From Nonomuraea basaltis (GTDB taxonomy: Bacteria; Actinomycetota; Actinomycetes; Streptosporangiales; Streptosporangiaceae): a stretch of DNA of 64,000 nt. Where the stretch lies: positions 1 to 64,000 of the forward strand of contig NZ_VCJS01000055.1 in NCBI RefSeq assembly GCF_005893125.1. The letters run 5' to 3'. Positions 1 to 64,000 of the stretch are shown one piece after another. The stretch's first letter is position 1. Every line of letters begins with the position of its first letter. Below the pieces are notes generated by a model. It was not told where the DNA came from, did no database searches, and worked only from the letters and a program-made list of their open reading frames with translations. Position numbers and translations under genes: made by a program.

Positions 1-1
1 G

Positions 2-1111
2 CACTACCAGGGGCTGCCCACCCGCCCCACGACGCGCCGGGCCACCGGCTGGATCGTCGCCGGCGCCTCCGCCGGCGCGCTCGTGCTCGTGGCGGTCACC
101 GCCTTCGTCGCCATCCGCCTCAGCGACCTGCCCGGCCGCACCCCGGCACCCACCGCCACCGCCGCGCTGACCACCTCCGCGGCTCCGGTGACGACGACGG
201 CCACCACGCCCTCCGCCACGCCGTCCCCCACGACCCGCTCGATCGCGCTCCCCGGCACGTCGGTGCGGATCCAGGAGGCCGACGGCGACCCCATCAAGCT
301 CGCCTCCTACACCGTGAACAGCGGCAAACGCCTCTACGTGAGGAAGCACGCGACCAGCGCCTTCACCGCCGACTCCCGCTACTTCGAGTACGCCCTGGAC
401 TCCAAGACCAACCTGGCCCTCGGCACCGACGTGGACTACAGCACCGACTACTTCTCCACCGTGTCGATCATCGACCACGCCACCGGCACGAAGCGGATCG
501 TCAAGGTGAGCCCCAAGCCGGTCTTCCCCACCACGCCCCGCTGGTCGCCCGACGGCAAGTACGGCCTGGTCACCCTCTACAAGGGCACCGACGGAAATAC
601 CGTCGAGCACGGGTACGCCATCATCGACGTCGCCGGCGCCAAGGGACGCGCGTTCGAGATCAAGGAGCGGGGCGCGGGGGAGTGGCGCTTCTTCTGGGAC
701 GCGGGCGGCAAGGCGGTCGGCACGTGGGTGGGCGGCAAGATGAAGTTCTACGACCTGAACGGCAAGCCGCTGCGTACCCTGTCGGACGCCGGGTCGCCGG
801 TGTGGGTGGAGGGCGACGACATCTCGCCGTCGGGCACCCGCTTCCTGGCCCACTGCACGACGGCGGGCACCTCGCTCTGCGCCCGCTCCACCTCCGGGGA
901 CGACACTGAGCCGATCACCGTACCGTTCGCCAGCAACCGGCTCATCGGGTGGTGGGACGAGGAACATCTCGCGGTTTGGCGGACCAGGGCCGCCGGGTAC
1001 GAGGCCGTGGTGATCGACATGTCGGGGCAGGTCAGCCGGGTGCTGGCGACCGCGCCCAGGAAGGCCGAGTTCGACAAGATGGGCTTCCGCTTCACCCGTA
1101 CCGCGTCGTAG
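2..1111 (+). CDS. Membrane-anchored beta-propeller-like protein, 5' end cut by the window
   Basis: The reading frame is open from base 2 to the stop at 1111, so the true start lies to the left of the window. An internal GTG at 83 sits inside the membrane segment and is not a credible start. The visible part has a short Arg-rich stretch, one membrane helix (about bases 45-115), a Thr/Ala/Pro-rich linker and an extracytoplasmic domain. The domain carries WSPDGKY and ISPSGTRF motifs typical of TolB/PD40 beta-propeller blades, spaced like repeats. This suggests a membrane-tethered propeller of unknown ligand. No enzymatic motif is seen. The SIMPL gene follows on the same strand after 72 bases. 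Confidence 0.8.
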   Translation, partial: HYQGLPTRPTTRRATGWIVAGASAGALVLVAVTAFVAIRLSDLPGRTPAPTATAALTTSAAPVTTTATTPSATPSPTTRSIALPGTSVRIQEADGDPIKLASYTVNSGKRLYVRKHATSAFTADSRYFEYALDSKTNLALGTDVDYSTDYFSTVSIIDHATGTKRIVKVSPKPVFPTTPRWSPDGKYGLVTLYKGTDGNTVEHGYAIIDVAGAKGRAFEIKERGAGEWRFFWDAGGKAVGTWVGGKMKFYDLNGKPLRTLSDAGSPVWVEGDDISPSGTRFLAHCTTAGTSLCARSTSGDDTEPITVPFASNRLIGWWDEEHLAVWRTRAAGYEAVVIDMSGQVSRVLATAPRKAEFDKMGFRFTRTAS

Positions 1112-1183
1112 AGCGGCCGCGTCCCTTCGCCGCCGGAGATCCGCGTCATAGGATCAAGGCGGAACCCATCCAAGGGATTCGAG

Positions 1184-1792
1184 GTGGTTGGCGTGGACAT
1201 CACCGTCGTCGGGGAGGGCGCCGTCCTGGCCGCGCCCGACATCCTGCGGTTGCACGCGGGCGTCGAGGTGCGCAGGGCGGCCGCCTCTGAGTCCTTCACC
1301 GGCGTGCGCGCCGCCGCCGCCCGCCTGGCCGAGGCGCTGCGCCAGGTGGGGATCGCCGCGGAGGACGTGCGGACGATCGAGCTGTCGCTGGGGCCCGAGT
1401 ACGAGTCCTATCCGAAGGTGGCCGCCTACCGCGCGGCGCAGGGTGTGGAGGTCGTCGTCCGCGACCTGGCACAGGCCGACCGCGTGATCGACACGGTGGC
1501 CGGGGTCGGGGAGGAGGCCAGGCTCAACGGGGTGGCGTTCGAGCTGTCGGACCCGGCCGGGGTGCTGCGGGAGGCCAGGACCAGGGCGTTCCGCGACGCC
1601 GCCGCGAAGGCCGCCCAGTACGCCGAGCTGGCGGGCCGCCCGCTGGGCCGGGTGGTCTCGGTCAGCGAGGAGGTCAGGGGCGGCCCGCAACCGCTGACCA
1701 TGGCCGTCGCGGCGGCCGAGACCAGCGCCTCCATCAGCCCCGGCCGCCAGACCCTCACGGTCACCGTCCAGGTCGGCTACGACTTCGCCTAG
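1184..1792 (+). CDS. SIMPL (DUF541) domain protein
   Basis: The 202-residue product matches the SIMPL/DUF541 family throughout: an N-terminal VDITVVGEGAV strand, a long helix with VRAAAARLAEALRQVGI, and the typical C-terminal pattern of a REARTRAFRDAAAKAAQYAELAG helix followed by LGRVVSVSEE. Family members are linked to oxidative stress or membrane-associated signalling, but no biochemical activity is established. No signal peptide is seen, so this copy looks cytoplasmic. Two GTG starts are possible: 1184, preceded by AAGGGA, and 1193, preceded by GAGGTGG. The latter would shorten the protein by three residues. It is convergent with nadA. Confidence 0.88.
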   Translation: MVGVDITVVGEGAVLAAPDILRLHAGVEVRRAAASESFTGVRAAAARLAEALRQVGIAAEDVRTIELSLGPEYESYPKVAAYRAAQGVEVVVRDLAQADRVIDTVAGVGEEARLNGVAFELSDPAGVLREARTRAFRDAAAKAAQYAELAGRPLGRVVSVSEEVRGGPQPLTMAVAAAETSASISPGRQTLTVTVQVGYDFA

Positions 1793-1882
1793 AAGCTCCA
1801 CGTGGTCCGGGGCCCGACTGCATGGATCTCCACGGTGCGCGCCGGCCTTGCAGTTGGACCGGGGATATGGGGATATGCCGGG

Positions 1883-3034
1883 TTAGGGGAGGGCGAGCAT
1901 GCGGTCCAAGGCGACCTTGGCCCAATGCGTGGTGTCCTCGTCCACCTTGATCTGGTTGACGACCTCGCCCAGCACCAGCGACTCCAGCGCCCACACCAGG
2001 TGCGGCAGGTCGATCCGGTTCATCGTCGAGCAGTAGCACACCGTCCGGTCGAGGAACGAGACGCTCTTGTCGGGGAACATCTGCGCCAGCCGCTTGACCA
2101 GGTTCAGCTCCGTGCCGATCGCCCAGCTGGAGCCCGCCGGGGCCGCCTCCAGCTTCTTGATGATGTACTCCGTCGAGCCCACGTAGTCGGCCTTGAGCAC
2201 GACCTCGTGCCGGCATTCGGGGTGCACGAGCACGTTCACCCCGGGAATGCGCGAACGTACGTCATCGACGGACTCGGCCGTGAAGCGGCCGTGCACCGAG
2301 CAGTGGCCGCGCCAGAGGATCATCCTGGCCCGCTCCAGCTGCTCCTGGGTGAGACCCCCGTTGGGGCGGTGCGGATTCCACACCACGCAGTCGTCCAGGG
2401 ACATGCCCATCTCCAGCACCGCCGTGTTGCGGCCCAGGTGCTGGTCGGGCAGGAACAGCACCTTCTGGCCCTGCTCGAACGCCCAGTCCAGGGCGCGGCG
2501 GGCGTTGGAGGAGGTGCAGACGGCGCCGCCGTTGCGGCCGCAGAAGGCCTTGATGTCGGCGCTGGAGTTCATGTACGTGACCGGAATCACCTGATCGGCG
2601 AGCCCGGCGTCCTCCAGGGCCTCCCAGCACTCCTCGACCTGGTCGAACGTGGCCATGTCGGCCATCGAGCACCCGGCCGCCAGGTCCGGCAGGACGACAT
2701 TCTGGCCGTCGCCGGTGAGGATGTCGGCGGACTCGGCCATGAAGTGCACGCCGCAGAAGACGATGTATTCCGCCTCCGGCCGCGCCGCCGCCTGCTGGGC
2801 GAGCTTGAACGAGTCGCCCGTCACGTCGGCGAACTGGATGACCTCGTCGCGCTGGTAGTGGTGGCCGAGCACGAACAGCCGGTCGCCGAGCGTCTCCTTG
2901 GCCTTGCGCGCGCGTTCCACCAGGTCAGGGTCGGACGCGGGCGGCAGCTCGCCCGGGCAGTCGACCCCCTTCTCGCTGTGCGGATCGGCGCTCCGGCCGA
3001 GGACGAAGAGCGGCAGCCCAGTCTGGGTGGCCAT
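1883..3034 (-). CDS. nadA: Quinolinate synthase NadA
   Basis: NadA condenses iminoaspartate with dihydroxyacetone phosphate to quinolinate in de novo NAD synthesis and uses an oxygen-sensitive [4Fe-4S] cluster. The cluster cysteines are visible in three conserved contexts: CGVHFMAES, GHCSVHGRF and CYCSTMNR. GCSMADMA, HRPNGGL and HPECRHEVV are further family signatures. The 383-residue length is that of the long NadA type. Two ATGs compete: 3040, only 2 bases from AAGGGGG, and 3034, about 8 bases away, which I prefer. No nadB or nadC is adjacent, which differs from the common actinobacterial nadABC arrangement. A perfect 7-bp inverted repeat (3048-3066) lies just upstream of the ribosome site. 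Confidence 0.96.
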   Translation of the reverse strand: MATQTGLPLFVLGRSADPHSEKGVDCPGELPPASDPDLVERARKAKETLGDRLFVLGHHYQRDEVIQFADVTGDSFKLAQQAAARPEAEYIVFCGVHFMAESADILTGDGQNVVLPDLAAGCSMADMATFDQVEECWEALEDAGLADQVIPVTYMNSSADIKAFCGRNGGAVCTSSNARRALDWAFEQGQKVLFLPDQHLGRNTAVLEMGMSLDDCVVWNPHRPNGGLTQEQLERARMILWRGHCSVHGRFTAESVDDVRSRIPGVNVLVHPECRHEVVLKADYVGSTEYIIKKLEAAPAGSSWAIGTELNLVKRLAQMFPDKSVSFLDRTVCYCSTMNRIDLPHLVWALESLVLGEVVNQIKVDEDTTHWAKVALDRMLALP

Positions 3035-3047
3035 GGCCATACCCCCT

Positions 3048-3066
3048 TATCGTCGAATTGACGATA
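3048..3066 (-). promoter_or_regulatory. Palindromic operator candidate upstream of nadA
   Basis: The sequence reads TATCGTC, a 5-base spacer GAATT, then GACGATA: perfect 7-bp arms in 19 bp, directly adjoining the nadA Shine-Dalgarno. Its position would block transcription or its start region. In actinobacteria, NAD genes are often controlled by NrtR-type Nudix repressors that bind palindromes of similar layout. Assigning this site to NrtR is inference; no nrtR gene is in the window. Confidence 0.5.
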
Positions 3067-3095
3067 CCCATCATGGCACACGGGCGTACCTGCTT

Positions 3096-3133
3096 ATTCC
3101 GGGGGTCGTTTCCCGGTGCGGGACCCCGGGAAT
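3096..3133 (+). promoter_or_regulatory. Imperfect inverted repeat upstream of erpA
   Basis: ATTCCGGGGGTC (3096-3107) and GACCCCGGGAAT (3122-3133) form 12-bp arms with one mismatch around a 14-base spacer, in the 160-bp gap between divergent nadA and erpA. It could be a dyad operator for either promoter or a leader hairpin of erpA. Only the symmetry is seen; no regulator is assigned. Confidence 0.4.
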
Positions 3134-3209
3134 GTGTGGCATCGGCCAGGTGTTGGTAGCGTCATTAGTAGGACGTCGGAAACAGACAGCCGGGTTAGGG
3201 AGTCAGCAG

Positions 3210-3563
3210 ATGACGGTTGAGAGCAGCGAGACCACGACGCAGGGCCTGAACCTGAGCGAAGCGGCCGCCGCCAAGGTCAAGAGCCTGCTCGAGCAGCAGG
3301 GCGAGGAAGGTCTGCAGCTGCGGGTCGCCGTGCAGCCGGGCGGTTGCTCCGGCCTGCGCTACCAGCTCTTCTTCGACGACCGTTCGATGGACGGCGACGT
3401 CGTGTCGGACTTCGGCGGCGTCAGCGTGGTCACCGACCGGATGAGCGCTCCGTACCTGATGGGCGCCACGATCGACTTCGTCGACACGATCGAGAAGCAG
3501 GGTTTCACCATCGACAACCCCAACGCCACCGGCTCCTGTGCCTGTGGCGACTCGTTCAACTAA
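3210..3563 (+). CDS. erpA: A-type iron-sulfur cluster carrier ErpA
   Basis: A 117-residue HesB/IscA-family protein that receives and hands on Fe-S clusters to apo-enzymes. The three ligand cysteines are present at about residues 46 (QPGGCSG), 110 and 112 (GSCACGDSF). The length is normal for the family. ATG at 3210 follows GGGAG with a 7-base gap; a longer upstream extension of the frame has no ribosome site and a non-family sequence. It lies divergent from nadA, whose product needs a [4Fe-4S] cluster, and near a cysteine desulfurase, which fits a local Fe-S supply role. The erpA-adoK-cta order is also found in mycobacteria and streptomycetes, from memory. Confidence 0.94.
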   Translation: MTVESSETTTQGLNLSEAAAAKVKSLLEQQGEEGLQLRVAVQPGGCSGLRYQLFFDDRSMDGDVVSDFGGVSVVTDRMSAPYLMGATIDFVDTIEKQGFTIDNPNATGSCACGDSFN

Positions 3564-3662
3564 GTCGCCGTCGCCTGGTCCCGTGTCGCCTTTGTGCGCG
3601 CGGGGCCTTCGCGTATTCTCGTGGGGCTCATTGGCTTGCTGACAACGAGGAAGAAGAATCCC

Positions 3663-4649
3663 GTGCGCATCGCCGTCACCGGCTCCATCGCGACAGACCA
3701 CCTGATGACCTTCCCAGGAAGCTTCGGCGATCAGCTCATCGCCGAGCAGCTCGATCGGGTGTCACTCTCGTTCCTGGTCGATGACCTTCAGATCCGGCGC
3801 GGTGGCTGCGCCGCGAACATCGCGTTCGGCATGGGCTGCCTCGGTCTGAAGCCGATCCTCGTGGGAGCCGTCGGCAACGACTTCGCCGACTACCGGTCGT
3901 GGCTGGAGCGCCACGGCGTCGACTGCGACTCCGTGCACATCTCGGAGACGCAGCACACCGCGCGCTTCCTGTGCACCACCGACGAGCACCACAACCAGAT
4001 CGCCTCGTTCTACACCGGCGCCATGGCCGAGGCCCGGCTGATCGAGCTGGAGCCCGTCGCCAACCGCGTGGGCGGCCTCGACCTGGTGCTCATCAGCCCC
4101 AACGACCCCGACGCGATGCTGCGCCACACCGACGAGTGCCGCCGGCGCGGCATCTCGTTCGCGGCCGACATCTCCCAGCAGCTGGCCCGCATGGCGGACG
4201 AGCAGATCCGCCAGCTCGTCGACGGCGCCGCCTACCTCTTCTCCAACGACTACGAGAAGGGGCTCATCGAGCAGAAGACCGGCTGGTCCGACGAGGAGAT
4301 CCTCGACCGGGTCGGCGTCCGGGTCACCACGCTCGGCCCCAAGGGCGCCGTCATCGACCGCAAGGGCGAGCCGTCCATCCAGGTCGCCCCCGCGCCTGAG
4401 CGGGGCAAGGCCGACCCCACCGGCGTCGGCGACGCCTTCCGCGCCGGCTTCCTGTCCGGCCTGGCCTGGAACCTGCCGCTGGAGCGGTGCGGCCAGGTCG
4501 GCAACCTGACGGCCACGCACGTGCTCGAGCGGGTCGGCGGGCAGGAATACGAGCTCGGCCAGAAGGTCTTCCTCGAGCGCTTCGCCGCAGCTTACGGCGC
4601 CGAGGCGGCCGAGGAGATCGCCGAGCACGTCCGCTGCTACCACCCCTGA
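3663..4649 (+). CDS. adoK: Adenosine kinase (PfkB/ribokinase family)
   Basis: The 328-residue protein is a PfkB-fold kinase phosphorylating adenosine to AMP in purine salvage. It resembles mycobacterial AdoK (Rv2202c) across its length: near-identical N-terminus (IAVTGSIATDHLM), VSLSFLVDDL, SETQHTARF, FAADISQQLARM, the LFSNDYE segment, RVTTLGPKG, and the catalytic anion-hole motif DPTGVGDAFRAGF with its base Asp. GTG at 3663 follows GAGGAAGAAG and gives the family N-terminus; an upstream extension of the same frame does not match. A strong stem-loop follows at 4664-4696. Substrate assignment rests on the match to AdoK and the conserved gene order rather than on PfkB membership alone. Confidence 0.9.
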   Translation: MRIAVTGSIATDHLMTFPGSFGDQLIAEQLDRVSLSFLVDDLQIRRGGCAANIAFGMGCLGLKPILVGAVGNDFADYRSWLERHGVDCDSVHISETQHTARFLCTTDEHHNQIASFYTGAMAEARLIELEPVANRVGGLDLVLISPNDPDAMLRHTDECRRRGISFAADISQQLARMADEQIRQLVDGAAYLFSNDYEKGLIEQKTGWSDEEILDRVGVRVTTLGPKGAVIDRKGEPSIQVAPAPERGKADPTGVGDAFRAGFLSGLAWNLPLERCGQVGNLTATHVLERVGGQEYELGQKVFLERFAAAYGAEAAEEIAEHVRCYHP

Positions 4650-4663
4650 GTCACCGCACGAAT

Positions 4664-4696
4664 CGCCCCCGCCGGCCGGTACGCGCGGCGGGGGCG
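4664..4696. terminator. Stem-loop terminator between adoK and the TusA gene
   Basis: CGCCCCCGCCG (4664-4674) pairs perfectly with CGGCGGGGGCG (4686-4696) around an 11-base loop. It lies between the convergent adoK and tusA-like genes, so it can serve both directions. There is no long T tract, which is common for actinobacterial terminators. Confidence 0.75.
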
Positions 4697-4721
4697 TCTC
4701 ATCTTCGCCGCCGGTCGAGCT

Positions 4722-4967
4722 TCAGTAGTTGCGTCTGACGTGGATCGCCCAGCCGCCCTCGGGCAGCTCGTACGAGCCGACATGGCGATGCGACTTGAGC
4801 CTGCACCACGCCGGTACGTCCGTGTAGGCCGCGGGATCGTCGGCCAGCACGGCCACCACGGCGTTCAGCGGAACGTAGTTGATCTGCTCGGCGAGCATGA
4901 TGATCGGGATCGGGCACTTCTTCCCGAGCGCGTCGATCGTCAAAGCCGGCTGAGTAACCTCGGTCAT
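4722..4967 (-). CDS. TusA-family sulfur carrier protein
   Basis: An 81-residue protein with the SirA/TusA signature DALGKKCPIPIIML; the CPxP cysteine (about residue 18) carries persulfide sulfur in this family. Length and fold pattern are typical. The start ATG overlaps the stop of the cysteine desulfurase gene by 4 bases (ATGA), so the two are co-transcribed and probably act together: the desulfurase makes persulfide on its cysteine and TusA relays it. The final acceptor (tRNA thiolation, molybdenum cofactor or other) cannot be read from the neighbourhood. Confidence 0.9.
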   Translation of the reverse strand: MTEVTQPALTIDALGKKCPIPIIMLAEQINYVPLNAVVAVLADDPAAYTDVPAWCRLKSHRHVGSYELPEGGWAIHVRRNY

Positions 4968-6106
4968 GCGACTCCTGCGTCCTGGCGGATGCGGCGCACC
5001 AGCTCGGGCAGCACGGCGAGAAACCTGTCGACCTCGGCCGCGGAAGCGCCCCTGGGCAGTGACACCCGGACATTCCCATGCGTGAGCACGCCCATCGCTT
5101 CTAGGACGTGCGATGGACGAAGCGTACTAGCGGTGCACGAACTTCCGGACGATACGGCGAATCCCGCCTTGTCGAGCTCGGTGAGCAAGGCCTCCCCGTC
5201 GACGTACAGGCACGAAAAGGTCACGATGTGCGGCGCCCGGTCGTCGGGGTCGCCGATCACCTCGACGTCCGGGACGATCTTCGGCACCGTCTCCCTGATT
5301 CTGCCGACGAGCTCGGAGAGCCTCGCCTGCTCCCGCGCCGCGTCCGCGGCCATCGCGCGCAGGGCCGCCGCCGCGGCCACGATGCCGGGCACGTTCTCGA
5401 ACCCCGGCACCCGCCGCCGCTCCCGCTCGTCCTCCGGCAGGAACGAGCGGAACCGCGTGCCCTTGCGCACCACCAGCACGCCCACACCGGCCGGGCCGCC
5501 CCACTTGTGGGCGCTGGCGGTGAGCACCGACCAGCCCTGCGGTATCGGCATCCGGCCGGCCGTCTGCGCCGCGTCGACCAGGAGCGGCACGCCGTGCGCC
5601 CGGCACGCCGCGGCCGCCTCCGCGACCGGCTGCAGGGTCCCGACCTCGTGGTTGGCGGTCTGCAGGCAGGCCAGGGCGGTGCCGGGCCGCGCCACGGCCT
5701 CGGCGAACCGGTCGAGGTCCACGCGTCCGGCCAGGCTCACGCCCACCGTCTCGACCGTGCCGCCGTCGCGTTCGTGCACGCCGCCGGCGTGCAGCACGCT
5801 GGAGTGCTCGACCGCGCTCGTCACCAGATGACGCCCGGCCCTGCGCCTGCCGTGTAGGGTGCCGAGCACGCCGAGATGCACGGCCTGCGTGCCGGAAGAG
5901 GTGAACGACACCTCGTCCGGGCGCGCGCCGAGCGCCTCGGCCACCTCCGTACGGGCCTGCTCGAGCAGCAGGTGCGCGCGGCGGGCCTGGCCGTAGAGCC
6001 TCGCGGGGTCGGCCCAGCCGACGTCGATCGCCGCCAGCAGCGCCTCGCGTGCCTGCGGGTGGAGCGGCTCGCTCGAAGCCGCGTCGAAGTACGCCACGAG
6101 ACCCAT
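4964..6106 (-). CDS. Cysteine desulfurase (class V aminotransferase, NifS/IscS-like)
   Basis: A PLP enzyme that removes sulfur from cysteine, leaving a protein persulfide and alanine. The PLP lysine is in TASAHKWGGPAGVG and the persulfide cysteine is in SSGSSCTAS near the C-terminus; FTSSGTQAVHLGV and CLQTANHEVGTLQP are family segments. At 380 residues it is of usual length. I chose ATG 6106 because MGLVAYFDAAS begins the conserved fold; an upstream start would add 14 residues without family character. Its stop overlaps the TusA gene start. Given erpA and nadA nearby it may also feed Fe-S assembly, but the direct partner is the TusA protein. Confidence 0.92.
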   Translation of the reverse strand: MGLVAYFDAASSEPLHPQAREALLAAIDVGWADPARLYGQARRAHLLLEQARTEVAEALGARPDEVSFTSSGTQAVHLGVLGTLHGRRRAGRHLVTSAVEHSSVLHAGGVHERDGGTVETVGVSLAGRVDLDRFAEAVARPGTALACLQTANHEVGTLQPVAEAAAACRAHGVPLLVDAAQTAGRMPIPQGWSVLTASAHKWGGPAGVGVLVVRKGTRFRSFLPEDERERRRVPGFENVPGIVAAAAALRAMAADAAREQARLSELVGRIRETVPKIVPDVEVIGDPDDRAPHIVTFSCLYVDGEALLTELDKAGFAVSSGSSCTASTLRPSHVLEAMGVLTHGNVRVSLPRGASAAEVDRFLAVLPELVRRIRQDAGVA

Positions 6107-6247
6107 CGTCCCACTCGCGGGCCATCGAGGGGTCGCGCGGTAGGGCAAGGCACCTGCACGCTAATGTGTCTGCAATCAGCTGTGCATCTGGAAATACGAG
6201 CGCCCAAGGGAGAGACTCTTGGGCTTCATCTGTGGGGTAGGCGATCC

Positions 6248-7078
6248 GTGAGTCCGACTCGCCGTACGACGCGGCGTTCGTTGGCCCGGCGCAGGGGTCC
6301 ACGCGCCGCCGCTTTGGCGTTGCTGCTGGCCACTGCTACGGCGTGTGCTAATGACGTCCCCGAGGCCAACTGGTCTCGCGGCCTTCTTCCCGGCCACATC
6401 ACCCAAGAGGGTGACGTGGTCCAGAGTTTGTGGAACGGGGCCTGGATCGCCGCACTCGCCACGGGTGCCGTCGTCATCGTCCTGATCGTGTGGGCGGCGA
6501 TCTTCCACCGCAAGCGCAAGTCGAAGGCCGAGCTCCCGCCGCAGGTGCGTTACAACCTGCCGATCGAGATGCTCTACACCTTGATCCCGCTTGTCATGGT
6601 GTCGGTTTTCTTCTTCTTCACCGCCCGCGACAGCGAGCGGCTCGCCCGCGTGGACGGCGACGCGACGGTCAAGGTGAAGGTCGAGGCCTTCCAGTGGAGC
6701 TGGCGCTTCACGACGACGGTCGACGGCAAGCCGCTGCAGCCGGTCGCGGGCCTGCCGGTGAACGACTACCGGTCGGGTCCCCAGCTCGTCCTGCCGGTCA
6801 ACAAGAAGATCGAGTTCGACCTGTCGAGCGACGACGTCATCCACTCGTTCTGGGTGCCGGAGTTCCTGTTCAAGCGCGACGTGATCCCCGGGATCCCCGA
6901 GGACAACCCGGGCCGCAAGTTTGAGATCACCACGCTGGGCAGGACGGGCGTCTTCGCCGGCCGCTGCGCCGAGCTGTGCGGAGTCGACCACAGCCGCATG
7001 CTGTTCTCGGTGAAGCTCGTCACGCAGCAGGAGTTCGACCAGTACATCGCGACAAACCAGGCTGGGAGTGCCCAGTGA
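6248..7078 (+). CDS. ctaC: Cytochrome c oxidase subunit II (CtaC)
   Basis: Subunit II of the aa3 oxidase carries the binuclear CuA centre that takes electrons from the bcc complex. The N-terminus is Arg-rich, then a hydrophobic stretch ending in TATAC, a loose lipobox, so it may be a lipoprotein. Two membrane helices follow ([17 protein letters not shown] and [17 protein letters not shown]), then the periplasmic cupredoxin domain. CuA ligands are visible: His in DDVIHSFW, and Cys, Glu, Cys, His and Met in [17 protein letters not shown] 6248 is the first start in this frame that gives a signal sequence. The stop overlaps the ctaD start by 4 bases. Confidence 0.96.
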
Positions 7079-8736
7079 CCGCCATTCAAGAACCACTTCG
7101 CGCCCCCGCCAGGCCCGTCACCAAGGGCCAGATCATCGCCAAGTGGCTGTCCTCGACCGATCACAAGATCATCGGGCACCTCTATCTGATCTCGTCGTTC
7201 GTCTTCTTCCTGATCGGCGGCGTCATGGCGCTGATCATGCGGGCGGAGCTGGCGCAGCCGGGGCTGCAGATCACCAGCAACGAGCAGTTCAACCAGTTGT
7301 TCACCATGCACGGCACCATCATGCTGCTGATGTTCGCGACGCCGCTGTTCGCCGGCTTCGCCAACGCGCTGATGCCGCTGCAGATCGGCGCCCCCGACGT
7401 GGCGTTCCCGCGCCTCAACATGGTCAGCTACTGGCTCTACCTGTTCGGCAGCATCATCGCCGTGTCCGGCTTCTTCACCCCGGGCGGCGCCGCGTCGTTC
7501 GGCTGGTTCGCCTACACGCCGCTGTCGAACGCGATCAACTCGCCCGGCCTCGGCGGCGACCTGTGGATCATGGGCCTGGCCCTGTCCGGTCTCGGCACGA
7601 TCCTCGGCTCGGTCAACTTCATCACCACGATCATCTGCATGCGCGCGCCCGGCATGACGATGTTCCGCATGCCGATCTTCACCTGGAACATCCTGCTGAC
7701 CAGCATGCTCGTGCTGATGGCGTTCCCGGTGCTGGCCGCCGCGCTGCTGGCCCTGGAGGCCGACCGCAAGCTGGGCACCCACATCTTCGACTCCGACAAC
7801 GGCGGGGCGCTGCTGTGGCAGCACCTGTTCTGGTTCTTCGGCCATCCAGAGGTGTACATCATCGCGCTGCCGTTCTTCGGCATCGTGACCGAGATCCTGC
7901 CGGTCTTCAGCCGCAAGCCGATCTTCGGTTACATCAGCCTCGTGGCCGCGACGATCTCGATCGCCGGCCTGTCCATCACGGTCTGGGCGCACCACATGTT
8001 CCCGACCGGGCAGGTGCTGCTGCCGTTCTTCTCGTTCATGACGTTCCTCATCGCGGTGCCGACAGGTGTGAAGTTCTTCAACTGGGTCGGCACCATGTGG
8101 CGAGGGCATCTGTCGTTCGAGACGCCGATGCTGTTCGCGATCGGCTTCCTCATCACGTTCCTGCTGGGCGGCCTGACGGGCGTCATCCTGGCCTCGCCGC
8201 CGCTCGACTTCCACATCAGCGACACCTACTTCGTCGTCGCCCACTTCCACTACGTGGTCTTCGGCACCGTCGTGTTCGCCATGTTCGGCGGCTTCTACTT
8301 CTGGTGGCCCAAGCTCACCGGCAGGATGCTCGACGACAAGCTGGGCAAGCTGCACTTCTGGCTGCTGTTCATCGGCTTCCACACCACGTTCCTGGTGCAG
8401 CACTGGCTCGGCATGCTGGGCTTCCCGCGCCGCTACGCCGACTACAGCGCGGCCGACGGCTTCACCGACCTCAACATGGTCTCGTCGGTGGGCGCTTTCC
8501 TCCTGGGCCTGTCCACGCTGCCGTTCCTCTACAACGTCTGGAAGACCTGGCGCACCGCGCCCAAGGTCACCGTCGACGACCCCTGGGGCTACGGCGGCTC
8601 GCTCGAATGGGCGACCTCCTGCCCGCCGCCGCGGCACAACTTCACCTCACTGCCGCGCATCCGGTCCGAGCGTCCCGCGTTCGACCTGCACTACCCGCAC
8701 GTGTCCGCCAAGTCCGTTCAGGAGGTCGAGTCCTGA
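7075..8736 (+). CDS. ctaD: Cytochrome c oxidase subunit I (CtaD)
   Basis: The catalytic heme-copper subunit (553 residues, 12 membrane helices expected). Low-spin heme ligands lie in [13 protein letters not shown] and AHFHYV; the CuB ligands and cross-linked His-Tyr lie in [10 protein letters not shown] and WAHHMF; the heme a3 His is in the same [12 protein letters not shown] segment. The start GTG 7075 overlaps the ctaC stop as GTGA and is preceded by GGGAG, giving an N-terminus with [16 protein letters not shown] as in other actinobacteria. It is followed by ctaF with a one-base overlap (TGATG). Together with subunits II, III and IV it forms the terminal oxidase of the bcc-aa3 supercomplex. 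Confidence 0.98.
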
Positions 8737-9149
8737 TGAAGGTGCAGGGTTGGCTGTTCCTCGCGTGTGGCCTGTTCTTCGCCGGTGTCGACGTCGCCTA
8801 CTGGTTCTGGACCAAGGCGGACACGGGCAAGGGCGAGCCGGTCGGGACCACGGCCATGGCCGTGTCGGTCGGGTTCGCGTTCATGGTCGGCTACTACCTG
8901 ATGTTCACCGCGCGGCGCATCGGCGCCCAGCCGGAGGACAACAAGCAGGCCGAGATCAGCGATGGCGCGGGTGAGATCGGGTTCTTCAGCCCGAGCAGCT
9001 GGTGGCCGTTGTTCCTGTGCCTGGCGGCGGCCTTCGCCTTCGCCGGGTTCGTGATCGGCTTCTGGATGTTCCTGATCGGGATCTTCCTGGTCATCATGGC
9101 CATGATCGGGTTCGTGTTCCAGTACTACCGGGGCAACTTCTCGCACTGA
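8736..9149 (+). CDS. ctaF: Cytochrome c oxidase subunit IV, actinobacterial type (CtaF)
   Basis: A 137-residue membrane protein with four predicted helices: two near the N-terminus (LFLACGLFFAGVDVAYWFW; MAVSVGFAFMVGYYLMF) and two near the C-terminus. The pattern matches actinobacterial CtaF, a structural subunit of the aa3 oxidase without cofactors. The ATG overlaps the ctaD stop (TGATG) and GGAGG is 10 bases upstream inside ctaD, so translation is probably coupled. A hairpin with a T run follows, closing the ctaC-ctaD-ctaF operon. Confidence 0.95.
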   Translation: MKVQGWLFLACGLFFAGVDVAYWFWTKADTGKGEPVGTTAMAVSVGFAFMVGYYLMFTARRIGAQPEDNKQAEISDGAGEIGFFSPSSWWPLFLCLAAAFAFAGFVIGFWMFLIGIFLVIMAMIGFVFQYYRGNFSH

Positions 9150-9160
9150 CGTGAGCCGAA

Positions 9161-9194
9161 ACGGGCGTCCCCCTTGGGGGAGACGCCCGTTTTT
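9161..9194 (+). terminator. Rho-independent terminator of ctaCDF
   Basis: ACGGGCGTC (9161-9169) pairs with GACGCCCGT (9182-9190), followed directly by a run of T (9190-9194). It lies 12 bases after the ctaF stop. Confidence 0.88.
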
Positions 9195-9286
9195 GGTGTT
9201 CTTTAACAGTATCCGGATGTGGTGATTCGACCACCGAGGGTAATAAAGGAGGCAGAAGGGGTTCGATCTTGGACGAGGGAGGCGTC

Positions 9287-10498
9287 GTGGGGCGGGTAGC
9301 GGATGGATCGGCCGGCCTGCTGGCCTTGGCGCTGCTGACAGCGTGCTCGGCGGGCGGCACGGCAGGGGACGAACCGGAATCCGTGGCCATGGCCGGCGGG
9401 GCGGCGAGGAGCGCCCCTGTGTCGTTCTCTCCGCGTGACAAGACCGAAGGGGTGCCCACCGACCAGCCCGTGGTCGTGGCGGCCCACACGGGCAAGCTCA
9501 AGGGCGTGCAGGTGGACGGCGGCAAGTCCGGCCCCCTGCCGGGGACGCTGAGCGCCGACGGCACCCGCTGGCGCAGCACCGCCACCGCCCGCCCGGGCAC
9601 CGCCTACACGGTCACCGCCGTCTCCGTGGACGCCGCGGGCAAGCAGAGCCAGGCCACCAGCACGTTCACGACGGTCAAGGGCAACAAGACGTTCGACATC
9701 GAGACGATCACCCCCAACAAGGACGACACGGGGCTGACCGTCGGCATCGGCATGCCCATCATGATCACCTTCGACAAGCCGATCACCGACCGGGTTGCCG
9801 TCGAGCGCAACCTCACCGTGCGCAGCTCCAAGCAGGTGGAGGGGGCCTGGCACTGGTTCGACAGCACGCACGTGGACTTCCGGCCGCAGAAGTACTGGCC
9901 GGCGCGCACGAAGGTGCGGGTGGAGGCGCGGCTGGCCGGCGTACGCGGGGGACCGGGCATGTACGGCAAACGCGACGTCACGCTCAACTTCAAGATCGGC
10001 CGCGCTCAGATCACCAAGGGGAGCACCGACAACCACGTGCTCATCGTGCGGCGGGACGGCAAGAAGGTCCGCAGGATGCCGATGAGCGCAGGCCAGGGCG
10101 GGCAGTGGAAGTACTACACGACCTCCGGCATTCACCTGGCGATGTCACGCGAGCCCGTCACCGTCATGACCTCTCCCGGGATCGGTCCCGGCCAGGCCGG
10201 CTACTACCAGCTGACGGTCTACAACACGGTGCGCATCTCCAACAGCGGCGAGTACGTGCACAGCGCGCCCTGGTCCGTCGGCTCGCAGGGCAGCGCGAAC
10301 GTCAGCCACGGGTGCGTGAACATCAGCCCGGACAACGCCGCCTGGTTCATCAAGAACACGCTGATCGGGGACCCGATCATCATCACGGGGTCGCCGCGGA
10401 AGCTGGAGCCCCTGAACGGGTGGGGGCACTGGCAGGAGAACTGGAAGCAGTGGCTGCGGTGGAGCTCACTGAAGGCCGGCCCCACGATCGGCCTCTGA
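9287..10498 (+). CDS. L,D-transpeptidase lipoprotein (Ig-like plus YkuD)
   Basis: The protein begins with a short signal sequence ending in LLTACSAGG, a lipobox, so it is anchored outside the membrane. One or two Ig-like domains follow (about residues 35-240), then a YkuD catalytic domain with the essential HGCVN motif (Cys near residue 343) and its partner His. Such enzymes form 3-3 cross-links in peptidoglycan. I prefer GTG 9287, preceded by GAGGGAGG; a TTG at 9269 in the same frame has no ribosome site at the right distance (AAAGGAGG is 17 bases away). It stands between two oxidase operons and after a terminator, so it is probably transcribed alone. Confidence 0.9.
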   Translation: MGRVADGSAGLLALALLTACSAGGTAGDEPESVAMAGGAARSAPVSFSPRDKTEGVPTDQPVVVAAHTGKLKGVQVDGGKSGPLPGTLSADGTRWRSTATARPGTAYTVTAVSVDAAGKQSQATSTFTTVKGNKTFDIETITPNKDDTGLTVGIGMPIMITFDKPITDRVAVERNLTVRSSKQVEGAWHWFDSTHVDFRPQKYWPARTKVRVEARLAGVRGGPGMYGKRDVTLNFKIGRAQITKGSTDNHVLIVRRDGKKVRRMPMSAGQGGQWKYYTTSGIHLAMSREPVTVMTSPGIGPGQAGYYQLTVYNTVRISNSGEYVHSAPWSVGSQGSANVSHGCVNISPDNAAWFIKNTLIGDPIIITGSPRKLEPLNGWGHWQENWKQWLRWSSLKAGPTIGL

Positions 10499-10740
10499 CG
10501 CCACCGCCGGGGCCGGGCTCCAGGGAGCGGCTCCCCGCCCGCCGCGCCGGCGTGTGACCGCTCGGCGGTCCATCAGCCCGCGCCGCCCGTCGACCCCGGT
10601 GCCTCCGCGGCCCAGAGCGGGGTGCTGAGGGCGAGAGCGGTCGTGCGGGCGGCGTCCGGTGGCGGCGGTCTGCGTGCGACGGGCGGCAGGCGGAAATGGC
10701 CCGGGCGCGCCTCCGCCGGGGAGTCGCGTGCGGTGGAGGG

Positions 10741-11787
10741 TCAGGCCGGGCGGATGGAGCCGCTGACCTCGACCCAGCGGTCCAGGATGGCCGCGGCGGC
10801 GCCGGAGTCCACGGCCTGCACCGCGCGGGCGTACCCGTCGATCATGGCCGCGTCGAGATTGTCGCCGGGCCCCTCGTGCGCCACCAGGCCCGCGGCCGCG
10901 TTCAGCAGCACCGCGTCGCGCACCGGCCCCGTCTTGCCGCGAACCAGGTCGTACACGGCCTGCGCGTTGAACGCCACGTCCCCGCCCCGCAGCGCACCCA
11001 CCTCGGCCCGCGGGATGCCGAGGACCGCCGGGTCGAACGTCGTCTGCGTGGCGGTGCCGTCCTTGACCACCCAGACCGTCGAGGTGCCGGCGATGGTCAG
11101 CTCGTCCAGGCCGTCGTCGCCGCGGAAGACCAGGGCGGACACGCCGCGCTCGGCGAAGACGCCCGCGAGCACGGGCAGCATCCTGGCGTCGAAGACGCCG
11201 ATGGCCTGGGCCGCCGGGCGGGCCGGGTTGGTGAGCGGGCCGAGGAAGTTGAAGACCGTGGGCACGCCGATCTCCTTGCGCGTCGGCCCGGCGAAGCGCA
11301 GCGCGGGGTGGTAGACCGGGGCGAAGCAGAACGCGATGCCCGCCTCGCGCGCCACCCGCGCCGTCTGCTCGGGTGTGAGGTCGAGGCGGATGCCCAGGTA
11401 CTCCAGGACGTCGGCGGCGCCGCACGAGGACGAGGCGGCGCGGTTGCCGTGCTTGACGACGCGGGCGCCCGCGGCTGCGACCACGATGGCGGCCATCGTC
11501 GAGACGTTGACGGTGTGGGCGCGGTCGCCGCCGGTGCCGACGATGTCGACCACGGGACCCTCCACGCTGAGCGGCGTGGCCAGGTCGAGCATGGTCCGCG
11601 CCAGGCCCACCACCTCGGTCACGGTCTCGCCCTTGGCCCGCAGGGCGATCACGAAGCCCGCGATCTGGGACGGCGTCGCGGAGCCGGACATGATCTCCCG
11701 CATCGCCCAGGCCGTCTCGTCCGATGTCAGATGCTCTCCCGACAGGAGAGCGGAAAGCAGGGCGGGCCAGGTCGTCCGGGAGTCCAT
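10741..11787 (-). CDS. trpD: Anthranilate phosphoribosyltransferase
   Basis: TrpD transfers phosphoribose from PRPP to anthranilate, the second step of tryptophan synthesis. The PRPP-binding loop [14 protein letters not shown], the [12 protein letters not shown] anthranilate/Mg segment and the [13 protein letters not shown] motif are all present; 348 residues is normal. I chose ATG 11787; a GTG two codons upstream (11793) abuts the stop of the preceding gene. The gene follows the receiver-like gene on the same strand with 6 bases between, so they are probably co-transcribed. No other trp gene is in the window; the same isolated trpD next to ctaE occurs in other actinobacteria, from memory. 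Confidence 0.95.
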
Positions 11788-11793
11788 GAGCAC

Positions 11794-12192
11794 CTACTTG
11801 GCGTTGAGTCGGGTGGAGGAGCGGCGGCGCATCAGGTCGGCCACCGTGTCGGCCACGACCATGGGCTCCAGCGGCTGGGGCACCACGGCGTCGGCCTTGG
11901 ACCATTCGGCCAGCCAGCGGTCGTCGCGCCTGGCGATGATCAGGCAGATGGGCGGGCAGTCGTAGACCTCGTCCTTGGCCTGGCGGGAGACGCCCATGCC
12001 CCCCGCGGGCTGGGTCTCGCCGTCGAGGACGGCCACGTCGATCTCGCCGGAGGCGAGCCACTGGTGGACCTTGGGCTCGGTCGCGCACTCCACGATCTCA
12101 ACGAGGGGCACGTCGGCCGCCGGCCGCCTGCCGATGGCCTGGATCACCTCAGCCCTCGTGGTGGCGTCGTCGCTGTAGACGAGGACCCTCAT
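11794..12192 (-). CDS. Degenerate response-regulator receiver protein
   Basis: A 132-residue single-domain CheY-like protein without an output domain. It keeps two acidic residues after strand 1 (YSDD, residues 8-9) and a candidate phospho-Asp at 57 (AVLDGE). The conserved Thr/Ser after strand 4 is Ala (IIARRD), and the conserved Lys of the KP motif is Gln (VVPQPLEP). This suggests a receiver that signals without normal phosphorylation. The start could be ATG 12192 or GTG 12210 (adding six residues); neither has a strong ribosome site. It is upstream of trpD and divergent from ctaE. Confidence 0.75.
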
Positions 12193-12397
12193 CGTGTCGT
12201 CGGTGCTCACGGTCGCGCTCACTATCGCTCGTAGCGGTATGGTCACCTGGGATCGTACCGGTGCGCAGGGGTGCAAACCCAGGCCGCCGTCCCTGACAGG
12301 CGTTTTATGGCGATTATCCCAGGCTGGGTACCGGTTTGTACCTGCTAACGGGGGGTCGTTGGCCGGACCGACCACCAGAGCCGCAATAATGCTGCCC

Positions 12398-13045
12398 GTG
12401 GCGACAGCATCCGCAATAACTTCGACGACGACAGCACAGTCGTACCGCAGACCCAATCTGGTCAGCGTCGGGACGATCGTCTGGCTGTCCTCTGAGCTCA
12501 TGTTCTTCGCGGCGCTGTTCGCGATGTACTTCACCATCCGGTCGGTGAGCGAGGGCAAGGGCCTCGAATGGGGCCCCGCGCTCCTTCCCGCAGGCGCGCA
12601 AGCCGCCGAGGGAGTCGCTCACCTGAACATCCCGTTCGCGACGGTCAACACGATCATCCTGGTGCTGTCGAGTGTGACGTGCCAGCTCGGCGTGTGGGCC
12701 GCGGAGAAGGGGCAGGTCGGCAAGCTCCGCTTCTGGTACATCGTCAGCTTCCTCATGGGCGCGGTCTTCGTCGCGGGGCAGCTGTACGAGTACGGCGAGC
12801 TGGCGTCAGAGGGCGCGACCTTGCCCGCTAACGCTTACACCTCGGTGTTCTACCTGACGACGGGCTTCCACGGCCTGCACGTGACCGGTGGCCTGATCGC
12901 GTTCCTGTTCATGCTGGGACGCACGTACGCCGCGAAGCGCTTTACGCATGAGCAGGCCACCAGCGCGATCGTCGTGTCCTACTACTGGCACTTCGTAGAC
13001 GTCGTCTGGATCGGTCTTTTCGCGACCATCTACATCATTCGTTAA
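12398..13045 (+). CDS. ctaE: Cytochrome c oxidase subunit III (CtaE)
   Basis: Subunit III of the aa3 oxidase. The protein has five predicted helices and the family segments [36 protein letters not shown] and [11 protein letters not shown], close to mycobacterial CtaE, with acidic residues Glu in SSELMFF and LYEYGEL. At 215 residues it is of usual length. GTG 12398 gives an N-terminus like that of Mycobacterium; ATG 12389 is an alternative three codons upstream, and neither has a clear ribosome site. qcrC starts 14 bases downstream, so it begins the ctaE-qcrC-qcrA-qcrB operon encoding the oxidase/bc supercomplex core. Confidence 0.95.
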
Positions 13046-13059
13046 GGAACGGGATCTCT

Positions 13060-13872
13060 GTGACTAGGATCACCGCTTGGCGGCGGCATCCCCTCGCGAG
13101 ATACGCCGTCCTGATTTTGGCGTTGTCGCTGGTCGGGATGGCATACGCCGCTTTTGTCCAGGCGGGCAAGCCTGCCGACGCGGCTCTGGCGGCAGGCAAG
13201 GTCGATGACGTGGCCGAGGGCAAGAGCCTGTTCGTGCAGCACTGCTCGAGCTGCCACGGCATGAACGCGGAGGGTGTCACCGACAAGGCGCCCACGCTCA
13301 TCGGCGTCGGCGCCGCGGCGGTCGACTTCCAGATGAGCACCGGCCGCATGCCCGCGGCCAACCCCGGGCCCCAGGCCCCGCGCAAGCCGACGGCGCCCTG
13401 GGTCAACGAGGAGAAGATCCGCCAGATCTCGGCCTACGTGCAGTCGCTCGGCGGCGGCCCGCAGGTGCCGGGCGCCGAGCAGGTCGACGGGAAGCTCGGC
13501 AACGCCGGCAAGGGCGGTGAGCTGTTCCGCGCCAACTGCATCCAGTGCCACAACTGGGCCGGCGCCGGCGGTGCTCTGACCCAGGGCAAGCACGCGCCCG
13601 ATCTCAACGACGCGTCCCCGACGCAGATCTACGAGGCGATGGTCACCGGCCCCCAGGCCATGCCGGTCTTCAACGACACGACGATCACGCCCGAAGAGAA
13701 GCGTGACATGATCGCCTACATCACCCAGGTTCGCGAGCAGAAGGACCCGGGAGGTTTCGGGCTGGGACGCATTGGCCCGGTCACCGAAGGTCTCGTAGCG
13801 TGGATCGTGGGCCTCACCGCCCTCGTACTGGCCGCCATCTGGATCACCGCGAAGAAGCGACAGAAGTCATGA
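13060..13872 (+). CDS. qcrC: Diheme cytochrome c subunit of cytochrome bcc (QcrC)
   Basis: A 270-residue protein with an N-terminal membrane helix and two CxxCH heme-binding motifs (CSSCH at about 62-66, CIQCH at about 160-164), then a C-terminal membrane helix (IVGLTALVLAAIWI) and a basic tail. In actinobacteria this diheme cytochrome replaces cytochrome c1 plus soluble cytochrome c and passes electrons directly to CuA of CtaC. GTG 13060 is preceded by AAGGAACGGG. Its stop overlaps the qcrA ATG by 4 bases. Confidence 0.97.
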   Translation: MTRITAWRRHPLARYAVLILALSLVGMAYAAFVQAGKPADAALAAGKVDDVAEGKSLFVQHCSSCHGMNAEGVTDKAPTLIGVGAAAVDFQMSTGRMPAANPGPQAPRKPTAPWVNEEKIRQISAYVQSLGGGPQVPGAEQVDGKLGNAGKGGELFRANCIQCHNWAGAGGALTQGKHAPDLNDASPTQIYEAMVTGPQAMPVFNDTTITPEEKRDMIAYITQVREQKDPGGFGLGRIGPVTEGLVAWIVGLTALVLAAIWITAKKRQKS

Positions 13873-14978
13873 CAGACAACGAGCACGAGATCGAGCAGCC
13901 GGAAGAGCGCGTGCCCAAGCGCGTCATCGGCACCCCCGGGCCGGGCACCTCGATGCTCGGCACCGCGGAAGCGGCGGACGTCGCCGCGGAAGTCCCCGGC
14001 GTGACGCTGCAGGACGAGGCCAAGGCCCGCAGGGCCGAGAAGGTCGTGGCGCTCTGCTTCACGATCACCTTCCTCGCGGGCCTCGCGTTCATCGTCTCCT
14101 ACGTGGTGTTCCAGGTGGGCAGCCCCGAGGCGACCGGCACGTCCAACCTCGCGCTGGGCGGCTCGCTGACGATCGCCATCCTGGGGCTGGCGGCCGGCAT
14201 CGTGATCTGGGTCCGCCAGATCATGCCGAAATACTCCCTGGTCCAGGAGCGCCACGCGATGGCCTCCGACGAGCCGGACCGCGAGGTCGTGGCCGACACG
14301 TTCGTCCAGGGCGCCAACGAGAGCGGCTTCGTCAAGCGCAAGCTGCTGCGCCGCACGCTGCTGCTCGCAGCGGCGCCGCTCGGCCTGGCGCCGGTGGTGC
14401 TGCTGCGCGACCTGGACAACAGCAAGATGCCGGGTGCCGCGTTCAACAAATCGCTGCGGCACACCGTCTGGGGTGAGAAGAACAAGGAAGGCAAGCCGCT
14501 CAAGCTGGTGGTCGAGGGCACCGGGCAGCCGATCCGCGCCGCCGACTTCAACTCGCCCGGCGGCATCCTGTCGGTGGTTCCCGAGGGCTACGAGCACGAC
14601 CTCACCGCCCTCGCCAAGGCCACGCTCATCCTGATCAAGTTCCGCCCGGAGGAGATCAAGAGCGGCGTCAAGCAGAACTGGACGCACGACGGCATCGTCG
14701 CGTACTCCAAGATCTGCACCCACGTGGGGTGCCCGGCGGCCCTCTACGAGCAGAACACCCACCACATCCTCTGCCCGTGCCACCAGTCGACGTTCGACGC
14801 CGCCGACGGCGCCAAGGTCATCTTCGGTCCGGCCGCGCGGCCGCTGCCGCAGCTGCCGATCACCGTCGACGAGCAGGGTTACCTGATCGCCCAGAGAGAC
14901 TTCGACGTGCCCGTCGGTCCCAGCTACTGGGAGCGCGGCGACGCCGAGGCCGAGGCCAGGGAAGGAGGCCAGGCATGA
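13869..14978 (+). CDS. qcrA: Rieske iron-sulfur subunit of cytochrome bcc (QcrA)
   Basis: A 369-residue protein with the actinobacterial extended N-terminus: an acidic cytoplasmic segment, three membrane helices (near residues 60, 100 and 160) and the C-terminal Rieske domain. The [2Fe-2S] ligands are in CTHVGC (about 283-288) and CPCHQS (about 302-307). The ATG overlaps the qcrC stop (ATGA) and the stop overlaps the qcrB ATG in the same way. The protein transfers electrons from menaquinol at the Qo site to the diheme cytochrome. Confidence 0.97.
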   Translation: MTDNEHEIEQPEERVPKRVIGTPGPGTSMLGTAEAADVAAEVPGVTLQDEAKARRAEKVVALCFTITFLAGLAFIVSYVVFQVGSPEATGTSNLALGGSLTIAILGLAAGIVIWVRQIMPKYSLVQERHAMASDEPDREVVADTFVQGANESGFVKRKLLRRTLLLAAAPLGLAPVVLLRDLDNSKMPGAAFNKSLRHTVWGEKNKEGKPLKLVVEGTGQPIRAADFNSPGGILSVVPEGYEHDLTALAKATLILIKFRPEEIKSGVKQNWTHDGIVAYSKICTHVGCPAALYEQNTHHILCPCHQSTFDAADGAKVIFGPAARPLPQLPITVDEQGYLIAQRDFDVPVGPSYWERGDAEAEAREGGQA

Positions 14979-16621
14979 GCGACGACCTGAACACGGTTCC
15001 GAAGGCCATCGCTGGGCCGTCGAATTTCCTCGACGACCGGCTCGGCGGCGCCAACTTCCTCAAGCGCAACCTGCGCAAGATCTTCCCGGACCACTGGTCG
15101 TTCCTGCTGGGTGAGATCGCGCTCTACTCGTTCATCATCCTGCTGCTGACCGGCACGTTCCTGACGCTGTGGTTCAAGCCCAGCATGATGGAGATCGAGT
15201 ACGCCGGCTCGTACGAGCCGCTCAAGGGCGTCATGATGTCGGAGGCCTACGCGTCGTCGCTGGAGATCAGCTTCGACGTCCGGGGTGGTCTGCTCATCCG
15301 GCAGATGCACCACTGGGCGGCCCTGCTGTTCGTGGCCGGCATGATGGTCCACATGCTGCGGGTGTTCTTCACCGGCGCCTACCGCAAGCCGCGCGAGCTC
15401 AACTGGATCATCGGCGTGCTGCTGCTGACGCTGGCGCTGGCCGAGGGCCTGACCGGCTACTCGCTGCCCGACGACCTGCTGTCCGGCGCCGGTCTGCGGA
15501 TCACCGAGGGCGTGGCGATCTCGCTGCCGCTGGTCGGCACGTACATCACGTTCTTCCTGTTCGGCGGGGAATATCCGGGTGAGGACGTCATCCCCCGGTT
15601 CTACTCGCTGCACATCCTGCTCATCCCTGGCATCCTGCTGGCGCTGATCTCGGCTCACATGGTGCTCATGTGGGTGCAGAAGCACACCCAGATGCCGGGC
15701 AAGGGACGCACCAACAAGAACGTGGTGGGCGCGCCGTTCTACCCGGCCTTCATGGCCAAGGCGGGCGCGTACTTCCTGTTCACGCTGGCCGTGGTCGCGG
15801 GCCTGGCGACGTTCAGCCAGATCAACCCGATCTGGCTGTTCGGCCCCTACACCCCCGCCGACGTGTCGGCCGGTTCGCAGCCCGACTTCTACATGGGCTT
15901 CCTCGAAGGCGCGCTGCGCATCATGCCGGCGTGGGAGATCAATCTCTTCGGCACGTCACACGCGGGCACGCTGCCGCTGAGCGTGATCATTCCGGCGCTG
16001 GTGCCGATGGGCATCGTCATGACCGGTCTGGCGCTCTATCCGTTCCTGGAACGCTGGGTGACGGGCGACCACCGCGAGCACCACGTCGCGGACCGGCCGC
16101 GCAACAACCCGCACCGGACCTCGATCGGCATGTCCGCCATCACGTTCTACGGCGTTCTGTGGCTGCTCGGCGCCAACGACGAGATCGCGGCGTTCTTCTA
16201 TGTCAGCCTCAACTGGACGACGTACGCCGGCCGGGTGCTGGTCATCGTCGGTCCGGCGCTGGCATACGTGATCACCTACCGCATCTGCCTCGGCCTCCAG
16301 CGCTCCGACGCCGCGGTCCTCTCGCACGGTGTGGAGTCCGGCGTGATCAAGCGGCTGCCGCACGGTGAGTTCATCGAGGTCCACACGCCGCCGGCGGACG
16401 ACATCGAGGCGCACGTGCGCGGCAAGGAGCCGGTGCTGATGCTCCCGGTGGCCGAGGACACCGCCGGCATCCCGCCCAAGGGCATGCGCGGCCCGATCGG
16501 CAAGCTGCGCGCCCGCATGTCCAAGGCGTACGGCGGGGAGAAGATCCCGCTGGAGGAGGCGCACGAGGAGGAGCACGCCGCCATCGCCCCCGGTGACGAG
16601 GATCGCACCCTCACGCACTGA
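14975..16621 (+). CDS. qcrB: Cytochrome b subunit of cytochrome bcc (QcrB)
   Basis: A 548-residue cytochrome b that oxidises menaquinol. Heme b ligands lie in RQMHHWAALLF and VHMLRVFFTG on one helix, and SLHILLIPG and SAHMVLMW on the other. The long C-terminal cytoplasmic tail, with an acidic end, is typical of actinobacterial QcrB. A large inverted repeat follows the stop, ending the operon. The four-gene block with ctaE and the nearby ctaC-ctaD-ctaF supplies all core subunits of the obligate bcc-aa3 supercomplex. Confidence 0.97.
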   Translation: MSDDLNTVPKAIAGPSNFLDDRLGGANFLKRNLRKIFPDHWSFLLGEIALYSFIILLLTGTFLTLWFKPSMMEIEYAGSYEPLKGVMMSEAYASSLEISFDVRGGLLIRQMHHWAALLFVAGMMVHMLRVFFTGAYRKPRELNWIIGVLLLTLALAEGLTGYSLPDDLLSGAGLRITEGVAISLPLVGTYITFFLFGGEYPGEDVIPRFYSLHILLIPGILLALISAHMVLMWVQKHTQMPGKGRTNKNVVGAPFYPAFMAKAGAYFLFTLAVVAGLATFSQINPIWLFGPYTPADVSAGSQPDFYMGFLEGALRIMPAWEINLFGTSHAGTLPLSVIIPALVPMGIVMTGLALYPFLERWVTGDHREHHVADRPRNNPHRTSIGMSAITFYGVLWLLGANDEIAAFFYVSLNWTTYAGRVLVIVGPALAYVITYRICLGLQRSDAAVLSHGVESGVIKRLPHGEFIEVHTPPADDIEAHVRGKEPVLMLPVAEDTAGIPPKGMRGPIGKLRARMSKAYGGEKIPLEEAHEEEHAAIAPGDEDRTLTH

Positions 16622-16631
16622 CCCGATCGCC

Positions 16632-16678
16632 ACACCGCACGGGCCCGGACGGAATCTCCGTCCGGGCCCGTACGGTGT
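16632..16678. terminator. Long inverted repeat after qcrB
   Basis: Two 22-base arms (16632-16653 and 16657-16678) pair with one mismatch around a 3-base loop, 11 bases after the qcrB stop. No T tract follows. It is a very stable hairpin expected to end the ctaE-qcrCAB transcript. Confidence 0.8.
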
Positions 16679-16868
16679 CTCCAGTTGTCCCGGCCGTGCC
16701 AGTTGCTAAGAGGCGCCGGTATTCGCCGTCAAAGGACTCTTCGGGGTGACGGTCAGGGAGCCAGACGATCGATCGACGCGTCCCTCGTGACCGTGCCGGC
16801 GAAGGCCGCAGGTGCGGTCGCGGAGATCCCGAAGCGCACCCAGAAGGGCGCCCCGGCGCCGGGGAAAG

Positions 16869-17156
16869 TCAGTCGGCCTCGGGGAAGCCGATGGAGAAGG
16901 CGGCGTCCAGGTCGTGCTTGGAGTATGCGCGGAACGCGATGTGCGTCTCGGTGTGCAGCACACCTGCGACCTTGTTGATCCGCCCCGGAACGACCTCGGC
17001 GATCTGCTCGTAGGCCGGGACCCGGACCATGGCCAGCAGATCGTATTCGCCGGTGATGGAGTAGACCTCGCTGACCCCGTCGATCTCGGCGATCGTCTCG
17101 GCGACCTCCGTGATCCGGTCAACCTCGGCATTGATGTGGACGATAGCCGTGACCAT
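16869..17156 (-). CDS. Stand-alone Lrp/AsnC effector (RAM) domain protein
   Basis: A 95-residue protein consisting only of the Lrp/AsnC C-terminal ligand-binding fold (VTAIVHINAEVDRI, GVSEVYSITGEYDLLAMV, KVAGVLHTETHIAFR). There is no helix-turn-helix, so it cannot bind DNA by itself. In this family such proteins form amino-acid-binding oligomers that may modulate full-length Lrp proteins or other partners. The gene sits 17 bases downstream of the DEDDh/UvrC gene on the same strand, so the two may be co-transcribed. ATG 17156 starts directly on the first beta strand. Confidence 0.88.
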   Translation of the reverse strand: MVTAIVHINAEVDRITEVAETIAEIDGVSEVYSITGEYDLLAMVRVPAYEQIAEVVPGRINKVAGVLHTETHIAFRAYSKHDLDAAFSIGFPEAD

Positions 17157-17173
17157 GGAGCAACTCTAGCGGG

Positions 17174-18898
17174 TCATCGCAAAGGCCGCCCCTCCCGGCC
17201 ACGTCCCTGATCGAGGTGCCGGTACGCGAGGTCGATGCGGGCCTTGTGGCGGGCGGCGCCCCGGGCGGGCAGGCTCCACTCCCCGTCCACCTCCACCAGC
17301 CGCACGCCCGGCGACTCCAGCCAGCGCAGGATGCACTCGGTCTCCTCGGCGCTGGCGGCGTGGACCGGGCCGGGACCCGGGATGACGGCCTCCGCCGCGG
17401 TCGTCAGGGAGGCGACGAAAGGGGTCGGGTGGGCGCCCTTCGGCATGACGCCGGCCGCGGCCAGCCTGCCGTAGCGGATGACGTGGATGTCCCAGCCGCC
17501 GCCGAACGCCGGGCTGGCGGCGACCAGCTGCGGGATGCGCGTGATGGCGCTCAGCCGCTGCATGCGGGCCGCCGCGCGGACGAACGCCGCCAGCCGGTCG
17601 CGGTCGATGGACGCCTCCTCGTAGCGCTGCTCCACCGACAGCCTCTCCATGCGGGCCGCCACGGCGGTGAAGACCGCCGTGGCGTCGAGGGTCATGGCGC
17701 GGCGGGCGCTCTCGACGTGGACGGCGTACTCCTCCAGGCTCTCCTTGCCCTCGCACGGCGCGCCGCAGCGGCCCATCTCGTGCAGCACGCAGGCCGCGCG
17801 CCGGGTGCGCAGGCTGATCGGCTGGGTGCACTGGCGCAGCGGGACCGCCTCGTGCAGGGCGATGCGGGCGTCGTCGGCCAGCCGGGCGCTGGTGAACGGG
17901 CCGAGATAGGTGGCCTCGTCGTCCTTCAGCTCGCGCACGATCGACAGGCGCGGGAAGGGCTCGGCGGTGAGCTTGAGCCAGAGGACCTTCTCCGGGAAGC
18001 GGGAGCGGCGGTTGTAGCGGGGCTTGGCGCCGCCGATCAGGCGCAGCTCCCTCACCTCGGCCTCCAGGCCGGTGGAGCAGACGATGTGGCGCACCCGCTC
18101 GGCGATGCCGATCATCTCGCGGATGCGCGGGCGGGTCTCGCTGGCGGTGAAGTAGGAGCGCACGCGGTTGCGCAGGTTGCCGCTCTTGCCGATGTAGAGC
18201 ACCTCGCCGCGCTCGTCCTCGAAGAGGTAGACGCCGGGCGCGTGGGGCACGGACTCGGCCAGGTGGCGCTTGCGCTGCTGCTCGGGCGTGGGCGCGCGGA
18301 CGAACGATTTGAGCTCCTCGAGCGTGTGCACCTGGAAGGAGCCGGCCCGCTCGATCAGCCCGTGCAGCACGGCCACGGTGGCCCTGGCGTCCTGCAGGGC
18401 CCGGTGGCACGGGTCGACGGGGCTGCGGAAGAACCTGGCCAGCGTGGCCAGCTTGGCGTTGGGCGTCTCGTCGCGGGTCAGCACACGGCGGGCCAGGTCG
18501 ACGGTGTCGACGACCGGGTTGGCCGGCGGGGGATAGCCCTGCGCGGCGCAGGCGGCCTTGATGAACCGGGTGTCGAAGCCGGCGTTGTGCGCCACCAGCG
18601 TGGCCCCGCGGATGAACTCCAGGAAGCTCGGCAGCACCGCCTCGATCCGCGGCGCGGCCACGACCATGGCGTCGGTGATCCCGGTCAGCACGGAGATGAA
18701 CGGCGGTATCGGCCCGCCAGGATCGACCAGCGTGGAGAACTCGCCCAGCACCTCGCCCGCCCGCACCTTGACCGCGCCGATCTCGGTGATGGCGTCCTCG
18801 GAAGGAGCGCCGCCGGTCGTCTCGAGGTCGAACACGACGAACGTGACGTCGCTCAGCGGGGTGCCGAGCTCGTCGAGAGTGCCTTGAACCGGATCCAC
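17174..18898 (-). CDS. DEDDh 3'-5' exonuclease / UvrC-like GIY-YIG fusion
   Basis: The 574-residue protein joins a DnaQ-like exonuclease (about 1-195) to a UvrC-like half (about 215-560). The exonuclease shows FDLETTGG (ExoI), HNAGFDTRF (ExoII) and HRALQDARAT (ExoIII with catalytic His), all DEDDh residues being present. The second part has the GIY-YIG nuclease hallmarks GVYLFEDERGEVLYIGKSGNLRNRVRSYF and a UvrC-like middle, but no C-terminal RNase H-type nuclease or helix-hairpin-helix. This matches the mycobacterial Rv2191 type. A role in DNA repair is inferred from the domains. GTG 18898 begins the protein; divergent from the kinase gene. Confidence 0.9.
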   Translation of the reverse strand: MDPVQGTLDELGTPLSDVTFVVFDLETTGGAPSEDAITEIGAVKVRAGEVLGEFSTLVDPGGPIPPFISVLTGITDAMVVAAPRIEAVLPSFLEFIRGATLVAHNAGFDTRFIKAACAAQGYPPPANPVVDTVDLARRVLTRDETPNAKLATLARFFRSPVDPCHRALQDARATVAVLHGLIERAGSFQVHTLEELKSFVRAPTPEQQRKRHLAESVPHAPGVYLFEDERGEVLYIGKSGNLRNRVRSYFTASETRPRIREMIGIAERVRHIVCSTGLEAEVRELRLIGGAKPRYNRRSRFPEKVLWLKLTAEPFPRLSIVRELKDDEATYLGPFTSARLADDARIALHEAVPLRQCTQPISLRTRRAACVLHEMGRCGAPCEGKESLEEYAVHVESARRAMTLDATAVFTAVAARMERLSVEQRYEEASIDRDRLAAFVRAAARMQRLSAITRIPQLVAASPAFGGGWDIHVIRYGRLAAAGVMPKGAHPTPFVASLTTAAEAVIPGPGPVHAASAEETECILRWLESPGVRLVEVDGEWSLPARGAARHKARIDLAYRHLDQGRGREGRPLR

Positions 18899-18973
18899 GA
18901 CCTAAGACCATAGAGAGACCGACCGACAGGATCGAATCACCATCCCTCTTGATCCTTAGTTACCCTTCCCTTT

Positions 18974-20482
18974 ATGTCCGCGGGAAGACTTGCCGGCCGC
19001 TACGCGCTGCTGCGCCCTCTGGGCGCGGGCGGCATGGGGAAAGTGTGGCTGGCCAGGGACGAGATGCTTGACCGCGAGGTCGCGGTCAAGGAGCTCACGC
19101 TGCCCGAAGGCATGGCGCCCAAGGATCGGGCGGACTCGGTGAAGAGGGCCGTGCGCGAGGCGCAGGCCACCGCGCGGCTGCGCCACCCGGGCATCGTGGC
19201 GCTGCACGACGTGGTCGTCGAGCACGAGCGGCCGTGGCTGGTCATGGAGCTGCTGCGGGGCCGCACCCTGGCCGAGACGGTACGCGAGTTCGGGCCCATG
19301 CCGCCCGCCCACGCCGCGCGGATCGGCGCGGACGTGCTGGACGCGCTGTCCGTCGCCCACGCGCAGGGGCTGCAGCACCGCGACGTCAAGCCGGCCAACG
19401 TGTTCCTGACCGACGGGGGCAGGGTGGTGCTCACCGACTTCGGCATCGCCAGGCAGGAGGGTCAGGCCGCGCTCACCGAGCAGGGGCTGATGATCGGCTC
19501 GCCCGGGTTCATCGCGCCCGAGCGGCTGGAGGGCGAGCCCGGCGGCCCGGCCAGCGACCTGTGGTCGCTCGGCGCCACGCTCTACGCCGCGGTGACGGGG
19601 GCCGCCGCCTACGAGGGCTCGGCGGCCCAGCGCGTACGCGCCACGCTGCTGACGCCCGTGCCCGTCGCGCCCGGGCCGCTCGGCCCGTTGATCGCCGCCA
19701 TGATGGCGCAGCACCCGGCCGGCCGTCCCGACCCGCGCGTGGTCGCGGACGCGCTCCGGCAGGTCGCCGGTGGAGCTCCGGCGCCGCGGCTGCCGGCCCC
19801 CCATGACGTGACCGCGCCCGGCAAGGTCAAGAAGCGCGGCCGGGCCGTGCTGTGGATCTCCGCCGCGACGGCGCTCGTGGTCGCGGCGGGCACGGCCGGC
19901 TTCTTCGTCCTGAAGAGCCTGGACGGCGGGGCGCCGGCGGCGTTCACCACGCCGATGGACGTGTGCACGCTGATCAGCCCGGAGGAGGCGGGCAGGCTGC
20001 TGCGCACCCAGAGCCCGCCCAAGGCGCGGCCCGGCTCCGACGAGGCAGGCCCCACGTGCGGCTGGCCGATCACCGGCACCGGCGTGAGTCTGCAGGTGCA
20101 GAAGGACTCCGACACGGTGGACCCGTGGTCGATGACCCCGGTCACGGCCCGCGCCCTCTTCCAGAACCAGAAGCGCTACTGGGTCAAGTTCCAAAACGAG
20201 GAACTCGACTGGACGCTTCCCGAGATCGGCGTGAAGGACACCAGGAAGGTCAAGCTCACCCCGGTGCGCCAGGTCGCCGGCCTCGGGGAGGAGGCGTTCG
20301 GCTTCGAGCTGACAGGCCCCACCGGCCGGGTCCACACCGCCTACGTCTTCTACCGGCTGGCCAATCTCGTGGTGAAGGTCGAATACTCCACCCTCGCCGA
20401 CCGCCCGACCGACGAGGACATCAAGCGGTCGGCGCTGAGCGCGGCGCAGACGAGCGAGCAGGCGTTGCGCAATGCCGGGTGA
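18974..20482 (+). CDS. Membrane Ser/Thr protein kinase with extracellular two-cysteine domain
   Basis: A 502-residue PknB-type kinase. Kinase domain about 10-265: glycine loop LGAGGMGKV (16-24), ATP Lys 39 (VAVKEL), catalytic HRDVKPANV (His 135), DFG in LTDFGIAR, and GSPGFIAPERLE. A membrane helix follows (about 293-312), then an extracellular domain that begins DVCTLISPEEAGRLL and has a second Cys in CGWPI. There are no PASTA repeats. The same extracellular pattern recurs in the next two genes. No clear ribosome site precedes ATG 18974, so a leaderless or weakly translated start is possible. It overlaps the next kinase gene by 11 bases. Confidence 0.93.
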   Translation: MSAGRLAGRYALLRPLGAGGMGKVWLARDEMLDREVAVKELTLPEGMAPKDRADSVKRAVREAQATARLRHPGIVALHDVVVEHERPWLVMELLRGRTLAETVREFGPMPPAHAARIGADVLDALSVAHAQGLQHRDVKPANVFLTDGGRVVLTDFGIARQEGQAALTEQGLMIGSPGFIAPERLEGEPGGPASDLWSLGATLYAAVTGAAAYEGSAAQRVRATLLTPVPVAPGPLGPLIAAMMAQHPAGRPDPRVVADALRQVAGGAPAPRLPAPHDVTAPGKVKKRGRAVLWISAATALVVAAGTAGFFVLKSLDGGAPAAFTTPMDVCTLISPEEAGRLLRTQSPPKARPGSDEAGPTCGWPITGTGVSLQVQKDSDTVDPWSMTPVTARALFQNQKRYWVKFQNEELDWTLPEIGVKDTRKVKLTPVRQVAGLGEEAFGFELTGPTGRVHTAYVFYRLANLVVKVEYSTLADRPTDEDIKRSALSAAQTSEQALRNAG

Positions 20483-21905
20483 CCTCTACCTGCTGGCAGG
20501 CCGTTACCGGCTCATCGAGCGCCTCGGGCAGGGCGGCGCGGGCACCGTGTGGCGCGCCATCGACGAGATTCTCGACCGGCAGGTCGCCGTCAAGCAGGTG
20601 CGCGTGCCGGAGGGGCTCGGCCCGTATGAGCGCGCGCGGTTCACCGACCACGCCATCCACGAGGCCAGGTCCGCCGGCCGGCTGCGCGACCCGGCCATCG
20701 TGCTGGTGCACGACGTGGTGCTCGAGGGCCACCAGCCGTGGATCATCATGGACCTGGTCACCGGCCGCTCGCTGGACAAGGTGATCAAGGAGCAGGGGCC
20801 GCTGCCGCCCGAGTTCGTGGCCCGGGTGGGGCTGCGGATGCTGTCGGCGCTGGAGGTCGCGCACGCGCACGGCATGCTGCACCAGGACGTCAAGCCGGCG
20901 AACATCCTGCTCGACGCCGACGGCTCGGCCATGCTCACCGACTTCGGCATCGCGGCCCAGATGGGCGGGCAGGGCGACAGGTTCGGCAGCGCCGGCTCGC
21001 CCGGCTACATGGCCCCCGAGCGGCTCAACGAGCAGCCCTCCGGCCCGGCGTCCGACCTGTGGTCGCTCGGCGCGAGCCTGTACACCGCGGTGGAGGGCCG
21101 GGCGCCGTTCGAGCGGGCGCTGCCCGCCGCGGTGGCGGCCGCGGTGCTGCTGCACGAGCCGCCGTTCCCGGCCAGGGCGGGCCGCCGCCTCGGCGGACTG
21201 CTGATGGCCATGCTCGCCAAGGACCCCGCCGCCCGGCCCACCGCGCCGCAGATCCGCCAGGCGCTGAGCGGCCTGCCCGCCGCCGTCCCCGCGACCAGGC
21301 GCCGCCGCCGGTGGCTGCTGCCCGCCGTGCTCGCCGCCGTCGTGGCGGTGGGCGCGGGCGGCTGGTACGCCGCCGGCGCCCTCGGCGGCGAGCCGGACCC
21401 CGGCAGGTTCGCCAAGACGCCGGACCCGTGCAAGCTGCTCAGTGACGCCCAGATCGTCGAGCTCATGAAGGGCACGCCGGAACGCATCCCGAGCAGGGCA
21501 GGCGAGTGCCAGTGGCTCATCCGCGAGGAGCCCGGCCGCCGCCTCACCGTGCGCACCTGGGCCGAGCGGCCCGACGGCGACCTCGGCGGCCCCCAGGTGG
21601 CGCAGCGGCGCTTCGCCAGCGAGAAGAGCACCCGGGCCGCCGGCCAGGGCGCGGTGCTGCGCGAGGCCAGCGGCCCGGTCGCCGACGTGGCGGGAGTCGG
21701 GGAGTCAGCGATCATCCAGAGCAAGTTCAAGCTCTACATCAATACCAACAAGAGCGGCCAATCCGACAGCATTGTCCTCTTCCGGACGAGTAACCTGCTC
21801 GGCGAGATCGTCTGGCATCGTGACGACATGCCGGCCTCCAAGCCGGCGGACAAGGAGACGGCCACCGCCGCGGCCCGCCTGGTCGCCGCGGCCCTGCAGA
21901 AATAG
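20472..21905 (+). CDS. Second membrane Ser/Thr protein kinase, HQD catalytic loop
   Basis: A 477-residue paralogue of the preceding kinase. Kinase domain about 8-265, with glycine loop LGQGGAGTV, ATP Lys in VAVKQV, and DFG in LTDFGIAAQ. The catalytic loop reads HQDVKPANI (137-145): the usual Arg of HRD is Gln, so it is a non-RD kinase and may be regulated differently. A membrane helix lies near 280-300 (LLPAVLAAVVAVGAGGW), and the extracellular part starts DPCKLLSDAQIVELM with a second Cys in GECQWLI, then VAGVGESAII and a C-terminal helix, as in the neighbours. ATG 20472 lies 11 bases inside the previous gene, indicating coupled expression. Confidence 0.92.
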   Translation: MPGDLYLLAGRYRLIERLGQGGAGTVWRAIDEILDRQVAVKQVRVPEGLGPYERARFTDHAIHEARSAGRLRDPAIVLVHDVVLEGHQPWIIMDLVTGRSLDKVIKEQGPLPPEFVARVGLRMLSALEVAHAHGMLHQDVKPANILLDADGSAMLTDFGIAAQMGGQGDRFGSAGSPGYMAPERLNEQPSGPASDLWSLGASLYTAVEGRAPFERALPAAVAAAVLLHEPPFPARAGRRLGGLLMAMLAKDPAARPTAPQIRQALSGLPAAVPATRRRRRWLLPAVLAAVVAVGAGGWYAAGALGGEPDPGRFAKTPDPCKLLSDAQIVELMKGTPERIPSRAGECQWLIREEPGRRLTVRTWAERPDGDLGGPQVAQRRFASEKSTRAAGQGAVLREASGPVADVAGVGESAIIQSKFKLYINTNKSGQSDSIVLFRTSNLLGEIVWHRDDMPASKPADKETATAAARLVAAALQK

Positions 21906-21918
21906 ACGCGTGGAAAGA

Positions 21919-21940
21919 GCTGCAAGCACCTTGCAAGTGG
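21919..21940. repeat. CTGCAAGCACCT/TTGCAAGTGG motif, copy 1
   Basis: CTGCAAGCACCT (21920-21931) abuts TTGCAAGTGG (21931-21940), forming the palindrome CTTGCAAG at the junction. It lies between the second kinase and the following gene. The same two words occur again at 23772-23810. It may be an operator or a small repeat. Confidence 0.45.
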
Positions 21941-21988
21941 TGTCATTACCATGTTTCACCGCAAGTCAGGGCGACCCCAGGAGTCCCA

Positions 21989-23551
21989 GTGAATCCCGGT
22001 AGCGAGTACGAGCCGCCGACCAACCCTTACCAGGTGCCCGGCAGGCAGTTCGAGCAACCGGCCATGCCACCGCGCATACCACCGGGCAGGCCACCGCAGA
22101 TGCCGACCATGCCGCAGATGCCGCCGCCTCCGCCGCCTAGACGGCCCACCTGGCTGCTGCCCACGCTCGCCGCCGCGCTCGTCGTGCTGGTCGCGGCCGG
22201 GGGCGTGGGCGCCTACCTGGTTTACGGCAAGGTCTCCGGCGGCTCCGCGCGGCCCCCGGCCCAGAGCGGCAAGCCGGCGTCCCAGCCCGCGGCCGCCGGC
22301 GCGAAGGGCCCCGACGTGTGCGCCATGCTCCCCAAGGAGGAGGCCGAGCGGCTCGTGCCCGGCGCGACCGTGTCCACGTCCTCCAAGGACAACGAATGGG
22401 CGGTCACCTTCGGCTGCAACTGGGTCAACCGCCGCATCTCGTACGGCGAGTTCTGGCGCAAGAGGGAGATCGACGTCAAGGTCGCGCAGCACAAGGGCGA
22501 GGGCGTCAAGACCGGCAGGTCGATGGCCCAGAACTCCTACGAGAGCGACCTGCGGAGCGGCAAGTACGGCGCCACCGCCACGCCCTCGCTGGACCCGGGC
22601 GAGAAGCTGTACACCTCCGCGGTCAAGGACGTCACTGGCGTGGGCGACGGCGCGTTCGCCCAATACACGTGGAGCCGCAGCAAGCTGTTGTGGTACTCCT
22701 ACGGCAAGGCGTTCGCCCGCGTCAACGACTTCACCATCGAGGTCAAGTTCCAGGCGGATCAGCAGCGCAAGGACGCGCAGATCCTGTCCAACGACACCGT
22801 GCAGTCGATCACCGAGGACAACGCGATCCGCGAGGTGAGCGGCCTGATCGCGCACTTCGCCAAGGGAGTGGCCGGCTGGCAGGCGAAGAACCCCAACGTG
22901 CTGGCCCAGGCCGAGGCGCCGAAGCCCACCTCCACGCCGAGCGCCGGCCCGACGCCCTCGCCCACCGCCCTGGCCGCGTTCCCGGCCGACTGCGAGGCCG
23001 TCGGCGAGGCCGCCACGCGGCTCGTGCCCGAGCCCACCACCCGCGCCCGCGGCCTGGAGCGGGGCGGCGACAGCCAGACCGAGTGCCGCTGGCTCAACCT
23101 CGACGTGCCCGGCAGCGGCGAGGGGACGAAGAAGATCCGCAGCGTGCTGATCACCGTGCACCGGTTCACCGACCGGGCGGGCGCGGTCCACGAGTCCGGG
23201 GCCAAGGCGTACTACGCGACCGAGCGCGGCGGAAACAAGGGCATGGCCGGGTCATCGATCGGCGGCATCACCTGGGGCAGGCTCACGGACGTCAAGGGGC
23301 TGGGCGATCAGGCGTACCAGCAGTTCCTGCAGACCAGGCGGGGTGAGGTGGCCGCGGCCAGCGGCTCGGTGCTGATGCGCAAGGGCGCGGTGGTCGTCCG
23401 GGTCGACTTCTCCGGCCACGAGCGGCCGGAGAACGTGCCGACCAACTCGCCCAAGGTCAAGCTCATGTCCGAGAAGGAAGCGATGGCCGGCGCGCTGACC
23501 ATGGCCAGGGCGTACATGGCGGAGCTGACCGATCAGCCGGTGGGCAACTGA
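21989..23551 (+). CDS. Membrane protein with two extracellular two-cysteine (DUF3558-like) domains
   Basis: A 520-residue protein: Pro/Met/Gln-rich cytoplasmic head (1-50), one membrane helix (about 52-76), then two copies of the domain found in the adjacent kinases. Copy 1 starts DVCAMLPKEEAERLV with its second Cys in FGCNWVN and VTGVGDGAFAQ later. Copy 2 starts ADCEAVGEAATRLV with the second Cys in TECRWLN and VKGLGDQAYQQ. A Thr/Pro linker joins them. The layout (Cys near a helix, Cys-x-Trp, a (A/V)xG(L/V)G(D/E)xA turn, final helix) resembles DUF3558-type extracytoplasmic domains. There is no kinase domain. GTG 21989 follows CCAGGAG. It may be a partner or substrate of the kinases. Confidence 0.85.
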   Translation: MNPGSEYEPPTNPYQVPGRQFEQPAMPPRIPPGRPPQMPTMPQMPPPPPPRRPTWLLPTLAAALVVLVAAGGVGAYLVYGKVSGGSARPPAQSGKPASQPAAAGAKGPDVCAMLPKEEAERLVPGATVSTSSKDNEWAVTFGCNWVNRRISYGEFWRKREIDVKVAQHKGEGVKTGRSMAQNSYESDLRSGKYGATATPSLDPGEKLYTSAVKDVTGVGDGAFAQYTWSRSKLLWYSYGKAFARVNDFTIEVKFQADQQRKDAQILSNDTVQSITEDNAIREVSGLIAHFAKGVAGWQAKNPNVLAQAEAPKPTSTPSAGPTPSPTALAAFPADCEAVGEAATRLVPEPTTRARGLERGGDSQTECRWLNLDVPGSGEGTKKIRSVLITVHRFTDRAGAVHESGAKAYYATERGGNKGMAGSSIGGITWGRLTDVKGLGDQAYQQFLQTRRGEVAAASGSVLMRKGAVVVRVDFSGHERPENVPTNSPKVKLMSEKEAMAGALTMARAYMAELTDQPVGN

Positions 23552-23872
23552 GCCGGCGGGCGCGACGGCCGCAAGGCGTCTCAGGGCTCACCTGGTGACG
23601 CTTCGTCCTCGGACGAGGGTGTGCAGGCGGGCCGGTTCGCTCTCGATGGGGTGCCGCAACAGGCGGGCACGCCGGCCCCGTGCTGCGAGGCCGCGCGGGT
23701 GGACAGGCTCGAAGCCCGGGCGGTCATCACCCCGGTGATCCGCGTCAACGGTTAATGAGGCTGCAACTGGGTTGCAAGTGGGACAAATATCGTTATGTCT
23801 GCAAGCACCTGAGCCGCGCGATCGGGTTTGTCCAGTACAGGGGCATGGGCAAACCTAGGGGGATCTCGCGGC
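23552..23872. other. Convergent intergenic region (321 bp)
   Basis: It lies between the sensor-domain gene and the PH-domain operon, which converge. It holds no credible gene. The only structure I see is the second occurrence of the TTGCAAGTGG and CTGCAAGCACCT words near 23772-23810. Base composition falls towards the right end. Confidence 0.6.
23772..23810. repeat. TTGCAAGTGG/CTGCAAGCACCT motif, copy 2
   Basis: TTGCAAGTGG (23772-23781) and CTGCAAGCACCT (23799-23810) are the same two words as at 21920-21940, in swapped order and 17 bases apart. The two copies bracket the DUF3558-like gene, but this one is in a convergent region where no gene starts. Confidence 0.45.
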
Positions 23873-25702
23873 TCATTGCTTTTCCCGCGCCGGCCGGTCC
23901 AGGAACGGGTCGAGCAGGCCGGGCACCGCCCGCGCGGCGAGGTCCAGGCCGGTGCCGCGGCCCACGTCCACCACGTCGTAGTGCCCGCCGCCGGCGGCGG
24001 TGGTGGCCGAGACCGTCACCAGGCCGGAACGCCGCTGGAAGTACGACTCCGTGATCGTCCAGCCCGAGATGCCCGCGCGGTCGAGCGCGACCGTGTGGCG
24101 TACCGTGGCGCCGCTTCTCGTGATCAGATGTCGCCCGCCCAGCGCGTGCCCGAGGCTCCTGGCGCTCTTCCTGGCGAGCCACAGTCCCGACGGCAGCGCC
24201 ACGGCGGGCACCGCCCACACCCATGGGCCCAGCCACGGAACCAGCACGGACACCGGCCCCGCGACGGCCGCCAGCACGCCGACCGTCACCAGCGCCCGCA
24301 CAACCCGTCTCCGCCCGGCCGCCGCCGGATGCGCCACGAGAACCGGCGCACCCCTGCTCCCGCCCGGCTCGCCCGCGCTCGTGGCAGGCCCGCTCGGACC
24401 GCCCGCGCTCGCGTCAGGGCCGATCGTGCTGGTGCCGGGGTCGACCACCGCGTCCGTGCCAGGGCCGTCCGCCCAGGAAGCCACAGGGCCTGCGACAGGG
24501 CCCGAGGCCGTGGGCGTGTTCGCGGGTGCGGGGTGGCCGATGAGCGCTGGGGTGTTCGTGCCCGCGATCCGGGCGGCGAGGCGGCCGGCCACGGCGCGGG
24601 GGAGCGGTGGGGTGAGCGCGGCGACGTCTTCGGTCTCGTTCTCGGCCGCCTTGCCGAGCCCGGTGGCGATGGCCTTGACCCGCGCCCCGCCGCCCAGCCT
24701 GAGCAGCAGCGGCTCGCTGATCTCCACCCCGCGCAGCCGGCGCTCCTCCAGCGTCAGCGACCGGGTGGTCAGCAGGCCGCGGCGCAGCCTGAGCCGGCCC
24801 GGCTCGCGTTCCAGCCGGTAGCGCCCCCACGACTCGGCGAACAGCAGCACCGCCCCCAGCGCGCCCGCGGCGGCGTTCGCCACGAGCAGCAGCGGGACGG
24901 CCGGCAGCGGCCGCGTGGTCACCCAGTCCCACACGGCCTCGGCCGCCTCGGTCCTGAAGACCTTGACGCCGGCCCCGTCCAGCGCCTTGTACGCGACGCC
25001 CAGCACCACCGCCGCGCCCGTGAACGTCCACACCGACAGCGGCGCGTACTTGACCCACGACCACCTCAGCACGGCGAGGGGAGCGTCTCCCTCATGGGCC
25101 GGCTCGGCGGCGGCGTCGCCGAGCAGCAGCGTACGGCGCAGCGCCTCGGCGTCGTGCCTGGTCAGCGGATCCAGGGAGAGCTCGTCGCCGCCGGCCGAGT
25201 GCTCCCCCGTGCCCACCTTGACGACGGTCAGGCCGAACACCCGCAGAACCGGATCGGCCCGCAGGTCAACGCTGCGGACGCGGTCGCGCGGGATCGAGCG
25301 GCGCTGGCGTACGGCGATGCCCGAGCGCAGCTCCAGCCGGTCGGCGGTGAGGCGCCAGCGGGTGGCGCGGAGCCGGGCCACGTCGTACGCCACCACCCCC
25401 GCGACGATCAGCACCGCCGCCCCCGCGCACGCCGCCACGACACCGCTGACCGCCCAGTCCCGGCTCGTGAGGAACCGGACCAGCCCGATCACCGCAGGTG
25501 CCACCAGCGCCAGCGACTTGACCGCAGACGCCCACAGGCTGCGCCCGGACAGCCGCCGCCACCTCGCCTCCACGACGGGTGGCCGCCTGCCGGCATCCCC
25601 GGCACGGGAGGCCCGGCCCACGTCCTCGGCGCGGGTCCGCTGCGCGGAGTGCCGTCCCGCGTCGCGCCGGCCGCCGGCGTTCTGCGCCGGGAGCCCGCTC
25701 AC
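23873..25702 (-). CDS. Multi-domain bacterial PH (bPH2) membrane protein, YdbT-like
   Basis: A 609-residue membrane protein with three bPH2-like units separated by membrane helices. The units centre on RWRLTADRLELRSGIAV (about 135), YRLEREPGRLRLRRGLL (about 305), and HLITRSGATVRHTVAL with YFQRRSGLVTV (about 540). Helix pairs precede each unit. A Gly/Pro/Thr-rich low-complexity insert (about 395-460) sits before the last membrane pair and is probably a variable linker. Family members (YdbT type) are membrane-stress or envelope proteins with unproved activity. GTG 25702 overlaps the upstream gene stop (GTGA). Third gene of a three-gene operon. Confidence 0.86.
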   Translation of the reverse strand: MSGLPAQNAGGRRDAGRHSAQRTRAEDVGRASRAGDAGRRPPVVEARWRRLSGRSLWASAVKSLALVAPAVIGLVRFLTSRDWAVSGVVAACAGAAVLIVAGVVAYDVARLRATRWRLTADRLELRSGIAVRQRRSIPRDRVRSVDLRADPVLRVFGLTVVKVGTGEHSAGGDELSLDPLTRHDAEALRRTLLLGDAAAEPAHEGDAPLAVLRWSWVKYAPLSVWTFTGAAVVLGVAYKALDGAGVKVFRTEAAEAVWDWVTTRPLPAVPLLLVANAAAGALGAVLLFAESWGRYRLEREPGRLRLRRGLLTTRSLTLEERRLRGVEISEPLLLRLGGGARVKAIATGLGKAAENETEDVAALTPPLPRAVAGRLAARIAGTNTPALIGHPAPANTPTASGPVAGPVASWADGPGTDAVVDPGTSTIGPDASAGGPSGPATSAGEPGGSRGAPVLVAHPAAAGRRRVVRALVTVGVLAAVAGPVSVLVPWLGPWVWAVPAVALPSGLWLARKSARSLGHALGGRHLITRSGATVRHTVALDRAGISGWTITESYFQRRSGLVTVSATTAAGGGHYDVVDVGRGTGLDLAARAVPGLLDPFLDRPAREKQ

Positions 25703-26190
25703 GTCGCGTCCCCCGGCGTCGCCTGCGTGATGGCGGTCAGGCGTTCGGCCAGCTCGGCGGCCATCCCGTGGTCCAGCGCCTCGATCTTGACGGCCCCCGC
25801 GGACGAGGCCGTGGTGACCGTGATGTCGGCCAGCCCGAACAATCGCTGCACCGGCCCTCGCGCGGTGTCGATCCGCTGGATCCGTGACATGGGCGCCACC
25901 TTCCAGGTGTGCGTCAGCCACCCCTTGCGCGTGTAGACCGCGTCGTCGGTGATCTCCCACCGCTCCACCCGGTAGAAGGCGCGCGGCGCCACCACCGCGA
26001 TCACCAGGCATCCCACGGCGAACACCGCGACCGCCGCCCCCAGCCAGACCGGCCGATCGGTGAACACCCAGTACGACACCACCGCGACGGCGGCCACCGG
26101 CACCATCAGGATCAGCCACTGCACCGTCCACCAAGGGACCGCCCGCGGATCGGCCTGATTGCGCGGCGGCCGCAACGAGGTCGGGCTCAC
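25699..26190 (-). CDS. bPH2 domain membrane protein, YdbS-like
   Basis: A 163-residue protein with two N-terminal membrane helices (VQWLILMVPVAAVAVVSYW; LGAAVAVFAVGCLVIAVVA) and one bPH2 domain (ERWEITDDAVYTRKGWL, PMSRIQRIDTARGPVQRLFGLADI). It is the small partner usually encoded next to a YdbT-type protein. GTG 26190 overlaps the stop of the 76-residue gene upstream and its own stop overlaps the next start, so the three genes form a tightly coupled operon. Confidence 0.9.
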   Translation of the reverse strand: MSPTSLRPPRNQADPRAVPWWTVQWLILMVPVAAVAVVSYWVFTDRPVWLGAAVAVFAVGCLVIAVVAPRAFYRVERWEITDDAVYTRKGWLTHTWKVAPMSRIQRIDTARGPVQRLFGLADITVTTASSAGAVKIEALDHGMAAELAERLTAITQATPGDAT

Positions 26191-26417
26191 TCGTCCGCCT
26201 CCTCTTTCATCTTCATCGAGTCGGCGACGGCGAGCAGCACGAAGCCGAGCACGCCGATCACGATGGCCGCGAACACTTCGTACCCCTCGAGGACCGTCAG
26301 GTGGTTGACCACGATCAGGTCGTGCGCCCACCGCCACCAACCGAGCAGAGTGTTCACCAGGCCGCCAACCCCCTGCAGGAGCAGCAGCCAGCCGAGCACC
26401 CACAACACCGCTTTCAT
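26187..26417 (-). CDS. Small two-helix membrane protein
   Basis: A 76-residue protein with two hydrophobic helices (VLWVLGWLLLLQGVGGLVNTLL; VFAAIVIGVLGFVLLAVA), a Trp-rich loop between them (GWWRWAHDLI), and a charged C-terminus rich in Lys, Glu and Asp. I do not recognise the family. As first gene of the PH-domain operon it is likely a membrane partner of the two bPH2 proteins. It is divergent from the histidine kinase gene over 110 bp. Confidence 0.75.
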   Translation of the reverse strand: MKAVLWVLGWLLLLQGVGGLVNTLLGWWRWAHDLIVVNHLTVLEGYEVFAAIVIGVLGFVLLAVADSMKMKEEADE

Positions 26418-26527
26418 GCCACAACCCTCGCCTCCGTACGGAGCGGGCCGCGTCGGCCGTAGGTCTCGGGAGACACCGACTTTGGTCGCTGTCGCAGAGC
26501 CCTCGGCAGGGCCTAACCTCGGTACAC

Positions 26528-27754
26528 GTGACGGAAGTGCGGGGGGAGGACGGGCTCGTCCCCGAGTATCGGTGGGCGCTGCCGTCGGTGCTGCTCGGCG
26601 ACGGCCGCGAGGGCCGCCGGGTGCGGCGCTCGACGCGCGACTGGATCGTCGACATCACCGTCTTCCTGCTCGCCTGCGGCATCACGCTCCTGACGCTGCC
26701 GGAGCTCCAGGACGAGCCCAACCTGCTCCTGGCGATCGAGCAGGTCGTGGGCGCCCTGTCGTGCGCGGCGGTCTGGCTGCGGCGCAGGTGGCCGGTCGGG
26801 CTCGCGCTGGTGACGATCGTGCTGTCGTCGTACCTGGAGCTCGCCGGCGGGGCCTCGGTCGTGGCGATGTTCACTGTGGCGGTGCACCGGCCGTTCAAGA
26901 TCTCCGGGCCGATCACGCTGCTGGCCATCTTCACCTTGGGCCCGTACGTCGTCCTGCGGCCGCAGGAGGAGCTGTCGCCGCTGGCGACGGGCATCGTCGG
27001 GACGGCCATCGTGCTGACCGTGTTCGCGTGGGGCATCGTGATCAGGGCCAGGCGGCAGCTCATCTGGTCGCTCAGGCAGCGCGCCGACATCGCCGCCGAG
27101 GAGGCCAAGCGGCTCGAACGCGAGCGGATCGCCAGGGAGATGCACGACGTGCTCGCGCACCGCATCTCCATGCTCAGCCTGCACGCCGGCGCGCTGGAGT
27201 TCCGCCCGGACGCGCCCGCCGACGAGATCTCCAGGGCGGCGGGGGCCATCAGGAGCAACGCCCACCTGGCCTTACAGGACCTGCGCGAGGTGATCGGCGT
27301 GCTGCGGCACGCGGCGCCGGGCGAGGACGACACCGTGCCCGACCGGCCGCAGCCCACCCTCGCCGACCTGCCCACGCTGGTCGAGGAGTGCCGGCAGGCG
27401 GGCATGGACATACGGCTCGACCTGCGGGCCGGCGGCGCGCCCGAAGGGCTGGGCCGCAACCTCTACCGCATCGTGCAGGAGGCGCTCACCAACGCCCGCA
27501 AGCACGCGGGCGGGGCGCCGGTGACCGTAACCGTGACCGGAAAGCGCGGCAAGGGGCTGTCGGCGGAGGTACGCAACCCGCTCTGGTCCCGCCACCCCCT
27601 GCGCATCCCGGGGGCGAAGGCGGGGCTCATCGGGCTGACGGAGCGGGCGGAGCTGGCCGGGGGCAGGCTGGAGCACGGCCCGACGCCGGAGGGGGAGTTC
27701 GTGGTACGCGCCTGGCTGCCGTGGCCGGTGGAGACGACTCTGGAGGACGCATGA
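26528..27754 (+). CDS. NarL-type sensor histidine kinase
   Basis: A 408-residue membrane kinase: cytoplasmic N-terminus, four to five membrane helices (about 40-170), a short coiled segment, a HisKA_3 dimerisation domain with phospho-His in REMHDVLAHRISML (about 205), and a HATPase_c domain with N box VQEALTNARKHAG and a glycine box near GLIGLTERAELAGG. No extracellular sensor domain is seen, so it may sense within the membrane. GTG 26528 starts the gene. Its stop overlaps the response regulator ATG by 4 bases, a classic two-component pair. Confidence 0.94.
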   Translation: MTEVRGEDGLVPEYRWALPSVLLGDGREGRRVRRSTRDWIVDITVFLLACGITLLTLPELQDEPNLLLAIEQVVGALSCAAVWLRRRWPVGLALVTIVLSSYLELAGGASVVAMFTVAVHRPFKISGPITLLAIFTLGPYVVLRPQEELSPLATGIVGTAIVLTVFAWGIVIRARRQLIWSLRQRADIAAEEAKRLERERIAREMHDVLAHRISMLSLHAGALEFRPDAPADEISRAAGAIRSNAHLALQDLREVIGVLRHAAPGEDDTVPDRPQPTLADLPTLVEECRQAGMDIRLDLRAGGAPEGLGRNLYRIVQEALTNARKHAGGAPVTVTVTGKRGKGLSAEVRNPLWSRHPLRIPGAKAGLIGLTERAELAGGRLEHGPTPEGEFVVRAWLPWPVETTLEDA

Positions 27755-28431
27755 CAACACCGGCCGGCGGGCCGATCAGGCTGCTGATCGTCGACGACGA
27801 CGCCATGGTACGAGCCGGGCTGTCGATGATCCTGGGCGGCGCGGGCGACATGGAGATCGTGGCCGAGGCCGGCGACGGGTCCGAGGTGCCGCCCTTAGTG
27901 GCCGAGCACCGGCCCGACGTGGTGCTGATGGACATCCGCATGCCGGGCGTCGACGGGCTCACCGCCACCGAGGCGCTGCGGGCCCCATCGACACGCGGGG
28001 CGTCGCCGCCCGAGGTGGTGGTGCTGACCACGTTCCACGCCGACGCGCAGGTGCTGCGGGCGCTGCGGGCGGGGGCGGCCGGGTTCCTGCTGAAGGACAT
28101 CCCGCCGGGCGACCTCGTGCAGGCGATCAGGAAGGTGGCCGCGGGGGAGCCGATCCTGTCGCCGGTGGTGACCAGGCAGCTGATCACGCACGTGTCGGAC
28201 GGCGGGGCGGGGGAGCGTACGGAGCGGGCCAGGAAGCTGCTCGCCCGGCTCAGCGAGCGGGAGCGCGAGGTGGCGCTGGCCGTGGGTCAGGGCCGGTCCA
28301 ACGCCGAGATCTCGCGGGAGCTGTACATGAGCGTGCCCACGGTCAAGGCGCACGTCTCGCGGATCCTCACCAAGCTGGACCTCAACAACCGGGTCCAGGT
28401 GGCGCTGCTGGTCTACGACGCGAGCAGCTGA
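27751..28431 (+). CDS. NarL/FixJ-family response regulator
   Basis: A 226-residue regulator. The receiver domain (about 9-130) has the DDD acidic cluster (IVDDDAMVRAG), phospho-Asp in VVLMDIRMPG, Thr in LTTFH and Lys in LLKDIPPG. The C-terminal LuxR-type HTH is LSEREREVALAVGQGRSNAEIS with VPTVKAHVSRILTKL. All phosphorylation residues are intact. It is coupled to the preceding kinase by ATGA overlap. The divergent small membrane/PH operon is one plausible target, but no operator is identified. Confidence 0.95.
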   Translation: MTTPAGGPIRLLIVDDDAMVRAGLSMILGGAGDMEIVAEAGDGSEVPPLVAEHRPDVVLMDIRMPGVDGLTATEALRAPSTRGASPPEVVVLTTFHADAQVLRALRAGAAGFLLKDIPPGDLVQAIRKVAAGEPILSPVVTRQLITHVSDGGAGERTERARKLLARLSEREREVALAVGQGRSNAEISRELYMSVPTVKAHVSRILTKLDLNNRVQVALLVYDASS

Positions 28432-29496
28432 TCACCCCGTCAGCAGCCGCTCGATCGTGGCCCGGTGCAGCACCAGGTCGTCGGGGTCGTCGGGGACCGG
28501 CTGCTCGCCGAAGTGGATCCTGCGCTGCCACACCCGGGCCATGATGATCCCGTGCCGGAGGGCGGCGTACATCTCGTAGAAGTCCATGTCGCGCGGCTCG
28601 TACCCGGTGATCTTGCGATATGTCCGGCAGACGTCGTCGCGGCGCATGAAGCCCGGCATGCCCGGTAGATCTATGGCGACCGTGAGGTCCTGGAAGAACC
28701 GGTGCAGGAAGATCATCCAGGACAGGTCCAGCTCGCGCGGCCCCACGGCGGCCATCTCCCAGTCGAGCACCGCGACCGGGGTGAAGTCCTGGAACATCAT
28801 GTTCCCGATCCTGGCGTCGCCCCAGCACAGCACATCAGGACCGGGATCCGCCGGCCAGTGCGACTCCAGCCAGTCGAAGGCCCGCTCCAGCAGCGGGATG
28901 CGCCGCTCGCCGTGCGCCCACTCGTAGTACGCGTACGCCGCCTCGACGTGCGCCCGCAGCCCGGCGGCCGTCCCGAGCGGGGCCAGCTCCTCCCGTGTGA
29001 ACGAGGTCTGGTGCAGCGCCGCCAGGATCCCCACACCGGCGTCCTGCAGCCTGCGCTGGTCCTCGGGCGCCGCGTCGCACAGCCACCCGCCGAACGTGTA
29101 CGGCATCACGTCCGGCGGCACTTCGCCCTCGGCGCGCTCCATGACGAGGAACGGCGTGCCGAGCGGGCCGGGATCCGGCTCGAACCAGAGGGCCCGGGGC
29201 GCTGGAATTCCAGCTTTTTCCCTGGCCAGGCGCATTATCTCGAACTGAGCCCGCAAATCGTACGAAGGAAACACTGGAACCGCTTCTCCCGCAGGTGCCA
29301 GCCGCGCTACGCAGCGCGTTCTCCCCTCACCCCAGGTGGCGGTAAAGAACAGGGTCTCGCTTGACATGCCGTTGGTCGTGGGCCTTGACAGTTCGGACAC
29401 CGAGGCGCTCGCGCCGACCCGGCCGCGGAGCCACCCGGCCACCTGCTCGCGCAGTTCTTCCAGGTCACGGGTGGAGGTACGCATCTGGTCCGTCAC
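28432..29496 (-). CDS. Phosphotransferase family protein (APH/ACAD10-like)
   Basis: A 354-residue protein kinase-like fold enzyme. The Brenner catalytic motif reads CWGDARIGNMMF, with Trp in place of His of HGD, and the metal-binding motif is VLDWEMAAVGPRELDL. These variants are typical of the ACAD10/11-type small-molecule phosphotransferase group, often linked to hydroxyacyl-CoA metabolism. GTG 29496 is preceded by a perfect AGGAGG 6 bases upstream, so I rejected a longer version. Its stop abuts the response regulator stop (convergent). It is divergent from the NYN gene. The substrate is unknown; an antibiotic-resistance role is not indicated. Confidence 0.88.
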   Translation of the reverse strand: MTDQMRTSTRDLEELREQVAGWLRGRVGASASVSELSRPTTNGMSSETLFFTATWGEGRTRCVARLAPAGEAVPVFPSYDLRAQFEIMRLAREKAGIPAPRALWFEPDPGPLGTPFLVMERAEGEVPPDVMPYTFGGWLCDAAPEDQRRLQDAGVGILAALHQTSFTREELAPLGTAAGLRAHVEAAYAYYEWAHGERRIPLLERAFDWLESHWPADPGPDVLCWGDARIGNMMFQDFTPVAVLDWEMAAVGPRELDLSWMIFLHRFFQDLTVAIDLPGMPGFMRRDDVCRTYRKITGYEPRDMDFYEMYAALRHGIIMARVWQRRIHFGEQPVPDDPDDLVLHRATIERLLTG

Positions 29497-29640
29497 GGTC
29501 GGCCTCCTGGGTGAACGCCTGCCCCGGGACAGTCGTACACCCCCAACCAAGCGCTCGTCCATACTGAAGCGACCGTTACGGTCAGGTACGCGGCAGCCGT
29601 ACCCTTGTCTGAAAGGGCATGTCACGAAGGGACAAGTGGG

Positions 29641-30963
29641 ATGAGTTCAGCGGGTGAAGGCCTGTCTCGCCCGCTTCCCGAGCAGGTGCGGCTCAATGTC
29701 GTCGACCTGGCGGCTCAGGTTCTCGGGACGATGCCCGCTGTGTCCATACCGCCGCCGTTGCGTGGGATCGCGAAGTTCGATCCTCGCAAGCGGGCCAAGC
29801 TGGGCAGCGCGCCCATTGCCGCGCAACTGGAGAACGACAAGAAGTTCCGCGAGCTGGTGGCCGAGTCGGTGGCCGCCGGTTGGCCCGAGCTGGTCGCGGC
29901 GCTGGCCGAGGGCAACGTGCCGCCCGCCGCCGATCCCGTTCTCGTGGCCGCGGCCGCGTACCTCACCCGGCCGCCCGGCTGGGAAGAGATGATCGAGATG
30001 GCCCGCACCGATCTCGAGCAGTCCGCCGTGGCGGCCGAGGGATCGGAGCGCGAAGAGGCGGTCTCCCGGCTGCGGGAGCAGCTCGCCGCGCAGAAAACGG
30101 CCGCCAAAGAGGAGGCCGACCGGCTGCGCGAGCAGATCAAGCTCGCCCGCGCGGAGAACTCCGACCTGCGGCGCAGGCTCCACGACGCCCGCGAACGCGC
30201 CAGGGCCGCGGTCGCGCGGGCCGAGGAGATGGAGCGCGCGGCCGAGGAGGCCAGGTCGGCCGCGGTGGCCGCGGGCAGCGCGGGGGAGTCCGAGCTGCGG
30301 CGGCTCCGCGAGCGGCTGGCCGACGTGGAGAAACAGCTCGAAGCCTCGCGCCGGGCCGCCCGTGAGGGCAGGAGTATCGAGGACGCCCGCATCAGGGTGC
30401 TGCTCGACGCGCTGCAGGACGCCTCGGCCGGCCTGCGCAGGGAGCTCGCCCTGCCCACGACCATCAGCCGGCCCGCCGACTCGGTGGCGGCGCTCACCGG
30501 TGAGCGCCCCGGCGTGCGCGGGGTTCCCGCCCGGGCGCTCGCCGACGACGACCCGCAACTGCTCGACCAGCTCCTGGGCCTGCCGCAGGTGCACCTGATC
30601 ATCGACGGCTACAACGTCACCAAGACCGGCTACGGCACGCTCACGCTCGCCGACCAGCGCAACCGGCTGATGACCGGCCTCGGCGGGCTGGTCGCGCAGA
30701 CCAGGGTCGAGGTGACCGTGGTGTTCGACGGCGCCGAGCTGAACGCCCCCGTCCAGGTGGTGGCGCCGCGCGGGGTGCGCGTGCTGTTCAGCGCGCCGGG
30801 GGAGATCGCCGACGACCTCATCCGCCAGCTCGTACGCGCGGAGCCGCCCGGCCGGGCCATCGCCGTGGTGTCGTCGGACCGCGAGGTCGCCGAGTCCGTC
30901 AGGCGGATGGGAGCCAGACCCGTTCAGTCTGCCTTGCTGCTGCGCCGGCTGGGCCGCGCCTAG
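29641..30963 (+). CDS. NYN-domain (YacP-like) ribonuclease with coiled coil
   Basis: A 440-residue protein in three parts: an N-terminal alpha-helical domain (1-125; IPPPLRGIAKFDPRKRAKLGS is characteristic), a long charged coiled coil (about 130-255, rich in Arg, Glu and Ala), and a C-terminal NYN domain of YacP type (about 318-440) with acidic residues in LIIDGYNVTKTGYG, TVVFDGAE and VSSDREVAE. NYN/PIN-fold enzymes cut RNA; in Bacillus the YacP homologue Rae1 cuts mRNA on the ribosome. The long N-terminal region is actinobacterial. ATG 29641 follows GAAGGGACAAGTGGG. Confidence 0.88.
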   Translation: MSSAGEGLSRPLPEQVRLNVVDLAAQVLGTMPAVSIPPPLRGIAKFDPRKRAKLGSAPIAAQLENDKKFRELVAESVAAGWPELVAALAEGNVPPAADPVLVAAAAYLTRPPGWEEMIEMARTDLEQSAVAAEGSEREEAVSRLREQLAAQKTAAKEEADRLREQIKLARAENSDLRRRLHDARERARAAVARAEEMERAAEEARSAAVAAGSAGESELRRLRERLADVEKQLEASRRAAREGRSIEDARIRVLLDALQDASAGLRRELALPTTISRPADSVAALTGERPGVRGVPARALADDDPQLLDQLLGLPQVHLIIDGYNVTKTGYGTLTLADQRNRLMTGLGGLVAQTRVEVTVVFDGAELNAPVQVVAPRGVRVLFSAPGEIADDLIRQLVRAEPPGRAIAVVSSDREVAESVRRMGARPVQSALLLRRLGRA

Positions 30964-31057
30964 ATTACGACTTGCTCAGTTTTGTTTGTAGGGGTGAGAC
31001 CCCACCCGCCACGTCTGTACTATTTCGCCCCAGACGTTACCCGCTGGGAGGCGACAC

Positions 31058-32032
31058 GTGAGGTTTGGCCGGGTGCCGGTGGCCGCGGGAATCGCGTTCG
31101 GACTGGTGCTGTCCTCCACGGGAGCGGCCACCGCTGATCCCAAGCCCACGCTCAGTCAGGCGAAGGCCAAGCTCGAGAAGCTCAACGACAAGGCCGACAA
31201 GGTCGTCGACCGGTACAACACGGCCACGGAGCGGTACGACAAGGCCAAGAGCACCTACGTCAAGCTGAACGACGGCTACAAACGCAAGCTGGAGACGGTC
31301 GCGGACCTGCACGAACAGGTGGTCAACATGGCCGTCGACACCTATCGGCTCGGCGGCGACCTCACCACCTGGCGGGGGTTCGTCAGCGCCGACCAGCCTG
31401 AGAACTTCCTGGCGCGGATGGCGCTGACCGGGCAGATGTCGCAGGAGCGGGCCGAGAAGCTGGCCGCGTTCGACCGGGAGAACCGCGGGCTGAAGGCCGA
31501 GCGCGACAAGGCGCAGGATGCGCTGGAGGCGGCGGACAAGGAACGCGACGAGGTGGAGAAGGAGCGCTCGGAGATCCGCAAGCTGATCGCCGAGCAGAAG
31601 AAGCTCCTGAAGAAGCTGGGCGCGTACAACCCCGGGAACCCGAACAGCGTCGGCATGAAGTACACGGGGCCGGCGTCGGGGAACGCGGCGGCGGTGCTGC
31701 AGTTCGCGTTCGCGCAGGTCGGAAAGCCGTACGTGTACGGGGGAACGGGGCCGGGCGGCTGGGACTGCTCCGGCCTGACCCAGGCGGCCTGGCGTGCCGG
31801 GGGCGTGTCGCTGCCTCGTACGACGTGGCAGCAGTGGGCGTGGGGAGCCGCCCGCAAGGTGCCGATCGAGTCGCTCCAGCCCGGGGACCTGATCTTCAGC
31901 GAGGGGTTGGGGCACGTCAGCATCTATGCCGGCAACGGGCAGATCGTGCACGCGCCGCAGACGGGCGACGTCGTCAAGGTCGTCAAACTCTCCGCCTACG
32001 GCCGCCGCCTCATGGGTGCTATCCGCCCGTAG
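31058..32032 (+). CDS. Secreted NlpC/P60 peptidoglycan hydrolase with coiled coil
   Basis: A 324-residue secreted protein: signal peptide (about 1-27, ending ATA-DP), a long coiled-coil region (about 30-190, heptad-like Lys/Glu/Asp/Leu), and a C-terminal NlpC/P60 cysteine peptidase (about 205-324). The catalytic Cys is in GWDCSGLTQ and the His in LGHVSIYAG; VHAPQTG follows. Such proteins (RipA type) cut D-Glu to diaminopimelate bonds in peptide stems during cell division, with the coiled coil acting as inhibitory or targeting module. GTG 31058 follows GGGAGG. The same gene order (NlpC/P60 near pimB') exists in mycobacteria, from memory. Confidence 0.93.
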   Translation: MRFGRVPVAAGIAFGLVLSSTGAATADPKPTLSQAKAKLEKLNDKADKVVDRYNTATERYDKAKSTYVKLNDGYKRKLETVADLHEQVVNMAVDTYRLGGDLTTWRGFVSADQPENFLARMALTGQMSQERAEKLAAFDRENRGLKAERDKAQDALEAADKERDEVEKERSEIRKLIAEQKKLLKKLGAYNPGNPNSVGMKYTGPASGNAAAVLQFAFAQVGKPYVYGGTGPGGWDCSGLTQAAWRAGGVSLPRTTWQQWAWGAARKVPIESLQPGDLIFSEGLGHVSIYAGNGQIVHAPQTGDVVKVVKLSAYGRRLMGAIRP

Positions 32033-32417
32033 CGTCCTGATCGGTCCCGTTACGCCTCAGTCCTGGCGTGGCCGTGTTTCGGGCCGTTGAGGGAACCATT
32101 TCGGTCTCTGGCCGGCCCTCGTTCACGACCCCGGCTCGCTTTCTACCGGCGGCTCACATCGATCCGCCGACGACTTACGGCGGGCACGCGCTTGTGGTGC
32201 GGAGCATGCGGCCCGAGACCCCTGCCGCCGTGCCCGCGCCGGGTCGGCGGAAAGGTGCGCCTCAGCGCTGTGCGGTGCCCGCCGTTGTGCCCGCGCCGGG
32301 TCGGCGGGATGTGTCCGGTGGTGCGTGGCGCGTTGTGTGCGCGGTCAAGGCGGCGTGCGGTACGGGGATGCGGGTGTGCCGGATCATACGCGCAGGCCCG
32401 ATCGGTCGCGGGGGCGC
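32033..32417. other. Non-coding interval with a 21-bp direct repeat (385 bp)
   Basis: It lies between the convergent NlpC/P60 gene and the LysR gene. I see no credible gene. The main structure is a 21-base direct repeat at 32230-32250 and 32287-32307, start to start 57 bases, within a T/G-skewed stretch. Confidence 0.6.
32230..32307. repeat. Pair of 21-bp direct repeats
   Basis: The words at 32230-32250 and 32287-32307 are identical over 21 bases and contain CGCGCCGGGTCGGCGG. Flanking bases are similar (GCCGCC and GCCGTT before), suggesting a duplicated 57-base unit that has drifted. Function is unknown. Confidence 0.65.
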
Positions 32418-33314
32418 TCAGGCGCGAGCCGTCAGGGTGGCGAGGAAGGCGGAGACGGCCGGCGGGCGGTCCGTTGGGGGCAGGGTGGCGGCGAGGATGG
32501 TGCGGGAGGGCAGTGACGGCGACGGGCGGAGGAGCCGGATGTCGGGGCGGGCGGTCGAGTGCCCGGCGATCGACGGATACAGCATCACGCCCACCCCTGC
32601 CGCCACCAGTCCCTGCCTGCCGTTCCAGTCGTCGCACACGTGGCTGATCCGCGGCGCCCCGCCCAGTGCCGCCGCGAGCTGCGAGATGGGCCCGAGGCAG
32701 TCGGGATGGGTGCCGTCGATCCACCGATCCGCCGCCAGGTCCCGCAGCCGCACCCGGGTCCCCTTGGCCAGCGGATGGGTGGCCGCGAGCGCGACCAGAA
32801 GCTCGTCCTCCCGCAACGGCGTCAGAACGACGCCGACCGCGCCCGCCGCGCCGGTCAGGTCCCAGGAGGTCAGGAGGGCTATGTCGGCATCGCCGTCCAG
32901 CACGGCGGCGCACGGGTCGTGCTCGCCGGAGCGGACCGTCAGGGACAGATCGACGCCCGGATGCCGGGCCGCGAACGATCGGAAGCGTTCAGGAAGGTAG
33001 CTCGTCGCGGCGCTCGGGAACGCCGACACCCGTACCCGCCCCGCCTCGGCCGTCGCGAAGGCCCGCATCCGGGTCTCGAACAGCCGCATCCCCCTCAGCA
33101 CCTCGCCCGCCTGCTCCAGCGCTGCCCGCCCCGCGTCCGTGGGCCGGACGCCGCGCGGCAGCCGTTCGAACAGCCGTACTCCCGTGTGCCGCTCCAGCGT
33201 GGCGATCTGCCGGGACACGGCGGGCTGCGTCATGGACAGCTCCTCGGCCGCCGCCGAGAACGATCCCAGCCTCCCGACCTCCACCAGCACCTTGAGCGAC
33301 CAGATGTCAAGCAT
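32418..33314 (-). CDS. LysR-family transcriptional regulator
   Basis: A 298-residue LTTR. The N-terminal winged HTH is textbook (LGSFSAAAEELSMTQPAVSRQIATLERHTGVRLFER) and the C-terminal periplasmic-binding-protein-like effector domain covers about 90-290. It is divergent from a methyltransferase gene, with 70 bp between starts. Such divergent layouts usually mean that the LysR protein controls the neighbour and itself. ATG 33314 starts directly before the HTH. Confidence 0.94.
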   Translation of the reverse strand: MLDIWSLKVLVEVGRLGSFSAAAEELSMTQPAVSRQIATLERHTGVRLFERLPRGVRPTDAGRAALEQAGEVLRGMRLFETRMRAFATAEAGRVRVSAFPSAATSYLPERFRSFAARHPGVDLSLTVRSGEHDPCAAVLDGDADIALLTSWDLTGAAGAVGVVLTPLREDELLVALAATHPLAKGTRVRLRDLAADRWIDGTHPDCLGPISQLAAALGGAPRISHVCDDWNGRQGLVAAGVGVMLYPSIAGHSTARPDIRLLRPSPSLPSRTILAATLPPTDRPPAVSAFLATLTARA

Positions 33315-33384
33315 GTGTCAAGCTTATGGGTTCCATGCCGAACCCGCAGTGGTGTGCATGTCTCCGGCCCGTCATCCTCGGCCT

Positions 33385-34107
33385 ATGGAGACGATGGACA
33401 ACCACCAGTACACATGGCTGAGCGAGGTGCTTCCCCCGAGCCCGCAGCGGATACTCGACGCCGGGTGCGGCCGCGGCGAGCTGGCCGCCGAGCTGATGAG
33501 ACGCGGCCACACGGTCACCGCGATCGACATCTCGCAGGAGGCCGTCGAGGCGGCCCGGGCGGCCGGAGTGCCCGCGCGCCGGGCCGACATCACCGGCCAT
33601 TCCGGCCTGGCCGACTACGACGATGGATCATTGTTCGATGTGATCGTCATGTCGCTCTCGCTGCACCACATGCATCCGCTCGAGGCGGCGCTGGACCGCG
33701 TGTCGGGCCTGTTGGACGAGGACGGGCTGCTGATGGTGGACGAGTTCGCCTGGGACTGGGCGGACGGGGCCGCGGCCGCCTGGTTCTACGATACTGGATC
33801 GTTGCTGTCGGCCGCCGGCATCGCGGACTTTCCGCGCGAGCCCGGCCGTCCCGGACGCGACCCGGCCGAACGGTGGCGCGAGGCGCACGGGGACCACACC
33901 CCGGCAGCCGACATGATCGCCGCCGTCGCCGAGCGGTTCGAGGTCACGAGCCTGCGGCGGGAACCGTACTTATCGCGATATATCGGCGGAAAGGTGACGA
34001 ACAGTAGCACAGATGTCGTCAACGAGCTATGGCGCATCGAACGGGACCGGATCGCCGCCGGAATCCTGCCGCCCACGGGCTTCCGGTTGACAGCGCGAAA
34101 GATGTGA
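33385..34107 (+). CDS. SAM-dependent class I methyltransferase
   Basis: A 240-residue protein with the SAM-binding motif I ILDAGCGRGELAAELMRRGH, acidic motif AIDISQEAVEAAR, and FDVIVMSLSLHHM for motif IV. The region after about 110 is variable, with a Trp/Asp-rich segment. The substrate cannot be told; it is likely a small molecule. ATG 33385 or 33394 both fit; neither has a strong ribosome site, so a leaderless start is possible. It is the probable target of the divergent LysR regulator. Confidence 0.88.
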   Translation: METMDNHQYTWLSEVLPPSPQRILDAGCGRGELAAELMRRGHTVTAIDISQEAVEAARAAGVPARRADITGHSGLADYDDGSLFDVIVMSLSLHHMHPLEAALDRVSGLLDEDGLLMVDEFAWDWADGAAAAWFYDTGSLLSAAGIADFPREPGRPGRDPAERWREAHGDHTPAADMIAAVAERFEVTSLRREPYLSRYIGGKVTNSSTDVVNELWRIERDRIAAGILPPTGFRLTARKM

Positions 34108-34399
34108 CAAAAGCGACAATCGAGACCTTACAAAGGGGTGTGGCGCCGATTGTGAGCAGTGTCACATTTGCATAACGCAACCTGGCGTTCCAGCAGGGGT
34201 TTCAGACCTTACTGACCCCGTTATCGGATCTTTACAACATGACTCCGCCTTTGCAGAACCTTGACGGTTCGGCGTAGCTTCTGGCGTCGCGGCGACAAGC
34301 CATGCCGCCGCGAACCGGCATCGGTCCCCCGATGCGAGACAGATAAAGATCCGCTGGCCGCCCCCGTACATCCCCATTTCGAACGCATTGACGGGGTGG
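34108..34399. other. Long leader/promoter region upstream of the riboswitch
   Basis: The region has no gene and is less GC-rich than its surroundings, which fits a promoter-bearing leader. It contains words such as TTGTGAGCAGTGTCACA near 34150-34167, a loose GTGN(n)CAC dyad, and TTTACAAC near 34231. The actual promoter of the riboswitch-NlpC/P60 transcript should lie here, but I cannot fix its -10 and -35. Confidence 0.5.
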
Positions 34400-34545
34400 C
34401 GGCCCGCCGAGTCCGTGCAGCCAGGAGGCACGGAGCCGGGGAACCATCGATCCCATTTCCTAGGGATCAGGGGTGAATCGACGCGTATCGCGTCGTAGGG
34501 CTACTTCCAGGCCCGAATCCGTCAGCTAACCCGGTAGGCATTCGT
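34400..34545 (+). ncRNA. ydaO/yuaA-type c-di-AMP riboswitch
   Basis: The leader of the second NlpC/P60 gene carries the conserved blocks of the ydaO-yuaA riboswitch in order: a GCCGAGTCCGTGC/GCACGG hairpin (34406-34433), GAGCCGGGGAACC (34433-34445), CAGGGGTGAATCG (34468-34480), GTAGGGCTAC (34495-34504), and CCCGAATCCGTCAGCTAACC followed by GGTAGGC (34512-34539). Family members bind cyclic di-AMP and usually switch off cell-wall hydrolase and resuscitation-factor genes in actinobacteria. The ribosome site AAGGAG lies 10-15 bases past the 3' end. The boundaries are approximate. Confidence 0.9.
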
Positions 34546-34565
34546 GGAAGACTCAAGGAGCAATC

Positions 34566-35135
34566 CTGTCTACCTCTCTGCAAAACCCCCGTCTGTCCAG
34601 ACTTGCCCTGAGTGGCGTAGCGCTCACGATGACCGTGACGGCCGGAGGTCTGATCCTCCATGCCCCAATGGCTCAGGCGGCGACGAAGAGCGATTCGGCC
34701 AGCACCTTCACGGCGAAGGCGGCTGTCGCCGCCAAGGCCGTGAAAGCGGCCAAAGCCAGGATCGCCCGGCAGAAGTCGAAGGCCCGCAAGGCCGTCGCCG
34801 TGGCCAAGGACCAGGTCGGTGATCCGTATCGGTACGGCGCCGAAGGTCCTGGTTCGTTTGACTGCTCCGGCCTCACCCAGTTCGCTTGGAAAAAGGCCGG
34901 GGTGACCCTCCCGCGCGTGGCGGCCAGCCAGTTCGCCCGCGGCAGGAACAAGATCTCCTGGAAGAACCTCCAGCCAGGCGATCTGATGTTCTTCAGCGGG
35001 CTCGGTCACGTGGGTATGTACGTCGGTGATGGCAAGATGGTCCACTCGCCGCGGACAGGCGAACGGGTGCGAATCGACAAGCTGAGCTCATGGCGCAAGT
35101 CGTCATTTGTCGGCGCGGTTCGCCCCGGACTGTGA
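34566..35135 (+). CDS. Secreted NlpC/P60 hydrolase under riboswitch control, CTG start
   Basis: The 189-residue product begins at CTG 34566, which follows a perfect AAGGAG with a 5-base gap. Only this start gives a full signal peptide: basic n-region (NPRLSRLALSG), hydrophobic core, and APMAQA cleavage site near residue 38. No ATG, GTG or TTG lies in frame at a useful distance; the next ATG (34629) cuts into the hydrophobic core without a ribosome site. A Lys/Ala-rich linker (40-75) leads to the NlpC/P60 domain with catalytic Cys in FDCSGLTQFAW, His in LGHVGMYVG, and VHSPRTG. The protein lacks the long coiled coil of its neighbour. Confidence 0.9.
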   Translation: MSTSLQNPRLSRLALSGVALTMTVTAGGLILHAPMAQAATKSDSASTFTAKAAVAAKAVKAAKARIARQKSKARKAVAVAKDQVGDPYRYGAEGPGSFDCSGLTQFAWKKAGVTLPRVAASQFARGRNKISWKNLQPGDLMFFSGLGHVGMYVGDGKMVHSPRTGERVRIDKLSSWRKSSFVGAVRPGL

Positions 35136-35136
35136 C

Positions 35137-35184
35137 ACAGCCCCGCCCCGGCTCTTGCGAGTCGGGCGGGGCTGTCCCCGTTTT
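35137..35184 (+). terminator. Strong terminator after the riboswitch-controlled NlpC/P60 gene
   Basis: ACAGCCCCGCCC (35137-35148) pairs perfectly with GGGCGGGGCTGT (35164-35175), followed after a few bases by TTTT (35181-35184). It begins directly after the stop codon. Confidence 0.88.
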
Positions 35185-35449
35185 CTGGCGAATCTCTTAC
35201 GGCCGGCCAACGTCCCCCGAACGCCGTACAGGGCTGAGGGCCCTCCAGGGAGACGCCTCCGACCCCTGCGCGGGGCCGGCCACCGTTACGACGCACCCTG
35301 GGCCGTGTCCGTGGTCCAGCGCCCCCACGTAGGCGCCGAGACAGCGGACGGGCCACCGGGGGAAGCGGCAGCCGCCCCGGCCAAGCGCGTCGGCCGTGGC
35401 CAAGCCGATCGTGCAAGCCGCACGGCCTGCCCGGCTACGATCGGGCATC
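35185..35449. other. Intergenic region before the HExxH protein
   Basis: With the preceding terminator this makes a 314-bp gap. Apart from a possible -10 element (TACGAT near 35436) close to the GTG start of the next gene, I see no gene or structure. The reading frames here lack ribosome sites and family matches. Confidence 0.5.
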
Positions 35450-36271
35450 GTGTCCGAGCAGGTGAGCCGACGAGCCGTCATGGCGTTGTCCGGTCTCCTG
35501 CTCCTCGCCCTCACCCCCGCCAGCGCCACGACCCCCGAATCCCGGCTTCCCCCCGAAGCGCGCATCCTGTGGAGCGAAGGCACCGTCGTGGCCCGCGGAA
35601 CGCGTTCCGTCGTCGTCGGCCACCACGTCCCGCCCGGCTCGCTCGACGAGCTGGCTCGCCGGGCCGACACGGCCGGCCGCCGGGTCTCCGACGTGCTCGG
35701 CACGCCCGTACGACCGCTGGTCCTCGTCCCCCGGACCGTCCGCGAGGCGGCCCGGCTGGCCCGGGTCGAGCGGCTCGACGGGCTGGCCGCGGTGGCCGAC
35801 GGCGGCCGGGTGATCGTCGTGCCCGAGCTGTTCGCCACGCTCAACTCCACGGGGAAGGACGTCGTGCTCGCGCACGAGCTCACCCACGTCGCCGCGGGCA
35901 CCGACCACCTGCCTGTCTGGCTCTACGAGGGCTTCGCCGACTACGTCGGCTACCGGGACGCCGGGCTCCCTGTGAAGACTGCCGCCGCCGAACTGGCCGG
36001 CGAAGTACGGGCCGGGCGGCTGCCGAGCGTATTGCCGGGGCAGGCGGCCTTCGTGGCGGACGGCCGGGACCCCGCCCGGCTGGCACGGGCGTACCAGGAG
36101 GCCTGGCTGGCGTGTCGGTTCCTCGCTGACCAGTTCGGTGAGGAGACGCTGGTGAGGCTCTACCGTGATGCCCAGGCGACCGGCGTCGATCGGGCGCTCG
36201 CCTCGCTGGGGCTCTCCGCGGCCACGCTGACGGCACGGTGGCGCGAGTACATGCGGGACCAGCTCGCGTAA
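35450..36271 (+). CDS. Secreted HExxH metallopeptidase-like protein
   Basis: A 273-residue protein. A signal peptide (RRAVMALSGLLLLALTPASA) precedes a gluzincin-like domain with the zinc motif AHELTHVA and a downstream WLYEGFADYVGY that supplies the third Glu ligand. This layout is shared with peptidase MA-like actinobacterial proteins. GTG 35450 gives the shortest proper signal peptide; an in-frame GTG at 35396 would add 18 residues before it. TACGAT 9 bases upstream hints at a nearly leaderless transcript. It lies 13 bases upstream of the M48 gene; both may act on envelope proteins. Confidence 0.82.
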   Translation: MSEQVSRRAVMALSGLLLLALTPASATTPESRLPPEARILWSEGTVVARGTRSVVVGHHVPPGSLDELARRADTAGRRVSDVLGTPVRPLVLVPRTVREAARLARVERLDGLAAVADGGRVIVVPELFATLNSTGKDVVLAHELTHVAAGTDHLPVWLYEGFADYVGYRDAGLPVKTAAAELAGEVRAGRLPSVLPGQAAFVADGRDPARLARAYQEAWLACRFLADQFGEETLVRLYRDAQATGVDRALASLGLSAATLTARWREYMRDQLA

Positions 36272-36284
36272 AAGGGGGAAGCAG

Positions 36285-37880
36285 ATGAGCGAGCGGAAAG
36301 ATACGGACGACGCAGGCCCGTTGGGGGAGCCGGCGGCGGTCGCGCAGGGCGGTGGGGTGCGGCCGGACCTCGTGAAGCAGGGGCATGGTGGGACCATGGC
36401 CATGGCGAGAGACGACCAACCGGACCACCCAGCGGCCGGCGGTGACGACCGGGCCGCAGGCGAGCACTCCCGAGTCGGCGGGCACCCGGCGATCAACGGG
36501 AACCCCGGCACCGACGGGAACCTCGACGCGAACGGGAACCCTGACGCCGACGGGAACCCTGGCGCCGAAGGCGACAGAGCCAACGGCGGCGGCGCGTCCA
36601 GCGGGTTGCTGGCGTCTGGCGGGGACAACGTGTCCGGTGGGGAGGGGCGGTTGCGGCGGCAGGCGGCGATCGCGTTGGCGGTGCTGGGGGTGGTGATCCT
36701 GGCCGTGGCCGCCTTCAGCACCCCCTGGCGGGTGCTGGCCGCGGGACCTCCCGACCCCGCCCGCGACTTCAGCGCCGCCCAGATCGCCAGAGCCCAGGCG
36801 TTCGACGCGGCCACCACCCTCCCGAGCTACCTCGCGCTCGCACTCACCGTCATCATCGCGGCCCTCCTGGTGGCCACCCCGCTCGGCGCCAAGGCCGTGG
36901 GCCGGCTGAGAGGCCCGTGGTGGCTGAGAGTGATCCTGGGCGTCGTGGTCATCGCCGCGGCCACCGATCTGATCCGATGGCCTCTCGGGATGTGGTTCGA
37001 GACGCTGCTGCGCGACTACGGCCTCTCGACGCAGGACTGGGCGGCCTGGGCCGGCGACCGGCTCAAGAGCATGGGCGTGGAGGCGTTCCTGCTCTGCCTG
37101 TCGCTGCTCGTGCTCGTTGGGCTGGCCCGCAAAGTCAGACGCTGGTGGATCCCGGCCGCCGCGGGGGCGTTCGCGCTGGCGGTGGCGGCGTCGTTCGTGT
37201 ACCCGGTGGTGTTCGAGCCGCTGTTCAACGACTTCACGTCGATGCGCGAGGGGCCGCTGCGGACCAACCTGCTGGCCATGGCCGAGCGGGACGGCGTGCC
37301 GGTCGAGGACGTGCTGGTCGCCGACGCCTCGCGCCGGACGACGGCGCTCAACGCGTACGTGTCCGGCTTCGGCGCCACCCGCCGGATCGTCGTCTACGAC
37401 ACGCTGCTCAGGGCCCCGCAGGCCGAGGTGGAGCTGGTGGTGGCGCACGAGCTGGGCCACGCGAAGGACGACGACGTGCTCTACGGCACGCTCATCGGCG
37501 GCCTGGGCGCCGCGTTCGGCGCGATCCTGCTGTTCCTGCTGTTCGGCCTGGTACGCCGCCGCGCCGGCGTCACCTCGATCACCGACCCGCGGGCGGTCGG
37601 CGCGATCATGGGCCTGATGAGCCTGGGCTCGCTCCTCATGGGACCCGCCCAGAACCTGATCAGCCGTCACATCGAGGCCAGGGCCGACGTCCACGCGCTC
37701 GACCTGACCCGTGACCCGGCCACGTTCATAGCGATGCAGAAACGCCTGGCAACAACCAATATTTCCGACTTGTCGCCGGATGCGGTGGAATATGTACTCT
37801 ATGCCTCCCATCCCTCCAGCCCCGAGCGCATCGCCCTGGCCCGCTCGTGGGCGAAGCTGAACGGCGTTCCCGAGCCGTGA
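36285..37880 (+). CDS. M48-family (Ste24/CAAX-type) membrane metallopeptidase with repeat-rich N-terminus
   Basis: A 531-residue protein. The core (about 125-530) has six or seven membrane helices and the zinc motif VVAHELGHAKDDD (about 387-399), with a third-ligand Glu in HIEARADVHALDL, plus the RRTTALNAYVSGFGATRRIV segment of Ste24 peptidases. Unusually, a 125-residue hydrophilic N-terminal extension precedes the first helix and contains GNP(x)3DGN-type repeats. The ATG at 36285 follows AAAGGGGGAAGCAG, so the extension is probably translated. The stop overlaps the pimB' start as GTGA. Confidence 0.9.
   Translation: MSERKDTDDAGPLGEPAAVAQGGGVRPDLVKQGHGGTMAMARDDQPDHPAAGGDDRAAGEHSRVGGHPAINGNPGTDGNLDANGNPDADGNPGAEGDRANGGGASSGLLASGGDNVSGGEGRLRRQAAIALAVLGVVILAVAAFSTPWRVLAAGPPDPARDFSAAQIARAQAFDAATTLPSYLALALTVIIAALLVATPLGAKAVGRLRGPWWLRVILGVVVIAAATDLIRWPLGMWFETLLRDYGLSTQDWAAWAGDRLKSMGVEAFLLCLSLLVLVGLARKVRRWWIPAAAGAFALAVAASFVYPVVFEPLFNDFTSMREGPLRTNLLAMAERDGVPVEDVLVADASRRTTALNAYVSGFGATRRIVVYDTLLRAPQAEVELVVAHELGHAKDDDVLYGTLIGGLGAAFGAILLFLLFGLVRRRAGVTSITDPRAVGAIMGLMSLGSLLMGPAQNLISRHIEARADVHALDLTRDPATFIAMQKRLATTNISDLSPDAVEYVLYASHPSSPERIALARSWAKLNGVPEP
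36497..36572 (+). repeat. 18-bp tandem repeat within the M48 gene
   Basis: About four imperfect units of an ACGGGAACC(C/T)-N8 word with 18-base period encode GN(P/L)xxDxN repeats (GNPGTDGNLDANGNPDADG). The unit length is a multiple of three, so copy number changes keep the frame. Confidence 0.75.
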
Positions 37881-38962
37881 CCAACGTGGTCGTCATCACG
37901 AACGACTTCCCGCCCAGGCCCGGCGGCATCCAGTCGTTCGTGCACGGGCTCGCGCTGCGCACGCCGGGCGTGGCCGTCTACGCCCCCGCCTGGCCGGGCT
38001 GCGACGAGTTCGACCGGCGTCAGCCGTACCGGATCGTGCGGCATCCGACGCGGCTCATGCTGCCGACCCCGGCCGTGGCGCGGAGGGCGGCCCGGCTGGT
38101 GGCCGAGCACCGTGCGGACACTGTCGTGTTCGGGGCGGCGGCGCCGCTCGGCCTGCTCGCGCCGCGCCTGCGCCGGGCGGGCGCGCGGCGCGTGGTGATG
38201 CTCACCCACGGCCACGAGGCCTCGTGGGCGAGCGCGCCCGGCTTCCGCGCCGTGCTGCGCAGGATCGGCGAGCACGCCGACGTGGTGACGTACCTCGGCG
38301 AGTACACGCGCCAGCGGCTGGTCGCCGCCATCCCGCCGGCCAAGCTGGTACGGCTCGCGCCGGGCGTGGACGTCGGCCAGTTCCACCCCGGCGCGCCCAA
38401 GGCCGAGCTGGGCCTGGCGGGCCGCCCGGTCGTGGCGTGCGTGTCGAGGATGGTGCCGCGCAAGGGCCAGGACCAGCTCATCAGAGCCTGGCCCCGGGTG
38501 CTGCGGGCGGTGCCCGAGGCCGTCCTGCTGCTGGTGGGCGGCGGGCCGTACCGGCGGACGCTGGAGCGGCTGGCGGCTGGGCTCGAGTCGATCAGGTTCA
38601 CCGGCACGGTGCCGGCCGCGAGCCTGCCCGGCTACTACGCGGCCGCCGACGTGTTCGCGATGCCGTGCCGTACCCGGTGGAACGGGGTGGACGTGGAGGG
38701 GCTCGGGATCGTGTTCCTGGAGGCGTCGGCGACGGGGCTGCCGGTGGTGGCCGGGGCGTCGGGCGGCGCGCCCGACGCCGTGCGGCCCGGCGAGACCGGG
38801 CTCGTCGTGGACGGCGAGGACCCGGCGGAGATCGCGCAGGCGATCGTCGAGTTGCTGACCGACCCGGGCAAGGCCCGCAAGATGGGCGCGGGCGGCCGCG
38901 ACTGGATCGCCGGCGAATGGGCGTGGGACCAGGTCGCGGCCCGCTTTCATACCCTCCTCTAA
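37877..38962 (+). CDS. pimB: Phosphatidylinositol mannoside mannosyltransferase PimB'
   Basis: A GT4 glycosyltransferase (361 residues) that adds the second mannose, from GDP-mannose, to phosphatidylinositol monomannoside in the cytoplasmic membrane leaflet. Family signatures: ITNDFPPRPGGIQSFV at the N-terminus, SRMVPRKGQDQLIRAWP, and the GT4 donor-binding Glu motif DVEGLGIVFLEASATGLPVVAG. These match Corynebacterium PimB' closely. GTG 37877 overlaps the M48 stop by 4 bases. The convergent ABC permease gene overlaps its stop. Gene order near NlpC/P60 and FadD15 genes is as in mycobacteria, from memory. Confidence 0.93.
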   Translation: MTNVVVITNDFPPRPGGIQSFVHGLALRTPGVAVYAPAWPGCDEFDRRQPYRIVRHPTRLMLPTPAVARRAARLVAEHRADTVVFGAAAPLGLLAPRLRRAGARRVVMLTHGHEASWASAPGFRAVLRRIGEHADVVTYLGEYTRQRLVAAIPPAKLVRLAPGVDVGQFHPGAPKAELGLAGRPVVACVSRMVPRKGQDQLIRAWPRVLRAVPEAVLLLVGGGPYRRTLERLAAGLESIRFTGTVPAASLPGYYAAADVFAMPCRTRWNGVDVEGLGIVFLEASATGLPVVAGASGGAPDAVRPGETGLVVDGEDPAEIAQAIVELLTDPGKARKMGAGGRDWIAGEWAWDQVAARFHTLL

Positions 38963-39876
38963 CCCTTGGTCGAGCCGAGCGTGAGCCCGGCGACGAACTG
39001 CTTGTGCAGCAGCTGGAAGACGATCAGCGTCGGCAGCGCCACCAGCACCGACCCGGCCGCCAGCAGGTTGTAGTCGGTGAAGAACTGGCCGCGCAGGTTG
39101 TTCAGCGCCGAGGTGACGGGCAGCTTGTCGCCCGACGACATCAGCACCAGCGCCCACAGGAAGTCGTTGTACATCCAGGTGAACTGCAGCGTGGACAGCG
39201 CCGCCAGCACCGGACGGCACAGCGGCAGCGTCAGCCGCCAGTAGCGCTTCCACACCCCTGCCCCGTCCATCAGCGCCGCCTCGCTGATCTCCTCGGGGAT
39301 CGTGCGCATGAAGTTCGCCATGACGAAGACGCAGAAGCCGAACTGGAACGCCACGTGGATGAGGATCAGTCCCAGGTAGGAGTCGTAGAGCGACTGCGAG
39401 CTCGACAGCCACTCGGGCAGCGGGATCAGCGTGTAGAGGGTGTAGAGCGGGGTGATGAGGACCTGCGGCGGCAGCAGGTTGCCCGCGGTGAACACGATCA
39501 GCAGCGTCTTGCGCCCCGGGATGCGCAGCCGCGCGATCGCGAACGCCGTGAACGACGCCAGGAACAGCGTGATCAGCACGCCCGGGATCACGATGATCAG
39601 CGTGTTGAGGTAGTAGCGGGGCAGCTCGGCCTGGCTCCACGCCTGCCCGTAATAGTCGAGCGTGAGGTGCTCGGGCAGCGAGAAGTAACCCAGGCGAGCG
39701 GTCTCGTCGTACGGCCGCAGCGAGGCGTACACGGCCAGCGCGAGCGGCAGCAGCCACCCCAGCGCCACCAGCGCGAGGAAGGCGTGCAGCACGATCCGAA
39801 GCGGTCGCAGGGGCCGCCGCGAAGGCGGGCGCCGCGACTGGGCGGGGGGAGCGGAGGCGGGCGCGGTGAGCGTCAT
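38959..39876 (-). CDS. Carbohydrate ABC transporter permease (MalG type)
   Basis: A 305-residue inner-membrane permease with six helices and the EAA loop EEISEAALMDGAGVWKRYW that contacts the ATPase. A Pro/Arg-rich N-terminus precedes helix 1. It is last gene of the import operon; its ATG overlaps the stop of the upstream permease by 4 bases. The stop overlaps the pimB' stop from the other strand. No ATPase gene is in the cluster, so a shared ATPase such as MsiK is expected, as known for actinobacterial sugar importers. Confidence 0.94.
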   Translation of the reverse strand: MTLTAPASAPPAQSRRPPSRRPLRPLRIVLHAFLALVALGWLLPLALAVYASLRPYDETARLGYFSLPEHLTLDYYGQAWSQAELPRYYLNTLIIVIPGVLITLFLASFTAFAIARLRIPGRKTLLIVFTAGNLLPPQVLITPLYTLYTLIPLPEWLSSSQSLYDSYLGLILIHVAFQFGFCVFVMANFMRTIPEEISEAALMDGAGVWKRYWRLTLPLCRPVLAALSTLQFTWMYNDFLWALVLMSSGDKLPVTSALNNLRGQFFTDYNLLAAGSVLVALPTLIVFQLLHKQFVAGLTLGSTKG

Positions 39877-40748
39877 CGCTCCTCCCCCTTGAACAGCTGC
39901 GACAGGTACGTGACGATGAACGCCAGCGAGATCACCAGCAGGATCACCGCGATCGCCGAGCCGAACCCGATCCTGCTGGCCTCGCCCACGATGTTCTCGG
40001 TGACCAGGACCGACAGCAGCTCGAGCCCGTTCCTGCCCTTGTTGATGGCGTAGACGATGTCGAACGCCCGCAGCGCCTCGATCACCGTGATGACCAGCAC
40101 GATCACGTTGATGGGCCGCAGCGTCGGGAAGACCACCCGGAAGAACGCCTGCCGCTCGTTCGCCCCGTCGATCGCCGCCGCCTCCTTCAGCGCCGGATCG
40201 ACCGCCTTCAGCCCGGCCAGATAGATGATCATGACGTAGCCGACGTGCCGCCAGGCGGCCGCGATCACGACGACCCAGATGTTGATCGAGCTGTCCCCGA
40301 GCCAGTCCACGGTCAGCCCGGTCACCGCGTTCAGCACGCCGTAGTCCGCGGAGTAGACGAGCTGCGCGATGAAGCCGACCACGGCCAGCGAGAGCACGAC
40401 GGGCATGTAGAGCGCGCTCTGGTAGACCCGCGACAGCCGCAGCCGCCGGTCCAGCAGCACCGCGCAGAACAGCCCGAACGGCGTCGCGACCAGCCCCAGG
40501 AAGCCCAGCCACAGCACGTTGTTGCGGACGGCCGACCAGAACGGCGGGTACTCGGCGGCGAGGTCGCCGTAGTTCTGCCCGCCCACCCACTCGATCGGCC
40601 CGATGCCGCCCCAGTCGGTGCCGGAGAGCCCGACGGAGGCCAGCGTGGGCCCCCAGATGAGGCCCACGTTGACGATGACGGCCACCCCCAGCCCGATGAC
40701 CAGGATGGTCACGTCGCGGGCGGAGTAGCGACGGGTCTTGACGGCCAT
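39873..40748 (-). CDS. Carbohydrate ABC transporter permease (MalF type)
   Basis: A 291-residue permease with six helices and the EAA motif KEAAAIDGANERQAFFRVVFP. The N-terminus (VKTRRYSARDVTILVIG) is short, without the large periplasmic domain of enteric MalF. The ATG at 40748 overlaps the stop of the binding-protein gene by one base (TGATG). It forms the channel with the MalG-type partner. Confidence 0.94.
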   Translation of the reverse strand: MAVKTRRYSARDVTILVIGLGVAVIVNVGLIWGPTLASVGLSGTDWGGIGPIEWVGGQNYGDLAAEYPPFWSAVRNNVLWLGFLGLVATPFGLFCAVLLDRRLRLSRVYQSALYMPVVLSLAVVGFIAQLVYSADYGVLNAVTGLTVDWLGDSSINIWVVVIAAAWRHVGYVMIIYLAGLKAVDPALKEAAAIDGANERQAFFRVVFPTLRPINVIVLVITVIEALRAFDIVYAINKGRNGLELLSVLVTENIVGEASRIGFGSAIAVILLVISLAFIVTYLSQLFKGEER

Positions 40749-42034
40749 CACCGGAAGATGTTGGCCTTCTGCTTCTCGATGCTCGTCAGCAAGGAGTCGA
40801 TCTCGTCCGGCTTGCTCACGAACGACTGCAGCGACGGGATCATCACGGTGGAGGCGAAGTCCGGCCGCGTGTCGCGGTCGAGGAACTGTGCGATGTGCGT
40901 GGCCTTCGACACCAGCTCGGCGCCGCGCTTCTGCAGGGCGCTGTAGCCGGAGGTGTCGGCCTTGGAGCTGGCGGCCAGGGTGCCCGGGTCGAGCCCGGTG
41001 GCGATGTTCTGCGAGGAGGCCTGGGCGAAGTGCTTGAGCAGCGCCTTGGCGCCGTCCACGTTCTTGGCCTTGGTGGAGATCATGTAGCCGTCGATGGGGG
41101 CGTCGATCGAGTCGGTGCCGTACGCCGGGTTGATCTCCGGGAACGTGAAGAAGTCGATGTCGTCGCGGTCGGCCTCGGGGAACTGCTGGGCGACGAACAT
41201 GCCGAGCAGGTACATCCCGGTCTTCTTCTGCGCCAGGGACTGCCCGGCCTCCTGCCACGTACGCCCGAGCGCCGCGGGCTGGTGGTACTCCATCAGCCCC
41301 CGCCAGGTGTCGAAGACCTGCTTGACCCTCGGGTCGGTCCACGACTCCTTGCCGGCCATGAGCGAGATGTGGAAGTCGTAGCCGTTCGTCCGCATGTTGA
41401 GGATGTCGAACGTGCCCATCGCCGGCCAGCCGTCCTTGTCGGCGAACGCGATCGGGATGATCCCGTCGCCCTTCATCTTCTTGGCCAGCGCGGTGAACTC
41501 GTCCAGCGTCGCGGGCGGCTCGTACCCCTTCTCCTGCCAGAGGCTCTTGCGGTAGAAGACCGCCCACGGGTAGTACGTGGACGGCACGAAGTACTGCTTG
41601 CCGTCGATGCCCGTCGACTGGTCCTTGAACGCCTGCGTGTAGTCACCGCCGATCTCCCGCCACACGTCCGAGATCTCGACGGCGAGCCCCTGCTCGGCGA
41701 AGAACTGCATGCGGTAGCCGGCGAACCAGGTGAACACGTCGTCCGGGGTGCCCCTGAGGTAGCGGTTGATGTTCTCCTGGAACGTGTTGTGGTCCACGGT
41801 GTTGATCTTTACCGTGGCCTGGGTGAAGGCCTTGATCTGGGTCGCAAGAGACTTCTTCGGGATCTCGTCGGAGGCGTTCGAGCCGAGCGTGACCGTGCCG
41901 AGGTTGCCGGAGGCAGTGCCGCCGGGGGCGGGGGAGGGCGTGTCGGATCCGCATCCGACGAGGGCGGCGGGGACGCCGAGGGCGGCGGCTCCGAGCAGAA
42001 GATTGCGGCGGGATATCGGCAGCCGTTGATCCAT
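40748..42034 (-). CDS. Sugar-binding lipoprotein of the ABC importer
   Basis: A 428-residue family 1 extracellular solute-binding protein. The N-terminus holds a twin-arginine-like motif (SRRNLLLGAAALG) and a lipobox (ALVGCGSD, Cys near 28), so it may be exported by Tat and lipid-anchored. The fold segments NINRYLRGTPDDVFTWFAGYRM and the Trp-rich substrate cleft fit an oligosaccharide binder. It is first gene of the operon and divergent from a DeoR-type regulator. The actual sugar is unknown; DeoR regulation suggests a sugar whose phosphate or derivative is the signal. Confidence 0.93.
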   Translation of the reverse strand: MDQRLPISRRNLLLGAAALGVPAALVGCGSDTPSPAPGGTASGNLGTVTLGSNASDEIPKKSLATQIKAFTQATVKINTVDHNTFQENINRYLRGTPDDVFTWFAGYRMQFFAEQGLAVEISDVWREIGGDYTQAFKDQSTGIDGKQYFVPSTYYPWAVFYRKSLWQEKGYEPPATLDEFTALAKKMKGDGIIPIAFADKDGWPAMGTFDILNMRTNGYDFHISLMAGKESWTDPRVKQVFDTWRGLMEYHQPAALGRTWQEAGQSLAQKKTGMYLLGMFVAQQFPEADRDDIDFFTFPEINPAYGTDSIDAPIDGYMISTKAKNVDGAKALLKHFAQASSQNIATGLDPGTLAASSKADTSGYSALQKRGAELVSKATHIAQFLDRDTRPDFASTVMIPSLQSFVSKPDEIDSLLTSIEKQKANIFR

Positions 42035-42127
42035 GGTGGGTTCCTCCTAGACGGACCCTTCAGATTCCCCCGAGTTCGCTCATCTTCATTCATCGAAAAG
42101 CCAACATTTAGGACTGTCAACGCACGA

Positions 42128-42157
42128 TTTCATTTCGTTTCGTGACGTTTCGTGATG
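42128..42157. promoter_or_regulatory. TTTCGT repeat cluster, candidate DeoR operator
   Basis: Within 30 bp lie TTTCATTTCGTTTCGTG and ACGTTTCGTGATG: four direct copies of TTTC(G/A)T. Repeats of this word are typical binding sites of DeoR/GlpR-type repressors. They lie between the divergent binding-protein gene and deoR-type gene, so one site could control both. Confidence 0.65.
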
Positions 42158-42239
42158 AATTCGGGGAGAGGCACAGCGCCGCGGCCGTGTCATGATGCGA
42201 TCGGGATGGTGTCGGAACCTGTTGGGATCTGGTGATGCG

Positions 42240-43016
42240 ATGCTCGCCCCGCAGCGTCAGCAGGCGATTCTTGAGCTCGTCAGGCAGAACGGCGGCGTCC
42301 GGGTGATCGAGCTGGTGCGGGCGTTCGGCGTCTCCGACATCACCATCCGGCGCGACCTGGAGATGCTGGCCGAGCGCGGCCTCCTGGCCAAGGTGCACGG
42401 CGGCGCCACCGCCATCGGCTCCACGGACGAGCCCGGCTTCGCCGTGAAGGCCGTGCGGCAGGAGGAGGAGAAGCGGGCCATCGCCCGCCACGCCGCCGCC
42501 CTGGTGCGCCCGGGCACCGCCGTGGGGCTCTCGGCGGGCACCACCACCTGGACGCTCGCGCACCGCCTGGCCGCCGTCCCCACCCTGACCGTCGTGACGA
42601 ACTCGGTGCGCGTGGCCGACGTCTTCCAGCGCTCCGGCCGGCCCGACCAGACGATCGTGCTCACCGGCGGCGTGCGCACCCCCTCCGACGCCTTGGTGGG
42701 GCCGGTCGCGGTGGCCTCGATCCGCCAGCTCAACGTGGACCTGCTGTTCCTCGGCGTGCACGGCATGACCACCAGGGCAGGCTTCACCACCCCGAACATG
42801 ATGGAGGCGGAGACCGACCGCGCGCTCGTAGAGGCCGCCGGCCGGCTCGTCGTGCTCGCCGACCACACCAAGTGGGGCACGGTCGGCATCAGCACCATCG
42901 CCCAGCTCGGCGAGGCCGACGTGCTCGTCTCCGACGCCGGGCTGCCGCGGCCCGCCAGAGAGGCGCTCGCCGACCAGGTAGGCGAGCTCGTCATCGCGGA
43001 GTCGCGCGGGACATAG
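42240..43016 (+). CDS. DeoR-family transcriptional regulator
   Basis: A 258-residue repressor with the DeoR HTH (RQQAILELVRQNGGVRVIELVRAFGVSDITIRRDL) and the C-terminal DeoRC sugar-phosphate sensor domain (VGLSAGTTTWTLAHRL, TVVTNSVRVADVF, GVHGMTTRAGFTTPN, VLADHTKWG). ATG 42240 directly precedes the HTH; an upstream extension of 16 residues is not family-like. It is divergent from the sugar ABC importer and probably represses it until a sugar derivative binds. Confidence 0.93.
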   Translation: MLAPQRQQAILELVRQNGGVRVIELVRAFGVSDITIRRDLEMLAERGLLAKVHGGATAIGSTDEPGFAVKAVRQEEEKRAIARHAAALVRPGTAVGLSAGTTTWTLAHRLAAVPTLTVVTNSVRVADVFQRSGRPDQTIVLTGGVRTPSDALVGPVAVASIRQLNVDLLFLGVHGMTTRAGFTTPNMMEAETDRALVEAAGRLVVLADHTKWGTVGISTIAQLGEADVLVSDAGLPRPAREALADQVGELVIAESRGT

Positions 43017-43077
43017 CGGAGCACGACCCGCTGCCGGGCCTGCCCGCAGACCTCGCGGCAACCGCTGGTGACATGAC

Positions 43078-43113
43078 AAGAGCGGGCCCGCGCGGTGTGC
43101 GGGGCCCGCTCTT
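43078..43113. terminator. Bidirectional terminator between deoR-type and coiled-coil genes
   Basis: AAGAGCGGGCCC (43078-43089) pairs with GGGCCCGCTCTT (43102-43113), giving a perfect 12-bp stem with A-rich and T-rich ends, between convergent genes. Confidence 0.85.
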
Positions 43114-43127
43114 GGGGCGGTATGGGG

Positions 43128-43397
43128 TTAGGCCGCCTCCAGCTTGCGCTGGATGCCGACGAGGATGTCCATCACCTTCGTGTGGTTCTCCTGCGCCGTC
43201 TTGTGGTTCTCCTGCATCGCCTTCTCCAAGGCGTCGAACCGGGTGTCGAACTTGGCGTCGAGTGCCTTGACGCGGTTGGCGACGCCGTTGATGCGCTCGG
43301 TGAGGTCTTGCGCCAGCTCTTGCTGATCTGCTCGGATTTGGATCACCTCGTTTTCGATCGCGGTGCAGAACGCCAGGCCCGTTTCCTTGATGCTCAA
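43128..43397 (-). CDS. Small coiled-coil protein of unknown function
   Basis: An 89-residue hydrophilic protein, nearly all helix, with heptad-like spacing (IENEVIQIRADQQELAQDL, RFDALEKAMQENHKTAQ, ENHTKVMDILVGIQRKL). I do not recognise the family. TTG 43397 is favoured because AAGGGAG lies 6 bases upstream; a longer frame upstream has no support. The ribosome site is inside an 8-bp hairpin (43405-43426), so translation may be controlled. It resembles short phage or mobile-element accessory proteins in style, but no other such sign is near. Confidence 0.7.
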   Translation of the reverse strand: MSIKETGLAFCTAIENEVIQIRADQQELAQDLTERINGVANRVKALDAKFDTRFDALEKAMQENHKTAQENHTKVMDILVGIQRKLEAA

Positions 43398-43689
43398 GAG
43401 TATCTCCCTTACTCTCGGGTAAGGGACCGGGGATGCTGAGGATCTCCGGTCCTTTTTCTTTGCCGGGAGCATACCCTTCTGATCGCCGCCGACAAGCGGG
43501 AATCGAAAGAAGATTCCCCAGGTCAAGTGGCATGTGGGAGTCTAAATTGGGAATGATCCGCCTTTGTTGGGGTGGCCTCTCTCGGTGCGCGTAACGCTTG
43601 TTTTGGCCATTTCCGCATGTGATTCGGATATGTCCATCTCGGCTGTGGTTCGTGTTCCATGTGGCTGGTCGTCTACTACGGGACGCGGC
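43398..43689. other. Leader and promoter region of the coiled-coil gene (292 bp)
   Basis: The part from 43405 to 43426 holds the ribosome-site hairpin; 43424-43452 can form a second stem (GGACCGG with CCGGTCC). The rest, up to the stop of the aldo-keto reductase gene, is less GC-rich (for example 43530-43640), fitting a promoter region. No gene is seen. Confidence 0.55.
43405..43426 (-). promoter_or_regulatory. Hairpin sequestering the ribosome-binding site
   Basis: On the plus strand TCCCTTAC (43405-43412) and GTAAGGGA (43419-43426) are perfect 8-bp arms with a 6-base loop. On the minus strand the arm next to the TTG start contains the Shine-Dalgarno GGGAG, so folding would hide it. Confidence 0.6.
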
Positions 43690-44583
43690 TCACTGGGGCG
43701 GCACGGCGGCCGACAGGCGGTCGTACTGCTCGTCGGTCAGTTCGACCGGCAGTGCGGCCACGTTCTCCTCCAGGTGGGCGATGGAGGAGGTGCCGGGGAT
43801 CGGGATCACGGTGGGGGAGCGGCGCAGCAGCCAGGCCAGGGACGCCTGCGCCGGCGTGACGCCGATCTCGCCCGCCATCTCGGCCAGCGGGCTTCCAGGG
43901 CCGGCGTGCGCGCCCGCCGCGATGGGGAAGTACGGCAGGAACGCGATGCCGTGCTCGGCGGCGTAGTCGACGACGGGCTCGTGCTGACGGGTGGCCAGGT
44001 TGTACATGTTCTGCACGCTCGCGATCGGAGTGATCTCCGACGCCTCGCGCAACTCGGCCACGCCGACCTCCGACAGGCCGATGTGGCGTACCTTGCCCTC
44101 GTCCTTGAGCTGCTTCAGCGCCCCGACCTGGTCGGCGAGCGGGTAGTCCGGATCGATCCGGTGCAACTGCAGCAGGTCGATCCGCTCCACGCGCAGCCGG
44201 CGCAGCGCCAGCTCGGCCTGCTGGCGCAGGTAGGCGGGGTGGCCGAGGGGCACCCATTCGGCAGGCGACGGGCGTACCACACCGATCTTGGTGGCCACCG
44301 TCACGCCGCCCGCGTACGGGTGCAGCGCCTCGGCGATCAGCTCCTCGTTGGCGCCCAGCGCGTAGGCGTCGGCGGTGTCGATCAGGTCGACGCCCAGCTC
44401 GACGGCCCTGCGCAGGAGCGCGACGGCGGTCGCCCGGTCGGCGGGGGCGCGCCAGATGTGGGCCTCCAAGGCGGAACGGGCGGGCTCGGGGCCGTCGGCC
44501 AGTCGCATGGCGCCGTACCCGATCCGGGTCACAGGGAGGTCGCCGCCAAGGGAGAACATGTGTGCGGTGGGAATCTCTCTCAT
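43690..44583 (-). CDS. Aldo-keto reductase
   Basis: A 297-residue (beta/alpha)8 NADPH-dependent oxidoreductase. The catalytic tetrad is visible: Asp and Tyr in DLIDTADAYALG, Lys in VATKIGV, His in LQLHRIDP. The C-terminal cofactor loop reads PIPGTSSIAHLEENV. The substrate is unknown. It is divergent from a MerR regulator, and a palindrome (44601-44616) between the starts suggests that this regulator controls it. Confidence 0.94.
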   Translation of the reverse strand: MREIPTAHMFSLGGDLPVTRIGYGAMRLADGPEPARSALEAHIWRAPADRATAVALLRRAVELGVDLIDTADAYALGANEELIAEALHPYAGGVTVATKIGVVRPSPAEWVPLGHPAYLRQQAELALRRLRVERIDLLQLHRIDPDYPLADQVGALKQLKDEGKVRHIGLSEVGVAELREASEITPIASVQNMYNLATRQHEPVVDYAAEHGIAFLPYFPIAAGAHAGPGSPLAEMAGEIGVTPAQASLAWLLRRSPTVIPIPGTSSIAHLEENVAALPVELTDEQYDRLSAAVPPQ

Positions 44584-44600
44584 GGCCGTAACGCTAAAAC

Positions 44601-44616
44601 CTCACATAGATGTGAG
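44601..44616. promoter_or_regulatory. Candidate MerR operator
   Basis: CTCACAT-AG-ATGTGAG is a perfect 7-bp inverted repeat with a 2-base centre, between the aldo-keto reductase and merR-type starts. MerR-family proteins bind such dyads, often inside an elongated promoter spacer. Confidence 0.7.
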
Positions 44617-44642
44617 ATGCAAGCCTGTGTGAGGAGCGTCAT

Positions 44643-45011
44643 ATGAAGATCGGAGCGCTGTCCCGGGAGACGGGGGTCAGCCAGAGGTTGCTGCGGTACT
44701 ACGAGGAGCAGGGGCTGCTGACCTCGTACCGGGCGGAGGGCGGCCACCGCCGTTACGCCGAGGACGCTCCGGTCGTGGTACGGCGCATCCGCACCCTGCT
44801 CGCCGCCGGCCTGCCGACCAAGGTCATCAAGGACGTGCTGCCGTGCACGTCCGACTCGGGCGAGGGGCTCGACGTCTGCACCCTCGGCCACCTCCGCGAC
44901 CGGCTCACGGGCCTGGACGAGCAGCTCGCCGAGATCCAGGCCACCCGCGACGCGCTCGCCACGATCCTGGCGGCCACTGAGCACTCCGGCGACCTGGCAG
45001 GCGCCGCCTGA
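44643..45011 (+). CDS. MerR-family transcriptional regulator
   Basis: A 122-residue regulator with the MerR winged HTH (KIGALSRETGVSQRLLRYYEEQGLL, RRYAEDAPVVVRRI) and a dimerisation helix (LDEQLAEIQATRDALATIL). The linker contains two Cys residues (PCTSDSGEGLDVCTL), conceivably redox- or metal-responsive, which is inference. ATG 44643 follows GAGGAGCGTCAT. Convergent with fadD15-like gene. Probable regulator of the divergent aldo-keto reductase. Confidence 0.93.
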   Translation: MKIGALSRETGVSQRLLRYYEEQGLLTSYRAEGGHRRYAEDAPVVVRRIRTLLAAGLPTKVIKDVLPCTSDSGEGLDVCTLGHLRDRLTGLDEQLAEIQATRDALATILAATEHSGDLAGAA

Positions 45012-45026
45012 CTCCGGCCGCGAGTC

Positions 45027-46775
45027 CTAGCGGCCGGTGTAGAGGTCGTCGATCTGCTTGGCGAAGTCGCGCATGATGAGCCCGCGCTTGACCTTCAGCG
45101 TCGGCGTCAGGTGGCCGCTGTCCTCGGTGATGTCCGCGTCCAGGATCGTGAACTTCTTGATCTGCTCGGCCTTCGACACCGACAGGTTCGCCCGGTCCAC
45201 CGCCGCCTGGATCTCCGCCTGCACCTTCGGGTCCGCGCGCAGCTCGGCCACCGACGAGCCGGCGGGCATGGCCTCGGGGTCGAGGGTGATCAGGGCGGCG
45301 ACGAACGGCCGGTCATCGCCGACGATCATGGCCTGGGAGACCAGCGGATGGGCGCGCAACGCGTCCTCCAGCGGCCCCGGCGCGACGTTCTTGCCCGCCG
45401 CCGTCACCAGGATCTCCTTCTTGCGCCCGGTGATCCGCAGATAGCCGTCGGTGTCCAGATCGCCCACGTCGCCCGTGTGGAACCAGCCGTCGGAGTCGAT
45501 CACCTCGGCCGTGGCAGTGTCGTTCTTCCAGTAGCCGTCGAAGATGTTCCGGCCCTTGGCCAGGACCTCGCCGTCGTCGGCGATGCGCAGGGTGACGCCG
45601 GGCAGGGGCTTGCCCACGGTGCCGATCTTGTTGGCGCCCGGCATGTTGACCGAGCACGGCGCGGAGGTCTCGGTCAGCCCGTAGCCCTCGAAGACCTCGA
45701 TGGCGGCGCCCTTGAAGAAGTGCCCGAGCCGCTCGCCCAGCGCCGACCCGCCGGAAACGGCGGCCGAGAGCCGGCCGCCGGTGGCTGCCCGCAGCTTGGC
45801 GTAGACCAGCCTGTCGAACAGGGCGTGCTGCAGCCGCAGCCCCAGCGGCGCCCCGCCCGAGCTCTCGGCGCGGCTCCAGGCCACCGCCACGTCCACGGCG
45901 CGGGCGAAGATCTTGCCCTTGCCGCCCGCGATGGCCTTCTGCTCGGCCCCGTTGTAGACCTTCTCGAACACACGCGGCACGCCCAGCAGGAACGTGGGCT
46001 TGAAGTCCTGCAGGTCGGGAGCGACGTTCTTCATGTTCGGGGTGTGCGCCATGATCGCGCCCGCCTCGATCAGCACCACCTGGATCATCCGCGCGAAGAT
46101 GTGCGCCAGCGGCAGGAACAGCAGCGCCGCCGGGTCCTTGCGGCTGAACAGCGGCTCCAGCGGCCCCCGCAGCACGTTGAGCGCGGTGAACAGCAGGTTG
46201 TCGTGGGTGATGCGGCAGCCCTTGGGCCGGCCCGTGGTGCCGGAGGTGTAGACGACCGTGGCCAGGTCGGCGGCGACGACCCGCTTCCTGCGCTCCTCCA
46301 CGTCGGCGTCCGTGACGGCGCCGGTCTCCAGCGTGCCGTCGATCCGCCAGACCGCCTTGAGCTCGGGCGCCGCCTCGCGCACCGTCGCCTCGTGCGCGTC
46401 CTGCTCGGCGAAGACCGCCTTGGCCTCGCTGTCGGCCAGGATCCACCTGACCTGCTCCACCGACGACGTCTCGTAGATCGGCACGGTGACCGCGCCCACG
46501 GACCAGATCGCGTAATCGGCCAGTGTCCACTCGTAGCGGGTGCGTGACATCAGCGCGACCCGGTCGCCGTGCTCGACGCCCGCCGCGATCAGGCCCTTGG
46601 CCACCTCGACCACCTGGTCGCGGAACTCGGACGCGGTGACCACCGGCCACCCGTCGCCGATCTTGCGGCGCATGACGACGGCGCCGGGCTCCTGCTCGGC
46701 CCGTCTGAAGACCGTGTCGGGCAGGCTTGCCGAGGCAGGCACGTCGACCAGGACCGGGACGGTGTACTCGCGCAC
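45027..46775 (-). CDS. fadD15: Long-chain fatty acid-CoA ligase (FadD15 type)
   Basis: A 582-residue adenylate-forming enzyme that activates fatty acids to acyl-CoA via acyl-AMP. The AMP-binding motif is YTSGTTGRPKGCRITH; further signatures are GYGLTETSAP, DGWFHTGDVGDLDTDGYLRITGRKKE and the C-terminal catalytic Lys region (LTPTLKVKRG). It matches mycobacterial FadD15 in both sequence style and location next to an SRPBCC/ArsA/PlsC block. ATG or GTG near 46775 starts the protein; a short AGGAG-like ribosome site precedes it. Confidence 0.92.
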   Translation of the reverse strand: MREYTVPVLVDVPASASLPDTVFRRAEQEPGAVVMRRKIGDGWPVVTASEFRDQVVEVAKGLIAAGVEHGDRVALMSRTRYEWTLADYAIWSVGAVTVPIYETSSVEQVRWILADSEAKAVFAEQDAHEATVREAAPELKAVWRIDGTLETGAVTDADVEERRKRVVAADLATVVYTSGTTGRPKGCRITHDNLLFTALNVLRGPLEPLFSRKDPAALLFLPLAHIFARMIQVVLIEAGAIMAHTPNMKNVAPDLQDFKPTFLLGVPRVFEKVYNGAEQKAIAGGKGKIFARAVDVAVAWSRAESSGGAPLGLRLQHALFDRLVYAKLRAATGGRLSAAVSGGSALGERLGHFFKGAAIEVFEGYGLTETSAPCSVNMPGANKIGTVGKPLPGVTLRIADDGEVLAKGRNIFDGYWKNDTATAEVIDSDGWFHTGDVGDLDTDGYLRITGRKKEILVTAAGKNVAPGPLEDALRAHPLVSQAMIVGDDRPFVAALITLDPEAMPAGSSVAELRADPKVQAEIQAAVDRANLSVSKAEQIKKFTILDADITEDSGHLTPTLKVKRGLIMRDFAKQIDDLYTGR

Positions 46776-46900
46776 GAATCAAACTCCTCTTCGGGGACGC
46801 CTGGACGTTACCGCCTTAAGTTACGCGCCGGTAGCGCCGTCATTGAGGCGTTATGAAGGGCCTTCATCACGCTAGCAGCCGTCACTCATAGGATTCCCTC

Positions 46901-47668
46901 ATGAGGGTCCATGTTGTGAGTGACGTGCACGGCAGGGCCGACGCGCTGGCCAGGGCGGGCGACGGCGCCGACGCGCTGGTCTGCCTGGGCGACCTGATCC
47001 TCTTCGTCGACTACGACGACCACGCGCAGGGCATCTTCGCCGACCTGTTCGGCGCGGACAAGGCCGCCGAGTTCATCGGCCTGCGCACGGCCAGGCGGTT
47101 CGACGAGGCCAGGGCCATGTCCGCGGCGCTGTGGGCCACGCTCGACGGCGACCCGCGCGAGCACATCGAGCGCAACGTCCGCGCCCAGTACGAGACCCTC
47201 TTCGCCGCCATGCCGACGCCCGCCTACCTGACCTACGGCAACGTGGACATCCCGCGCCTGTGGTCCGACTACCTGCGGCCGGGCCACCAGGTGCTCGACG
47301 GGCAGGTCACGAAGATCGGCGGGCTGCGGTTCGGGTTCGTGGGCGGCGGGCTCCAGACCCCCTACCGCACCCCCTACGAGCTCAGCGACGAGGAGTACGC
47401 CGCCAAGGTCGAGGCGGTCGGCGAGGTCGACGTATTGTGCTGCCACATCCCGCCCGCCGTGCCCGAGCTGCTCTACGACGTCGTGGCCAGGCGGTTCGAG
47501 CGCGGCAGCGAGGCCACGCTGGAGGCGATCAGGCGTACGCAGCCGCGCTACGCCCTGTTCGGCCACGTCCACAACCCGCTCCACGGCCGCGCCCGCGTCG
47601 GGCGTACCGAATGCGTGAACGTGGGCCATTTCCGGGGAAAGGGCGTCCCGTTCATCCTCGAATGGTGA
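46901..47668 (+). CDS. Metallophosphoesterase
   Basis: A 255-residue calcineurin-like phosphoesterase. Metal-binding motifs: SDVHGR (residues 7-12), CLGDLI, GNVD, CCHIPP and GHVHNPL. All core residues for two metal ions are present. The N-terminus starts at ATG 46901 just before the first strand. The substrate is unknown. It is divergent from fadD15 and upstream of an SRPBCC gene on the same strand; this trio is conserved in Streptomyces, from memory. Confidence 0.92.
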   Translation: MRVHVVSDVHGRADALARAGDGADALVCLGDLILFVDYDDHAQGIFADLFGADKAAEFIGLRTARRFDEARAMSAALWATLDGDPREHIERNVRAQYETLFAAMPTPAYLTYGNVDIPRLWSDYLRPGHQVLDGQVTKIGGLRFGFVGGGLQTPYRTPYELSDEEYAAKVEAVGEVDVLCCHIPPAVPELLYDVVARRFERGSEATLEAIRRTQPRYALFGHVHNPLHGRARVGRTECVNVGHFRGKGVPFILEW

Positions 47669-47737
47669 GCTGACCGATACAGCCGACCCCGTTCAGCGGT
47701 CCACCGCAAGCAGCGGATTGTGCACTACGGTGGTCGC

Positions 47738-48175
47738 ATGGCTGATCGAACCACTTCGAGCACCACCATCGGCGCCGGTCGCGCCGAGGTCATGGCGGTC
47801 ATCGCGGACTTCCCGGCCTATCCGGAATGGGCCGGCTCGATCAAGAGCGCCGAGGTCCTCAGCGCCGGCGAGGACGGCAGAGCCGAGACGGTGCGGTTCG
47901 TCCTCGACGCCGGGATGATCAGCGACACCTACACCCTGGGCTACACCTGGCAGGACGACGAGAGCGTCAGCTGGCAGGTGGTCGAGCCGGGCAAGATGGT
48001 CTCCGACCTCAGGGGGAGTTACCGGCTCGACGACTCGGGCAGTGGCACTGACGTGACGTACGAACTGGCGGTCGATCTGAGCGTGCCCATGATCGGCATG
48101 ATCAAGCGCAAGGCGGAGAAGGTGATCGTGGACACCGCGCTCAAGGGCCTCAAAAAGCGCGTCGAAGGCCGCTGA
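47738..48175 (+). CDS. SRPBCC-family (polyketide cyclase/START-like) protein
   Basis: A 145-residue helix-grip protein with a hydrophobic cavity fold (IGAGRAEVMAVIADFPAYPEWAGSIKSAEVL; GSYRLDDSGSGTDVTYELAVDL). It resembles mycobacterial Rv2185c, which sits in the same gene order. Such proteins bind lipids or hydrophobic metabolites; no catalytic motif is certain. ATG 47738 is chosen at the start of the conserved region. It is followed by the ArsA-like gene after one base, so co-expression is likely. Confidence 0.9.
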   Translation: MADRTTSSTTIGAGRAEVMAVIADFPAYPEWAGSIKSAEVLSAGEDGRAETVRFVLDAGMISDTYTLGYTWQDDESVSWQVVEPGKMVSDLRGSYRLDDSGSGTDVTYELAVDLSVPMIGMIKRKAEKVIVDTALKGLKKRVEGR

Positions 48176-48176
48176 G

Positions 48177-49340
48177 TTGAGCCCGCGGGTCCTGCTCTTC
48201 ACCGGCAAGGGCGGCGTCGGCAAGACCACGGCCGCCGCCGCGACCGCAACGCTTGCCGCGAGCCGCGGCCTCAAGACGCTCATCGTCTCCACCGACACCG
48301 CGCACTCGCTGGCCGACGCGCTCGCCGTCGAGCCCGGCGAGGTCGCGCCCGGCCTGCACCTGCACCAGGTCGACACGCAGAAGACGCTGGAGCGCCACTG
48401 GGGCGAGCTGCAGGAATACGCCAGGGGCGTGCTGATCGAGCTGGGCCTCGACGAGATCACCTCCGAGGAGATCACGGTGCTGCCGGGCGCCGAGGAGGTC
48501 ATCGCCCTCCTCGAACTGCGCGAGCACGCCCGCGAGGGCCGCTGGGACGTGATCGTCGTCGACTGCGCCCCCACCGCCGAGACGCTGCGCCTGCTGGCCC
48601 TGCCCGAGGCGCTCGACTGGCACGTCAGCAGGCTCATGCCGGTCGGCCGCAAGCTCGTGAGGCTCGTCTCGCCGTTCGTCCGCAGCGTCGCGCACGTCAG
48701 CGCGCCCGGTGAGGACGTCATGAACGCGGGCGAGCGCTTCCACCGCGGTCTCATGGAGGTCCGCGAGCTGCTCACCGGCGAGAACGCCTCGGTGCGGCTC
48801 GTGCTCACCCCGGAGTCGGTGGTGCTCGCCGAGGCCAGGCGCACCCTCACCTCGCTCAACCTGTACGGCTACCGCGTCGACGCCGTGATCGCCAACCGGG
48901 TGTTCCCCGCCGGCGGCGCCGACGAATGGCGCGCCCAGTGGGTGGCGGCCCAGTCGCGGCTGCTGGCCGAGGCGGAGCAGTCGTTCGCGCCGCTGCCCAT
49001 CCACGTCGTCCCCTACCTGCCCGCCGAGCCGGTCGGCAAGGACGCGCTGGCCGCGGTGGGCGCGGATCTCTACGGCTCGTCCGACCCGTTCGCCGCCCCG
49101 GCCGTCGAGCCGCCGCTGCGGCTGAGCGCCGACGAGCTGGCCCTCGCCCTGCCCGGTGCCGACCGCGACGACGTGGACCTGGCCCGCAAGGGCGACGAGC
49201 TGATCATCACCGCGGGCCCGTACCGGAGGATCCTGGCGCTTCCCGTGGCGCTGGCCCGCAGGAAGATCAGCGGGGCTGTGCTCCGCGACGGTGTGCTCCG
49301 GGTAGCGTTCAGCTCGGGGAGCGAGTCCGAGACCCGATGA
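48177..49340 (+). CDS. ArsA/GET3-like ATPase
   Basis: A 387-residue SIMIBI-class ATPase. Deviant Walker A with signature Lys: FTGKGGVGKTTAAA; switch I region STDTAHSLADAL; switch II VIVVDCAPTAETLRLL; A-loop region PYLPAEPVGKDAL. The C-terminal part (about 320-387) has a small beta domain (LIITAGPYRRILALPVAL) of the alpha-crystallin-like type seen in actinobacterial homologues (Rv2184c type). No arsenic genes are near, so arsenite transport is unlikely; a targeting or scaffold role is inferred. TTG 48177 starts one base after the SRPBCC stop. Confidence 0.9.
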   Translation: MSPRVLLFTGKGGVGKTTAAAATATLAASRGLKTLIVSTDTAHSLADALAVEPGEVAPGLHLHQVDTQKTLERHWGELQEYARGVLIELGLDEITSEEITVLPGAEEVIALLELREHAREGRWDVIVVDCAPTAETLRLLALPEALDWHVSRLMPVGRKLVRLVSPFVRSVAHVSAPGEDVMNAGERFHRGLMEVRELLTGENASVRLVLTPESVVLAEARRTLTSLNLYGYRVDAVIANRVFPAGGADEWRAQWVAAQSRLLAEAEQSFAPLPIHVVPYLPAEPVGKDALAAVGADLYGSSDPFAAPAVEPPLRLSADELALALPGADRDDVDLARKGDELIITAGPYRRILALPVALARRKISGAVLRDGVLRVAFSSGSESETR

Positions 49341-49762
49341 GCTACCCGGGACGCAGGGAGGGCCAGATGACCGAGAGCAACGACAGAGATCCGATCGGGA
49401 CCGTCGCCGACGAGGCGCGCAAGCTGTTCGACTCCATTCAGGGACGCGCCACGCGCCAGGTCGGCAGGAGCATGTTCAACTCGTTCACCAGCGGCGGCCG
49501 CAGGGAACGGGACGTTTGGGAGGAGGCGGTGTCCGAGCCTCACGACGAGTACATCTGCCGCGCCTGCCCGTTCTGCCGGGCGATCGCGGCCCGGCGCGAG
49601 TCGGGCTCCGACGTGACCGGGCACCTGATGGCCGCGGGCGGCGAGCTGTTCGCCGCGTTCCGCGAGGCGCTGGAGGCGCTCAACCGGCCCGCCCCCCGCA
49701 GGCCGCAGGAGCGCGACGACCGCGATCGCCGTGACGACGTGGAACACATAGATCTGGGATAG
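49337..49762 (+). CDS. Small Cys-cluster protein (DUF5304-like)
   Basis: A 141-residue protein with an amphipathic first half (DPIGTVADEARKLFDSIQGR), a CRACPFCRA cluster (Cys-x2-Cys-x2-Cys, about 75-81) followed by a helix, and a charged Arg/Asp tail. The fold is unknown; the Cys cluster could bind zinc. ATG 49337 overlaps the ArsA-like stop by 4 bases; a second ATG at 49367, after GGGAGGG, may be the main start. Homologues follow the ArsA-like gene in other actinobacteria (Rv2183c type). Confidence 0.8.
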   Translation: MSYPGRREGQMTESNDRDPIGTVADEARKLFDSIQGRATRQVGRSMFNSFTSGGRRERDVWEEAVSEPHDEYICRACPFCRAIAARRESGSDVTGHLMAAGGELFAAFREALEALNRPAPRRPQERDDRDRRDDVEHIDLG

Positions 49763-49776
49763 GGAGAACAACGGGC

Positions 49777-50709
49777 ATGCTCACGATCGGTGTCGACATC
49801 GGCGGGACCAAGGTCGCCGCGGGTGTGGTCGACGACCAGGGGAAGATCGTCGCCCAGACGCTGCGGCCCACCGCCGCCGACCGCCCCGACGTGGTGGCCG
49901 AGACAGTGGTCGACGTCGTTCGCGAGCTGTCCGCGGGCAGGGAGATCGAGGCCGTCGGGGTGGGCGCGGCCGGGTTCGTCGACGAGACGCGCTCGATGGT
50001 GCGCTTCGCGCCCAACCTCGCCTGGCGCGAGGAGCCGCTGCAGAAGAAGATCAGCGGCCTCGTCGGCCTGCCGGTCGTGATCGAGAACGACGCCAACGCC
50101 ATGGCCTGGGGCGAGGCCAGGTTCGGCGCCGGGCGCGGCCAGGCCTACGTGGTCTGCGTGACGCTCGGCACCGGCATCGGCGGCGGCCTGGTCTTCGACG
50201 GCGCGCTCTACCGCGGCCGCTGGGGCATGGGCGCCGAGATGGGCCACATGCAGGTCGTCCCCGGCGGGCGGCCGTGCGGCTGCGGCAACGTCGGCTGCTG
50301 GGAGCAGTACGCCAGCGGCCAAGCCCTCGTCAAGGAGGCCAGAGAGCTGGCCTCGGCCCGCCCCGAGCAGGCCGGGATCCTGCTGGGGCTGGCCGGCGGC
50401 AAGATCGAGGGCGAGGAGGTGACCGAGGCCGCGCGCCTGGGCGACGAGGTCTCGCTGGCCGCGTTCGCCGCCTTCGCCGACTGGCTCGGCCAGGGCATGG
50501 CCGACCTGGCGGCGGTGCTCGACCCCGGCTGCTTCATCGTCGGTGGCGGCGTGTCCAGGGCCGCCGACCTGTTCATCGACCGCGCCCGGGCGACCTTCGC
50601 CGAGCGCATCACCGGCCGCGGGCACCGGCCGCTCGCCGAGATCCGGCTGGCCGAGCTGGGCGCCTCGGCCGGGGTGGTAGGCGCCGCCGACCTGGCCAGA
50701 CTCCGCTAG
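49777..50709 (+). CDS. glkA: ROK-family glucokinase
   Basis: A 310-residue ROK kinase phosphorylating glucose. The ATP motif is GVDIGGTKVAAGV; the active Asp lies in ENDANAMAWGEA; the phosphate loop VTLGTGIGGGLV; the zinc motif CGCGNVGCWEQYASG. There is no N-terminal HTH, so it is a kinase rather than a ROK repressor. In Streptomyces the homologous GlkA also mediates carbon catabolite repression and lies in the same neighbourhood. ATG 49777 follows GGGAG, 14 bases after the Cys-cluster gene. Confidence 0.94.
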   Translation: MLTIGVDIGGTKVAAGVVDDQGKIVAQTLRPTAADRPDVVAETVVDVVRELSAGREIEAVGVGAAGFVDETRSMVRFAPNLAWREEPLQKKISGLVGLPVVIENDANAMAWGEARFGAGRGQAYVVCVTLGTGIGGGLVFDGALYRGRWGMGAEMGHMQVVPGGRPCGCGNVGCWEQYASGQALVKEARELASARPEQAGILLGLAGGKIEGEEVTEAARLGDEVSLAAFAAFADWLGQGMADLAAVLDPGCFIVGGGVSRAADLFIDRARATFAERITGRGHRPLAEIRLAELGASAGVVGAADLARLR

Positions 50710-50720
50710 AGACGGGCCGC

Positions 50721-51416
50721 GTGACGATCAGGGTCGGCACCTACAACCTGCACGGGATGCGCGACAGCGTGCCCGCGCTGACCAGGGTCATCGCCGCCAT
50801 GCGCGCCGACGTGCTGTGCGTGCAGGAGGCGCCCAGGTTCGGCCGCTGGCGGGCCAGACGCAGGGCGCTGGCCGCCGCGGCGGGACTGCGGGTGGCCACC
50901 ACGGGCAGGCTGGGCGGCGTGGCCGTGCTCACCGGCCCCCGCGTCCGCGTGCTGCGGGCCCAGAGCCACGCCCTTCGGGTCTTCCTCGGGCTGGAGCTGC
51001 GCGGGCTGGCGGTCGCCGTGGTGGAGGCCGAAGGGGAGCGGCTGGCCGTCGGCTCGCTCCACCTCGACCTCAACGACCCGGCCAGGGTCCACCACGCGGC
51101 CGAGGCGGTGGCGCTGATGGAGCACGCGGCCGCCCCGTTCGGCGCGGCGATCGTGCTCGGCGGGGACGTCAACGAGCAGCCGCACCAGCCGGCCTGGCGC
51201 TATCTCGCCGGGCGGCTGGCCGACTGCTACGCGGTGGCGCCCAAGGGCGGCGGGCTGACGTTCACGGCCGCGCGGCCCGCCGTACGCATCGACGGGGTGT
51301 TCGCCGCGCGCGAGGCGCATGTCATGTCGTGCGGGGGAGTGGATGCCGGAATCGCCGATCTAGAAGGGGCCAGCGACCATCTGCCGGTCGTCGCTGAGTT
51401 GAGAGTTGGGCACTAA
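50721..51416 (+). CDS. Endonuclease/exonuclease/phosphatase (EEP) family protein
   Basis: A 231-residue EEP-fold hydrolase. Motifs: TYNLHGM, VLCVQEAP (metal Glu), GSLHLDL, GGDVNEQP, and SDHLPVVAEL at the end. All catalytic residues are present. It is cytoplasmic since no signal peptide is seen; the substrate (nucleic acid, inositol phosphate or lipid) is unknown. GTG 50721 lies 11 bases after glkA, so the genes are probably co-transcribed. Confidence 0.9.
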   Translation: MTIRVGTYNLHGMRDSVPALTRVIAAMRADVLCVQEAPRFGRWRARRRALAAAAGLRVATTGRLGGVAVLTGPRVRVLRAQSHALRVFLGLELRGLAVAVVEAEGERLAVGSLHLDLNDPARVHHAAEAVALMEHAAAPFGAAIVLGGDVNEQPHQPAWRYLAGRLADCYAVAPKGGGLTFTAARPAVRIDGVFAAREAHVMSCGGVDAGIADLEGASDHLPVVAELRVGH

Positions 51417-51454
51417 CGGGCAAGAAGGGCCGTCCTGCCCGTAGCATTTGCACC

Positions 51455-52594
51455 ATGACCCGTCGCTCTCGGCGGCGTGCGCTCTCCTTGATCTTGGCGA
51501 CGTCCGTGGCCTTGTCTCAGGTCACGCCCGCCGCGCATGCCGATCCCAGCCGCCCCGCCACGATCGAGGCGTGGCAGCAGTCGACCAGCGTGCGCCTCGC
51601 GGCCGACGGCTCGCTGTCCGACGTGCTGGCGATCTCGTCCAGCGACGTGTGGGCGGTCGGCCAGCAGGCGATCTGGGACGTGTGGAAGAACCGCGGCACG
51701 ATCCGCCACTGGAACGGCACCGCCTGGGCCGAGGTCTCGATCCGCGACGCCACAGCCGCGGGAAACCTGCGCGGCCTGGCCGCCGCCGCGCCGTCCGACG
51801 TGTGGGCGGTCGGCGACGGGCACGACGGGTTGCCGTACCTCGCCCACGGCGACGTGACCGGGTTCGACCGGGTCTGGCCGCAGGAGCGCGTGGCCGAGGG
51901 GATGCGCCAGGTGCTGCGGGCCGGCGACTGGCTCGGCGGCATCGACGCCAAGCCGGGCAAGGTCGTGGCGGTCGGCAGCCGTGACAGGCAAGGGCTGGTC
52001 CTCACCGGCCAGGGCAACACCTGGACCGTGCAGGAGATCAAGGAGAAGGGCTCCCTGTACGCGGTGGCGGGCGGGTTCGCCGTCGGCGACACCGGCACCG
52101 AGCCGCTGGTCGTGCACTACTCGGGCGGCTCGTGGAAGTCCATGCCGCTGCCCTCGATCCCCGGCGGCTACCTGCGCGACATCCAGACCGACAGCTCCAA
52201 GCGGGCGGTCGCCGTCGGCGGCGTCTACCGGGGCCCCGGCGACATCTCCCCGCTCGTGCTGACCTGGAACGGCAAGCGCTGGAAGCGGCAGGCGCTGCCG
52301 GATTCGGAGGCCCGGCTCTACGGCGTCACCGGCGACGGCAAGGGCCGCTACTGGATGGCCGGCTACGACCCGGCGCGGGCGGCCGAGCCGTTCGTGATGC
52401 GCTGTGAGAAAGGCGACTGCGAGATCATCCGCGGCGACGCCAAGAAGGGCAGGAGCAGCGTCCGCCTGCAGTCGGTGGCCTATCTCGCGGGCAAGAGCAC
52501 GATCTGGGCGGTCGGGCACGCGGTCGACACCGCCGACCGCTACACCGACGTCGTGGAGTCGTTCGCGCCCAAGCCCGCCGAGTCGAAGTCCTAG
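51455..52594 (+). CDS. Secreted propeller-like repeat protein
   Basis: A 379-residue protein with a signal peptide (RRRALSLILATSVALSQVTPAAHA) and repeats of (S/A)(S/P)SDVWAVG followed by (T/S)(W/G)NGxxW segments (about 60, 110, 250, 350), as in actinobacterial secreted propeller-like proteins. No catalytic residues or anchor are seen. The function is unknown. It is convergent with a small acidic membrane protein. Confidence 0.85.
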   Translation: MTRRSRRRALSLILATSVALSQVTPAAHADPSRPATIEAWQQSTSVRLAADGSLSDVLAISSSDVWAVGQQAIWDVWKNRGTIRHWNGTAWAEVSIRDATAAGNLRGLAAAAPSDVWAVGDGHDGLPYLAHGDVTGFDRVWPQERVAEGMRQVLRAGDWLGGIDAKPGKVVAVGSRDRQGLVLTGQGNTWTVQEIKEKGSLYAVAGGFAVGDTGTEPLVVHYSGGSWKSMPLPSIPGGYLRDIQTDSSKRAVAVGGVYRGPGDISPLVLTWNGKRWKRQALPDSEARLYGVTGDGKGRYWMAGYDPARAAEPFVMRCEKGDCEIIRGDAKKGRSSVRLQSVAYLAGKSTIWAVGHAVDTADRYTDVVESFAPKPAESKS

Positions 52595-52606
52595 AACGCC
52601 GCGGTC

Positions 52607-53062
52607 CTAGAGCACCGCGCCGTCGTCCCAGCCGGAGTCGTTGGGCGGGCCGTCGCCCATGCGCACCACCAGCGCCACGAACCCGCCGATGAACGCCGCC
52701 ACCGCCGTGAACAGCGCCCACCCCTCTATACGCCAGCTCGCCACCGCGGCGACCAGGAGGTAGGCGGGCCCGCCGAACAGCGCGACCCACGCCAGCTTGG
52801 TCGTCAGGTCGAGCTTGGGCAGCGGCGGCGGAGGCGGAGGCACGAAGTGCCCCTCTTCCTCCGCGTCGTCGTCCTGCTTGTCCTCGGTGTCGCCGAAGTC
52901 CTCCTCGAGCTCCTCGGAGGGCTTCACCACCCGCCGGGTGGGCTCGGCGGTGACGTTCTCGCTGTCAGGCCATGGCTGCTCTGCCGAGTCGCGCTCGGCT
53001 GTGTCGTTGAAGGACGCGACGATCTGCCGCCAGACCTCGTCCTCGTCACTCTGGGGCGTCAC
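52607..53062 (-). CDS. Small acidic two-helix membrane protein
   Basis: A 151-residue protein with a highly acidic head (EDEVWRQIVASFNDTAER; SEELEEDFGDTEDKQDDDAEEE), a run of eight prolines, and two membrane helices (WVALFGGPAYLLVAAVASW; ALFTAVAAFIGGFVALVVRM). This architecture is common in actinobacterial DUF proteins of unknown function. GTG/ATG near 53062 starts at MTPQSDEDE. Its gene is next to an alpha/beta hydrolase on the same strand. Confidence 0.85.
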   Translation of the reverse strand: MTPQSDEDEVWRQIVASFNDTAERDSAEQPWPDSENVTAEPTRRVVKPSEELEEDFGDTEDKQDDDAEEEGHFVPPPPPPLPKLDLTTKLAWVALFGGPAYLLVAAVASWRIEGWALFTAVAAFIGGFVALVVRMGDGPPNDSGWDDGAVL

Positions 53063-53108
53063 CTAGATGGGCCTCTCCGCAGCGATCGCGACTTCCCCCT
53101 GGGTGCGA

Positions 53109-53867
53109 TCAGTCCCTCTGCAAGGGTACCGAGGCATGTGTCCGGATGAAGTCGAGGCTACCGGCAAAGATCCTGTCGGCATCATTGTCGAGCGTCGCAA
53201 CATGATAGCTATCGGTAAGCTCCTCGATCGTGGCCTGCGGTACCTGCCGGCGAATGATCGCCACACTCGTCGGCTTCACCACGTGGTCGTCCACACTGTG
53301 GAAGACCAGCAGCGGCTGCGTCACCTTCGCCAGGTCGGCCTGCACCAGCGACCACAGCCCCGGCAGCGACGCGGCCGCCTTCACCGGGGTGCGGGAGTAG
53401 GCCAGCTCGGTCACACCGGGCTTCTTGACGTCGTTGGCGACTCCGGGCACGGACGGCACGAACCACTTCAGCAGCGGAGCCAGCTTCAGCAGCGGCACGT
53501 CGTTGGCGATCGACGGGTTGACCAGGAGCACGCCCCTGATCGCCGCGCCGTGCACCTCGGCGAGTCGCAGCGCCAGGCAGCCACCCAGCGACAGCCCCGC
53601 CACGAACACCTCCGAGCAGCGGCCCTGGAGGTCCTCGAACGCCTTCTCCACCTCGGCGTACCAGTCCTCCCAGCGCGTCCGGTTCATCTCCTGCCACCTG
53701 GTGCCGTGCCCCGGCTGGCGGGGCAGCGAAACGCTCACTCCGTGCCCGGCCAGGAACTCGCCCCACGGCCTTAACGACTGCGGTGTGCCGGTGAACCCGT
53801 GGCAGAGCAGCACGCCGACCTGTCCCGCGTCGTGGTGGTAGGGCTCCGCGCCTGGCATGAGCGGCAT
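53109..53867 (-). CDS. Alpha/beta hydrolase (carboxylesterase/monoacylglycerol lipase-like)
   Basis: A 252-residue serine hydrolase: oxyanion LLCHGFTGTPQSL, nucleophile in VAGLSLGGCLA (Ser), Asp in FHSVDDHVV, His in DSYHVATLD. This matches Est30/monoacylglycerol lipase-type enzymes. ATG 53867 is preceded by GGAGGAG at 5 bases, so I rejected a longer N-terminus. It is divergent from the PlsC gene; together they suggest lipid turnover. Confidence 0.93.
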   Translation of the reverse strand: MPLMPGAEPYHHDAGQVGVLLCHGFTGTPQSLRPWGEFLAGHGVSVSLPRQPGHGTRWQEMNRTRWEDWYAEVEKAFEDLQGRCSEVFVAGLSLGGCLALRLAEVHGAAIRGVLLVNPSIANDVPLLKLAPLLKWFVPSVPGVANDVKKPGVTELAYSRTPVKAAASLPGLWSLVQADLAKVTQPLLVFHSVDDHVVKPTSVAIIRRQVPQATIEELTDSYHVATLDNDADRIFAGSLDFIRTHASVPLQRD

Positions 53868-54044
53868 AACAGCTCCTCCCTGGAGTTCATTCCGGGGCAG
53901 TGGCAATCCGTGCAATTTGATCCCGGAACGGCCCGATCGTCGCACGTTCCGGGGTGATTGTGCGAGAGCTGGTGTAGGAGCATGGCCGTCGAGGTGGGAA
54001 GATGACTCTGCCCGCCGATGACGTGCTGGAGAAGAGGTGCCGGG

Positions 54045-54752
54045 GTGTTCTACTGGGTGGTCAAGGCCATCTTGGGGCCGTTGCTCCACCTCGTGTTCAG
54101 ACCGTGGACAGAGGGTGCCGAAAACGTGCCCAAGGAGGGGCCGGTGATCCTGGCCGGCAACCACCTGTCGTTCGCCGACCATTTCTTCGGCCCGCTCCAG
54201 CTCCGCCGCAAGGTCATCTCGCTCGGCAAGTCCGACTACTTCACCGGGCGCGGCATCAAGGGGTTCTTCACCCGGCTGTTCTTCAGCGGCGTCGGCACCG
54301 TGCCGATCGACCGCTCCGGCGGCAAGGCCAGCGAGGCGGCGCTCCGCACCGGGCTGCGCATCCTGCGCGAGGGCAACGTCCTGGGCATCTACCCCGAGGG
54401 CACCCGCTCGCCCGACGGCCGCCTCTACAAAGGCAAGACCGGCGTGGCCCGGCTCGCCCTGGAGTCGCGGGCGCCGGTCATCCCGTGGGCCATGGTCAAC
54501 ACGTACGAGATGATGCCGCCGGGACGCCCGTTCCCCAAGGTCGGGATCCGGCCGGGCGTCAGGTTCGGCAAGCCGCTCGACTTCTCCCGCTACTACGGGA
54601 TGGAGGAGGACCGCCTCGTCCTGCGCGCGGTGACCGACGAGATCATGTACGCGCTGATGGAGCTGTCCGGGCAGGAATACGTCGACAAGTACGCCGCCAG
54701 CGCCCGTGTCGAGATGGAGCGCGCCTCCCGCGCCGCGGCCGGCAAGAGTTAG
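54045..54752 (+). CDS. 1-acylglycerol-3-phosphate acyltransferase (PlsC-like)
   Basis: A 235-residue LPLAT enzyme that esterifies the second position in phosphatidate synthesis or a related lipid acceptor. The catalytic motif is NHLSFADHF (HX4D), and the glycerophosphate motif is GIYPEGTRSPDG. A hydrophobic N-terminus (VVKAILGPLLHLVF) anchors it to the membrane. GTG 54045 follows GAGAAGAGG and begins with this anchor; a longer start at 54018 has no ribosome site. It matches the mycobacterial Rv2182c gene in location near the ArsA-like gene. Confidence 0.92.
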   Translation: MFYWVVKAILGPLLHLVFRPWTEGAENVPKEGPVILAGNHLSFADHFFGPLQLRRKVISLGKSDYFTGRGIKGFFTRLFFSGVGTVPIDRSGGKASEAALRTGLRILREGNVLGIYPEGTRSPDGRLYKGKTGVARLALESRAPVIPWAMVNTYEMMPPGRPFPKVGIRPGVRFGKPLDFSRYYGMEEDRLVLRAVTDEIMYALMELSGQEYVDKYAASARVEMERASRAAAGKS

Positions 54753-54758
54753 CCGGGC

Positions 54759-55217
54759 TCAGACCGACCGTAACGCCTGCTCCGTCTTCTGCATGGCCGC
54801 CGTCATCGTGTGCAGCTCGTCGCGGCTGAGCCGGTCGATCAGGTACGCCCGCACGACCTCCACGTGGCCCGGTGCCACCCGTTCCAGGCACCGCATGCCC
54901 GCCTCGGTGATCACTGCCAGCACGCCGCGGTCGTCCGACGGGCACGTCGCCCGCTCCACCAGTCCGGCCTTCTCCAGCTGGGTGATCTGGTACGTCAACG
55001 CGCTCTTCGACACCACGACGCCCCTGGCCAGCTCCGTCATCCGCATCTGCCGACCGGGGGCGTCGGCGAGCCGCACCATGATCTCGTACTGCGGATGCGT
55101 CAGCCCGGCAGCGGCCTTGAGCTGCTCTTCGATGCGCCTCTCCAGCAGGTGAGAGGTCGACAAGAAGGCGCGCCAGGCCGTCATCTCCGTCGCGTCCAGC
55201 CATCGGATGTCTGTCAC
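54759..55217 (-). CDS. MarR-family transcriptional regulator
   Basis: A 152-residue winged-helix regulator: HPQYEIMVRLADAPGRQMRMTELARGVVVSKSALTYQITQLEKAGLV with the wing in CPSDDRGVLAVITEAG. GTG 55217 is chosen at the start of the conserved region. It is divergent from a DoxX gene, and two palindromes lie between; MarR proteins usually repress such neighbours and release on binding phenolic or oxidising signals. Confidence 0.94.
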   Translation of the reverse strand: MTDIRWLDATEMTAWRAFLSTSHLLERRIEEQLKAAAGLTHPQYEIMVRLADAPGRQMRMTELARGVVVSKSALTYQITQLEKAGLVERATCPSDDRGVLAVITEAGMRCLERVAPGHVEVVRAYLIDRLSRDELHTMTAAMQKTEQALRSV

Positions 55218-55260
55218 CGCCTCAGTGTAGGTGCAGCCTTCGCCGCCCACTGTACCGATT

Positions 55261-55311
55261 GTTCAGATTTGAACATCCACGCTAGGGTTGAGATAGTCCA
55301 AAACTGAACTA
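55261..55311. promoter_or_regulatory. Two palindromic operator candidates for the MarR regulator
   Basis: Site 1 is GTTCA-GATT-TGAAC (55261-55274). Site 2 reads TAGTCCA-AAAC-TGAACTA (55294-55311), a palindrome with one mismatch from TAGTTCA. Both share the TTCA-N4-TGAA core expected for MarR binding and cover the probable doxX promoter. Confidence 0.75.
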
Positions 55312-55327
55312 GAGCCAAGGAGGTCGC

Positions 55328-55756
55328 ATGGTCGACCAAGCACGTCCCGTCGCACTGCTGCTCGCGCGAGTCGCCATCGGGGCGATCTTCCTCGTGCACG
55401 GCTACCAGAAGTTCGTGACCATGGGCATCGCGGGCACGACCAAGTTCTTCGAGTCCGTCGGCGTTCCGCTGGCCGGCGTGGCGGCCCCCGCCGTGGCGGT
55501 GCTGGAGGTCGCGGGGGGCCTGGCGCTGATCCTGGGTGCCGCGCTGCCGATCGTCGGCACGCTGCTGGCCCTCGACATGATCGGCGCGATCGTGTTCGTC
55601 CACGCGCCCAACGGCTTCGGCGCCGCCGAGGGCGGCTACGAGTTCGTCCTGGCGCTGGCCGCGGCGGCGCTGGCCATCGGCTTCACGGGCGGCGGCGCAC
55701 TGGCCGTCGACCGGCTGTTCGGCCGCCGCCGCAACTCGCAGGCGGTCTCCGCCTAG
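55328..55756 (+). CDS. DoxX-family membrane protein
   Basis: A 142-residue membrane protein with four helices: VALLLARVAIGAIFLVHGYQKF, VAAPAVAVLEVAGGLALILGA, IVGTLLALDMIGAIVFVHA and FVLALAAAALAIGF. The first helix motif HGYQKF is characteristic of DoxX. Family members have been linked to redox or thiol stress complexes. ATG 55328 follows AAGGAGG. It is under likely control of the divergent MarR regulator. Confidence 0.93.
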   Translation: MVDQARPVALLLARVAIGAIFLVHGYQKFVTMGIAGTTKFFESVGVPLAGVAAPAVAVLEVAGGLALILGAALPIVGTLLALDMIGAIVFVHAPNGFGAAEGGYEFVLALAAAALAIGFTGGGALAVDRLFGRRRNSQAVSA

Positions 55757-55762
55757 CACCCC

Positions 55763-55880
55763 GACCGCCCCATCGGCGGTCGCCCGGCGCCGGCCGCCGC
55801 CCTGGCGGTCGCCCGGAGACCCGGCCGCCGCCCTGACCGCCATCCCTGGCGGTCGAGCGGCGCCTTGACCGCCGTCTTGG
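55763..55880. repeat. Clustered GACCGCC/GGCGGTC hairpins
   Basis: GACCGCC-CCATC... pairs with GGCGGTC at 55763-55781, and again GACCGCC at 55835-55841 with GGCGGTC at 55848-55854; GGCGGTC also occurs at 55804-55810 and a degenerate third hairpin starts at 55867. They fill the gap after doxX and before the convergent MmuM gene and probably act as a terminator region. Confidence 0.65.
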
Positions 55881-55899
55881 CGATACCCCCCGCCCAGGA

Positions 55900-56766
55900 T
55901 CAGGACAAATGGGCGCGGATCTGTGTGATGTGCTCCGGCGCCGTACGGCAGCAGCCGCCGATCAGCGACGCCCCCGCCCGCTGCCACTCCTTGGCGGCCT
56001 GCCCGAACTCCACCGGATCGGCCAGGCCCAGCCAGCGCCGGTGCCCGGCGTCCCAGGTCTCGCCCGAGTTCGGGTAGACCACGACCGGCAACCCGCCGGC
56101 CAGGCACGAGATCAGCCCGGGGATGTGGCGCGGCGCGGTGCAGTTCGCGCCGACGGCCACCACCTGCGGATTCCCGCTGAACAGGGCGGCCGCCTCGCGG
56201 ATCGGCGTGCCGTCGTTGAGCCGCTCGCCGTCCCGGCAGGAGAAGCTCACCCACGCCTTCGCCCTGGGCGTGTGGCCCAGGAGCCTGGCCAGGGCCCGCG
56301 CCTCCGGATAGGACGGGATCGTCTCGCAGGCCAGCAGGTCGGCGCCGGCCGAGGCGAGGATCTCCCAGCGCGGCAGGTGCCAGGCGTACAGGCCGTCCTC
56401 GTCGAGGTCGTAGTCGCCGGTGTACTCGGCGCCGTTGGCCAGGTAGGCGCCGTACGGGCCGACCGAGGCAGCCACCAGCCCACGACCGGCCTGATCGCGC
56501 GCCTGCCCGGCCAGCTGGACCGACAGCCTGATCAGCGCCTCGGCTTCCGCCGCCCCCAGCCCGCGCCGCATGAAGCCCTCGATCGTGGCCTGGTAGCTGG
56601 CGGTCGTGGCCACGTCGGCCCCTGCCGCGTAGTAGTCGGCGTGCGCCTGCCGGATCAGCTCCGGCCGCTCCAGCAGCAGCCGCGCCGACCAGAGTTCGTC
56701 GCTGAGGTCGGCGCCGAGCCGTTCGAGATGGGTGGACAGGCCCCCGTCGAGCACAAGTGTGGTCAC
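55900..56766 (-). CDS. mmuM: Homocysteine S-methyltransferase (MmuM type)
   Basis: A 288-residue zinc enzyme that methylates homocysteine to methionine, typically from S-methylmethionine. Zinc Cys residues: VAVGANCTAP and LIGGCCRTAPEHI. The N-terminal DGGLSTHLERLG and SYQATIEGF motifs are characteristic. GTG 56766 overlaps the stop of the upstream trehalose-phosphatase gene (GTGA), so they are co-expressed, though no metabolic link is obvious. Confidence 0.93.
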   Translation of the reverse strand: MTTLVLDGGLSTHLERLGADLSDELWSARLLLERPELIRQAHADYYAAGADVATTASYQATIEGFMRRGLGAAEAEALIRLSVQLAGQARDQAGRGLVAASVGPYGAYLANGAEYTGDYDLDEDGLYAWHLPRWEILASAGADLLACETIPSYPEARALARLLGHTPRAKAWVSFSCRDGERLNDGTPIREAAALFSGNPQVVAVGANCTAPRHIPGLISCLAGGLPVVVYPNSGETWDAGHRRWLGLADPVEFGQAAKEWQRAGASLIGGCCRTAPEHITQIRAHLS

Positions 56767-57596
56767 CCGTCCAGGGTAAGAGCCACCGGGGGATGGCCGG
56801 GAAACGCGCTGATCACCTGGTCGAGCAGCACAGGCGTGTCCTCGGGGGAGTCCACCGTGAAGTCCGCCCGGCGCGCCAGCTCGTCGCCCGTCTCCCCGTT
56901 GGCCACCGCGACCGTGACGCCCATGAACGCGGGATCCCGCATCTCCCGGCGGCGCAGCGCCTCGAACGCCCGGCCGTCGGAGAGGTCGTCGCCGAAATAC
57001 CAGGCGCGGGTCAGCGTCTCGGTCTCGCGCGCGATGACCGTGCCCTTGTCGCGCTCCACAGGCGGCCTCAGTTCGACGACCATGCGGCCGTGCTGCTCTC
57101 GCAGGCCCAGCTCCGCCGCCTTGCCCGAGGCCCACCGCTCCACCGCGCCGCGCAGCGCGGGGGCCGAGCGGTAGTGCAGCGCCACCAGCAGCGCCTTGTC
57201 CTCCACCAGGATCTCGCCGGGCAGGTCGCGGGCGGCGTCCGCGGCCAGGCGCCGCATGACCGGCGCCCACGGCTCCGCCTCGGGATCGGTGCGCACCTGG
57301 CCGTCGACGACGGTCTGCATGCCGTACAGGCCGAACAGGCTCACGTGCGGCGCGCGCGAGAACCGCTCGCACAGGAACGCGACCGGGCGGGCCGAGACCA
57401 CGGAGACCTTGCTCACGAGCCGCGTCAGCGCCTGCAATCGCTCCACCGCCCCCGCGACGGGGAACACCGCGCCGGGATCTCGCATGATCGGCGCGATCGT
57501 GCCGTCGTAGTCGAAGAAGAAGCCTGATCCCCTGCTCTCGGAAACGGTGGCCGACACTGCTTCGGAGAAGCGGAGCGGGGCGCGTGAGGTCGCCAT
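56763..57596 (-). CDS. otsB: Trehalose-6-phosphate phosphatase (OtsB)
   Basis: A 277-residue HAD-superfamily phosphatase converting trehalose 6-phosphate to trehalose. Motif I is FFFDYDGTIAPI (Asp nucleophile), motif III WYFGDDLSDGRAFEAL, and VVELRPPVERDKGT is a family segment. ATG 57596 is the preferred start, although its ribosome site is weak. No otsA is in the window. The gene overlaps mmuM downstream. Confidence 0.9.
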   Translation of the reverse strand: MATSRAPLRFSEAVSATVSESRGSGFFFDYDGTIAPIMRDPGAVFPVAGAVERLQALTRLVSKVSVVSARPVAFLCERFSRAPHVSLFGLYGMQTVVDGQVRTDPEAEPWAPVMRRLAADAARDLPGEILVEDKALLVALHYRSAPALRGAVERWASGKAAELGLREQHGRMVVELRPPVERDKGTVIARETETLTRAWYFGDDLSDGRAFEALRRREMRDPAFMGVTVAVANGETGDELARRADFTVDSPEDTPVLLDQVISAFPGHPPVALTLDG

Positions 57597-57658
57597 GTTC
57601 AGTGACGATAGAGCAGCCTGACCGGCTCGGATAGACGCTCGTCCGCATTCGGCCGGGG

Positions 57659-58165
57659 TCAGAGGGCGGCCCGGCGGGCGAGGGCCTGGCGGTCCAGGAC
57701 GATCACCTCGCCGCCGCCGATCTCGATCATCCCCCGGCGTTCGAACGCCCGCAGGGCGCGGTTGACGCTCACCCTGGTCGCGCCGATCTCGGTGCCCAGT
57801 CCCGCCTGGCCGGCGTGGAGCGGCACCCGGCCGTCCGCGCACCGCCGTACCAGCCAGGTGGCCACCCGCGCGGGCACGTCGCGCACCGTCGCGTCGGTGA
57901 GCCGCTCGTCGAGGTCACGTACGGTGGCGGCCAGCGTACGCAGCAGCCGCGCCGCGACGGCCGGCTCGGTGGCGACGAGCTCCAGCACCGCCGTACGCGG
58001 CAGGTAGCCGTCGAGCAGCACGATCAGCTGATCGGCCGGATCGCCCTCGGTGCACAGCATCTGCCCGGCCGGGTACCGCCTGCGCCTGGCCAGGGCCGCC
58101 AGTCCGCGCAGCCGCTCCTCGCCGAGCTCGCCGAACATCGGCAGGTCGGCCAGCGTGTACGTCAT
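57659..58165 (-). CDS. Crp/Fnr-like regulator with shortened sensor domain
   Basis: A 168-residue protein, about 55-60 residues shorter than usual Crp/Fnr proteins. The beginning of the cyclic-nucleotide domain (FGELGEERLRGLAALARRRRYPAGQMLCTEGDPADQLIVLLDG) is intact, but the middle beta-barrel with the phosphate-binding cassette (FGE...R region) is missing: the sequence passes directly into YLPRTAVLELVATEP and the dimerisation helix. The Crp HTH (GTEIGATRVSVNRALRAFERRGMIEI) is intact. The reading frame is open, so it is an in-frame deletion rather than a pseudogene. It probably cannot bind cAMP. Confidence 0.85.
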   Translation of the reverse strand: MTYTLADLPMFGELGEERLRGLAALARRRRYPAGQMLCTEGDPADQLIVLLDGYLPRTAVLELVATEPAVAARLLRTLAATVRDLDERLTDATVRDVPARVATWLVRRCADGRVPLHAGQAGLGTEIGATRVSVNRALRAFERRGMIEIGGGEVIVLDRQALARRAAL

Positions 58166-58238
58166 GTATCCCGATATACACCCTGCCGGTGTCCCCTGAT
58201 GCTGAGAGCCGGCCCGTCGCGCCCTAGCGTGCGGGGGT

Positions 58239-58502
58239 ATGGCGAGATACGTGTTGCAACTGGCCTTCGACGGCGACCCGTGGCGGCTCTCGGTCCGGCC
58301 CGCGCACCGGGAGCACCTGCGGCGGCTCAAGGAGGAGGGGCGACTGGTGACCGCCGGGCCGTGGGCGGACGACAGCGGGGCGCTGCACGTCTACGAGGTC
58401 GCGGACGAGGCCGAGCTGAAGGACATCCTGCGCCGGGACCCGTACACGGAGGTGGACGGCTACGAGATCGTGCTGCTGAAGGAGTGGAACCAGATCATGT
58501 AA
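58239..58502 (+). CDS. YciI-family protein
   Basis: An 87-residue ferredoxin-like dimeric protein. The conserved His lies in RPAHREHLRRLKEEGRL, and the acidic partner in GPWADDSG; LRRDPYTEVDGYEIVLLKEW completes the fold. YCII proteins include hydrolases and decarboxylases, often without known substrate. ATG 58239 follows the divergent Crp-like gene by 73 bp. Confidence 0.92.
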   Translation: MARYVLQLAFDGDPWRLSVRPAHREHLRRLKEEGRLVTAGPWADDSGALHVYEVADEAELKDILRRDPYTEVDGYEIVLLKEWNQIM

Positions 58503-58602
58503 ACGGGCCCGTCCCGCGAGAGTCACGCGGGCAGGTGGATGCCGATCATGGGCTCGCCCCGCCCCCGCCGAGCGATGGGGCGGAGGCGCGGCGAGCCACA
58601 GA

Positions 58603-61029
58603 TCAGGCGCGCTTCCAGAAGGGACCGCGACGGCCGCCACCGGGCTGCCCGCCACCCGGCCCACCTGAGGGCCCGCTGCCCGGCCCGCCTCCGGGACCTA
58701 GGGCACCGCCCACGAGAGCCGTGAGGACCTCGACGGCGCGGTCGTGCAGGGCCTGCGCGTCCGCGCCCGGCCGCTCGGCCGCCTCCAGTTCGCGGGCGAG
58801 CGCCGCCAGCTCCTCGTTGCCGCCCAGGTACTCCGCGAGCGCCGACAGCCGCGAGCCCAAGTCGGCCAGGTACAGCACGTCCGGCGCCGGCAGTGCCTTG
58901 AGCCTGTCCAGCTCGGCCACCAGTTGAGGCGTGACCGTGTCCAGCCGGTGCGCGGGACGCGGCGCGGGGGCGAACCTCGGCATGCCCCCGCGGCGCCCGG
59001 GACGGCGATCGCGCAGGCCACCGCCTGGCGCCGCCGGAGGCTGCCGGCCGATCAGATCCGGCGCGCCACCGGCGACGAACCCCTGGTCCATCTCGGCGGC
59101 GCCGAAGCCGGGCTGCTCGGGCTGCCGCGTTCGCGGGGCGGCCGCGGGCGCGGCCATCAGCGCCGCGTGGGCCGTGAATCCGCCGCCCAGCATCGGCTGG
59201 CTCTGCGGCGGCTCCCAGCCGCTCGGCGGCTCGACCGGCTGGATGACGCGATGCTCCGGCTCCCCCTCGGCGACCTGCCTGGTGTCGACCGCCACGTACG
59301 CGGTGAAGCGGCAGAGCACGCCGTGGTCGAGCGACGTACGCACGATGCGCTGCTCCAGGTCGTGCTCGCCCATGGCGTACCGGTCCTCAAGCTCCCGAAG
59401 GTGCGCGCGGGCCCAGACGGCGCGGATGGCCGGATTGTCCACCGTGACGCCCGTGACCTGCTCCTCCCACGGCCCGCCGGCGGCCATGCCGTGTACGGTC
59501 GCCGAGGAGCCTTCGCGGTAGCGCCCGTACACGCGCAGCGGCACGCCCGGGAAGATCGAGCCGAGGTGGGTGACCGTGCCCGGCTCCACCTCCAGGCCCT
59601 TGAGCGAGAGGTCGGTCACCAGGGGAGCGCCGATCCTGCGGTGGATGTGGTCCATGGCGGCGTCGAGCCGGTCCTCCGACTCGACCAGCTCGCACCGGCC
59701 CGCGCCCAGGCCGGCGAGCCTGCCGAGGAACCCGGCGTTGACGGCCCGGTCGATGCCGACCGTGTGCACCCGCATGGCCGACAGCGCGCCGCCCGCCTGC
59801 TCCAGGATGTGGTCCTCGTTGCCCACCTGGCCGTCGGTGACCAGCACCACGACCCGCTCCCGCTCCGCCGGCCCGCCCAGGAGGGTGATGGCCTGGCGCA
59901 GCGGCTCCAGCAGTTCGGTGCCGCCACGGGCGTCGACCCGCGCGAGGTGCTCGACGGCGCGGTAGCGGTTGCGGTCCGACGCCTCCACGAGCCCCTCGAA
60001 CGCCCGCTCCACCACCGAGTCGAACGTGAGCACCGCGAACCGGTCCTGCGGCGTCAGCGTGTCGACGATGCGCGCGGCGGCCCGGCGGGCGGCCACCATC
60101 TTCCAGCCGCCCATGCTGCCCGAGCGGTCGAGCAGCAGCACCAGGTCGCGCGGCGTACGCGTGGACTGCAGCGCCGGAGGCACCACGGTGAGCGCGAACG
60201 TCCCCTGGCCGTCGAGCTGCAACGACGTGGACGCGTCGAACGACATGCGCAGGATGAAGTCCCGGTCGAGCCGCTCGCCGGGGCGCAGCCGTATGAGAAG
60301 CCGAGGAGCCTGCGACGATGAGGTGCGGCCCTCCTCCTCGACCACGTGCAGGCTGGAAGCCAGCTCCCGTAGCTCCAGCCCGGCGGCGTCGACGGTCGCG
60401 GTGAGCGACAGGCGTACCGGGTTGGGGAAGCCGGGCAGCAGCACAGGCGGGCTGATCCTGGAGGCGTCGGGCACGGCATCGGTGTCCGGCGCGACGCCGT
60501 CACCCGCGGGCCGCCCGTCGATCGGGTTGCCGGGGATGTAGCGCGGCGCCACCACCAGTGGGAACCGGAACGTGGCCGCCCCGTCCTCGTACGGCAGCGG
60601 CTGGCTCATCGTCAGCCTGACCGAGACCCGCTCGCCGGGCAGGATGTTGCCCACCCGGATCGTGAACACGTCCGGCCGGTCCTCCTCGGCGATCGCCGCC
60701 CGTTTCCCCTCGCGCAGCGCCCGGTCGTAGTCCGCCCTGGCCTGGCCGCGCTCCTTCAGCACGCCCTCGACCACCCGGTCGTCGGCCTCCATCCGGAATC
60801 CCGTCACCGCCGCCCGGTCGGGCAGCGGGAAGACGTACGTCGCCTCCAGCGTGACGTCGAACGGGTTCCTGAACCCCTGCGTGACCTCGACCCCGGCGAT
60901 GAGCCCCGAGATGTCGGCGGCCACGTCCACGGTCTCCAGCGGCAGGTTTCCGCGCTCGGTCAGCAGCGCGCCGAACCCGGCGTCCGGCACCGGCAGGCAC
61001 CGCGCGGGCTCCAGCGAAGTGATCTTCAT
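58603..61029 (-). CDS. VIT and VWA domain protein
   Basis: An 808-residue protein. N-terminal VIT domain (about 15-140: AGVEVTQGFRNPFDVTLEATYVFPLP, MEADDRVVEGVLKERGQA), a linker, and a von Willebrand factor A domain (about 290-455) with an intact metal-ion-dependent site LLLDRSGSMGGWK and VTDGQVGNED. The second half (about 460-590) is a beta-rich extension, followed by a Pro/Gly/Arg-rich tail (600-808). No signal peptide is seen, so the protein is probably cytoplasmic. It overlaps the MerR gene by 4 bases (ATGA) and is presumably regulated by it. Confidence 0.9.
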   Translation of the reverse strand: MKITSLEPARCLPVPDAGFGALLTERGNLPLETVDVAADISGLIAGVEVTQGFRNPFDVTLEATYVFPLPDRAAVTGFRMEADDRVVEGVLKERGQARADYDRALREGKRAAIAEEDRPDVFTIRVGNILPGERVSVRLTMSQPLPYEDGAATFRFPLVVAPRYIPGNPIDGRPAGDGVAPDTDAVPDASRISPPVLLPGFPNPVRLSLTATVDAAGLELRELASSLHVVEEEGRTSSSQAPRLLIRLRPGERLDRDFILRMSFDASTSLQLDGQGTFALTVVPPALQSTRTPRDLVLLLDRSGSMGGWKMVAARRAAARIVDTLTPQDRFAVLTFDSVVERAFEGLVEASDRNRYRAVEHLARVDARGGTELLEPLRQAITLLGGPAERERVVVLVTDGQVGNEDHILEQAGGALSAMRVHTVGIDRAVNAGFLGRLAGLGAGRCELVESEDRLDAAMDHIHRRIGAPLVTDLSLKGLEVEPGTVTHLGSIFPGVPLRVYGRYREGSSATVHGMAAGGPWEEQVTGVTVDNPAIRAVWARAHLRELEDRYAMGEHDLEQRIVRTSLDHGVLCRFTAYVAVDTRQVAEGEPEHRVIQPVEPPSGWEPPQSQPMLGGGFTAHAALMAAPAAAPRTRQPEQPGFGAAEMDQGFVAGGAPDLIGRQPPAAPGGGLRDRRPGRRGGMPRFAPAPRPAHRLDTVTPQLVAELDRLKALPAPDVLYLADLGSRLSALAEYLGGNEELAALARELEAAERPGADAQALHDRAVEVLTALVGGALGPGGGPGSGPSGGPGGGQPGGGRRGPFWKRA

Positions 61030-61946
61030 AGCAGCTCCCTTTCTTCGAGCACCGCGAGCAGCGGACCCGCCGCCGCCAGCACCGCCTGAACGTCCTCCTC
61101 GGACGGGGTACGCCCCGCGTCCAGCACAAGCCTCACCCCATCACCCAGCCTGACCCCCGCGACCACGGCACCGCGCCCGGCCCGCCGATCGGCCACCCCG
61201 GCCCCGGACGCCGCGCCCTGGACGTGGCGATCGGCCGCCGCGGTGTCTGCCTGCGTCTCGGCGGCGGGATGCGTGACCTCCTTGCCCGGCCGCTCGGCCC
61301 AGAACCGCCCGCGCACCGGCTCGTCGCCGGATCGCGCGCCATCACCGGCCCGCCGCCCCGCACGGGCACGCCCGCCACGATCATCGCCCCCAACGACGGC
61401 ACCGCGACCTGCGGCATCGCCGACGGCACCGCGACCTGCGGCATCGTCACCGGCTACGAGATCGCCACCGGCTGCTTCATCGTGACGGGCTGCGCCGTCA
61501 CGGAGCGGCCCGTCAGCAGGAAGCGTGTCGGCAAGCGTCGTCCGGCCGCGTGGCCCGCTGACACGTGGTGCGTCGCCAAGCGGCGTGGCGTCGAATGGTG
61601 GCGCGCCTTCGAACGCGCCAGGCGTAACCGTAAGCCCCGTGGCGGTCGCCGCCTCCTCCAGCATCCGATCCGTCGCGCCCGCCAGGGCCGCCTGGATGTC
61701 GGCGATCGAGTGTCCCGCCGCCTGCAGCCGCTTGATGGCCACCAGTTGCAGCAGGTGCCGCCGCCCGTACCGGGCGATCCGGCCGCGCCGGGTCAGCGGC
61801 GGGTCCACGAGACCGATGGTCATATACCACCTGATCAGCCGCTCCCCGGGCACGTCGCGGACCCGGCCGTTGGCCGGCGGGGCGCCGTCGCGCAGCGCCC
61901 GGGCGGCGTGCTCGGCCAGCTCACCGATGGTCCAGGTGTCGCTCAT
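61026..61946 (-). CDS. MerR-like regulator with a repetitive linker
   Basis: A 306-residue protein. The HTH part (about 1-95) follows MerR: WTIGELAEHAARAL, an insertion, then RLIRWYMTIGLVDPPLTRRGRIARYGRRHLLQLVAIKRL. A long Gly/Ala/Asp/Arg linker (about 100-215) includes a 27-base tandem duplication (61391-61444), and the C-terminal segment (RFWAERP...; LGDGVRLVLDAGRTPSEEDVQAVL) is again regular. In the linker, third-position GC is low in this frame but high in an alternative frame. ATG 61946 is almost at the predicted transcription start. It overlaps the VIT/VWA gene. Confidence 0.8.
   Translation of the reverse strand: MSDTWTIGELAEHAARALRDGAPPANGRVRDVPGERLIRWYMTIGLVDPPLTRRGRIARYGRRHLLQLVAIKRLQAAGHSIADIQAALAGATDRMLEEAATATGLTVTPGAFEGAPPFDATPLGDAPRVSGPRGRTTLADTLPADGPLRDGAARHDEAAGGDLVAGDDAAGRGAVGDAAGRGAVVGGDDRGGRARAGRRAGDGARSGDEPVRGRFWAERPGKEVTHPAAETQADTAAADRHVQGAASGAGVADRRAGRGAVVAGVRLGDGVRLVLDAGRTPSEEDVQAVLAAAGPLLAVLEERELL
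61391..61444. repeat. 27-bp tandem duplication inside the MerR-like gene
   Basis: Two adjacent near-identical units of 27 bases beginning CAACGACGGCACC and CGCCGACGGCACC share ACGGCACCGCGACCTGCGGC. The unit is a multiple of three and encodes GDAAGRGAV in the gene frame. Confidence 0.75.
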
Positions 61947-61953
61947 ACCTCCA

Positions 61954-61982
61954 CAATTACACTGTCATTATTACACTGTCAA
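61954..61982 (-). promoter_or_regulatory. Promoter with direct repeats for merR-VIT/VWA operon
   Basis: On the minus strand TTGACA (61982-61977), a 17-base spacer and TAATTG (61959-61954) form a near-ideal vegetative promoter. Two direct repeats of TGACAGTGTAAT, 14 bases apart, overlap it (plus-strand 61956-61967 and 61970-61981). The ATG at 61946 is 7 bases beyond the -10, so the mRNA should be leaderless or nearly so. The repeats are likely the regulator site. Confidence 0.75.
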
Positions 61983-62058
61983 CGTGTGGGGGCCGGAAGG
62001 TTGGGCAGGGGGATTCCGTTGAAATAAATGGATAAGTCGTACCGAACGGGGAGGAATC

Positions 62059-62526
62059 ATGGCCACGATCACCGGTCCGCTCTCGGGGGACGCCAAGAAC
62101 ACCGTCACCGAGGCCCTCCAGGGCGCCCTGGTCGACCTCATCGACCTGTCATTGATCGCCAAACAGGCCCACTGGAACCTCGTCGGCGCCCACTTCCGCC
62201 CGATCCACCTCCAGCTCGACGAGGTGACGGAGCTGGCCAGGAGGCACATGGACACGATCGCCGAGCGCGTCGTCGCCCTCGGGGCCAACCCGGACGGCCG
62301 CGCCGCCACGATCGCGAAGTCCAGCAAGCTGTCCCAGCCGGAGAGCGGCTGGCTGGAGGACGGCAAGGTCGTCGCGACGTTCACCGACATCCTGGACGCC
62401 ATCAGCAAGCGCATGCACGAGCGCGTCCGGGCCACCGAAGAGCCCGACCCGGTCAGCCAGGACCTGCTCATCGCCGTGGCACAGGACATCGACAAGCAGC
62501 ACTGGATGTTCCAGGCCCAGCGCTGA
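62059..62526 (+). CDS. dps: Dps-family DNA-binding ferritin-like protein
   Basis: A 155-residue four-helix ferritin-like protein. Ferroxidase ligands: KQAHWNLVGAHFRPIHLQLDEV (His, His, Asp). These dodecamers oxidise and store iron and protect DNA under stress. The N-terminus is short, and the C-terminus HWMFQAQR lacks a Lys tail. ATG 62059 follows GGGGAGGAATC. It is divergent from the MerR/VIT-VWA operon. Confidence 0.94.
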   Translation: MATITGPLSGDAKNTVTEALQGALVDLIDLSLIAKQAHWNLVGAHFRPIHLQLDEVTELARRHMDTIAERVVALGANPDGRAATIAKSSKLSQPESGWLEDGKVVATFTDILDAISKRMHERVRATEEPDPVSQDLLIAVAQDIDKQHWMFQAQR

Positions 62527-62682
62527 CGAGAGCGGCACCAGCACCAGCGGAGCCCGGGAGCCATGACGGCCCCGGGTTCTCACATGTCCCGAACGCCCGG
62601 GCGCAATTCTTCCCCCAAGACACGCATGCCGTAAGCGGCACGTAAGGACTGATCATCTCTTGTGGATCTAGCGTGCCGCAGT

Positions 62683-63324
62683 ATGGACAACCGCACGCAG
62701 ATCGTCGTGCTCGCGAAGCGGCCGCGGCCGGGGCGCGTGAAGACGCGCCTGACGCCGCCGTACACGCCTGAGGAGGCGGCCGACCTGGCCGCGGACGCGC
62801 TGCGCGACACCATGGACGCCGTCTCCGCCACCCCCGCGACCGCCCGCGTGCTGGCGATCGACGACCCCGGGCCGGGCCTGGCCCCCGCCGGGTTCGAGAT
62901 GATCGGGCAGCGCGGTGACGGCCTGGACCAGCGCCTGGCCTGGGCCTTCGACGACGTGTACGCCCGCCGCCAGGTCCCCGTCCTGCTCGTCGGCATGGAC
63001 ACCCCCCAGATCACCCCGACCCTGCTCACCCAGGCCGCGACGGCCCTCCACGAGCACGACGCCGTCTTCGGCCCCGCGACCGACGGCGGATTCTGGCTGC
63101 TCGGCCTGCGCCGCCCCGACCCCGCCCTGCTCCTCGGAGTGCCCATGTCCACACCCGGGACGGGCGCCGCCCAGCTGCGCCGCCTGAGCGGCCTGTCCGT
63201 GGCGACGATGCCGCTCCTCACCGACGTGGACGACGCGGCCGACGCCCGCGAGGTCGCCCGCCAGGCGCCGCACACCCGCTTCGCCGCCACCCTCGCCCGC
63301 CTGGCCGCCGGGGCCGCCAGGTGA
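62683..63324 (+). CDS. DUF2064 (TIGR04282) nucleotide-sugar transferase-like protein
   Basis: A 213-residue GT-A-like protein with VVLAKRPRPGRVKTRLTPPYTPEEAADLA at the N-terminus, LVGMDTPQITPTLL (acidic metal motif) and GPATDGGFWLLGL. Members are related to the MobA/nucleotidyltransferase fold; the function is unproved. ATG 62683 begins the family N-terminus. It overlaps the next methyltransferase by 4 bases (GTGA). Confidence 0.9.
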   Translation: MDNRTQIVVLAKRPRPGRVKTRLTPPYTPEEAADLAADALRDTMDAVSATPATARVLAIDDPGPGLAPAGFEMIGQRGDGLDQRLAWAFDDVYARRQVPVLLVGMDTPQITPTLLTQAATALHEHDAVFGPATDGGFWLLGLRRPDPALLLGVPMSTPGTGAAQLRRLSGLSVATMPLLTDVDDAADAREVARQAPHTRFAATLARLAAGAAR

Positions 63325-63932
63325 TCGGACGGCTTTACGCGGAGTCGCTGTCCGGAGCGGAGATCGACATCGAATACGAAGACGGCCGCCGCCGTCCTCT
63401 CGATGCCATGCGCTGGCTGGAGCCCATCGACGGCGACGAGGCCATGCTGTCGCGCTGCGCGGGCCCGACCCTGGACGTCGGCTCCGGCCCGGGACGGCTG
63501 ACGGTCGCGCTGACCAGGCGGGGCGTGGCCGCGCTCGGCATCGACGTCACCCCGCACGCCGTACGGCTGACGCGGGAGGCCGGCGGCCTTGCCCTGTGCC
63601 GCGACGTGTTCGGCCGGGTGCCCGGCAGCGGCCGGTGGGCGACGGCGCTGCTGGCGGACGGCAACATCGGCATCGGCGGCGACCCGGTGGCCCTGCTGCG
63701 CAGGATGCGCGAGCTGGTACGCCCGGGCGGTGAGGTGATCGCGGAGGTCGCCCCGCCGGGCACGGAGAGCGTGACCGAGCGGGTCCGGCTCCGCCACGGC
63801 GCCGTCACCGGCTCCTGGTTCGGCTGGGCCAGCGTCTCGGCCTGCGCCGTGCCCGCGCTCGCCCGCAGGACCGGTTTCACGGTCACCGATCGTCACGAGG
63901 AGACCGGCCGCTGGTTCGCGTACCTGCGATAG
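63321..63932 (+). CDS. SAM-dependent methyltransferase partner of DUF2064
   Basis: A 203-residue class I methyltransferase: TLDVGSGPGRLTVALTRRGVAALGIDV is motif I, and LRRMRELVRPGGEVIAEV motif IV-like. GTG 63321 overlaps the preceding gene. Family pairs of DUF2064 with such a methyltransferase and often a molybdopterin oxidoreductase or glycosyltransferase exist in actinobacteria, so the gene cluster may continue beyond the window, but a hairpin follows the stop. Confidence 0.88.
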   Translation: MIGRLYAESLSGAEIDIEYEDGRRRPLDAMRWLEPIDGDEAMLSRCAGPTLDVGSGPGRLTVALTRRGVAALGIDVTPHAVRLTREAGGLALCRDVFGRVPGSGRWATALLADGNIGIGGDPVALLRRMRELVRPGGEVIAEVAPPGTESVTERVRLRHGAVTGSWFGWASVSACAVPALARRTGFTVTDRHEETGRWFAYLR

Positions 63933-63947
63933 CGCGTACGCACCGTT

Positions 63948-63965
63948 GCCCGGCCGGGGCCGGGC
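63948..63965 (+). terminator. Hairpin after the last gene
   Basis: GCCCGGCC-GG-GGCCGGGC is a perfect 8-bp stem with a 2-base centre, 16 bases past the last stop. No T tract follows, so termination is only likely. Confidence 0.5.
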
Positions 63966-64000
63966 AGGGGTTTGCGCAGAGTTTGATGTCGCGAGTCCCT

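Follow-up and report, generated by a model that had tools for sequence, protein, structure and literature searches.

Two adjacent receptor Ser/Thr kinases (K1 and K2) and the kinase-free membrane protein encoded next to them (T) carry one homologous type of extracellular domain, which is present once in each kinase and twice in T (Ta and Tb). The three genes are inherited together in bacteria related to this soil actinomycete, and this suggests a receptor of several parts, some of them signalling and the rest only helping to sense. Their positions in the window, the whole stretch of 64,000 nucleotides that was analysed, are collected in Table 1. K2, like K1, has one predicted transmembrane helix. 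K1 and K2 share 11 bp at their junction, K2 and T are separated by 83 bp, and no terminator-like site was found among the three genes. Kinase families are absent from the Pfam and NCBIfam matches of T, and an NCBIfam match of T to CU044_5270 (E 0.0013) was set aside as it covers only residues 40-102, in the tail and transmembrane region, and its score of 18.7 falls short of the cut-off, which is 100.

Table 1. Features of the K1-K2-T trio (nucleotide positions are those of the window; aa, residue numbers)
Feature	Position	Strand	Description
K1	18974..20482	+	Receptor Ser/Thr kinase of 502 aa with a kinase domain, a single TM helix and a single extracellular domain
K1 kinase domain	19001..19630	+	Pfam match, aa 10-219
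K1 TM helix	aa 295-313		Hydropathy prediction
K1 extracellular domain	19943..20479	+	Cys331, Cys362; hhalign against the other three copies
K2	20472..21905	+	Receptor Ser/Thr kinase, 477 aa
K2 kinase domain	20505..21260	+	Pfam match, aa 12-263
K2 extracellular domain	21408..21902	+	Cys320, Cys346; AF2 model, high confidence
T	21989..23551	+	Membrane protein without kinase, 520 aa, two domain copies
T tail	21989..22165	+	Proline-rich, basic residues just before TM helix; cytoplasmic by inferred topology
T TM helix	22166..22222	+	aa 60-78; hydropathy
Ta, first extracellular domain of T	22301..22921	+	Cys111, Cys143; profile-profile comparison and structure model
Tb, second extracellular domain of T	22976..23548	+	Cys335, Cys366; profile-profile comparison and structure model

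The shared extracellular domain and its relatives

Each copy has the (D/A)xC, CxW and GxG(D/E)xA motifs, and the genes lie where the initial annotation had placed them: the motifs read DVC, CGW and VAGLGEEA in K1, DPC, CQW and VAGVGESA in K2, DVC, CNW and VTGVGDGA in Ta, and ADC, CRW and VKGLGDQA in Tb. A regular expression for this arrangement, run on the six-frame translation of the window (82,854 residues in open stretches of at least 100 aa), found only these four places, and it found none in 6000 shuffled sequences. There are exactly two cysteines per copy, and both are invariant when the four domain types of six genomes are aligned (24 of 24 rows). Smith-Waterman comparison against 500 shuffles gave z values of 9.2 for K2-Ta, 7.7 for Ta-Tb and 6.4 for K1-K2, none of which was reached by any shuffle, 3.7 for K2-Tb (reached by 1/500) and 3.6 for K1-Tb (2/500), with K1-Ta weak at 2.3 (18/500). 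Profile-profile comparison (hhalign) gave E values of 1.1e-21 to 3.4e-7 for all six pairs, and since these lie far below those of the controls (reversed profiles and kinase domains, 0.009 to 0.99) the homology of the four domains, which had been proposed from the motifs, is regarded as confirmed. The predicted structures agree with this, in that K2, Ta and Tb have a similar order of helices and strands and a C-terminal helix, the model confidence being pLDDT 94.5 for the K2 ectodomain (AF2) and 81 for both halves of T; neither a pair of dissimilar profiles nor an unrelated fold was encountered among the copies compared.

The suggestion that these domains are of the DUF3558 lipoprotein type (PF12079) found weak support. 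Scores of 24.8 bits for K1 (26.8 in a genome search), 18.7 for T and 17.5 for K2 are all below the gathering cut-off of 34.1, and the profile match is restricted to the DxC..CxW part, in which the cysteine pair is in register with that of DUF3558. Local profile matches were obtained for K2 (E 1.4e-5) and for a wide set (E 1.6e-5), and 9 of the 24 domain rows matched at E <=0.1 (best 1.1e-5), but the Ta and Tb profiles gave no match (E 0.017 and 0.09) and the halves of T submitted singly matched no Pfam family at E 1. True DUF3558 domains (12 members aligned) have a cysteine pair in the C-terminal half, with C123 invariant and C149 nearly so, and a conserved N-terminal cysteine, all of which are missing from the trio domains. 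No solved structure matched the DUF3558 profile up to E 10. Membership, tried by Pfam, profile-profile comparison and cysteine pattern, was rejected, and DUF3558 is a remote relative at most.

The predicted fold is that of the sensor domain of the mycobacterial receptor kinase PknH, by structure model for K2 and Tb and by homology for K1 and Ta. The K2 ectodomain model matches the PknH ectodomain (4ESQ) with a Z score of 15.7 over 143 of 165 residues at 2.3 A, and the Tb model does so with a Z score of 14.5 over 147 residues; 4ESQ is the best structural match of both the K2 and the T models. Sequence comparison gave no such match: PknH_C (PF14032) had none at E 1e-3 in this genome, hhalign of the trio domains against PknH_C was not significant (E 0.25 to 6e-4, the best being K1), and the four-domain profile found no solved relative, its sole match being a xylanase at E 0.3. 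PknH has the same kinase, transmembrane and extracellular domain architecture as K1 and K2. Its sensor domain is reported to contain two intramolecular disulfides (PMC4118811, PMC3601408), a feature that the trio domains cannot share with only two cysteines each, compared to four in 12 of the 14 PknH_C members listed. The PknH domain has also been described as common to the mycobacterial non-kinase envelope proteins LppH, LprH, LpqA, LpqQ and Rv3705c (PMC4118811), so that there, as in the trio, a receptor-kinase ectodomain recurs in proteins without a kinase; unlike in the PknH system, the kinase-free partner of K1 and K2 is encoded in a fixed position next to them and has the domain twice. 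Two pknH paralogues are reported near each other in some strains (PMC7785237), with pknH1 and pknH2 flanking a putative transporter gene.

Conservation of the trio and its kinase domains

A match to T was obtained in 19 of 61 genomes, six of which (best 1.6e-7 to 9.4e-4, covering part of T) were not counted as having T. Of 37 T loci, 34 keep the order K1-K2-T on one strand: the window's own locus, 32 of the 36 loci that were fetched, which show the exact pattern, and L091, where K2 has a frame break. Contig ends truncate the remaining three. For two of these three, L062 and L065, K1 and K2 are found, whole or partial, at a contig end elsewhere in the genome, and the genome of the third, L088, has one more domain copy, also at a contig end. 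The T loci span 12 genera and the trio is intact in 10; in the nine of these ten other than the window's own genus, the stretches fetched showed nothing that convincingly matches the genes flanking the trio in the window. One genome, G002, yielded two copies of the kinase type, at the start of a contig, but no T. Phage records contained no match for T, and viral structures gave none with E up to 0.001. Of the signalling unit that had been proposed, one domain type in four copies and a conserved unit of three genes are supported.

Both kinase domains are well above the PF00069 cut-off of 31.7 bits (K1 143.4 bits, E 1.1e-41; K2 160.1 bits, E 9e-47), and the catalytic Lys, the HRD/HQD Asp and the DFG Asp are all present (Lys39, Asp137 and Asp155 in K1, with their equivalents in K2). 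They are of the same kind as those of PASTA-type receptor kinases (PknB/Stk1, NF033483), but the partial matches of 221 and 199 bits are under half of that family's cut-off of 450 and there are no PASTA repeats among the Pfam matches of the trio proteins. The K1 rows listed have HRD and the loop residue Thr168 in 34 of 34 cases. The K2 of the window has HQD instead of HRD and a Gly aligned with K1 Thr168; a non-RD motif is found in 25 of 33 readable K2 rows and HRD in the other 8, and K2 loops have Ser and, in some rows, Thr elsewhere in the loop.

Related receptor loci and the origin of T

In related genomes there are nine loci with four domain copies in a row (receptor quartets), and in eight of them exactly two receptors have intact Lys/Asp/Asp and two do not. 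The active kinases of the quartets cluster with K1, with SH-aLRT support of 96, and with K2, where support is weak (68). In the trio it is the K1-like kinase that has the loop Thr, but in six of seven standard quartets it is the K2-like one; at L067 both active kinases have it. Other arrangements include three intact kinases in a row (L190), a single intact kinase (L197), a stand-alone domain copy beside one intact kinase (L194) and two genes without full motifs (L191).

In the tree of the extracellular domains the copies from K1, K2, Ta and Tb fall into four separate old clades, and as Ta and Tb are each a single clade (17 rows each) the two-domain form of T is old. The T copies cluster with stand-alone ectodomain proteins (support 99/93), and a tree in which T domains and pseudokinase ectodomains were constrained together was rejected (AU p 0.0045), the rows for this test having been named after the tree was made. 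An idea predating the tree, that T arose when two pseudokinase receptors fused and lost their kinase parts, is rejected on these two results. It follows that, for the non-catalytic half, the likeness between trio and quartet (each with two catalytic and two non-catalytic copies) reflects convergence or coincidence. A second copy of T in L061 and L063 shows that two plus two is no strict rule. It is possible, though doubtful, that this actinomycete family has hetero-oligomeric Ser/Thr kinase receptors with four PknH-fold sensor domains, on two catalytic and two non-catalytic subunit copies, in which the non-catalytic half has been supplied twice independently (by two pseudokinases, or by T) and the catalytic pair is often unequal, one member having a loop Thr as phosphorylation target and the other lacking it.

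A membrane receptor model and the role of T

Bacterial receptor Ser/Thr kinases are often pictured as homodimers and ligand sensing by them is largely open; the sensor domain of PknH contains a cleft that is large and conserved. The proposal of a single membrane receptor built from K1, K2 and T, with T as the dedicated kinase-free co-receptor of the K1/K2 pair, is one to which we would give an even chance. The four related domains would pack together outside the cell, and ligand bound in the cleft would alter this packing so as to bring the two kinase domains together. K2 would be the activator, because in the window it has no Thr where K1 has its conserved loop Thr and because K2 is mostly non-RD, and K1 would be the partner switched on by phosphorylation, because its loop Thr168 is kept in all 34 rows. 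T would supply two sensor domains as co-receptor and its proline-rich tail might be a docking site or a kinase substrate. In support of a single receptor are the homology of the four domains, the fold match of K2 and Tb, the conserved order, the 11-bp overlap, the old two-domain T and the parallel with the quartets; against it are the grouping of T apart from the pseudokinases, the loop-Thr swap in the quartets, the non-universal non-RD motif of K2, the deviating loci and the fact that proteins of the same pathway that make no contact would also explain a conserved gene order.

The titles and abstracts listed by literature searches yielded no description of the fixed trio or of the quartets, in line with the initial annotation, which knew of none for the trio. 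A mycobacterial receptor kinase sharing its fold with lipoproteins is already known. Plant and animal systems of a receptor kinase with a pseudokinase or co-receptor (CLV2/CRN, HER3, type I/II BMP receptors) follow a like logic of catalytic with non-catalytic or unequal subunits, by analogy only. Two unequal receptor kinases with a kinase-free partner bearing the same sensor, together with pseudokinase sister loci, would if true be a bacterial counterpart of such systems. The trio also offers a non-pathogen system for testing the role of the PknH-type sensor domain.

Of the three roles that had been offered for T (co-receptor, decoy or substrate) co-receptor is judged the most likely. It is rather unlikely that T serves mainly as substrate or as output adaptor, with its proline-rich tail phosphorylated by the kinases and the ectodomains just recruiting T to them. 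By predicted topology the tail lies in the cytoplasm; it is rich in proline in most relatives listed and highly variable in length (more than 900 aa in L065), and kinase-substrate pairs are common within one operon, which would fit T as a substrate; but it is the ectodomains that are the part of T conserved across genera. An EPPT-like stretch at the N-terminus of T recurs in many loci of the genus, but its Thr is absent in L087, L089 and L092. Among the tails read, which do not include that of L060, those of L057 (8% Pro), L063 (second T, 11%) and L064 (13%) are not proline-rich, with start codons there uncertain. An inhibitor or decoy, in which the two ectodomains would bind ligand or the kinase ectodomains and keep K1 and K2 apart, would account for two kinase-free copies of the same domain in an adjacent gene whose nearest tree relatives are stand-alone membrane-anchored copies. 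This reading is improbable, as no sequence feature seen in T favours inhibition and the strict pairing with both kinases in one order across genera fits a co-receptor equally well.

Little credence is given to K1, K2 and T being separate duplicated receptors for related ligands, held together only through shared regulation: arrays of paralogous receptors do recur in these genomes, as in the row of three intact kinases, but K1, K2, Ta and Tb are old separate clades found in the same order in 10 genera, also where the neighbours are different, which is unexpected for loose duplicates.

The shared extracellular domain and its predicted fold

The two receptor Ser/Thr kinases K1 and K2 and the kinase-free membrane protein T are encoded in a 14.3 Mb genome; K1 and K2 overlap by 11 bp, 83 bp separate K2 from T, and a scan of the K1-K2-T stretch, weakly informative for a GC-rich actinomycete, gave no terminator-like or sigma-70-like sites. 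In both kinases a kinase domain (E 1.1e-41 in K1, 9e-47 in K2) is followed by a single predicted transmembrane helix and a single extracellular domain; T has an N-terminal proline-rich tail, one predicted transmembrane helix and two extracellular domains (Ta and Tb).

Coordinates of the trio, its neighbours and further loci (window positions unless a contig or locus is named)
Feature	Position	Strand	Description
K1	18974-20482	+	502 aa
K2	20472-21905	+	477 aa
T	21989-23551	+	520 aa
Upstream neighbour	17174-18898	-	divergent, 75 bp upstream of K1; putative exonuclease/GIY-YIG (UvrC- or Cho-like), by reading of sequence
First downstream neighbour	23873-26134	-	putative PH-like membrane protein, by reading
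Second downstream neighbour	26528-27754	+	putative histidine kinase, by reading
Second two-domain protein, same genome	contig C35 (L003 / L073:4461-6059)		distant; no kinase part
Split K2	L091:9625-11126		frame break; real mutation or assembly error
Long T tail	L065:1-4056		> 900 residues, Pro/Gly/Ser-rich, runs off contig start
Family-genome array	L198:4094-6084		two domain copies, then kinase match

The initial annotation held that the kinase C-termini and both halves of T carry one domain type with a common cysteine motif, and a regular expression for that motif matches exactly these four places in the window. Single-sequence comparison was clear for three of the six domain pairs, K1-Ta being weak. 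Profile-profile comparison, with 34 to 39 rows for each domain, gave a significant match for every pair (K1-K2 E 1.1e-21, Ta-Tb 4.6e-16, K2-Ta 7.3e-16, K2-Tb 1.6e-12, K1-Ta 6.5e-11, K1-Tb 3.4e-7) against reversed and kinase controls at E 0.009 to 0.99, which establishes one domain type in four copies. In a 24-row domain alignment every row keeps the two cysteines, the CxW Trp and one Ala position.

Structure prediction was in agreement. The K2 ectodomain model, built from a 24-row alignment of the four domain types (pLDDT 94.5, pTM 0.89), was matched best by VIA-align to the PknH extracellular domain 4ESQ (Z 15.7, 2.3 A over 143 residues); the TiME proteins came next (7CU8 at Z 14.0, 7CU9 at Z 13.6), and further matches scored 11.1 or less. 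Foldseek alone returned nothing for this model at E 0.001 or better; it placed 4ESQ 48th by E-value, yet with the top query-normalised TM-score (0.59) among the best 50 rows. For the T model (pLDDT 81, pTM 0.53, 15 rows) 4ESQ was again the top VIA-align match, through the second domain (Z 14.5, 147 residues, 3.0 A), and third in Foldseek (E 6.1e-4) after two rows of low TM-score; Ta is predicted to have the same order of elements. The proposed DUF3558 (PF12079) look held only locally and for the kinases: the profile of the wide domain set had a match to this family at E 1.6e-5, spanning the 51 columns about DxC..CxW, and matches were also obtained with K2 alone (1.4e-5) and K1 (8e-4), but the Ta (0.017) and Tb (0.09) profiles did not match it. 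In sequence the domain is closer to DUF3558 than to PknH_C (PF14032; 0.029 for the wide set), and the Pfam cut-offs are reached for neither. We regard it as a family still without a name that has the PknH sensor fold and is remotely linked to DUF3558.

Occurrence of the trio

A search by name yielded five relatives of T, from four Nonomuraea species and Thermoactinospora rubra. T was present in 23 of 41 near-relative genomes; these 23 belong to a single genus, which had 25 members in the draw. It was present in full (E < 1e-70) in 13 of 61 genomes of a family draw with one genome per genus for nearly all, two of the 13 also being in the near-relative draw. Including three further named Nonomuraea loci, taken as distinct from the rest, there are 37 T loci in 12 genera. 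The test of co-occurrence favoured a fixed unit: K1, K2 and T stand intact in this order on one strand at 34 of the 37 (10 genera), namely the window, 32 exact-pattern matches among the 36 fetched loci, and L091 with its K2 split over two frames. The other three are cut at contig ends. L062 starts within the K2 ectodomain, and in the same genome L193 stops within K2. L065 starts inside the T tail, and L192, also from its genome, stops just past K2. L088 starts near the start of T, with one further domain copy in that genome at another contig's end. No T was found in two genomes of the genus: G019, which is 63% complete and yielded no domain copy at 1e-5, and G002, in which a contig opens with two copies that have K1-K2-like spacing. 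Two family genomes (G103, G172) have four domain matches each with trio-like spacing. Domain-profile matches at 1e-5 occur in at least 36 of the 61 family-draw genomes, with at most the best 53 candidates per genome scored. Of the 92 genomes that a class draw supplied from outside the family, three match at this threshold, all from one other family (best matches 1.1e-14 to 5.7e-7).

Quartets, kinase pairs and descent

The same profile search revealed tandem arrays of domain genes in the family draw. Twenty loci were inspected (L067 and 19 regions from the search, clusters taken first), and at nine of them, here termed quartets, four domain copies lie in a row, each ending its own gene. Six (L182, L183, L185, L187, L188, L189) read active, pseudokinase, active, pseudokinase; L184 has this order with Arg for the catalytic Lys in the first kinase and no recognisable kinase part in the second gene; L067 is active-pseudo-pseudo-active, and L186 active-active-pseudo-pseudo, its last gene having Lys and DFG with HGN replacing HRD. 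Gene by gene, therefore, in eight of nine quartets the Lys, the HRD Asp and the DFG Asp are all intact in two receptors, no more and no fewer, the most degenerate kinases being aligned roughly. In several quartets the first pseudokinase has no recognisable N-lobe and a long proline-rich linker. Beyond the quartets and L198, the inspected loci hold three intact kinases plus, on the opposite strand, a stand-alone copy shortly before a contig end (L190), two genes neither with full motifs (L191), trio halves (L192, L193), one intact kinase with a stand-alone copy (L194), a single kinase (L197), and stand-alone copies in stretches that lack such a kinase (L195, L196, L199, L200). Trio and quartet are both present in three genomes (G048, G083, G097).

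K1 has HRD and an activation-loop Thr at position 168 in all 34 rows, whereas in K2 the motif is HQD or HHD in 25 of the 33 rows, out of 35, that could be read; the window's K2 has Gly at the place of Thr168. In the seven standard quartets the loop Thr is found in the third gene in six and in the first in none; L067 has it on both active kinases. Pairs in which one kinase has the loop Thr and its neighbour lacks it thus recur, but the Thr sits on opposite members in trio and quartet. From kinases in general, Thr168 would be the activating site.

A 110-domain tree was built from 14 of the 36 T loci fetched, L065, L192, the arrays and the stand-alone copies. In it K1 falls into one clade with the first quartet receptor (100/99); K2 (97/93), Ta (100/99) and Tb (99/99) each make up a clade, with Ta and Tb joined at just 88/51. 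A kinase tree of 50 rows, with SH-aLRT support only, agrees on K1 (96) and places K2 with the third quartet gene at weak support (68), a clade that is absent from the best ectodomain tree and is not rejected there (p 0.24). In the domain tree the nearest relatives of the T copies are stand-alone, membrane-anchored ones (99/93), and a grouping of the T copies with pseudokinase ectodomains was rejected (p 0.0045). Trio and quartet thus appear to have their catalytic pair in common, the case being stronger for K1 than for K2, and their non-catalytic places appear to have been filled from different sources.

For PknH itself, a small-molecule ligand held in the cleft has been proposed, with localisation or oligomerisation as the route of signalling (PMC4118811, PMC3601408, PMC4601284). 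By analogy, and on genomic and structural grounds, T would most likely be a co-receptor, one of the roles initially suggested for it. PknH-fold ectodomains on both kinase and lipoproteins, and the proximity of pknH1 to pknH2, are already known (PMC4118811, PMC7785237). A trio of fixed order whose kinase-free member has two domains, and quartets that combine kinases with pseudokinases, are apparently new, no description of either having been found in the open-access literature, outside which most subscription papers lie.

Neighbouring genes and outlying copies

The divergent upstream gene adjoins the trio in 24 of 25 fetched genus loci (the exception is L088) and in none of 11 outside the genus. 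Within the stretches fetched, both downstream neighbours have matches in many, not all, genus loci and no convincing ones outside. No K1-like or K2-like kinase was found in the 12 kb that surround the two-domain gene on C35, and a short contig of the same genome (C431, L002) has several weak domain copies in different frames. Three loci from another family of the class (L103, L107, L116) show adjoining domain copies in two separate frames, with no kinase match within their short stretches. At L061 and L063 a second T gene lies directly behind the first, giving six domain copies per locus.
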